DNA of 21,217 nucleotides from a virus. Shown in pieces: positions 1 through 21,217 of the stretch. Position 1 is the stretch's first letter, and the number at the start of each line of letters is the position of its first letter. The DNA is taken from the IMG/VR virus record IMGVR_UViG_3300049811_000043, positions 1 to 21,217 of that record; one strand, written 5' to 3'. The position numbers and the translations under genes were made by a program. Below the pieces are notes generated by a model that did not search any database, had not been told where the DNA came from, and saw only the letters and a list, made by a program, of their open reading frames with translations.

Positions 1-2
1 AT

Positions 3-149
3 ACCTTTTACTCCATGGTGGAGGAGAATCCAAAAACAGGGAACCTCATTCAAATCTATGTCTGTCGCCTCCGCCACACTGAGTTCAAGAAGTGGTATAA
101 CGACACACGCATTTCCATCATCAAAAGGGCCGCTGATAGGAGGGACTAA
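3..149 (+). CDS. 3'-terminal part of a hypothetical protein (partial)
   Basis: The frame is open from the window edge to a TAA at 147-149 and gives the last 48 residues of a protein that starts upstream. The visible part is basic and polar, with a motif EFKKWYND near the middle and a charged end (KRAADRRD). I do not recognise the family. It is followed two bases later by a small membrane-protein gene, whose ribosome-binding site (aggaggg, about 138-144) lies inside this gene's last codons. That is typical phage operon packing and supports the frame. Function unknown. Confidence 0.7.
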   Translation, partial: TFYSMVEENPKTGNLIQIYVCRLRHTEFKKWYNDTRISIIKRAADRRD

Positions 150-151
150 TC

Positions 152-262
152 ATGGGCTTGTTTCTTTTTCTGTTGTTCCTTGCGCTCATTGTATGGGCGC
201 TTTTTCGTCGTAAGTACGACACCATTGAAATCCTCAACGAGGATCGGGAGGATTGGAAATGA
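152..262 (+). CDS. Small single-span membrane protein (36 aa)
   Basis: ATG at 152 is preceded at good spacing by a strong Shine-Dalgarno (aggaggg, 138-144). Residues 3-18 are almost wholly hydrophobic (Phe/Leu rich) and are followed by Arg-Arg-Lys, so by the positive-inside rule a single helix with a cytoplasmic C-terminus is expected. The short tail is acidic and ends DREDWK. The stop overlaps the next start (ATGA at 259-262), which indicates translational coupling. Its size and layout resemble the many small inner-membrane proteins of phages. A role in lysis or superinfection exclusion is possible but nothing in the sequence shows it. Confidence 0.75.
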   Translation: MGLFLFLLFLALIVWALFRRKYDTIEILNEDREDWK

Positions 263-405
263 ACTCGCTCACCTTCATTTCGTGGATGGCCCTGCTGATC
301 TCGGCTGTTTATTCAGTGGGTGACAAGTCCTTCGCTGCTGCTTTGTATCTGGGGATTGCAATACTAGCAATCCTTGCAGACATCTTTGTAAGCTATCGCA
401 AATGA
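259..405 (+). CDS. Small membrane protein, two hydrophobic segments (48 aa)
   Basis: It starts in the ATGA overlap with the preceding membrane protein and ends in another ATGA overlap at 402-405, so it is part of a coupled run of small genes. Two hydrophobic stretches (about residues 4-17 and 24-43) are joined by a short polar turn containing Gly-Asp-Lys. The C-terminus is basic (SYRK). The family is not recognised. Two adjacent small membrane proteins might act together, but that is inference from position only. Confidence 0.7.
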   Translation: MNSLTFISWMALLISAVYSVGDKSFAAALYLGIAILAILADIFVSYRK

Positions 406-608
406 AACAAGGGGAATATCTCGCATGGTTGACAATGGCGGACAAGTATTCCGTTCGCCCCGTTGGTGGTCTTCTTCCTTACGAGGTGTACGACATTCAC
501 ACAAACAAACCCGCCCAATCCTTCCGGGATATGAAGGATGCCATTTGGCATTGTGCCAAACTCAACATGGAGAAAACAAATGGATGCAGATCTACGCGCA
601 CTGTTTGA
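402..608 (+). CDS. Hypothetical protein (68 aa)
   Basis: Starts in the ATGA overlap with the upstream membrane protein and has no clear Shine-Dalgarno of its own, so it probably depends on coupling. It is soluble, with Tyr/Trp-containing short motifs (GEYLAWLTMADKYSV near the N-terminus, then LPYEVYDIHTN and DAIWHCAKLNMEK), suggesting a small alpha/beta fold. The C-terminal 29 bases overlap the next gene, which begins at ATG 580. No family recognised. Confidence 0.6.
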   Translation: MKQGEYLAWLTMADKYSVRPVGGLLPYEVYDIHTNKPAQSFRDMKDAIWHCAKLNMEKTNGCRSTRTV

Positions 609-912
609 CCAAGCACAGTCGGTAACGGACAAGCTGCGAGCCCTTGAGCTTCAAGAGCAACGCAACTTCATCACTGTTCAAGCACAGGGATATGTGTCCT
701 TCTCTGACGAACAGCAGGCCAAGCAATCCATGCTCAACAGCCTGATGTACAACTACATGAAGCCGAGTACCGCCACCACCCCGGCTGGTATGGAAGCGGA
801 CGCCCAACGCGATGCGAACTATCTGCTCATCGCCGCGAAGGTTCTGTGGCCCTCCTACAAGGAGTTCGTCTATGGCGTCCCACAGGCAAGTGACCTGCCC
901 ACCCAACAGTGA
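580..912 (+). CDS. Hypothetical soluble protein (110 aa)
   Basis: I chose ATG 580 over an earlier in-frame ATG at 538. The 580 start gives a natural N-terminus (MDADLRALFDQAQ), has a ggag at about 569-572, and limits overlap with the upstream gene. The N-terminal half is helical and Gln/Ala rich, with heptad-like spacing. The middle carries MLNSLMYNYMKPSTATTP and the end a Trp/Tyr-rich segment (VLWPSYKEFVYGV). No catalytic motif or membrane segment is visible. It overlaps the next gene by 41 bases in another frame. Confidence 0.6.
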   Translation: MDADLRALFDQAQSVTDKLRALELQEQRNFITVQAQGYVSFSDEQQAKQSMLNSLMYNYMKPSTATTPAGMEADAQRDANYLLIAAKVLWPSYKEFVYGVPQASDLPTQQ

Positions 913-1063
913 CACCCTCGAAGGGTGGAAAGGAGCACACAGAGAACTAAGCGCAGAGTACTGGGTAGAAGTTCGAGAAAATGAAATGCTTCGACAGAGG
1001 CAGTCTTGGCTCGAACAGCGTGTTCACGAACTGGAAGTCAAACTCTACGGAGAGAAGCCATGA
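872..1063 (+). CDS. Small coiled-coil protein (63 aa)
   Basis: ATG 872 lies 8 bases after an aaggag (859-863) and is a better start than the upstream in-frame codon at 812. The second half is a strong amphipathic, charged helix (SAEYWVEVRENEMLRQRQ, then WLEQRVHELEVKLYGEKP) with leucine/valine heptad spacing, so oligomerisation is likely. Its TGA overlaps the next ATG (ATGA at 1060-1063). No enzymatic motif is seen. It could be a small adaptor or DNA-packaging-type coiled coil, but that is not shown. Confidence 0.6.
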   Translation: MASHRQVTCPPNSDTLEGWKGAHRELSAEYWVEVRENEMLRQRQSWLEQRVHELEVKLYGEKP

Positions 1064-1563
1064 GCGAAATCATGTTGGCGGTTCTGTTGGTGTTGGTGTT
1101 TTTCAGCGGCCTTGTTGTTGGCATGGCGCACAAGGTGTTCCAAAACAATCGGCTGAAGCAGGGGCTGGACAAGGCGAAGAAAGATCTCTACGACGAGCAA
1201 GCTCTACGCTTGCATACGCAGTTTGCTCTGTCTGCCTCAGATCGTGAGCTTTCTCGGCTCAAGGAGAAGATCAGCACCATCGCGAGCAAAAAGGTCGGTC
1301 AGGCGCCCAAGCAAGTAGTTACGCCCAAGCCGGCTCCCCCTCCCAATCCCCCTGCTGCAAAGGTTGTACAGATTCCCCGTCAGTCCAAGCGTCAAGTAGT
1401 GTCCGATGACCTTGGTGACACGCTTTTGGTTGGAGCAACAGCAGTCGCCGCTGGCATGGCGATTGCAAGCATCTTGGATGATTCACCCTCCTCATCCAAT
1501 GATTCCTTTTCTTCAGGAGGGGGTGGTGACTTCAGTGGCGGTGGCGCCTCGGGGGATTATTAA
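1060..1563 (+). CDS. Membrane-anchored coiled-coil protein with Pro-rich hinge and Gly/Ser tail (167 aa)
   Basis: Domains in order: a hydrophobic N-terminal helix (residues 4-22), a charged coiled-coil region (about 28-75), a Pro-rich hinge (84-100), a second hydrophobic Ala/Val-rich segment (121-139), and a low-complexity Ser/Gly tail (140-167) ending GGGASGDY. Similar Gly-rich tails that end in an aromatic residue occur in some bacterial membrane proteins, but I cannot assign a family. The start is the ATGA overlap with the preceding coiled-coil gene, with ggagag just upstream. Role unknown; an envelope or virion-associated protein is plausible. The exposed Gly-rich end is unusual among its neighbours. 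Confidence 0.65.
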   Translation: MSEIMLAVLLVLVFFSGLVVGMAHKVFQNNRLKQGLDKAKKDLYDEQALRLHTQFALSASDRELSRLKEKISTIASKKVGQAPKQVVTPKPAPPPNPPAAKVVQIPRQSKRQVVSDDLGDTLLVGATAVAAGMAIASILDDSPSSSNDSFSSGGGGDFSGGGASGDY

Positions 1564-1564
1564 C

Positions 1565-1900
1565 ATGACGAAACTCAAGTACTCCCATGTCCACGGTCCC
1601 GTGCGTATTCCTGGGATCGAAGAGCCTGTCAACGGGCTGACGGTTGCGTACACCACGCATACCAATGAAAAGGGGACCACTGTTCGTGCCGGTCTCTCTT
1701 TCTGTTCATCCAAGGACGCCTTTCTCAAATGGAAGGGCCGCCTCATCAGTTCGGGTCGGTACGAACTCGCGTGGGGTGGGCGTGTCCACGAACTGTCCAA
1801 GGCGCGACGGGAAAAGCTGGAAAATCACACCTTCTACGGTGATCTCAACAAAGAGGAAAGCATTCAAGACTTCCTCGCCCGTTTCTACAAGGGGGTGTAA
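1565..1900 (+). CDS. Hypothetical protein (111 aa)
   Basis: ATG 1565 follows the upstream TAA by one base; longer in-frame extensions would run back through the upstream gene and were rejected. The protein is basic and probably alpha/beta. It has an N-terminal strand-like segment (KYSHVHGPVRIPGIEEPVNG), a central SKDAFLKWKGRLISSGRYEL stretch and a C-terminal helix (NKEESIQDFLARFYKGV). No catalytic motif or membrane span was recognised. Its TAA overlaps the ATG of the next gene (TAATG). Confidence 0.65.
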   Translation: MTKLKYSHVHGPVRIPGIEEPVNGLTVAYTTHTNEKGTTVRAGLSFCSSKDAFLKWKGRLISSGRYELAWGGRVHELSKARREKLENHTFYGDLNKEESIQDFLARFYKGV

Positions 1901-2124
1901 TGGCTGTCCCACGACTGGAAGAATGGTTCGGTGTATTCCGAGGCCAAGAAGATGAAGGGATCCTTTCCGAGTTCGACAAGCGTGAGGAGGCCGAGGCTGA
2001 CTACGAAGCAGGCGTCGAGGAGATGGACGAAGAAGGGCACACAAGCATTCTTTTAGTGCGAATTCTGAAAGAGTGCACCACCGTGGTCGAGAAGGTTGAA
2101 GCCAACTTCAAGGATGGGAACTAA
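1900..2124 (+). CDS. Small acidic protein (74 aa)
   Basis: Starts in the TAATG overlap at 1898-1902. It is strongly acidic, with Glu/Asp clusters at residues 15-48. The N-terminal motif WFGVFRGQEDEGILSEF and the following REEAEADYEAG suggest a short beta-hairpin plus helix, as seen in small phage proteins that describe a value plus a repeat-like helix. The C-terminal third is a helix (SILLVRILKECTTVVEKVEA). Acidic small phage proteins often bind host DNA-binding proteins, but nothing specific points to that here. Confidence 0.65.
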   Translation: MAVPRLEEWFGVFRGQEDEGILSEFDKREEAEADYEAGVEEMDEEGHTSILLVRILKECTTVVEKVEANFKDGN

Positions 2125-2126
2125 CT

Positions 2127-2327
2127 ATGTACTTTCTAGGCGCGTGTCCTTCCTGTGGTAAGGAGAACGAGTTGTGTCAGGACTGCAAAGTGGAGTTGAA
2201 CCTCACTTCCAAAGTGGATATCTCAAGCGGCGAGGACGCCTACTGCGAATCGTGGAGGCAATGCTCGACACCGGCAGCAGCGGCGGAAAGCACACCGTTG
2301 TTGCTCTTGGGATACGCAAAGGCGTAG
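2127..2327 (+). CDS. Possible small zinc-ribbon protein, overlapping the deaminase gene
   Basis: ATG 2127 opens a 66-codon frame whose first 20 residues hold four cysteines in a C-x2-C plus C-x2-C pattern (CPSCGKENELCQDC), a typical small zinc knuckle. Codon choice looks coding-like for about the first 40 codons, then the sequence turns low in complexity (Ala/Leu runs) where the deaminase frame is clearly used. An overlap of about 150 bases is unusual for this genome. The true protein may be short, or the zinc knuckle may be joined to the deaminase by a -1 frame change. Uncertain. Confidence 0.4.
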   Translation: MYFLGACPSCGKENELCQDCKVELNLTSKVDISSGEDAYCESWRQCSTPAAAAESTPLLLLGYAKA

Positions 2328-2563
2328 TTGTTTCAAGGGGGATGAACTCCTACATCAAAACGCACCCGATGCAGAAAAAACTAGGGCGTTATCCCTTTTT
2401 GCACGCAGAAGTTGCGTGTTTGGCTCGAGCGCCTAAGAACATTGACACTCTGTTCATTGCTAGGCGTGACAAAAGGGGTAAGTGGGTAAAAGCCAACCCC
2501 TGTGCTGTTTGCAGTAAAGCGATCTCGCTGTTCAACCCGTCACTAAAGGTACTCACAACATGA
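2174..2563 (+). CDS. Cytidine/deoxycytidylate deaminase-superfamily protein (129 aa)
   Basis: The zinc-site signature of the CDA superfamily is present: H-A-E at residues 77-79 (catalytic Glu 79) and P-C-x2-C at 109-113 (zinc ligands His77, Cys110, Cys113). Such enzymes deaminate cytosine-containing nucleotides, and in phages usually dCMP to dUMP for thymidylate supply. The spacing between motifs is short and the protein is smaller than a full dCMP deaminase, so the substrate is uncertain. I chose GTG 2174 because an aggag lies 8 bases upstream; ATG 2261 is an alternative that would remove the first helix. The stop overlaps the next gene (ATGA at 2560). Confidence 0.72.
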   Translation: MSGLQSGVEPHFQSGYLKRRGRLLRIVEAMLDTGSSGGKHTVVALGIRKGVVVSRGMNSYIKTHPMQKKLGRYPFLHAEVACLARAPKNIDTLFIARRDKRGKWVKANPCAVCSKAISLFNPSLKVLTT

Positions 2564-2748
2564 GTAAGAAAATTGCAACTGAAAACCTTTTCATCATTCG
2601 TACCGGGAAGCGCGTGGATGTATTCCAAGGTACGGGCTGGGATCAGTGGTCTCAGTTCAGCGTGGTCAAGGGTCATCCAAAACTTGAGAAGGGGGGTCCT
2701 CTCAGCGAGGAAGATTTCAAGGCCCTCAAGGAGGTCTGCAATGGTTAA
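2560..2748 (+). CDS. Hypothetical protein (62 aa)
   Basis: Coupled to the deaminase by ATGA at 2560-2563. The sequence begins MSKKIATENLFIIRTGKRVD, continues with a Trp/Gln-rich turn (GTGWDQWSQF), and ends in a short acidic helix (LSEEDFKALKEVCNG). This would fit a small beta-sheet protein with one helix. The last bases contain a strong aaggagg (2728-2734) serving the next gene. No family recognised. Confidence 0.65.
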   Translation: MSKKIATENLFIIRTGKRVDVFQGTGWDQWSQFSVVKGHPKLEKGGPLSEEDFKALKEVCNG

Positions 2749-3118
2749 GATCAAACGGTTACACACTGATGACAGTCTGTGGAAGCACTTGAGCACACAA
2801 GGCTTTCCGAACTGCTGTGGCCTGAGTGTGTGGCTCGGGTTTCCTCATGACAGTGGGTACGGGAATTTGATGATAAACCCGCACGACGACTGCTTTCGCA
2901 ACTTCATCACGCGAGTTAAAGACACAGAGAAAGCAGCAAGGCAATATGGTAATCGGTCACCGAAAGTCTGCATCACTCTCTCTGAGGCAACTCAGCAGAA
3001 GATGTTGAATATGTTCCGATCACTCCCTATCATCGAGTATGAATGCACCTTCCAAGGCATCCATGCTCACAAGGTGGTGTTCATGATTCTCAACTTCGAC
3101 GAAGTGGAGCTGGTATGA
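2741..3118 (+). CDS. Hypothetical protein, member A of a tandem paralogous pair (125 aa)
   Basis: ATG 2741 lies 6 bases after aaggagg (2728-2734), an excellent ribosome-binding site, so the longer frame from 2573 was rejected. It shares motifs with the next gene in the same order: NCCGLSVWLGFPHD here against NCCALAEIGGFPND there, RSLPIIEYECTF against RSLPIVEHEFEF, and HKVVFMIL against HRLLSMLL. The shared adjacent Cys-Cys could bind metal or form a disulphide. The two genes probably arose by tandem duplication. The stop overlaps the next start (ATGA at 3115). Function unknown; it sits directly upstream of the amidoligase module and may belong to it. Confidence 0.75.
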   Translation: MVKIKRLHTDDSLWKHLSTQGFPNCCGLSVWLGFPHDSGYGNLMINPHDDCFRNFITRVKDTEKAARQYGNRSPKVCITLSEATQQKMLNMFRSLPIIEYECTFQGIHAHKVVFMILNFDEVELV

Positions 3119-3489
3119 GTCTTCTACGAATACCCAAAAAAAGTCCGAGAGCAAAGTACTGTCACCTCGATATGAGGGACTTCGACAACTGCTGTGCTCT
3201 AGCAGAAATCGGGGGCTTCCCTAATGACTTACTACCTCCCGAGCAGATCGAGGGCGCAGTCATTGACCTTCTAGAAAGACTGTCCTTTGATGTGGCTAGT
3301 CATGCAATCGTGACTTTCAACATCGAGAATCAGTCCAAGGTCATTGACTGCATCCGAAGTCTTCCAATCGTGGAGCACGAGTTCGAGTTCACGAGTGATA
3401 TAACGGGCCATCGGCTGTTAAGCATGCTTCTACACAACAGAGATATTGTCGAAGAAGCTGATTTCGACGACGAAGAAAGTGACTGGTAA
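3115..3489 (+). CDS. Hypothetical protein, member B of a tandem paralogous pair (124 aa)
   Basis: It starts in the ATGA overlap with its paralogue and has nearly the same length (124 against 125 residues). Conserved blocks are the N-C-C-x-L...GFP-x-D segment, RSLPIVEHE and the following H-R-L-L-S-M-L-L strand. The N-terminus is more basic and the C-terminus is an acidic tail (EEADFDDEESDW) that the paralogue lacks, which suggests divergence after duplication. Its TAA overlaps the ATG of the class I glutamine-amidotransferase-like gene (TAATG at 3487-3491). No known family recognised. Confidence 0.75.
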   Translation: MSLLRIPKKSPRAKYCHLDMRDFDNCCALAEIGGFPNDLLPPEQIEGAVIDLLERLSFDVASHAIVTFNIENQSKVIDCIRSLPIVEHEFEFTSDITGHRLLSMLLHNRDIVEEADFDDEESDW

Positions 3490-4088
3490 TGATCGGACAC
3501 GCACTGTTTCAGAGTAGCTTCCTCAAAGGGACTACTGTCTACACACCCGAGCAGCTAAAGGGTATCTCTCTACTCGTGCTTCATGGTGGGGAAGATATCT
3601 CTCCTGTGTTGTATGGAGAGCGAGTCGGTCACGCGCATTCCGCCCCAACCGCCAGCAAACGAGACCTAGCTGAGGTTGCTCTTGCTTTGGAAGCAAAGAA
3701 GCAAGGCATTCCGATTCTGGGAATCTGTCGCGGCGCTCAACTGATGTGTGCTCTAGGTGGCGGTGGCCTATGGCAGCATGTCAACAACCATGGTTCAGGT
3801 AGGCACGCCCTGCACATCGGTGAAGTCGCCACTTGGACGAACACCTGCCATCACCAGATGATGAAGCCAACTCCAGAAATGGAGATCATTGCAACATCCC
3901 CATGCCTCTCTCCGAAGAAGTGGGGAGAAACACAACAAGGAGTGGAAACGGACGAAGACGAACCTGAGATCATCTACATCCCAGACTTCAAAGCCCTGTG
4001 TGTCCAAGGACACCCCGAGTGGTTATCCAGTGAGGATCCGCTCGTGAAGATCACCAAACACCTACTCGAAGAAAGGAATCACCTATGA
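3489..4088 (+). CDS. Class I glutamine amidotransferase-like / gamma-glutamyl hydrolase (peptidase C26-type)
   Basis: The class I GATase catalytic set is complete: nucleophile Cys80 in GICRGAQLM (nucleophile elbow), then His175 and Glu177 in GHPEW. An N-terminal LHGGEDISP motif (31-39) matches the PuuD/peptidase C26 branch, which hydrolyses gamma-glutamyl amides instead of feeding a fused synthetase. At 199 aa it is slightly shorter than PuuD. It is the first gene of a coupled run with two amidoligases, a class II GATase and an ATP-grasp ligase. It may therefore trim, recycle or edit a gamma-glutamyl product, or supply ammonia. The substrate is not visible in the sequence. Confidence 0.85.
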   Translation: MIGHALFQSSFLKGTTVYTPEQLKGISLLVLHGGEDISPVLYGERVGHAHSAPTASKRDLAEVALALEAKKQGIPILGICRGAQLMCALGGGGLWQHVNNHGSGRHALHIGEVATWTNTCHHQMMKPTPEMEIIATSPCLSPKKWGETQQGVETDEDEPEIIYIPDFKALCVQGHPEWLSSEDPLVKITKHLLEERNHL

Positions 4089-4861
4089 GCTTCATGCTCG
4101 GGTCAGACCCTGAACTGTTCGTCGGCTCCAAGGGAAAGGTTGTGTCTGCCATCGGTCGATTTGGCGGCACCAAAGACGAGCCCAAAGCCGTAATCAGGAA
4201 AGGCTTCAGTATTCAGGAGGACAATGTTCTTCTTGAGTACAACACCCCGCCCGCTCGGCGAGCTGGAGACTGGCTCTCGTATCAGATGACGATGCGAGAG
4301 TATCTGGAAAAAGAGGTATCGAAACAAAATCTGGAGATTCTTCCGATTGCGTCAGCCTCGCTGTCGGATGAAGAACTCAAAGATCCCCGTGCTTGGGTCT
4401 TTGGGTGTGATCCAGACTTCAATGTGTGGACTGGGGAAATGAACCCACGCCCGCATTGCGAAGATCAAAACTTCCGTTCGGCAGGCGGCCACATCCATGT
4501 CGGCCTACCAAAGCTGACGGCAGATGAGAAGATCCACCTCACCCGGTATCTGGATCTATTCATCGGGGTGCCTCTCAGCCTCCTTGATCCAGACAAAGAT
4601 CGTCAGAAGCTTTACGGTAAGGCGGGTGCCATCCGCTTCAAGCCCTATGGTTTGGAGTATCGCACTCCGTCGAACTGGTGGACCGGTAGTGAACGCCGAA
4701 TCCAATGGATCTGGAACTCTGTGTCACACGCGTACAGCACCTATCGCCTGCGTAAGGTGATGACAAAAGACGTTGGATTGATGATCCTTGCAGCGATTGA
4801 CGAGAGGCAAACTAATGTTGCCTCTGAACTCATCAAAGCATACAGCATGGAGCTACCATGA
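4085..4861 (+). CDS. Amidoligase, COOH-NH2 ligase type (glutamine-synthetase-like fold), first of two
   Basis: It shows the hallmark motifs of phage COOH-NH2 ligases: GSDPELF (6-12), EYNTPPA (51-57), RSAGGHIHVG (131-140) and RFKPYGLEYRTPSNWW (184-199). The acidic and His residues in these correspond to metal/ATP-binding positions of the glutamine-synthetase-like fold. Such enzymes are predicted to join a carboxylate to an amine using ATP. At 258 aa it is a full single domain. ATG 4085 is in an ATGA overlap with the upstream gene, and the stop overlaps the next start in the same way (4858-4861). The substrates are unknown. It is clearly different in sequence from the second amidoligase in this operon. 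Confidence 0.88.
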   Translation: MSFMLGSDPELFVGSKGKVVSAIGRFGGTKDEPKAVIRKGFSIQEDNVLLEYNTPPARRAGDWLSYQMTMREYLEKEVSKQNLEILPIASASLSDEELKDPRAWVFGCDPDFNVWTGEMNPRPHCEDQNFRSAGGHIHVGLPKLTADEKIHLTRYLDLFIGVPLSLLDPDKDRQKLYGKAGAIRFKPYGLEYRTPSNWWTGSERRIQWIWNSVSHAYSTYRLRKVMTKDVGLMILAAIDERQTNVASELIKAYSMELP

Positions 4862-5553
4862 GAAGATTGCATGTAGTCGAGTGGGATGCTGGTGCGGTGG
4901 AGCGCAAGTTCCATCACACTATCGCAAAACTGGTGCGTCTTGATACAAAGACGCAAGAACCAGACTGGAGCGAAAGCTTCTTTGCTTGGATGCACAATGT
5001 TCAAGGGCAATCCTTTGGGACTGTCGTTAGCATTGATGGTTCCAAGTACAAGGAACACCCTGTCATTCTGGAAAACGATCCAGCGATGATTGGGAGAACC
5101 TTCCAAAGTAGCTTGGATAAGGCACGAGAGCAGGGCTTCGGGGAATACAAATGGTTCCGAGTGGTATACAATCGCTGGGAGCCGGGAGCATACGCAACCA
5201 AAGATGGTGCGTTGGTTGAGTTGGTCCACAAGATTGTCCGTGGGTTCAAGACAGGCCTAAGTGCTGGACAATGGCAGATCCTCCGGTATACATCTTCGGG
5301 GGTGGAGCCGATTTCAAACAACACCTTCTCGGTCTATACACAAACCATGTCGGGGGAACCTGCCAAGCCCGGAAAGTATGCGAACAACACGACGCTGCTT
5401 CCATCTGGACTAGTGATCTTCGGTGATGCCCTTTACTATCGGGGACAGGCTTGTGGAGTTGTGTACCCCAAGAAGATCGTTACAAAGAATCCGTTGCTGA
5501 AGGCAATTCTGGAAAAAGATGTGAAAGGACTCCCATGGCAAGTAACGTGCTAG
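4858..5553 (+). CDS. Unknown protein between the two amidoligases (231 aa)
   Basis: Coupled by ATGA to the first amidoligase and overlapping the second (start 5535) by 19 bases, so it is almost certainly part of the same module. It appears globular and soluble, with many aromatic residues. Segments such as EWDAGAVERKFHHTIAKLVR, SFGTVVSIDGSKYKEHPV and LPSGLVIFGDALYYRGQAC suggest a mixed alpha/beta fold. Possibly notable residues are His19-His20 and a C-terminal Cys. I recognise no family or catalytic motif. By position it could be an acceptor, a carrier or an accessory enzyme of the amide-forming pathway. Confidence 0.8.
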   Translation: MRRLHVVEWDAGAVERKFHHTIAKLVRLDTKTQEPDWSESFFAWMHNVQGQSFGTVVSIDGSKYKEHPVILENDPAMIGRTFQSSLDKAREQGFGEYKWFRVVYNRWEPGAYATKDGALVELVHKIVRGFKTGLSAGQWQILRYTSSGVEPISNNTFSVYTQTMSGEPAKPGKYANNTTLLPSGLVIFGDALYYRGQACGVVYPKKIVTKNPLLKAILEKDVKGLPWQVTC

Positions 5554-6389
5554 TCTCTCGGATCTTCCCCAACGCCACAAACTTCTTCTACGACATGGAC
5601 GAAGTTGATGCCTCCGTTGAGGGTAAAAAGACTTTCTTCGGGGCATTTCGAAATCCGGTCGGTATCGAAGTGGAAATGGAGAACGCTGCGGGAGGTATCC
5701 AGAACACCATCATCAAGCAAAAACTGCTCTGGAAGACCACCGCAGACAACAGCCTCAAGAACAACGGGATTGAGCTTATCAGTGACCCTGTAGCAGGGCG
5801 GGGCATTGATGCTGCAATCTTCCAGTTGGAGGCGTTGTACGAGCAATTCCCGAAGATCGATTTCTCTCATCGGTGCTCGATCCATGTCCACCAGAATGTA
5901 GCAGATATGACGGAACAGCAAGTGTTTCGTCTAATGCGGTACTACGCTCTACTAGAAGGGGCGCTGTTCAGCTACGCCCACCCCCTACGAAGCGCGAGTC
6001 CCTTCTGCTACCCAATCGTGGCATGTCCTCCAATGCTGTACAGTGCCATTGTTCGAAACGCTATGCCTGAAATGAAGTACGGGGCATTCAACCCTGCCCC
6101 AATTTCTCGGCAAACAACGGTGGAGTATCGGCATCTGGAAGGTACAAAGGATGTTCGAAAGATCCGCCGGTGGGTGCAGATTCTCTGCAAACTGCATCGC
6201 TATGTTTCCAACCTGTCTGACGAAAAGGAGGCCCGAGACTTCGAACAGATTGCTCGCGGTAAGGACGATAGGTTTGCTCCATTCGAGCGGATGCTCGGGG
6301 TACACCGCGGCCTGTTTTCAGATGAAGTACTCGATGACTCGATTTACAAGGGCCTTGTTTGGGTAGGCGCCCTTACTACGGAGGACTGA
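5535..6389 (+). CDS. Amidoligase, second and divergent family member (284 aa)
   Basis: ATG 5535 has aaagga about 7 bases upstream; the in-frame extension to 5451 would run inside the previous gene. Motifs of the Amidoligase_2-like branch are present: GIEVEME (43-49), DNSLKNNGIEL (71-81), CSIHVHQN (114-121) and TVEYRHLEGT (195-204). These are the acidic, Asn, His and Glu/Arg positions of a glutamine-synthetase-like ATP/metal site. The enzyme is predicted to form an amide or peptide bond from a carboxyl and an amine. It is followed one base after its stop by the class II GATase. Two distinct amidoligases in one operon suggest two sequential ligations or two acceptors. Confidence 0.87.
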   Translation: MASNVLVSRIFPNATNFFYDMDEVDASVEGKKTFFGAFRNPVGIEVEMENAAGGIQNTIIKQKLLWKTTADNSLKNNGIELISDPVAGRGIDAAIFQLEALYEQFPKIDFSHRCSIHVHQNVADMTEQQVFRLMRYYALLEGALFSYAHPLRSASPFCYPIVACPPMLYSAIVRNAMPEMKYGAFNPAPISRQTTVEYRHLEGTKDVRKIRRWVQILCKLHRYVSNLSDEKEARDFEQIARGKDDRFAPFERMLGVHRGLFSDEVLDDSIYKGLVWVGALTTED

Positions 6390-6390
6390 T

Positions 6391-7659
6391 ATGTGTGGAA
6401 TTTACGGTTTGTTTTACAAAGCTGCTGGTGGCTTCTTTCCCGGTGATCTGGATACGCTGAAGAACCAGGCCATCGTCACCAGTCTTCGTGGAGATCACTC
6501 CTCTGGCATCGCTGTTCTACGAAACGATGGCTCAAAGCGGCCATGGATCGTCAAGACTATCGGGGACCCTTTCAACATCTTCCACAACCCCGAAGCCATG
6601 AAGGAAATGAAGAAGTTCTTCGAGGGGTCAAAGGCAAGTGCAGGTGCGTTTGGTCACGGTCGGTTAGCAACCCGTGGCGAAATCTCCCACCGCAATGCCC
6701 ACCCGTTCGTTGAAGGGCACATCACCCTTGTTCATAACGGCACCATCAACGCTGGTCTCGACATGAAGCAAGAGTGTGAGGAGGGTAAGCAGGTAGATGT
6801 GGACAGTCATGCCCTCGCCATCGAAATGTCCAAGATTGGGGTACGCGAAGCACTCGCCAAGGTCAATGGTGCTTTTGCTATCATCGCCCACGATCAGAAG
6901 GAAAAGTGTGTCTACTTCGCACGGAACAAGGAACGGCCTCTACACTACTTGGACCACAACACACGCCTGATGGTGATGAGCGAGTTTGGTGCTCTAACTT
7001 ATCTGGGGTGGCGAGAGACCAAGTACCAAGCCAACTCTCTGAGAGCGGATTTGTTTAAGGAGTTCAAAGAGAACATTCTGTACAAGTATGATCTGACCAA
7101 GTTCACCCTTACTGAAGAAGGTCCAATCAAGGAAGTGCGGACTAGTTCCGAGAGTGGTGTCCCTTTTTACCAGAGTCCGAAGGGTGGTACAGTTGCTAGT
7201 AAAGGGGAGATTCTCCTTCTTCTGAAGAAGATCATCCCTCCTGCTCGTAAGAGCAAGGAATACACCTACATCTTCGAGGATGATGAACTGGACGAATACA
7301 TCGGACGATCCTCCAGCCTGTTCGATGTTAATGAGGGCGCACTAGCAACAGCCCCTCGGTTTTACATGGAGCGTGTGAATGGTCGTGCAGCTACGCGTAC
7401 TGTTCGCATGAAGGAAGTGGAGTGGTATGCCACTGTTGGGGATCATCCCAAGACTGTCACAACAATCAACAAGAAGGAACTGTCTTTCGAAGACTGGAAG
7501 GAAAAGCGGGATCAGGGCTGTGTCAGTTGTAGTGGCCCTATCGAAGACAAGGATGCTCACAGGACCATGCTTACCCAAACGGGTAATCTAATCTGCCATG
7601 AGTGCCTTGCAACTGATGGTTTTTCACTCTCAAGTGTTACTACAGGAGTTCTTCAATGA
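6391..7659 (+). CDS. Class II glutamine amidotransferase with C-terminal zinc ribbon (422 aa)
   Basis: It begins Met-Cys-Gly-Ile, the N-terminal-nucleophile start in which Cys2 is exposed after Met removal. Other class II GATase positions are Arg33-Gly34-Asp35 in SLRGDHSSG, GHGRLATRGE (88-97), NAHPF (102-106) and HNGTI (115-119). These hydrolyse glutamine and release ammonia. No synthetase, phosphoribosyltransferase or SIS domain follows. Instead there is a region of about 220 residues ending in a C-x2-C...C-x2-C zinc ribbon (Cys377, Cys380, Cys402, Cys405). ggagg at 6380-6384 precedes ATG 6391 by 6 bases. It probably supplies ammonia or an amide to a neighbouring ligase. The C-terminal part is unlike housekeeping enzymes. 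Confidence 0.9.
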   Translation: MCGIYGLFYKAAGGFFPGDLDTLKNQAIVTSLRGDHSSGIAVLRNDGSKRPWIVKTIGDPFNIFHNPEAMKEMKKFFEGSKASAGAFGHGRLATRGEISHRNAHPFVEGHITLVHNGTINAGLDMKQECEEGKQVDVDSHALAIEMSKIGVREALAKVNGAFAIIAHDQKEKCVYFARNKERPLHYLDHNTRLMVMSEFGALTYLGWRETKYQANSLRADLFKEFKENILYKYDLTKFTLTEEGPIKEVRTSSESGVPFYQSPKGGTVASKGEILLLLKKIIPPARKSKEYTYIFEDDELDEYIGRSSSLFDVNEGALATAPRFYMERVNGRAATRTVRMKEVEWYATVGDHPKTVTTINKKELSFEDWKEKRDQGCVSCSGPIEDKDAHRTMLTQTGNLICHECLATDGFSLSSVTTGVLQ

Positions 7660-8375
7660 AATTTCGAGTTGTTCCGTACAAGCCCGGTTCAAACAGTGCA
7701 AAGCTTCTGGCTACTGCGCTTAAGGAATCTCTTGGATACCATGTGTTCCGTGGTCCAGCGAAGCCAAAGCGCATCAACATCAACTGGGGTTGTGAAGGTG
7801 GGATCAACCCGGCAGAAGCCATCAAGAAGGCACAGAACAAACTGCGTACCTTCGAAGCCCTGAAGGACACTGATGTTCTCATCCCTTGGTTCACCACCAA
7901 CAAGACCGAGGCGGCTGAGTCCGGTAAGGACATTGTGGTGCGTAAGCTCCTCAACAGCCACAGCGGTAAGGGAATTGAGGAGTTCAACAACCAAGATGCG
8001 CCTCTGTATGTGGAGTATGTCAAGAAGATCGCAGAGTTCCGCGTTCATGTGGTCAATGGGGAAGTCATTGATGTACAGGCCAAGCGTAAGCGGAAGCTGA
8101 CTGCCCCGGATCAACCAAAGGCAAACCCACGCATTCGCAATCTGGACAACGGATGGGTGTTTTGCCGTGAAGATGTAGAAGCACCTGCTGCTGTGCTTGA
8201 GCAAGCCAAACTGGCTGTAACTAGCCTTGGCCTAGCTTGGGGTGCAGTAGACATTGTGTGGAACAAGAAGAACCAAGCCGCAGTAGTACTGGAAGTCAAC
8301 ACGGCCCCAGGACTCTGCGAGACTTCAGCCAAGATCTACGCCAACGCTTTCATCAACGCCTACGGACAGCCATGA
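7656..8375 (+). CDS. ATP-grasp domain ligase (239 aa)
   Basis: The ATP-grasp elements appear in order: a phosphate-binding loop region VVRKLLNSHSGKG (94-106), adenine/hinge strand YVEYVKK (118-124), EFRVHVVNGEVIDVQAKR with conserved Arg/Lys (127-144), and the Mg-binding strand GAVDI plus VVLEVNTAPGL (196-200, 210-220; Glu213, Asn215). ATP-grasp ligases activate a carboxylate as an acyl-phosphate and join it to an amine or other nucleophile. The N-terminal pre-grasp part is short, and the motif layout is closer to peptide-tagging or RimK/D-Ala-D-Ala-type ligases than to purine enzymes. Start and stop are both in ATGA overlaps within the module. Confidence 0.9.
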   Translation: MKFRVVPYKPGSNSAKLLATALKESLGYHVFRGPAKPKRININWGCEGGINPAEAIKKAQNKLRTFEALKDTDVLIPWFTTNKTEAAESGKDIVVRKLLNSHSGKGIEEFNNQDAPLYVEYVKKIAEFRVHVVNGEVIDVQAKRKRKLTAPDQPKANPRIRNLDNGWVFCREDVEAPAAVLEQAKLAVTSLGLAWGAVDIVWNKKNQAAVVLEVNTAPGLCETSAKIYANAFINAYGQP

Positions 8376-9088
8376 AACTAGTCGAAAAGTTCCCCAACGC
8401 ATTGTACGCCGAAGTCACGCAGTATGTGAACAACGAAATCGCCTTCCTTCTGAAGGATGGTGACAAGGTTGTTTGCCCACACAAGCCAGTCAAGTGCCGT
8501 GACTTCCTCAACGATACCCTCGTTTGGCACAAGAAGCAGCAAAAAGGAACCATTTACGGGTACTCATACCCAGGCCCCATCGACGAGGATAAGACTCGCC
8601 TCATGGTGACGACACCGGCGTATCCGAGCGAACACCTTCGCATGGAGAACTACGAGGAGTTTTTCCATTGGCTCAACGGTGTGGAGATTGAGCTAGGTGT
8701 AACGCCGAGTGTGCTGACGAAGCTGGATACTCCGAAGCTCTCCTACATGGTGGAGGGGGATCCTGTGTGGCAGTCATCCACTGTTCACCTGAGCTTCTAC
8801 ACCAGTCTGATTCGCTACCTTGGTACGAAGCTGAAGACTAGTCCTCCAAAGAGTCTCGATCAGTTCATTCTGGATGCGCCGAAGGACAGCGTGAATACGC
8901 GGATCGCGCAGTATGGCGTAGTGCGGCTTGGAAAGGCTATCCTGAGCCTGAAGATCACGGAGGTAAGCAACTCCCGTACTGCACCTACATCCATGCACAA
9001 CATCAATGGATTCGTTTCTGCCACCACCCCTGCCCTTGCGGCAAGTTGTGTCTATGGGCAGGAACTACAAACCCTACTGAAGCTCTAG
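8372..9088 (+). CDS. Unknown protein, last gene of the amidoligase module (238 aa)
   Basis: ATG 8372 is in an ATGA overlap with the ATP-grasp gene; the earlier in-frame start at 8237 lies inside that gene and was rejected. It is probably soluble. A motif DKVVCPHKPVKCRDFLND (about 31-48) holds two Cys and one His that might bind metal. Later segments include GVEIELGVTPSVLTKLDTP and YGVVRLGKAILSLKITEV. I recognise no family. Coupling to the ATP-grasp gene suggests a shared pathway, for example binding or modifying the product. It ends 6 bases before the next gene, which carries its own ribosome-binding site and a candidate promoter. Confidence 0.8.
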   Translation: MKLVEKFPNALYAEVTQYVNNEIAFLLKDGDKVVCPHKPVKCRDFLNDTLVWHKKQQKGTIYGYSYPGPIDEDKTRLMVTTPAYPSEHLRMENYEEFFHWLNGVEIELGVTPSVLTKLDTPKLSYMVEGDPVWQSSTVHLSFYTSLIRYLGTKLKTSPPKSLDQFILDAPKDSVNTRIAQYGVVRLGKAILSLKITEVSNSRTAPTSMHNINGFVSATTPALAASCVYGQELQTLLKL

Positions 9089-9094
9089 GAGAAT

Positions 9095-9544
9095 ATGGCC
9101 ACTACTGGCAAAACCATTGACAACTGGGCCACATACATCTATCATACATCAAACACTGCGAGTGTCGACATGGCTACCTACTACACAAAAGAAGCTCAGG
9201 AGAAGATCATCAAAGACGCAACTGCTGCAAAGCTAGCAAAGAAGGAAGGTACTGTGGAACAACTCAAGGCAGAACGGGACGCCCTGAAGTTAAGCCTGGA
9301 CACAACCTCAGCGCTTCTTAAGCGGGCTCGTGAAGAGAACAAGGAACTACAGGGGCTTTTGGCCCAGTACTCCAAGGCAATGCCCCTGCAAGATCTGCGC
9401 GATTACATCGTGCGTAAGTGTAAGGTTCTTGGTGTGGATTCCACGCCAGTCACGAAGATTCAACAACCAGCCGATTGTCTGAACTGGATGAGTGCTCGTG
9501 TGTGGCGTATCGAAAAGGTGGAACAACCCGATGAACTCGCTTAA
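9095..9544 (+). CDS. Coiled-coil protein (149 aa)
   Basis: aggag at 9087-9091 lies just before ATG 9095. Residues about 28-95 form a long charged helix with leucine/alanine heptads (for example TVEQLKAERDALKLSLDTTS and LLKRAREENKELQGLLAQY), so a parallel coiled coil is likely. The C-terminal third has two Cys and two Trp (CKVLGVD...DCLNWMSARVWRIEK). No enzymatic motif. It sits between the amidoligase module and primase and overlaps the primase gene by 14 bases. It may be the first gene of the replication block, possibly a scaffold, but the role is not shown. Confidence 0.75.
   Translation: MATTGKTIDNWATYIYHTSNTASVDMATYYTKEAQEKIIKDATAAKLAKKEGTVEQLKAERDALKLSLDTTSALLKRAREENKELQGLLAQYSKAMPLQDLRDYIVRKCKVLGVDSTPVTKIQQPADCLNWMSARVWRIEKVEQPDELA
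9117..9145 (+). promoter_or_regulatory. Candidate sigma70-type promoter at the start of the replication block
   Basis: TTGACA (9117-9122, perfect -35) and TATCAT (9140-9145, 5 of 6 matches to the -10) are separated by 17 bases, the optimal spacing. The site lies inside the first codons of the coiled-coil gene, so its transcripts would start near 9152 and serve the primase and later genes. The match could be accidental, because it falls within coding sequence. Confidence 0.45.
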
Positions 9545-10268
9545 ACGAAAGACAGCAACTTTCGTAGGTCACGAGGCTTGTCCAAAGTGTCGTGAGAAGG
9601 GGAAGGATGTAGCGGGGGATAACCTTGCCCGCTACAGCGATGGTGCAGCATTCTGCTTTTCTTGTGGTCACATAGAGAAGCGGACTTCTGGATTCGTAAG
9701 TATCCTGCAACCAAAGCCAAACCCCACGGGTATGCCAGAGCTTATCAAAGAGCTGCCTATCCAATCCTACACATACCTAATACAATACCTATACCCAACG
9801 GAGATTGCCAAGTACTTCTGGTGGGCACCTAGCCTCAATCGCCATGTGTTCAAGTATGGTGAGTTCTTGGAGGCACGGACTACCAAGGCAAATGTCTTTC
9901 CGAAGGTGTACAGTCTCGGAGAAAAACCACATGACTGCACCATAGATGTAAAGGGATCTAGCTCTATCCTTGTTCTTGTTGAGGATGTTCTGTCAGCAAT
10001 CGTGGTCGGTAGACACGCAGCGGCTCGGCCTCTGTTTGGCTCAAAGCTCACGGATGCCCAGAAGGATCAGATCTTCAACGACGCAGACCTCTACGACACT
10101 ATCCTTGTTTGGCTAGACAAGGACAAGTATCCAGAGTCCATCGACATACAACGCTATCTAGCCAACTCTGGGTGGGACGCCAGGGTTGTTTCAACACGAA
10201 GTGATCCAAAAGATCTAGACGCTATAGAAATCCAGCGTCTAGTAGAAAGGTATGGTCTTCTAGTATGA
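9531..10268 (+). CDS. DNA primase, zinc finger plus TOPRIM (T7 gp4 N-terminal half-like)
   Basis: The N-terminal zinc-binding domain has C-x2-C (17, 20) and C-x2-C (42, 45) separated by a basic loop, as in T7 gp4 primase. A TOPRIM core follows: hydrophobic strand then Glu151 in LVLVEDVLSA, and Asp196/Asp198 in VWLDKDK. At 245 aa it corresponds to the primase half of gp4 only. The helicase is encoded separately about 1.6 kb downstream. It would make RNA primers for lagging-strand synthesis. ATG 9531 was chosen because the sequence upstream is inside the coiled-coil gene, and an aaaggtgg lies about 10 bases before it. Stop and next start overlap (ATGA at 10265). Confidence 0.85.
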   Translation: MNSLKRKTATFVGHEACPKCREKGKDVAGDNLARYSDGAAFCFSCGHIEKRTSGFVSILQPKPNPTGMPELIKELPIQSYTYLIQYLYPTEIAKYFWWAPSLNRHVFKYGEFLEARTTKANVFPKVYSLGEKPHDCTIDVKGSSSILVLVEDVLSAIVVGRHAAARPLFGSKLTDAQKDQIFNDADLYDTILVWLDKDKYPESIDIQRYLANSGWDARVVSTRSDPKDLDAIEIQRLVERYGLLV

Positions 10269-10831
10269 GAACACTCACAGTGATGGAGCCGGGGGATTTT
10301 CCTAAGGAAATGGAATATCTCCTTGGAGAGCACTTTTTCGGGATGAATGTAGATGTAGTTCTCCCGTTAAAGGGTGTCAACGACGATTACTTCAAAGCAT
10401 TCAATGCTGTCTGGAAGAAGGATATCAAGACACTGGACGAGCTTTGTAAAGCAGGCGTTCTCATGAAAGACAGAATGCCTAACAAGATGGGTACGCAAGT
10501 ACACACCTTTTACCTAATGAAGGGGAAGATAATCCCTGAGAAGCACACTGTCTCCAAGACCCAAAAGGCTTGGTTTGACCTTCGTGAAGCTCTCTGGGGG
10601 TTTTGTAAAGATAACGAGATACCCCCAGAATCACTGGCGGTTGATGTGCTTCAATTGGCATCAAACTGGAACACCACCAGAAAAGCTTCAAAAAGCAAGG
10701 AAAAAAGCTGGGCGGTGGATGATATCCAGAACTTGGTGGCAACCGCACAAGTAGTAACAGGTGTTACGCCAATGAACTTTGGCGTAGCAGAACAGAATCT
10801 ACAAGAACTAGAGGATCCTAACAATGGTTAA
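10265..10831 (+). CDS. Hypothetical replication-block protein (188 aa)
   Basis: Coupled to primase by ATGA at 10265-10268. The N-terminal part (residues 1-60) contains LGEHFFGMNVDVVLPLKG and looks alpha/beta. The central part holds a helix with AVWKKDIKTLDELCKAGV, followed by a Lys-rich region with KASKSKEKSWAVDDIQNLVA. Overall basic stretches would fit nucleic-acid binding, but no defined motif is present. It overlaps the next gene by 8 bases. A replication accessory role is inferred only from lying between primase and helicase. Confidence 0.75.
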   Translation: MRTLTVMEPGDFPKEMEYLLGEHFFGMNVDVVLPLKGVNDDYFKAFNAVWKKDIKTLDELCKAGVLMKDRMPNKMGTQVHTFYLMKGKIIPEKHTVSKTQKAWFDLREALWGFCKDNEIPPESLAVDVLQLASNWNTTRKASKSKEKSWAVDDIQNLVATAQVVTGVTPMNFGVAEQNLQELEDPNNG

Positions 10832-11633
10832 GTACGCGTCAAATGCAGAGCACATCCAACTAGGTAGTCGTATCAAGTTTGCTTCCAACGACAAAGAGAC
10901 TGGTGTCTACACAGTCGTAGGCAGAAACAAAGAAGAAGGCAAGATCTACATCATTGACCTTCAAAAGCCTGAGAGGGGTATTCTGTACATCCCCAACTCC
11001 ACGCTTGTAACTGTGGAGAGTATCAAGGGTGTGTACAAGAAGATCATGTTTACGAGCCTTTCTGCCCTGAATCCTGGGAACTACTTTCAGGTCATGGATG
11101 GTAAGGACTTCAGTGTGTACAAGATTGACAAGCGTACCGCTGCTCCTGCCAAAAATGGACTCTACAGCTATGGTAACGACAACTACACCACCTACTGCGG
11201 TAAGCATTTCAAAGGTGATGTACGAGTCCGAATCCTGGACATGGAGGCCTCTCCGAAGCTATGTCTGTACAGTGAACTACAGCACAGCGATATGTTCATT
11301 GTCCGAGACTCCAAGATTCACGACAACTATCAAGTGTTCCGTGTCAAACGGACGCATTGGCAGATCGAATCCAACTCGTACAAGTGCTTCTCTGTAAAGC
11401 TCAACCTAACTACTCACGAGCCCGAGGACAGCAAGGAATACTTGTTTGAGCCGGATACGGTTATCCAACTCCTGCCATACACTTCACCAGCCAAGACCAC
11501 CAAGACCTACCCTGTTGCCACTACCTACTACAACACATCAGAAGCGGATCGTGAGGTAGAGGACATTGTGTGCAAGCTCATGCCCAACAAGAAGGTTCCA
11601 AAGATCGAAGAGGGAGCCTCTTGTGCCTGCTAA
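10824..11633 (+). CDS. Hypothetical protein, strand-rich (269 aa)
   Basis: ATG 10824 has agagga about 9 bases upstream and overlaps the preceding gene by 8 bases. The sequence alternates hydrophobic and polar residues with many Gly/Tyr/Thr turns (for example ETGVYTVVGRNKEEGKIYII and GRGILYIPNSTL-type segments), which suggests mostly beta structure, possibly repeated small barrel units of about 80 residues (near residues 12-75, 75-135, 145-210). It ends in a short Cys-containing tail (GASCAC). I do not recognise it. Proteins like this between replication genes are often DNA-associated, but no evidence shows that here. Confidence 0.75.
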   Translation: MVKYASNAEHIQLGSRIKFASNDKETGVYTVVGRNKEEGKIYIIDLQKPERGILYIPNSTLVTVESIKGVYKKIMFTSLSALNPGNYFQVMDGKDFSVYKIDKRTAAPAKNGLYSYGNDNYTTYCGKHFKGDVRVRILDMEASPKLCLYSELQHSDMFIVRDSKIHDNYQVFRVKRTHWQIESNSYKCFSVKLNLTTHEPEDSKEYLFEPDTVIQLLPYTSPAKTTKTYPVATTYYNTSEADREVEDIVCKLMPNKKVPKIEEGASCAC

Positions 11634-11805
11634 CAGGATTATCTCTCCTGAACAGATGGCGGAGGATGTTGACAAGCTTGTGCAAGATATCGCCGAAAGC
11701 AGTAATATGTCAGCAGAAGACTCCAAAAAGCTACAGAAGTTGGCCTACTTGTGGCTAGGGTATGGGGAAGGATTATCATCCCCATCCCCTAAAGGCGGGG
11801 CTTGA
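11623..11805 (+). CDS. Small helical protein with GTG start (60 aa)
   Basis: The frame runs back to 11566, but GTG 11623 has agggag 7 bases upstream and gives an N-terminus (Met-Pro-Ala-Asn-Arg-Ile-Ile) that precedes an acidic helix (SPEQMAEDVDKLVQDIAESS). A second helix with a Trp follows (DSKKLQKLAYLWLGYGEG). The stop TGA overlaps the -35 box of the helicase promoter. It appears to be the last gene of the preceding transcription unit. Function unknown. Confidence 0.6.
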   Translation: MPANRIISPEQMAEDVDKLVQDIAESSNMSAEDSKKLQKLAYLWLGYGEGLSSPSPKGGA

Positions 11806-11829
11806 CAAATAGAAATTTTGTGGTACACT
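11802..11829 (+). promoter_or_regulatory. Strong sigma70-type promoter upstream of the helicase gene
   Basis: TTGACA (11802-11807, perfect) and TACACT (11824-11829) are separated by 16 bases, with an extended -10 TG two bases before the -10 (TGG-TACACT). It lies in the only sizeable intergenic gap before the helicase, whose ATG is at 11914. A transcript would begin near 11836. It resembles the polymerase promoter at 13914-13941, which has the same 16-base spacer and an extended -10. Confidence 0.75.
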
Positions 11830-11857
11830 TCTTTACAAGGGGTGAGGTATAGGTATA

Positions 11858-11909
11858 TAAAAGAAAAGAAAGAAAAAAAGAACCAAAAAAAAGAAAAAAA
11901 AGAAAAGGA
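11858..11909 (+). repeat. A-rich purine tract in the helicase 5' leader
   Basis: Two stretches of about 25 bases, made only of A and G with long A runs (11858-11882 and 11885-11909), are separated by CC. The second ends in aagga, which is the likely ribosome-binding site 4 bases before ATG 11914. The tract would be unstructured in RNA and may boost translation. As DNA it is easily melted and of polypurine type, so a replication-start role is also possible. The surrounding 300 bases are AT-rich compared with the rest of the window. Confidence 0.6.
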
Positions 11910-11913
11910 TAGT

Positions 11914-13125
11914 ATGTATGAACTAAGCATTATAAAAGCTTTTTTAGAAAAGGATGTATATACCAAATACAGATCTTACATAAACAAAAAGGAAACAACA
12001 AAAGAACTTGGTATTGTTTATGATGCTTTAGATAATTGGTATCAAAACAATACTGATAGTCCTACCCTTGTTGACATAGCTAATACTGTTGCTATGTCTA
12101 CCACAGACAAGTACTACAATCATGTCTTTGACACACTCTCTAAAATCTCTGTGTCAGAGTCAGCAGTCGTTTTACTCGAAAAGTTCAAGGAGAAACGCCT
12201 CCTTGAGGAAATGTCTGTACTCGCGTACGAAGCATCCGAAGGTATGCGAACTGTTACAGATGTTATGGCGATAGCAGAACAACTTAAGAATCCACAAGCT
12301 ATTGCCAATTTCGAGTATGTCGAAGACGACTTGGAGGCCATTTTGAACAACACGGTGAAGGAACCAGGCCTACGATGGCGCTTACAGTTCTTGAATCGCT
12401 CTCTCGGCAGTCTGAGGCCCGGAGACTTTGGTTTTATCTTTGCCAGGCCCGAGACAGGCAAAACAACCTTTCTGGCGTCGGAGATCACCTACATGGCCGA
12501 ACAGGCCAATCACAGAGCTATGGGCCCTGTGGTGTGGTTAAACAACGAGGAGCAAGGGAGGAAGGTTAAGCTACGCATGTATCAGGGTGCTCTTGGGGCC
12601 AACCTCAATCACCTGCTCACTGATCCAAAAGCCTCACAAACTGCTTACCTTAACAAGGTCGGTGACAAACTGAGGTTGCTCGATTCTGCTACGATCCACA
12701 GAAGCCAAGTAGAGGCACTCTGTGAGAAAGAGAAACCCTCGCTGATAGTCTTCGATCAGATTGACAAGGTGAAGGGTTTTAAGGCCGATAGAGAGGATCT
12801 GGTGATGGGGGCCATCTATGTGTGGTCCCGAGAGATTGCGAAGCACTACTGCCCTGTAATAGGCGTTTGTCAGGCTGATGGTACGGCAGAGAACGAGCGG
12901 TGGTTGTACATGACTCATGTGGCTAACGCCAAGACCGCTAAACAAGCAGAAGCAGACTTCATCCTTGGTATTGGTAAGTCCAACGATCCGGGCTTTGAGT
13001 TTATCCGGTTCCTTAACATTTCCAAGAACAAGCTCGCAGGAGATCCAGACACAGAAGCAGCCCTACGACACGGTAGAACAGAAATCAAGATTCGGCCAGA
13101 TGTTGCCCGCTACGAAGATTTGTAA
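11914..13125 (+). CDS. Replicative DNA helicase, DnaB/T7 gp4 helicase-like (403 aa)
   Basis: RecA-type motor motifs: Walker A ARPETGKT (177-184; the first Gly is replaced by Ala, as in some phage helicases), acidic E-E after a strand (VVWLNNEEQ), Walker B LIVFDQID (277-284), and a C-terminal motif with Gln320 (VCQADG). An N-terminal helical region (1-140) may bind primase or mediate oligomerisation. The protein unwinds duplex DNA ahead of the polymerase. ATG 11914 was chosen because the 5' extension is the purine leader downstream of a promoter. The first 70 codons are AT-rich and the rest is normal for the window. Primase lies upstream as a separate gene. Confidence 0.85.
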   Translation: MYELSIIKAFLEKDVYTKYRSYINKKETTKELGIVYDALDNWYQNNTDSPTLVDIANTVAMSTTDKYYNHVFDTLSKISVSESAVVLLEKFKEKRLLEEMSVLAYEASEGMRTVTDVMAIAEQLKNPQAIANFEYVEDDLEAILNNTVKEPGLRWRLQFLNRSLGSLRPGDFGFIFARPETGKTTFLASEITYMAEQANHRAMGPVVWLNNEEQGRKVKLRMYQGALGANLNHLLTDPKASQTAYLNKVGDKLRLLDSATIHRSQVEALCEKEKPSLIVFDQIDKVKGFKADREDLVMGAIYVWSREIAKHYCPVIGVCQADGTAENERWLYMTHVANAKTAKQAEADFILGIGKSNDPGFEFIRFLNISKNKLAGDPDTEAALRHGRTEIKIRPDVARYEDL

Positions 13126-13136
13126 CCAGAGGACCT

Positions 13137-13301
13137 ATGACCACAGAACAAAAGGTCTATAAGCGAGCTGTAGACAACCTAAACATACTACTCAACAAGA
13201 TGAAGCCAATGTTGGCTGACGAAGACATTCAGGAGCTGGAATGGAACATCTTTATTCTCAAGTCGCAGATCATGTACGGAGAACCACTTAGGGCTCACTG
13301 A
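13137..13301 (+). CDS. Small helical protein (54 aa)
   Basis: ATG 13137 follows agagga (13128-13132), and the frame ends at TGA 13299-13301. The product is charged and helical (for example KRAVDNLNILLNKMKPMLAD and EDIQELEWNIFILKSQIMY). It lies 11 bases downstream of the helicase stop, so it is probably in the same transcript. No family recognised. It might be a small helicase or loader partner, but this is speculation from position. Confidence 0.6.
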   Translation: MTTEQKVYKRAVDNLNILLNKMKPMLADEDIQELEWNIFILKSQIMYGEPLRAH

Positions 13302-13302
13302 C

Positions 13303-13359
13303 ATGAAAATCATTGTGCTTGTCGAAGAACTCGACGACGCCCTCGCGGAGCAGAAGTGA
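13303..13359 (+). CDS. Possible 18-aa leader ORF coupled to the next gene
   Basis: ATG 13303 opens 18 codons (MKIIVLVEELDDALAEQK) ending at TGA 13357-13359. That stop overlaps the GTG start of the following gene as GTGA. No good Shine-Dalgarno precedes the ATG. It fills an otherwise empty 55-base gap and may act only to couple translation. Real expression is uncertain. Confidence 0.35.
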   Translation: MKIIVLVEELDDALAEQK

Positions 13360-13685
13360 CAGATGATACTGACAAATATCGCAACCGGAAGCTCTTGGAT
13401 ATTGTCCGTGAATCTCCTTACTGTTGGGGTTGCGGCAATATCAACGATGGTACTGTTGTGCCTGCTCATTCTAATAGTCTTGCAGACGGAAAGGGGAAAG
13501 GGACGAAGGCTCACGACTTCCGCATTGCTGCTCTTTGCTTTGGCTGTCACAGTGCTGTTGACACAGGTGTTGACCCCAGAACGCAAGCCCGCCTCGGTGT
13601 GGACGAAAAGCGAGATCTGTGGGAAACCGCGCACCGGCACACGATAGGGTGGTTGTTCCTCTCTGGACACTTAAAGGTGGTGTGA
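13356..13685 (+). CDS. YbcO/DUF1364-like putative nuclease with zinc-binding cysteines (109 aa)
   Basis: The arrangement C-x2-C (CWGCG), VVPAHSN, GKGKGTKAHD, then AALCFGCHSAVD matches the YbcO-like (DUF1364) phage family, in which paired Cys-x2-Cys and His residues form an HNH-like fold. These proteins are found in phage recombination/replication regions and are predicted DNA nucleases or DNA-binding proteins. The start is GTG 13356 with ggag 5 bases upstream and a GTGA overlap with a short leader ORF. It ends in a TGATG overlap with the next gene at 13683-13687. The length is normal for the family. Confidence 0.75.
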   Translation: MTDDTDKYRNRKLLDIVRESPYCWGCGNINDGTVVPAHSNSLADGKGKGTKAHDFRIAALCFGCHSAVDTGVDPRTQARLGVDEKRDLWETAHRHTIGWLFLSGHLKVV

Positions 13686-13924
13686 TGAGCAAATCTGAAA
13701 TGAAACGGTTCAAGTATCAACTGCCGTTTGACATGGCTCGTTGTGATGGAAGGGAAGGACAGTCTCTTTGCCTAAATTGTGCTAGGAAGCTGTCCCCCTG
13801 GCAGGAAGATAGACAGGCGGTATTCACCCATCCGCCTATCAGTATCCAAACGGGTGATTGTGAGTACTATTATACTATTCGATATAGTATATCGAATACC
13901 ATAAACACGGTAGTTGACTTTTAG
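13685..13924 (+). CDS. Small Cys-containing phage protein (79 aa)
   Basis: ATG 13685 overlaps the upstream TGA (TGATG); the earlier in-frame start at 13619 would lie inside the nuclease gene. Cysteines occur as RCDG, then CLNCARK, then GDCEYY, which suggests one zinc site, as in small phage proteins with the pattern C...C-x2-C...C. The middle is PWQEDRQAVFTHPP. The C-terminal codons contain a DNA dyad (13876-13898) upstream of the polymerase promoter, so this end of the gene may be constrained as DNA. Function unknown. Confidence 0.65.
   Translation: MSKSEMKRFKYQLPFDMARCDGREGQSLCLNCARKLSPWQEDRQAVFTHPPISIQTGDCEYYYTIRYSISNTINTVVDF
13876..13898. promoter_or_regulatory. Palindromic dyad, candidate operator upstream of the polymerase promoter
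   Basis: Perfect 10-bp inverted arms TATTCGATAT (13876-13885) and ATATCGAATA (13889-13898) flank a 3-base centre, AGT. It ends 15 bases before the -35 box of the polymerase promoter, a position suited to an activator or repressor. It lies inside the 3' end of the preceding gene. It could instead fold as an RNA hairpin, but the AT-rich stem and lack of a U run make it a poor terminator. Confidence 0.5.
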
Positions 13925-13941
13925 GGAAAGTGTGATATGCT
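13914..13941 (+). promoter_or_regulatory. Sigma70-type promoter immediately upstream of the DNA polymerase gene
   Basis: TTGACT (13914-13919, 5 of 6) and TATGCT (13936-13941) are separated by 16 bases, with an extended -10 TGA just before the -10 hexamer. This is the same design as the helicase promoter. The -10 ends only 6 bases before the polymerase ATG (13948), so transcription would start at or next to the start codon. Confidence 0.65.
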
Positions 13942-13947
13942 CTACGA

Positions 13948-15054
13948 ATGGACTTAATATTTGACACTGAACAGACCACGTGGAACACAGGCTCCCCGTT
14001 CGATAGTAGAAATTTCAATGTCTGTATAAGTTACGCAACCTCCACCGGAGAACAAGGTGTTCTATTCGATTACCACGAATTTGAACCACTTTTCAACAGG
14101 GCCACCAAGTTAATTGGCTTCAACCTGAAGTACGATCTACATTGGCTACGCCGTCTAGGCTACGATTATCGAGGTAAAGAACTCTACTGCTGCCAAGTGG
14201 CTGAGTTCTTTCTTGGGAGGCAATCTCCCAAGTATCCGAGTCTCAACGAGACCGCTGCTCGATACGGGCTTGGCTCCAAAGTCGACAAAATAGAACAATA
14301 TTGGACTAACGGAGTTAATACCCACGAAATACCAAAGCACGAACTAGAAGAGTACGCTCTTCAAGACGCAATCCTCACGCAAAACATTTACCAAAAACAA
14401 CAAGAGCGAATACAGCCACATCAAAAGACTCTACTGAAGCTTCAAATGCTTGACCTTGAAGTTCTAGAGGACATTGAATGGAATGGTATGTTCTTTGACG
14501 AAAACCTAGCCTACAAAAAGAAGGCTGGGATTGAGGAGCAAATTGACAGGATACAAAAAGAGCTTTCCCTCTACAGTAGCGTCCCTTGTTTTAACTGGAA
14601 TAGTAACGATCACTTGTCTGCCCTTCTTTATGGGGGGCAAATACAAGAGAAACGACGTGTACCTTCGGGAATTTACAAAACAGGAGAAAAAGCCGGACAG
14701 CCCAAGTTCAAAATTGAAGTCGTAACACATACCCTACCAAGGCTGTACAAGCCGCCTAAAGGCTCTGAGCTTAAGAAAGAGGGTGTATGGTCTACTTCTG
14801 AAGAGTATTTACGCAAACTATCAGACAAGAAAGGACTTGTAAAAGGTATTTTGGAAATCGGTAGATTGCAGAAGCTAAACTCAACCTTCGTTGAGGGACT
14901 GCTTAAAAAGCACGCCGAGAGTATGTGGGAGCCCCACTACATACATGGGCAATACAATCAGGTTGTCACTAGTACCGGTAGATTGTCTAGCTCAGGTCCA
15001 AATATGCAGAACCTATCTGGGGATGCCTTAGATCTATTCACCACGAGGTACTAA
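13948..15054 (+). CDS. DNA polymerase (family A), N-terminal part: 3'-5' exonuclease and start of the polymerase domain
   Basis: All three proofreading motifs are present: Exo I (Asp6-x-Glu8 in FDTEQT), Exo II (GFNLKYDLHW, Asn59/Asp63) and Exo III (YALQD, Tyr136/Asp140). Thumb/palm sequence follows up to the conserved GRLSSSGPNMQNLSG (344-358). The frame then stops at TAA 15052-15054, just before motif A of family-A polymerases. Motifs A, B and C are found downstream at 15229-15933 in the same reading frame. The start at 13948 places Exo I at residue 6, as expected, although no Shine-Dalgarno is visible. This is therefore one half of a split polymerase, 368 aa long. Confidence 0.88.
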   Translation: MDLIFDTEQTTWNTGSPFDSRNFNVCISYATSTGEQGVLFDYHEFEPLFNRATKLIGFNLKYDLHWLRRLGYDYRGKELYCCQVAEFFLGRQSPKYPSLNETAARYGLGSKVDKIEQYWTNGVNTHEIPKHELEEYALQDAILTQNIYQKQQERIQPHQKTLLKLQMLDLEVLEDIEWNGMFFDENLAYKKKAGIEEQIDRIQKELSLYSSVPCFNWNSNDHLSALLYGGQIQEKRRVPSGIYKTGEKAGQPKFKIEVVTHTLPRLYKPPKGSELKKEGVWSTSEEYLRKLSDKKGLVKGILEIGRLQKLNSTFVEGLLKKHAESMWEPHYIHGQYNQVVTSTGRLSSSGPNMQNLSGDALDLFTTRY

Positions 15055-15239
15055 TGGCCCCATACTACAGTTGTTTGGAAGAGCTTCAAAAGTGGTTTCG
15101 AGAGTACGGGGTTGCTACAGTCATGGAGGATCTTCAACTACTTAATCCAGAACTATACGCCCAGCTTGAAAGCTTCTTCCAACGGGAGACTAAAGGCAAG
15201 GAAATCGCCGCTCTGTTAAAGAGCAAGTATGCTGGTTAA
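15054..15239 (+). CDS. 61-aa ORF inserted between the two polymerase parts
   Basis: It starts in a TAATG overlap with the N-terminal polymerase part and overlaps the start of the C-terminal part by 11 bases, so all three frames are coupled. The product is helical with mixed charge (CLEELQKWFREYGVATVMED, then LESFFQRETKGKEIAALLKS). I recognise no endonuclease, intein or recombinase motif. It could bridge the polymerase halves, be a DNA-binding helix bundle, or be the remnant of an invading element. Confidence 0.6.
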   Translation: MAPYYSCLEELQKWFREYGVATVMEDLQLLNPELYAQLESFFQRETKGKEIAALLKSKYAG

Positions 15240-15933
15240 GATTGATGCAGCAACTCTTGAATGGCGTGGGGCTGCTTGGTTGTCGAATGACAAAACTGCT
15301 ATCGAAGAAATCAATGATGGCGGTGACTTTCACTCTGCAAACCAAACGGAATTCGGGCTACCCACACGCCTAATTGCAAAGCGGTATCTGTTTCGTACCA
15401 TCTATAGGGGGTCTGGTTATGCGTTCTCCGTAGACAATGACTTCAGCGTAGTAAGCGACAAAGCAGATTTTTGGGACAGTATCAATGAGAAGTTTTACAA
15501 GAAGTATTACGGGTTGGATTCGTGGCACCACTCACTTGCACGCACCTGTGCAGAAAGAAAGCCGATACGATCTCCTCTTGGTCGAGAATGGCTGGTGCTT
15601 CCTGATCCCCTCACAGGCAAACTACCCTGGACAGTCTTCACAAACTATCCAGTACAGGGAACCTGTGCAGACCTGATGGCAATTGCTCGTGTCAGTTTGT
15701 ATCGACGCCTACGAGCAGCCAAGTGTCAAGCTGTCCTAGTATCTACAGTACACGACGATATCAAAGTAGACGCACCTGATTCGGAGGTCCCCTTTGTAGT
15801 AGATACAGCGTACAAGGTGTTTGATGATTTGCCAAACAATGTCAAAAGAATGTTTGGAGTAACACTACCAATCAAGTTCCCAGGAGAAGTCTCCGTAGGG
15901 AAAAACCTACTAGAAATGGAAAAAGTGAAATGA
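15229..15933 (+). CDS. DNA polymerase (family A), C-terminal part with catalytic motifs A, B and C
   Basis: Motif A begins almost at once (VKIDAATLEWRGAAWLS; catalytic Asp6, Glu11, Arg13). Motif B is R-x3-K-x3-F-x3-Y (RLIAKRYLFRTIY, Arg47/Lys51/Phe55/Tyr59). Motif C is STVHDDIKVDAP (172-183; His175, Asp176, Asp177). These are the palm and fingers of a T7/PolI-type polymerase. ATG 15229 lies inside the 3' end of the 61-aa ORF. Its frame equals that of the N-terminal part, separated by a 174-base stretch (15055-15228) that is a multiple of three. The two parts must associate, or be joined at RNA level, to make an active enzyme. The stop overlaps the SSB start (ATGA at 15930). Confidence 0.88.
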   Translation: MLVKIDAATLEWRGAAWLSNDKTAIEEINDGGDFHSANQTEFGLPTRLIAKRYLFRTIYRGSGYAFSVDNDFSVVSDKADFWDSINEKFYKKYYGLDSWHHSLARTCAERKPIRSPLGREWLVLPDPLTGKLPWTVFTNYPVQGTCADLMAIARVSLYRRLRAAKCQAVLVSTVHDDIKVDAPDSEVPFVVDTAYKVFDDLPNNVKRMFGVTLPIKFPGEVSVGKNLLEMEKVK

Positions 15934-16430
15934 GTTCAATCAACATTCAAGTAATCGACGTATCCATTGTGGAAAAGGCGTCTGCCACAGGTAACACCTA
16001 CAATGCAATGAACGTCGCTTATACGAACCTTGACTCTGGTAAAGTGGAGTCAAAGTCCCTGTTTGCGTTCTCTGCTCCAAAGGATGTATGGAGCACCCTA
16101 GAGACAGCAGGTAAAGGGACAATCTTCTCAGTGGATCGTGAGAAGGACAAGAAGCAGGGTAAGTATTGGGAGTGGGTCGGTATCCACCGGCAAGACGCTC
16201 CCCCTCCCCGTAAGGAAGGTACTACTCCCACTCGTCCAGCTTATGAGACTCCTGAGGAGCGAGCAGGTCGGCAGGTTTCAATTGTACGCCAGTCCTGTCT
16301 CAAGTCAGCAGTAGAGCTTATGCGAGAGCATACGTCTGATCCAAGCATCGTAATCAATATCTCAAAGCAGTTTGAGGCATATGTGAATGGTACTTCAGTA
16401 GCAGACATTACTGACGACATTCCATACTAA
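15930..16430 (+). CDS. Single-stranded DNA-binding protein-like (166 aa)
   Basis: The N-terminal half (residues 1-90) has the alternating beta pattern of an OB-fold (SINIQVIDVSIVEKASATG, then GKYWEWVGIHR). A Pro/Arg-rich linker follows, then a helix (SIVRQSCLKSAVELMREH), and the protein ends in an acidic, aromatic tail (DITDDIPY). That tail is the usual SSB feature for recruiting replication partners. This layout is seen in phage SSB-like proteins. It is coupled to the C-terminal polymerase part by ATGA. Assignment rests on architecture and tail rather than on a full family match. Confidence 0.7.
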   Translation: MSSINIQVIDVSIVEKASATGNTYNAMNVAYTNLDSGKVESKSLFAFSAPKDVWSTLETAGKGTIFSVDREKDKKQGKYWEWVGIHRQDAPPPRKEGTTPTRPAYETPEERAGRQVSIVRQSCLKSAVELMREHTSDPSIVINISKQFEAYVNGTSVADITDDIPY

Positions 16431-16446
16431 TTTAGGAGACTAAACA

Positions 16447-16620
16447 ATGTATCTAATCTTCAAGAACAATCGCCCTGCGGGCAACAAGAAGTATGCAAAC
16501 TATGAAGCCGCTCGCCAGGCTGTACGCAAGCTACTTCGTAAGATCACTACTGTACGACTACATAATCAGCCTGTAATGCTATTCTGTAGTGCTGGTTACA
16601 CCATTCGTAAGGTAGCCTAA
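16447..16620 (+). CDS. Small basic protein (57 aa)
   Basis: aggag (16434-16438) lies 8 bases before ATG 16447, and the frame ends at TAA 16618-16620, ten bases before the tRNA. The product is highly basic (YANYEAARQAVRKLLRKITT) with a beta-like end (VMLFCSAGYTIRKVA). It probably binds nucleic acid or protein by charge. No family recognised. Position and a strong ribosome-binding site support it as real. Confidence 0.65.
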   Translation: MYLIFKNNRPAGNKKYANYEAARQAVRKLLRKITTVRLHNQPVMLFCSAGYTIRKVA

Positions 16621-16629
16621 AGTAAAAGA

Positions 16630-16717
16630 GCGGGTATGGCCGAGTGGTTTAAGGCACCTGCCTTCCAAGCAGGCGCTATTAAGTTAGCCGCGAGTTCGAA
16701 TCTCGCTGCCCGCTCCA
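16630..16717 (+). tRNA. tRNA with anticodon UCC (Gly) and a long class II variable arm
   Basis: The cloverleaf folds cleanly by eye. The acceptor stem is GCGGGTA/TGCCCGC (one G-U) with discriminator U and encoded CCA (16715-16717). The D stem is GCC/GGC with an 11-base loop. The anticodon stem is CCTGC/GCAGG with loop CTTCCAA (anticodon UCC at 16664-16666). The T arm is GCGAG/CTCGC with TTCGAAT. Between the anticodon and T arms is a 16-base variable arm with a 4-bp stem (GCTA/TAGC). The anticodon loop, discriminator and first acceptor pairs are those of bacterial tRNA-Gly(UCC), but a long variable arm normally belongs to Ser, Leu or Tyr tRNAs. The D arm also looks Ser-like. Confidence 0.88.
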
Positions 16718-16731
16718 CTAACAAGGAATAT

Positions 16732-17481
16732 ATGTCCAAAGTTGTACTCATAGACGGCGACACAGTTGCCTACCGATGTGCTGCTTCAATCCTACCTTCT
16801 AAGAAAAAGCCAGATGCAGACCCTCCAGAGCTTGCTATTCGACGAGCCGACGAACTCATGTTCAGAATACTCAATACTTGCCAGAGTACTGAGTACAAGC
16901 TATACATATCAGGTTCAGAGAACTTTAGATACGAACTCTATGGAGATTACAAAGCAAATCGGGTTGGGAAAGAACGTCCAATTATGTTGGAGCCCGTTAA
17001 AGAGTTTCTACTTTCGGAGTGGGAAGGCATTCTTACTCACGGTTACGAAGCCGATGATGCCATATCGATCCAGGCTTCGATGGAGAACGCGGTTGACAAT
17101 GAGCCCGGACGTTCCGAATACATCATCGCCGCGAATGACAAAGATTTTCTACAGCTTCCTGGGGAACATTATAACTTTGTCACCGATGCTTTCCAGATGG
17201 TTAGTGAAGACGAAGCTCTTTGGAACTTCTGGAACCAAGTTCTTACGGGAGACTATAGTGATAACGTACCCGGCCTTTCACGAGTCGGACCTGCAAGGGC
17301 TGCAAAAATACTGTCTGGTCACTCTCCCCGAGACTATGCCGAAGTTGTCAGGAACGCTTATAACGATGCCAGACAATTCTCTCGGACTTATCACCTAATC
17401 CGACTACTACGAAGTGAAGAGGAGTATGAAGACCTCAAGCGCAAAATCGAAAGGAAGGAATTTACAGAGGAGGGTGCGTGA
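16732..17481 (+). CDS. 5'-3' exonuclease / FEN-type nuclease (T7 gp6-, T5 D15-like; 249 aa)
   Basis: FEN motifs: N-terminal VVLIDGDTVAYR (Asp8, Asp10), the helical-arch region with DYKANR (72-77), EADD (106-109), ANDKDF (134-139; Asp136, Asp138) and the helix-3-turn-helix GDYSDNVPGLSRVGPA (173-188). It would remove RNA primers and degrade host or displaced DNA. The reading frame is open back through the tRNA, but ATG 16732 is the real start, with aagga 5 bases upstream and the motif at residue 8. The gene ends in a TGATG overlap with a nested ORF and overlaps the following nuclease gene. Confidence 0.87.
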   Translation: MSKVVLIDGDTVAYRCAASILPSKKKPDADPPELAIRRADELMFRILNTCQSTEYKLYISGSENFRYELYGDYKANRVGKERPIMLEPVKEFLLSEWEGILTHGYEADDAISIQASMENAVDNEPGRSEYIIAANDKDFLQLPGEHYNFVTDAFQMVSEDEALWNFWNQVLTGDYSDNVPGLSRVGPARAAKILSGHSPRDYAEVVRNAYNDARQFSRTYHLIRLLRSEEEYEDLKRKIERKEFTEEGA

Positions 17482-17791
17482 TGCAATACTGGAAGCTTTT
17501 CCTGATCTTACAGATAGGGATGTTAGGAGTACTTCTATGGGAGCTAGTGGTGTTGACGTACTACTATCTCAGTATGCCCTGGGAAGATTCCCCTATTCCG
17601 TCGAATGCAAATCTCGTGCATCTATGGCTATTTATAGTCTCTGGGGGGATACTACTGACAACGTGGCCCCTGACACCAATCCTTTACTTGTTATCAAACA
17701 AAATAGATCCGATCCCTTGGTGGTAATCACTATGGAACACTTTATGGAGCTTGCTAAAAATGCAACTAAAGAAGCGAATCGAGACCCCTGA
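17426..17791 (+). CDS. Putative PD-(D/E)XK-type phage endonuclease (121 aa)
   Basis: It contains KGRNLQRRVRDAIL, then DVRSTSMGASGVDVLLS and PYSVECKSRAS. The Asp in GVDVLLS and the Glu-x-Lys in VECKS form a PD-(D/E)XK-like nuclease core, and the KGR-x-LQ...VRD N-terminus recurs in small phage endonucleases. A Holliday-junction or structure-specific nuclease is plausible next to the FEN gene. ATG 17426 was preferred to GTG 17414 because a gagg lies just before it. Either start overlaps the FEN gene by more than 50 bases. The stop codon lies in the loop of a hairpin. Confidence 0.72.
   Translation: MKTSSAKSKGRNLQRRVRDAILEAFPDLTDRDVRSTSMGASGVDVLLSQYALGRFPYSVECKSRASMAIYSLWGDTTDNVAPDTNPLLVIKQNRSDPLVVITMEHFMELAKNATKEANRDP
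17481..17726 (+). CDS. Possible nested membrane-protein ORF inside the nuclease gene (81 aa)
   Basis: aggagg (17468-17473) lies 7 bases before ATG 17481, which overlaps the FEN stop as TGATG, so initiation signals are excellent. The frame, different from the nuclease, encodes three hydrophobic segments (about residues 5-29, 48-60 and 63-71) and ends Pro-Trp-Trp. It is wholly overlapped by the better-supported nuclease frame. It may be a true overprinted membrane protein or a chance product of T-rich third positions. Confidence 0.35.
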   Translation: MQYWKLFLILQIGMLGVLLWELVVLTYYYLSMPWEDSPIPSNANLVHLWLFIVSGGILLTTWPLTPILYLLSNKIDPIPWW

Positions 17792-17945
17792 GGGGGTCTT
17801 TGAAGTAGAAGCAGAATTCTCGAAAGAGGAAATGGATGTGATTGTGGATGTAGGCCTTAATACAATGCTACGGGCTGGTGCAATTCCATTCCAAGCAGAA
17901 GACAACGTAAACATTGTCATCCCTCCGTCAAAGCTAGAACACTAA
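17760..17945 (+). CDS. Small hypothetical protein (61 aa)
   Basis: ATG 17760 has ggag 10 bases upstream; a TTG at 17751 is a poorer alternative. It overlaps the nuclease 3' end by 32 bases. The protein reads as a beta-hairpin (KKRIETPEGVFEVEAEFS) followed by a helix (KEEMDVIVDVGLNTMLRAGA) and a short strand ending. This would suit a small accessory protein of the exonuclease that follows. Its TAA overlaps the next ATG (TAATG at 17943-17947). No family recognised. Confidence 0.6.
   Translation: MQLKKRIETPEGVFEVEAEFSKEEMDVIVDVGLNTMLRAGAIPFQAEDNVNIVIPPSKLEH
17781..17800 (+). terminator. GC-rich hairpin at the end of the nuclease gene, terminator-like but with a short U run
   Basis: Arms agacccc (17782-17788) and ggggtct (17793-17799), plus one G-U pair, enclose the loop TGAG (17789-17792), which contains the nuclease stop TGA. 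Only three T residues follow, so it is at best a weak or attenuating terminator. It also lies inside the first codons of the next gene. Confidence 0.35.
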
Positions 17946-18673
17946 TGAATCTACTTCTCCTTGACTTGGAGACCAGTCCTAATACAGCCTATGTCTGGGG
18001 TCTATGGAATGAAAACATTCCTCTGGCCCGGCTAATAGACACCGGTGAAGTTATGTGCTGGTCTGCTAAGTGGTTAGGAAAAGATGAGATCATGTTCGAT
18101 AGCTACTTCCAATCTTCTCCTAAGCAAATGATTAAACGCCTACACCGCCTTGTAGATAAGGCAGACGGCGTAATCACCTACAATGGGAATAGGTTCGACA
18201 TTCCCGTAATGAACAAAGAGTTTCTTCTAAACAAACTGGTCCCACACAGCTATCAACAGATTGACCTGTATCGTACAGTAAAGTCACGGTTTCGCTTTGC
18301 TTCAAACAAGTTAGACCACATCTGTGAAGAACTGGGTATCGGTAAAAAGATGGAGACTGACTTCCGTCTATGGGTAAATTGTATGAACAAGGACCCTGTA
18401 GCATGGAAGCACATGGAGGAATACAACAGACACGATGTTCTACTACTTGAAGGTCTTTACTACCGCCTGCTCCCATGGGTTAAGAACTTACCCAATCTCT
18501 CCGTGGAAAACGCTTCTCTCGTTTGTCCTCGGTGTGGCAGCAATGACCTTATATCTCGTGGTTGGTACTTAACCAAGGGTGGTAAATACAAGCGGTATTC
18601 TTGCAACAGTTGCGGCGGACCTGTCCGTGGAAACAAAGCAGAAAAACAATCGGAGAAGCTTTACCCACTATGA
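17945..18673 (+). CDS. DnaQ/YprB-like 3'-5' exonuclease with C-terminal zinc ribbon (242 aa)
   Basis: RNase H-fold exonuclease motifs: Exo I LLLDLETSP (Asp7, Glu9), Exo II ADGVITYNGNRFDIP (Asn80, Asp85) and Exo III YNRHDVLLLEGLYY (Tyr160, His163, Asp164). A C-terminal zinc ribbon follows, with C-x2-C (194, 197) and C-x2-C (220, 223). The enzyme should degrade DNA or RNA from the 3' end and may act in replication, repair or host nucleic-acid turnover. The split polymerase already has its own proofreading domain, so this is a second exonuclease. The start is the TAATG overlap, and the stop overlaps the MazG start (ATGA at 18670). Confidence 0.82.
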   Translation: MNLLLLDLETSPNTAYVWGLWNENIPLARLIDTGEVMCWSAKWLGKDEIMFDSYFQSSPKQMIKRLHRLVDKADGVITYNGNRFDIPVMNKEFLLNKLVPHSYQQIDLYRTVKSRFRFASNKLDHICEELGIGKKMETDFRLWVNCMNKDPVAWKHMEEYNRHDVLLLEGLYYRLLPWVKNLPNLSVENASLVCPRCGSNDLISRGWYLTKGGKYKRYSCNSCGGPVRGNKAEKQSEKLYPL

Positions 18674-18984
18674 ACATAAATGACTATCAAGAACAAACTA
18701 CAAAGTATCGACTACCAAGCTACGGGGCTGAAGCAGCAGTTATGGGACTCCTATCAGAATCTGGAGAAGTGGCCGGGGTGTTCCAAAAGCTCCTACGCGG
18801 AGACTATGGGCCTGATGTCGCAGCTTCAAAACTTGCAGCAGAGCTTGGAGATATTCTATGGCATGTTGCTTCCATCGCAAATGACAACAATTGGAAGCTC
18901 GGAGACCTCTGCCAAGAAAACCTCAATAAGCTAGAGAGTCGACAAATTCGAGGTAAGATTATTGGATCGGGGGATGATCGATGA
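18670..18984 (+). CDS. MazG-like nucleotide pyrophosphohydrolase (104 aa)
   Basis: The MazG metal-binding signature is present: Glu30-x2-Glu33 (LLSESGEVAG) and Glu58-x2-Asp61 (LAAELGDILWHV), in a helical protein of about 100 residues. Such enzymes cleave NTPs or dNTPs to monophosphates and pyrophosphate. Phage versions are thought to adjust nucleotide or alarmone pools. ATG 18670 in the ATGA overlap was chosen over the earlier frame at 18601. It sits in a nucleotide-metabolism stretch before the ribonucleotide reductase. Confidence 0.8.
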   Translation: MNINDYQEQTTKYRLPSYGAEAAVMGLLSESGEVAGVFQKLLRGDYGPDVAASKLAAELGDILWHVASIANDNNWKLGDLCQENLNKLESRQIRGKIIGSGDDR

Positions 18985-19160
18985 CTTGGGCACATCACAC
19001 AAAGATGCTATCAGTGGAGTACACGGAAGATGACTACAACCGATTTGAAAACACCGGGGCAATGGGAGGAAATTCAGGAATGGAAAACTCTATACAAGAT
19101 GAACAGTCCGATGACACCAGCGGTATCCCCTTTGCCAAGGACTACGTTGACAGCAAATGA
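18981..19160 (+). CDS. Hypothetical acidic protein (59 aa), partly overlapping the next gene
   Basis: ATG 18981 overlaps the MazG stop by four bases (ATGA). The product is acidic and Gly/Asn/Ser rich (for example SVEYTEDDYNRFENTGAMGG and DDTSGIPFAKDYVDSK), with natural-looking codons throughout. The last 130 bases overlap the upstream end of the DUF3310-like frame. One of the two frames may therefore start later, most simply the DUF3310 protein at 19099 or 19111. Confidence 0.5.
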   Translation: MTWAHHTKMLSVEYTEDDYNRFENTGAMGGNSGMENSIQDEQSDDTSGIPFAKDYVDSK

Positions 19161-19362
19161 CAATCAGGTTGGAGGCAACCACTACGCACTACCTATTCAA
19201 CCTTGGGACTACACGATTGCCAACAATCTTGACTACTTCCAAGGTACTATTGTAAAATACATCACTAGATGGAGGAGTAAAAATGGGGCGGAGGATCTTC
19301 GCAAAGCGGCGCACTTCTTGGAGAAGTACATCGAGGCGGTCGAAGCAAACCAGCTCCGTTAA
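19030..19362 (+). CDS. DUF3310-like phage protein (110 aa or shorter)
   Basis: The DUF3310 core is clear: VGGNHYALPIQPWDYTIANN, LDYFQGTIVKYITRWRSKNG, then EDLRKAAHFLEKYIEAVE. Members are small phage proteins, often in nucleotide kinase or replication regions. The biochemical role is not established. The domain begins near residue 47, and the sequence before it overlaps another frame, so the true start may be ATG 19099 or 19111. None of these has a strong ribosome-binding site. It lies between MazG and the holin-like gene. Confidence 0.78.
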   Translation: MTTTDLKTPGQWEEIQEWKTLYKMNSPMTPAVSPLPRTTLTANDNQVGGNHYALPIQPWDYTIANNLDYFQGTIVKYITRWRSKNGAEDLRKAAHFLEKYIEAVEANQLR

Positions 19363-19371
19363 CTTTGAACT

Positions 19372-19749
19372 ATGTCTATACTTGCTACTGTTGTTGTTCC
19401 TGCTGTCCTTCCTGCTGCGGTTGAAGGTCTAAAAAACATTCTTGCTAAGTGGACCGGTGGCCCACAAGCAACCACAATTGACGAGCAAATCAAACTACAA
19501 AATGCTGATGTTCAACGTCTTGAAGCACTTGCAAAGCTTGAAAATCCGTACGGCACGCCTTCTCAGTGGGTCATCGATCTACGAGCTAGCTTTAGATATA
19601 TCGCTAGTGGCATTGTTGTACTGGCAGTACCTATCTCTTTCTTCCTAGCCATGCCTGACCCAATCCGTGAGCTTATCCTGGCTTGGGGTTCTTCTGCAAT
19701 GTTCTTCATCTTTGGGGAACGCGCACTACTTAAGTTTGCACGGCCATGA
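19372..19749 (+). CDS. Holin-like protein, 3TM type (125 aa)
   Basis: The N-terminal hydrophobic segment (residues 2-17) is followed by a polar region with the motif PSQWVIDLRASFRY (63-76). Two further membrane segments follow (about 76-92 and 97-117) and the end is short and basic (LLKFARP). This pattern matches the holin family with three transmembrane segments found in phages and gene transfer agents, which permeabilise the inner membrane at lysis. No endolysin gene lies beside it in this window, so the lysis role is inferred from the family. Stop and next start overlap (ATGA at 19746). Confidence 0.72.
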   Translation: MSILATVVVPAVLPAAVEGLKNILAKWTGGPQATTIDEQIKLQNADVQRLEALAKLENPYGTPSQWVIDLRASFRYIASGIVVLAVPISFFLAMPDPIRELILAWGSSAMFFIFGERALLKFARP

Positions 19750-19946
19750 GCTTTACCCTACGAGAAATAATGGAGCGCCTAAAGCGGCTCGATGAGGTCT
19801 CTCTTATGGAGGCTTTAGAGATCTCCTCGGAGGATCTCGTCGAGCGATTCGCGGATCGTATCGAAGATAAAGCGGACACCCTTGAACAAGAAGTGGAAGG
19901 AATGTGGTCAGATGACACTGAAGAAGATCAAGACGAACTATTCTAA
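19746..19946 (+). CDS. Small acidic helical protein (66 aa)
   Basis: Coupled to the holin-like gene by ATGA. It is almost entirely helical and acidic (LREIMERLKRLDEVSLMEAL, then SEDLVERFADRIEDKADTLE) and ends in a very acidic tail (DDTEEDQDELF). The motif resembles short phage proteins that follow MazG or holin genes, but no defined family is recalled. It overlaps the next small ORF by 35 bases in another frame. Confidence 0.65.
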   Translation: MSFTLREIMERLKRLDEVSLMEALEISSEDLVERFADRIEDKADTLEQEVEGMWSDDTEEDQDELF

Positions 19947-20100
19947 GGATCAAGAAAAGCATGTCCATCGCCAGAGTTATAAGGGCCATAAAACAAAGAA
20001 TCATTTCTTGTCTGAGATTGAGGCCAAGGAAGCCGATGCTGAAATCAAAAAGAGCATTAGTCCAATCGGTGTGGATGAAGGAAGACGGGAAGTGGATTAA
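19912..20100 (+). CDS. Small basic Lys/His-rich protein (62 aa), 3' end uncertain
   Basis: ATG 19912 opens a basic protein (LKKIKTNYSKDQEKHVHRQS, then YKGHKTKNHFLSEIEAKEAD) that reads as natural up to about residue 45. Beyond that, a second frame 1 base away (to 20191) carries the more convincing codons, including MKEDGKWIKIWERENRN. The annotated end at TAA 20098-20100 may therefore be wrong if a +1 frame change occurs. Function unknown; it lies directly upstream of the ribonucleotide reductase. Confidence 0.5.
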   Translation: MTLKKIKTNYSKDQEKHVHRQSYKGHKTKNHFLSEIEAKEADAEIKKSISPIGVDEGRREVD

Positions 20101-20117
20101 GATCTGGGAGAGAGAAA

Positions 20118-21217
20118 ATAGAAACGAATCGATTCAAGAACAACTTTGCGTACAATATCTTCAGGAACAAGTACGCACAGGGCCCAAATGATACTTGGGA
20201 CGCTCTAGCAGAGCGGCTGGTTGAAGATGTGTGTGGTACACGGTGGGGGACTACTCAAGCCCTTATGTCTAAGGAAGAGCAAACCCTGCTTACCACATAC
20301 ATTAAGGAAATGAAGTTCCTTCCCGGTGGACGATATCTATACTACGCAGGCCGAGAGGCTAAGTTCTACAACAACTGTTATCTTCTACGGGCAGAAGAGG
20401 ATACGCGGGAAGAGTGGAGTAATGTTACTTGGCGTGCTATGTCGTGTTTGATGACTGGAGGCGGAATTGGCATTGACTATTCGAGACTACGAGCATCTGG
20501 AAAACCACTTAAGAGAACTGGAGGACAGGCTTCGGGTCCTATCCCTCTTATGCACGCAGTCAATGAAATCGGGCGAAACGTCATGCAGGGAGGAAGCCGA
20601 CGCTCTGCGATTTATGCAAGCCTTAACTGGCAACATGAGGATATACCTCTATTCCTTGATGCAAAAAACTGGGACAAACAAAACCTAGTACCAGGAGTTA
20701 CACATTGGGACGCAAAGCAAGTAAACTTCAACCATCATGCTCCTCTGGACATGACGAACATTAGTGTCAACTATGACAATGCAGCGTTGCGTCAACATTT
20801 CGATCCAATCACTCATAAGGAAGATATAGAGCTTCGGGAATTGGATCCAACAAATCCAGTATTTCTGGAGAACTGCCGACAAGCAATGCGAACCGGGGAA
20901 CCTGGGTTCAGCTTCAACTTTGGGAAGAAGGAAAATGAAACCCTCAGAAATGCCTGTACTGAAGTTACATCAGAAGATGATTCTGACGTTTGCAATCTTG
21001 GGTCAGTCAATCTTGGTAATATTGGGAGTCTGGAAGAGTTCGAAGCCGTTGTTTCCGTGGCTTCTAAGTTTCTCGTCTGTGGCACACTTAGAGCCGATCT
21101 ACCATACGAGAAAGTACATCAAGTTCGGCAAAAGAACCGCCGTCTTGGACTCGGACTTATGGGTATCCATGAATGGCTCCTACAACGAGGATACAAGTAC
21201 GAAGTCGTTCCAGAACT
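20118..21217 (+). CDS. nrdJ: Class II (B12-dependent) ribonucleotide reductase, 5' part, NrdJ-like; AUA start proposed
   Basis: Signature segments of B12-dependent ribonucleotide reductase are present: FLPGGRYLYYAG, NNCYLLRAEE (first active-site Cys), MTGGGIGIDYSRLR, QASGPIPLMHAVNEIGRN, VMQGGSRRSA, NACTE (active-site loop) and VCNLGSVNLGN. The enzyme reduces ribonucleoside triphosphates or diphosphates to deoxy forms for phage DNA synthesis. The gene runs off the window end. The frame is open from 20079, but no ATG, GTG or TTG occurs before GTG 20229 and ATG 20265. Those starts would remove conserved N-terminal sequence (FAYNIFRNKYAQGPNDTW). ATA 20118 lies 7 bases after gggag (20106-20110), giving IETNRFKNN. 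Confidence 0.85.
   Translation, partial: METNRFKNNFAYNIFRNKYAQGPNDTWDALAERLVEDVCGTRWGTTQALMSKEEQTLLTTYIKEMKFLPGGRYLYYAGREAKFYNNCYLLRAEEDTREEWSNVTWRAMSCLMTGGGIGIDYSRLRASGKPLKRTGGQASGPIPLMHAVNEIGRNVMQGGSRRSAIYASLNWQHEDIPLFLDAKNWDKQNLVPGVTHWDAKQVNFNHHAPLDMTNISVNYDNAALRQHFDPITHKEDIELRELDPTNPVFLENCRQAMRTGEPGFSFNFGKKENETLRNACTEVTSEDDSDVCNLGSVNLGNIGSLEEFEAVVSVASKFLVCGTLRADLPYEKVHQVRQKNRRLGLGLMGIHEWLLQRGYKYEVVPE

Follow-up and report, generated by a model that had tools for sequence, protein, structure and literature searches.

Gene sets combining amidoligases, an ATP-grasp ligase and a glutamine amidotransferase (GATase) are already known from LUZ24-like, phiEco32-like, Zobellviridae and other phages, where they lie directly upstream of the replication genes, usually in one order. 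According to later papers that cite it, a 2009 study by Iyer et al. already offered an interpretation of this type of module. In phage SU10, relatives of the ATP-grasp, GATase and YtfP/GGCT (gamma-glutamyl cyclotransferase) proteins were detected by mass spectrometry and classed as early products (PMC4281155). Our literature search found no report of a module product or of amide-bond formation. In the LUZ24/PaP3/UFV-P2-like phages (Bruynoghevirus, Krylovvirus), a COOH-NH2 ligase, a protein that we call X (LUZ24 gp17), an Amidoligase_2 protein, a class II GATase and an ATP-grasp ligase are encoded in succession directly before primase/helicase, with a short overlap between the X and amidoligase genes; a GGCT gene follows the ATP-grasp gene, and a C26 hydrolase is absent. 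The same five families plus GGCT, again without C26, occur in phiEco32/SU10 (Kuravirus) and Grimontviridae.

The locus described here lies in the window, the whole 21,217-nt stretch of IMG/VR record IMGVR_UViG_3300049811_000043 that was analysed. It shares the order, the short overlap and the position before replication genes with the LUZ24/PaP3/UFV-P2-like phages, at a protein identity of about 30-42% (tblastn), but begins with a C26 hydrolase gene (g1), ends with a further gene (g7) and has no GGCT gene anywhere in the 21 kb. Compared with the window, the GATase and ATP-grasp proteins of Kuravirus and Grimontviridae are longer. Alcaligenes phage vB_Af_QDWS535 and its IMG/VR relatives match the gene order including C26 before g2, as well as the layout of split DNA polymerase, primase and DnaB, whereas QDWS535 lacks g7, carries an additional gene between C26 and g2, and also has GGCT. 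Paundecimvirus and Citrovirus (O4, CVT22) possess C26, class II GATase, COOH-NH2 ligase, X, amidoligase and ATP-grasp, but with the GATase gene preceding the COOH-NH2 ligase gene.

The module comprises seven overlapping genes on the + strand, positions 3489-9088 (Table 1). The initial annotation had described seven coupled genes at these positions, and all the open reading frames were found there, with start codons revised for gene 4 (ATG at 5535) and gene 7 (ATG at 8372). Its description of nearly all genes as joined by ATGA or TAATG holds for four ATGA overlaps (g1/g2, g2/g3, g5/g6, g6/g7) and for the TAATG junction between the preceding gene and g1, but not for g3/g4, which overlap by 19 nt, or g4/g5, which are separated by a 1-nt gap (TGATATG).

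Table 1. Genes of the module in the window and the evidence for their assignment
Gene	Assignment	Position	Strand	Basis
g1	Peptidase_C26 / GATase-I-fold hydrolase, gamma-glutamyl-hydrolase-like (PuuD type)	3489..4088	+	Pfam, PDB, NCBIfam, residue conservation
g2	COOH-NH2 ligase type 2 (glutamine-synthetase-fold amidoligase, phiEco32-like)	4085..4861	+	PF14395, phrog_3815, motifs
g3	Most likely divergent member of protein family X (LUZ24 gp17 / PaP3 orf47 / SU10_087 position)	4858..5553	+	Profile match, slot
g4	Amidoligase_2, second glutamine-synthetase-fold ligase	5535..6389	+	PF12224, phrog_7469, residues
g5	Class II (Ntn) glutamine amidotransferase, C-terminal CxxC...CxxC zinc-ribbon-like motif	6391..7659	+	PF13522, residues
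g6	ATP-grasp carboxylate-amine ligase, nearest RimK/MptN alpha-L-glutamate ligases	7656..8375	+	phrog_2599, NCBIfam, residues
g7	Optional last gene of module, no family match	8372..9088	+	Homologues after g6

Profile HMMs agree with the earlier assignment of an amide-bond module of the Iyer/Aravind amidoligase type, with two glutamine-synthetase-fold amidoligases, an ATP-grasp ligase and a class II GATase: g2, g4, g5 and g6 all score above their Pfam cut-offs, and the catalytic residues of all five enzymes (g1, g2, g4, g5, g6) are conserved. The g2 protein matches COOH-NH2_lig PF14395 (3.6e-12, 46.5 bits; cut-off 25) and phrog_3815 (1.4e-69), with the conserved motifs QxDNVxxE, GGHxH and ExR. 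The g4 protein matches Amidoligase_2 PF12224 (1.8e-10, 41.5 bits; cut-off 22) and phrog_7469 (3.5e-27), its GxExE, HxH and ExR residues being kept in 97-100% of 86 homologues (numbered from base 5529, not from the ATG at 5535). The g5 protein matches GATase_6 PF13522 (7.7e-16, 58.7 bits; cut-off 27), with R33 and the full glutamine-binding set (C2, R91, N116-G117, D138) conserved; the catalytic Cys2 named in the initial annotation is kept in 96% of homologues. For g6, the match to phrog_2599 is strong (7.4e-56), that to Pfam ATP-grasp_3 is marginally above the cut-off (5.7e-5, 23.7 bits; cut-off 23.2), and K62, E127xR129, K143, D199 and E213xN215 are conserved. The arginine of the ExR signature, which marks peptide- or amide-forming ATP-grasp ligases (PMC4431377), is present in g6.

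The g1 protein is a member of the C26 family (PF07722, E 2.8e-20, 73.5 bits; cut-off 20.5), with PDB matches to Lin1909 (1.8e-8) and PuuD (1.6e-6), but is not PuuD itself, reaching only 37.5 bits against a cut-off of 266 for the PuuD equivalog NF008471. Its Cys-His-Glu triad, correctly placed in the initial annotation at Cys80, His175 and Glu177, is kept in 94-96% of 95 homologues, and H101, H106 and H121-H122-Q123 are further conserved residues. Glutaminase activity is also possible for C26 family members, and g1 had been counted as one of two glutamine amidotransferases. This count was not upheld, since the full glutamine-binding set occurs only in g5 and the top scores of g1 are to gamma-glutamyl hydrolases (Peptidase_C26, PuuD, gamma-glutamyl-CDP-amidate hydrolase). 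As the scores of g1, g5 and g6 lie far below the NCBIfam equivalog cut-offs, exact reactions are not transferable from these families.

Of the two proteins previously listed as unknown, g7 keeps that description, with no Pfam, PHROG or NCBIfam match, while g3 most likely represents a divergent X protein. It has no Pfam match, and single-sequence searches found no relatives in phages or IMG/VR, relatives being reached by profile search only. Against a profile of positional homologues the match is weak (HMMER E 0.015; hhalign P 4.7e-4, probability 32%), but the alignment is collinear across the C-terminal two thirds, and g3 occupies the slot between g2 and g4, as X does. The X family is a module member in all main lineages. 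In single-sequence searches, g7 has a homologue in one phage and none in IMG/VR; profile searches added further homologues, giving 17 in the first sample, mostly placed after g6. Fold searches of AlphaFold2 models against the PDB gave a best E of 0.037 for X (an IMG/VR homologue, pLDDT 92.9) and 0.55 for g7 (pLDDT 70.8). The predicted X fold has a weak likeness to SH3/Tudor-type barrels, which was not used as evidence.

These assignments bear on a reading in which the module attaches amino acids or short peptides to ribosomal, RNA polymerase or phage proteins in RimK-like fashion, g1 acting as the remover. While the nearest relatives of g6 in NCBIfam are the glutamate ligases MptN (5.8e-9) and RimK (6.4e-8), and its ExR signature would fit, g6 falls under every RimK and R2K cut-off (TIGR00768, 32.3 of 143.4 bits; R2K_2, 22.3 of 26.2; R2K_3, 19.6 of 26.3). 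Three ligases and an ammonia source exceed the needs of simple glutamylation, and no known binding domain was found in X or g7, so that we regard protein tagging as fairly improbable.

To define how the module is inherited, 33 relatives were picked by their helicase alone, without reference to the module. The five-gene core g2-X-g4-g5-g6 is complete and in the same order in 31 of them and wholly absent from the other two, which indicates inheritance as a unit and excludes a chance arrangement; the gene order of the initial annotation is thus conserved in other genomes. The same order was found in 59 of the 95 sequences of a first set, and g7, present in 19 of the 33 loci, is a frequent optional member. 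One module-less relative of 48.9 kb has no amidoligase, C26, GGCT or GATase_6 anywhere. Across the phage collection, g2 homologues occur in 312 records and g6 homologues in 311, with similar genus make-up; one or the other is thus carried by upwards of 300 sequenced phage records, laboratory P. aeruginosa and E. coli phages among them. Distance matrices of the module genes correlate with each other (r 0.54-0.82) much as they do with primase (0.59-0.77); in this clade the module therefore travels with the phage backbone, without a signal of extra coupling. The only bacterial carriers are seven short metagenome-assembled contigs, most with further module genes, which are probably phage.

An early position and loss as a whole unit would fit a host-directed accessory role, as in the proposal that the module alters host cell-wall peptides or surface polymers by amidation or peptide addition, thereby blocking superinfection or delaying lysis. 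This is a published guess for phiEco32, which PMC10580990 traces to Iyer et al. 2009, and peptidoglycan amidation by a ligase and a GATase is described for bacterial MurT/GatD (PMC3267633). Searches of Pfam and NCBIfam recognised no Mur-type domain or envelope gene in the module, however, and our literature search found no supporting experiment, which makes a cell-wall target rather unlikely. PADLOC-DB, which covers known anti-phage defence systems, gave no match for any of the seven proteins.

The genomic surroundings likewise bear on hypermodification of phage DNA or decoration of virion proteins. Replication genes adjoin the module in the window, and amino-acid-like DNA hypermodification is known in other phages. 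Nevertheless, none of the genes near the module was recognised as encoding a base-modifying enzyme, HaeIII cleaves the DNA of tf, a phage with the module (PMC3517423), and the early region that holds the module is away from the virion genes; both possibilities are highly improbable.

Each of 30 named module phages has a class II GATase together with a C26 hydrolase, a GGCT or both (10 C26 only, 17 GGCT only, 3 both, none with neither). The nine held out within this set divide into four with C26 only and five with GGCT only, none having both or neither, and two module-less relatives have neither gene. On the GATase tree, four changes suffice for C26 and three for GGCT, leaving 1-4 independent pairs. 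The uncorrected p of 9.5e-6 for the alternation is overstated, since only 3-4 evolutionary switches underlie it, not enough events for a phylogeny-corrected test. The alternation suggests that g1 removes gamma-glutamyl groups rather than supplying ammonia. The initial annotation's plural ammonia suppliers are not sustained, the g1 slot being filled elsewhere by GGCT, which releases no ammonia.

Sequence comparison shows the enzyme classes, the catalytic residues, the inheritance as a unit and the C26/GGCT alternation. The chances are about even that the module is a phage accessory biosynthetic pathway, probably expressed early, that yields a small product or conjugate joined by amide or peptide bonds. 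We infer the reaction directions, the gamma-glutamyl chemistry and the order of steps as follows. Glutamine would be split by g5 to give ammonia; g2, g4 and g6 would each consume one ATP in activating a carboxylate and linking it to an amine or an amino acid (probably glutamate); and g1 would hydrolyse a gamma-glutamyl amide in a late step, a task that GGCT may perform in other phages. X, in which no enzyme fold was recognised, would be a conserved partner, and g7 an optional accessory. The gamma-glutamyl group may carry or protect an amine temporarily. The Puu, butirosin (BtrJ/BtrG) and Campylobacter phosphoramidate pathways use a gamma-glutamyl group to carry or protect an amine, and a C26 hydrolase or GGCT then takes this group off; these pathways resemble the module in their working but use other ligases and substrates, and no membership is claimed. 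We tentatively propose that this widespread module is a gamma-glutamyl carrier pathway, in which three ligases build up gamma-glutamyl amides and the unrelated C26 or GGCT enzymes release the amines.

A different function, that of a nitrogen-metabolism auxiliary set aiding host growth, has been proposed for phage ZRK32. The consulted text of PMC10945688 reports growth promotion for a phage with this gene set, but ties the effect to no single-gene test. Over the GATase region, the DNA of the ZRK32 contig is 86.6% identical to that of a Pseudomonas fluorescens phage, which leaves room for doubt about the planctomycete assignment of ZRK32, and nitrogen uptake does not need three special ligases; we consider this function very unlikely. 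If the gamma-glutamyl carrier pathway is correct, it would provide a first mechanistic rule for a module that has lacked a known product since 2009, and X would be one of its core components, so far unrecognised. Testable handles come from the inheritance as a unit, from the C26-or-GGCT rule and from the X family, namely the step common to g1 and GGCT and the proteins to co-express for rebuilding the pathway.

A small zinc-finger gene found downstream in 55 relatives was considered as a module member and rejected, because relatives that lack the module retain this gene. The C-terminal CxxC...CxxC motif belongs to the g5 protein itself and is present in 40 of 91 homologues.

The seven-gene amide-bond module proposed in the initial annotation of this 21,217-base virus record is right as an observation and clearly above chance. 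Profile searches assigned the two amidoligases, the ATP-grasp ligase, the class II glutamine amidotransferase (GATase) and the Peptidase_C26 (C26) member among the module genes, numbered g1 to g7. In alignments of 78-95 homologues, the residues first named (C80, H175 and E177 of g1; C2 of g5) are intact in the window, as are R91, N116-G117 and D138 of g5, K62, ExR, K143, D199 and ExN of g6, GxExE, HxH and ExR of g4, and QxDNVxxE, GGHxH and ExR of g2. The ExR arginine present in g6 is a published mark of ATP-grasp ligases forming peptide-like bonds (PMC4431377). The coupling of nearly all genes by ATGA or TAATG stands for four ATGA junctions and for the TAATG preceding g1, but not for g3/g4, which overlap by 19 nt, or g4/g5, which are one base apart.

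Features of the window, with module genes in order and the basis of each assignment
Feature	Position	Strand	Assignment	Basis
Seven tightly packed module genes	3489-9088	+		
g1			Peptidase_C26	Pfam, PHROGs
g2			COOH-NH2 ligase	Pfam, PHROGs
g3			no family assigned	Pfam, PHROGs
g4	start corrected to 5535		Amidoligase_2	Pfam, PHROGs
g5			class II GATase	Pfam, PHROGs
g6			ATP-grasp	Pfam, PHROGs
g7	start corrected to 8372		no family assigned	Pfam, PHROGs
Deaminase-like gene	2174-2563		HAEV...PCAVC	
Paralogous pair	2741-3118; 3115-3489		mutual E 1.3e-7	
Family A DNA polymerase, first gene	13948-15054		exonuclease, start of polymerase domain (profile 53-132)	
Family A DNA polymerase, second gene	15229-15933		remainder of polymerase domain (profile 154-358)	
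tRNA-Gly (TCC)	16630-16717			
Ribonucleotide reductase	20229-21215		barrel domain, reaches contig end	

Conservation of gene order across phages, which the initial annotation had set as a check, was evident in two samples sharing some contigs. Starting from g2, 80 IMG/VR loci were gathered, and 59 of the 95 sequences, counting the window, kept the order g1-g2-(X)-g4-g5-g6, where X is the family encoded between g2 and g4; about a dozen showed g6-g1-g2-g5-g4. Because circularity was to be avoided, a second sample was picked by the DnaB-type helicase alone (33 loci, each with at least 7.5 kb upstream). The core g2-X-g4-g5-g6 was complete and in order in 31 of these, g1 was present in 30, and two had no module gene, although in both of them primase and the small zinc-finger gene at the flank remain. 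It follows that the module is an accessory set, acquired or lost in one piece. Amidoligase, C26, gamma-glutamyl cyclotransferase (GGCT) and GATase_6 were absent throughout both module-less records, one of them only 17 kb long. Within the clade, module evolution goes together with that of the primase.

These two module-less relatives, L173 (48.9-kb record) and L153 (17.4-kb record), are natural empty sites, with the module missing at the same site and flanking genes kept. The deaminase-like gene is conserved ahead of the module in 11 loci, and module-less L173 has it upstream as well; the paralogous pair just upstream of the module had no homologues among the relatives collected. A second module type (L020, L025, L026, L034, L043, L044, L047, L074, L085) combines two C26 copies with GGCT in the order g6-g1-g2-g5-g4, mostly leaving no room for an X-sized gene between the ligase genes.

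Relatives lacking C26 encode GGCT, often adjoining the ATP-grasp gene. Among 21 named module phages, six carried C26 only, 12 GGCT only, three both and none neither; nine further phages, a trial of the prediction that none lacks both, gave four, five, zero and zero, respectively. Class II GATase was present in all 30, and C26 in 40/40 IMG/VR module genomes tested. The uncorrected Fisher p for the alternation is 9.5e-6, yet on the GATase tree C26 needs only four changes and GGCT three, with 1-4 independent pairs available, so that with kinship allowed for the alternation is suggestive and not significant. If it holds, g1 and GGCT would share one job, and since what both families do in common is to release a gamma-glutamyl group, removal of such a group is favoured over ammonia supply for g1. 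The closest relatives of g1 are gamma-glutamyl hydrolases (PDB, NCBIfam), at scores far under equivalog cut-offs. The original interpretation was right in kind, but g1, taken there as an ammonia supplier, is better read as a gamma-glutamyl hydrolase, given the alternation and its nearest families. Under the same condition, the alternation also favours a pathway that passes through gamma-glutamyl amides, as do the Puu pathway, butirosin synthesis and the Campylobacter phosphoramidate pathway.

Of the two proteins initially called unknown, g7 belongs to a family that follows g6 in 19 of the 33 helicase-chosen relatives, some with two copies. Single-sequence searches with g3 gave no match, and the corresponding ORF in relatives forms one family, X (including PaP3 orf47, SU10_087 and O4_54). 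A profile of X built without the window recovers g3 at E 0.015, and hhalign aligns the two collinearly over the C-terminal part (P 4.7e-4); because the slot between g2 and g4 is also identical, g3 is most likely a divergent X, for which sequence alone falls short of proof. The predicted fold of X, modeled on an IMG/VR homologue, is confident, and its comparison with the PDB gave no clear match.

The window contributes a divergent member to an already known phage module. This gene order has been published for UFV-P2 (PMC3890496) and tf (PMC3517423), and PMC6209634 names the set in TC6. For phiEco32, a 2009 suggestion of cell-wall modification against superinfection is repeated in PMC10580990. 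In SU10, proteomics picked up the ATP-grasp and GATase proteins as well as YtfP, of the GGCT family, all classed as early products; because a concentrated phage preparation had been analysed, detection is not proof of virion location (PMC4281155). PMC10945688 gives the set a part in nitrogen metabolism in ZRK32 (OP650935), a phage described from a deep-sea planctomycete. ZRK32, however, shares 86.6% DNA identity, over 94% of the 3-kb GATase/amidoligase stretch compared, with SCYZ1, a Pseudomonas fluorescens phage, and its host assignment is therefore worth re-checking. No biochemical study of these proteins turned up in the papers searched.

Elsewhere in the window, two separate genes encode the halves of a split family A DNA polymerase. 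Both halves are separate ORFs in about 30 relatives as well; in QDWS535 these adjoin, and in other relatives several hundred bases lie between them. An ORF starting within the tRNA-Gly gene (MAEWFKAPAF...), ahead of the 5'-3' exonuclease gene, was rejected as the usual read-through artefact. The ribonucleotide reductase is possibly of the B12-dependent type, with a weak insertion-domain match.

Follow-up and report, generated by a model that had tools for sequence, protein, structure and literature searches.

The gene at positions 16630-16717 of the IMG/VR virus record IMGVR_UViG_3300049811_000043 is a real, intact, chimeric phage tRNA-Gly(UCC) with a class II shape. It is one of a recurring phage kind that we did not find described. 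Long variable arms in bacteria are a hallmark of the Ser, Leu, Tyr and Sec tRNAs. Judging from its sequence, an ordinary function in an unusual body is the most likely reading of this gene. The whole stretch of DNA that was analysed, 21,217 bases in length, is hereafter called the window.

ARAGORN reports tRNA-Gly(tcc) on the + strand at 16630-16717 as the sole tRNA of the window, and the Rfam tRNA family RF00005 matches the same positions with 61.7 bits (gathering score 29, E 2e-11), the extra bases being placed as an insertion in the variable region. The acceptor stem, built from GCGGGUA (16630-16636) and UGCCCGC (16707-16717, together with U73 and an encoded CCA), contains 7 bp, one of them U-G, and starts with the Gly determinants G1, C2 and G3, as judged from the sequence, the isotype score and the literature (PMC9976931). 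Positions 8-26, including the D arm, read UGGCCGAGUGGUUUAAGGCA (16637-16656). The anticodon arm CCUGC-CUUCCAA-GCAGG (16657-16673), assigned from ARAGORN and the nearest tRNA-Gly(UCC), bears UCC at 16664-16666, which reads GGA. It is followed by the variable region C44-GCUA-UUAAGU-UAGC-C48 (16674-16689) and by the T arm GCGAG-UUCGAAU-CUCGC (16690-16706), which is common to Ser, Gly and other tRNAs and is not diagnostic. The UCC anticodon, U73, the G-C, C-G, G-C start of the acceptor stem and the loop CUUCCAA are thus as given in the preliminary description of this DNA. A long open reading frame running through the tRNA (16636-17481) is merely a reading of the tRNA itself.

The variable region comprises 16 nt, namely a 4-bp stem, a 6-nt loop and one nucleotide on each side, a register typical of Ser, and places the molecule in class II (variable region of at least 10 nt forming an arm). 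The minimum free energy fold computed with ViennaRNA (z -2.56) keeps this stem along with the acceptor and T arms; it is a fold of the unmodified sequence, in which the D and anticodon arms are drawn otherwise. The 16-base arm with its 4-bp stem was therefore correctly described, and a covariance-model fold does not remove it, since the Rfam model treats the arm as an insertion. Shuffles of the 16 nt yield a 4-bp stem in the same register in 1.3% of cases and anywhere in 30%. Taken alone, the arm is weak evidence because shuffled sequences often form such stems; the tRNA as a whole is not a chance occurrence.

To which isotype each part belongs was assessed with a score that leaves out the anticodon and relies on 2,302 tRNAs of 20 isotypes, nearly all viral and taken from the loci fetched (leave-one-out accuracy 82%; 219/237 for Gly and 172/178 for Ser). 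The whole tRNA scores Gly +6.1, Cys +0.8 and Ser -7.3 bits. The acceptor stem and position 73 lie 30 bits apart for the two candidates (Gly +12.6, Ser -17.7), whereas the D arm gives Cys +9.7, Ser +8.5 and Gly -9.5, and the T arm is undecided. As a caveat, the pattern that supplied some of the Gly training sequences fixes G71, C72 and U73, but tRNA-Gly of other anticodons, which were obtained without it, have the same states (C2-G71 in 78/80, U73 in 71/80). Direct comparison divides the molecule likewise: the D, variable and T arms, taken as a unit, match phage tRNA-Ser(UGA) best, and both ends match tRNA-Gly(UCC) best. Over 20 nt the D arm is identical to that of five of 178 tRNA-Ser, the exact sequence being that of phage tRNA-Ser(UGA), and has no identical counterpart among the 2,124 tRNAs of the remaining 19 isotypes. 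Calling the D arm Ser-like thus holds for its exact sequence, with the refinement that by isotype score it is equally Cys-like. Variable regions that start with CG and end with CC occur in 46/178 Ser, 0/163 Leu and 0/69 Tyr tRNAs, and a stem with a single nucleotide on either side is the predominant register in Ser (111/178), not in Leu or Tyr.

The gene does not fit entirely into either family. All the determinants G1-C72, C2-G71, U73, C35 and C36 of bacterial tRNA-Gly are present, while the class I core is replaced by a 16-nt variable region and a Ser-type D arm; a short variable loop is a usual feature of bacterial tRNA-Gly, not an identity element. Seen from the serine side, the long arm in Ser register and the G15-C48 pair are there, while the anticodon UCC is not a serine one and C2-G71 and U73 stand in place of the G2-C71 and G73 found in 176/178 and 152/178 phage tRNA-Ser, respectively. 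Phage tRNA-Ser(UGA) shares with the window tRNA the 20-nt D arm (in five sequences), a CG...CC variable region, G15-C48 and A26-C44, but differs in its acceptor stem (G2-C71), G73, anticodon arm and usually longer variable arm (5-7 bp). Conversely, ordinary class I tRNA-Gly(UCC) of bacteria and phages has the same acceptor stem, U73 and anticodon arm but a different D arm and variable region. With the core (D arm, variable arm, 15-48 pair) of tRNA-Ser(UGA) and the ends of tRNA-Gly, the gene is either chimeric or derived from a Ser-type tRNA whose two ends were remodelled. The initial view of a class II, Ser-like body bearing Gly identity elements is therefore upheld by isotype scores and sequence matches alike.

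The tRNA gene lies between a small open reading frame ending around 16620 and an exonuclease gene on the same strand, within a replication cassette whose members are a helicase, a family A DNA polymerase in two parts, a conserved small gene and this exonuclease. The first half of the polymerase (13948-15051) was identified by PHROG DNA polymerase matches and the second (15229-15933, + strand) by tblastn to L480-L486; this arrangement of two open reading frames with a small one in between (13948-15933) is also seen in MW202697, OK172329 and MEP402. The small gene between polymerase and exonuclease (15930-16430, + strand) is conserved in relatives and could be called "ssb" by position only. The 5'-3' exonuclease (16732-17481, + strand; PHROG 107, E 3.9e-50) starts 15 nt after the tRNA. 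As no promoter-like site was found beside the tRNA, it is probably processed from the transcript of the operon. Relatives were sought in IMG/VR by helicase alignment, which gave 80 of them; the exonuclease as a single query found none there. In three of the 80 (L503, L505 and L509), an ordinary tRNA-Gly(UCC) of class I stands in the interval from polymerase to exonuclease. It lies upstream of the conserved small gene; the window tRNA, by contrast, is on the downstream side of that gene. Other cassettes hold tRNA-Trp, Thr, His, Tyr or a UUA-anticodon tRNA, that of MW202697 holds tRNA-Leu(UAA), and most relatives have none. The preliminary description suggested looking for the same tRNA in related phages; three of them have a tRNA-Gly(UCC) in the cassette, of class I. 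The UUA-anticodon tRNA (L490:11472-11542) resembles an ochre suppressor. The cassette site takes up tRNA genes, tRNA-Gly(UCC) being the most frequent of them, which supports a role of the window tRNA in elongation.

Glycine identity in bacteria depends on G1-C72, C2-G71, C35, C36 and U73, while for serine the variable arm counts most and the anticodon does not, G73 and acceptor pairs also being determinants; in E. coli tRNA-Leu, C2-G71 acts as an antideterminant towards SerRS (PMC9976931). The ends of the window tRNA, with the Gly determinants, C2-G71 and no G73, would hence call GlyRS and repel SerRS, although the core could still attract the latter. The reading of GGA was examined from 60 such codons that occur in 18 of the window's genes: among 136 aligned homologue residues 90 (66%) are Gly and 1% Ser, GGC and GGG codons align in the same way, and 14 of the 24 well-covered positions (at least three homologues) are invariant Gly, none being Ser. 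GGA therefore means glycine in this phage, and GGN codons are read as glycine in its own genome, a result that describes the code and not the action of the tRNA.

We consider it probable, from these sequence features, that the window tRNA is a functional elongator tRNA-Gly(UCC) that would be charged by GlyRS and deliver glycine at GGA, perhaps also GGG, codons during infection. The host glycyl-tRNA synthetase would charge it through the acceptor stem, U73 and the anticodon arm, which are the parts it reads. The long arm would be tolerated because GlyRS needs no short one, and SerRS would be kept off by C2-G71 and the missing G73. Its transcription with the replication operon, its maturation and its glycylation are predictions, as is any reason given for the arm. 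Counting against an elongator, most relatives lack a tRNA in the cassette, and no promoter-like site adjoins this one. The preliminary description rightly asked whether the tRNA is glycylated, serylated or mischarged; its Gly acceptor stem, U73, C35 and C36, its C2-G71 pair and its lack of G73 favour the first of these, as do the glycine meaning of GGA in the phage proteins and the class I tRNA-Gly(UCC) in the cassettes of relatives.

Charging by both GlyRS and SerRS, which would place some serine at GGA codons and give rise to statistical proteins by accident or design, is unlikely. In its favour, tRNA-Ser with an altered anticodon is known to remain serylated in yeast. Some serylation is conceivable because the window tRNA has a Ser-type D arm and a variable arm in the Ser register, and serine identity in bacteria lies mainly in the arm (PMC9976931). 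Against it stand the documented antideterminant C2-G71, the absence of the G73 and G2-C71 of tRNA-Ser and a 4-bp arm that is at the short end for phage tRNA-Ser (mostly 5-7 bp). A decaying or recombinant gene without function is rather more improbable: it would agree with the mosaic make-up, the isolation of the tRNA and its lack in most relatives, but all stems pair, CCA is encoded, the Rfam score is 61.7 bits and the same architecture recurs in unrelated phages. The proposal that a seryl-tRNA inserts Ser at GGA codons, so that GGA would be serine in this phage, draws on the class II core only and can be considered extremely improbable; general recoding is refuted by the homologous residues (66% Gly and 1% Ser, as for GGC and GGG).

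The window also encodes, at 3489-8375, a glutamine amidotransferase, a COOH-NH2 ligase, an amidoligase, a class II glutamine amidotransferase and an ATP-grasp protein, in an order much the same in MW202697 and OK172329. That the tRNA acts outside the ribosome as an aminoacyl donor for this module, as had been proposed, has scarcely any probability. The two share a contig (module at about 3.5-8.4 kb), but the tRNA is 8 kb away in the replication cassette, where relatives carry class I tRNA-Gly(UCC), and the module stands without tRNA-Gly in MW202697, OK172329, SCYZ1 and many IMG/VR relatives; the tRNA therefore does not belong to the module.

Similar genes were sought with a pattern describing a tRNA-Gly(UCC) that has U73, CCA and no fewer than 9 nt in the variable region. 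In IMG/VR, 104 stretches match, and the fetched loci hold 94 such tRNAs according to ARAGORN, 72 of them distinct; 58 stretches match in 84,980 bacterial and archaeal genomes, only three of which are long-arm tRNA-Gly(UCC) free of N runs (L126, L139 and L169). These are absolute numbers from which no frequency is claimed for Gly, and the genome count is a lower bound because the pattern needs an encoded CCA, absent in many bacteria. L169 may itself be viral, its neighbours being an RtcB-type ligase and a second protein of a phage family. Two loci with N runs (L116 and L117) were left out of the long-arm set, which contains 77 distinct sequences with the window tRNA and that of Xanthomonas phage XacN1. 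Stems of at least 3 bp are formed by 61 of the 77, vs 40 +/- 3.5 in shuffles (maximum 51 in 300), and in 69 of them Gly has the top score when the anticodon is left out. Pair 3:70, which the pattern leaves free, is G-C in 74/79 long-arm tRNA-Gly(UCC). In a plasmid search, no clear long-arm tRNA-Gly was seen among the best matches (aligned lengths 74-75 nt).

Several architectures exist among these tRNAs. A small group comprising the window tRNA, XacN1, L050, L062 and L011 shows a GAG-GG Ser-type D arm and the Ser register, and in many others the arm is inserted into a tRNA whose D arm is of class I. A pattern combining the Ser-type D arm with a free acceptor returned only L011, L062 and two unsuitable matches, and so provides no unbiased test of the identity elements. 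In L013, L027-L030, L033, L035, L046, L047, L083, L085, L110, L111 and others, an almost identical variable sequence, AGGCGAATAGTTTAC, sits on class I bodies that look ordinary elsewhere; such conservation of a variable region is odd. In the openly accessible literature, we found no description of long-arm class I isotypes in phages. The preliminary description named simple charging behaviour with many known homologues as a possible refutation; homologues are numerous as sequences, and our search found neither a paper describing them nor charging data.

Long arms extend to other class I isotypes. A parallel pattern for tRNA-Thr(UGU) matched 79 stretches, and 60 distinct tRNAs of this kind were obtained over all loci. 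Among class I phage tRNAs in positions not selected by a pattern, 42/959 (about 4%, from ARAGORN calls on the other tRNAs of the fetched loci and including some doubtful calls) have a variable region of at least 9 nt, the highest proportions being those of Ile (10/44), Lys, Thr and Asn, with 0/65 for Gly. The tRNA-Ile(UAU) of L180, L217, L257, L288, L382, L383, L395, L427 and L428 have a variable region of 21-25 nt, and most of these calls share a CCAGATTAG-like motif. Cultured phages also carry long-arm tRNAs with U73, namely tRNA-Thr(UGU) in Sinorhizobium phage phiM12 (L004:2501-2584), tRNA-Lys(CUU) in Caulobacter phage CcrBL9 (L005:1492-1578) and tRNA-Cys(GCA) in RHph_TM30 (L006:1489-1576). 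In PhiPA3 (L003:2494-2582), a tRNA-Thr in GenBank is a tRNA-Ser(UGA) according to ARAGORN, likely an annotation error.

Why an elongator tRNA-Gly would bear such an arm can be explained in two ways. The arm may be neutral, being accepted by GlyRS, EF-Tu and the ribosome while recombination remakes phage tRNA genes, which fits the data. Alternatively, and as a tentative suggestion only, the arm could be adaptive, making the phage tRNA-Gly a poor substrate for tRNA-targeting defences such as anticodon nucleases and toxSAS; GlyRS, EF-Tu and the ribosome would still accept it, so this explanation is compatible with the elongator reading and adds a reason to it. The contrast between 94 long-arm tRNA-Gly(UCC) in viral contigs and three in 84,980 genomes points in this direction, as do the long arms of class I isotypes such as Thr, Ile, Lys and Asn and the known escape of phage tRNAs from PARIS, PrrC and retron effectors (PMC12409363, PMC11555353, PMC10264068). 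Relaxed constraint on phage tRNAs, however, gives the same counts, and we know of no effector that is blocked by a variable arm on tRNA-Gly. In pull-downs, FaRel2, a toxSAS acting on tRNA-Gly and tRNA-Thr, recovers tRNAs of type I but not of type II (PMC11559606). This enzyme recognises the acceptor stem, a minihelix being enough for modification, and the window tRNA keeps all four of its determinants (G1-C72, C2-G71, G4-C69 and G5-C68), hence the arm need not protect against it and FaRel2 was marked down as the specific defence escaped. The broader idea that phages repeatedly rebuild class I tRNAs on long-arm cores, which host synthetases would charge and tRNA-targeting defences would miss, is slightly more speculative still. 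If true, shape-shifted tRNAs would be a form of counter-defence.

Long-arm tRNA-Gly, recurrent in phages and almost absent from the bacterial and archaeal genomes searched, are a natural test of the parts read by GlyRS and SerRS. They offer a lead on the old question of why phages carry tRNAs, codon compensation or defence escape. Annotation pipelines name long-arm tRNAs by their anticodon and overlook the arm.

Among known systems, the tRNA-Gly of Xanthomonas phage XacN1 (AP018399.1, 39053-39138) resembles the window tRNA over its full length (77.5% identity). Both have UCC, a GCGGG acceptor, U73, CCA, a Ser-like D arm and a 4-bp variable arm flanked by single nucleotides; they differ in the sequence of the variable arm and in the D-loop. 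The XacN1 gene belongs to a cluster of 29 tRNA-like sequences in a jumbo phage, and the paper on this phage gives a count of canonical tRNAs in which the arm goes unmentioned (PMC5852040). Allo-tRNAs, selC* tRNA-Cys and tRNA-Sec likewise combine a long variable arm with anticodons outside Ser, Leu and Tyr (PMC7609411), but their acceptor stem is longer (more than 7 bp), whereas the window tRNA is a canonical 7/5 tRNA with a 7-bp stem. The closest eukaryotic parallel is the nematode nev-tRNA-Gly(CCC), which also unites a glycine anticodon with a variable arm of 15-20 nt, and which takes leucine, not glycine, in vitro (PMC4300185). Unlike the UCC-bearing window tRNA, it is eukaryotic, has CCC and carries a Leu-type arm and core; U73, G15-C48 and the Ser-type core set the phage molecule apart, and the two kinds probably had independent origins. 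The nev-tRNA nevertheless warns that a long arm can recruit the wrong synthetase.
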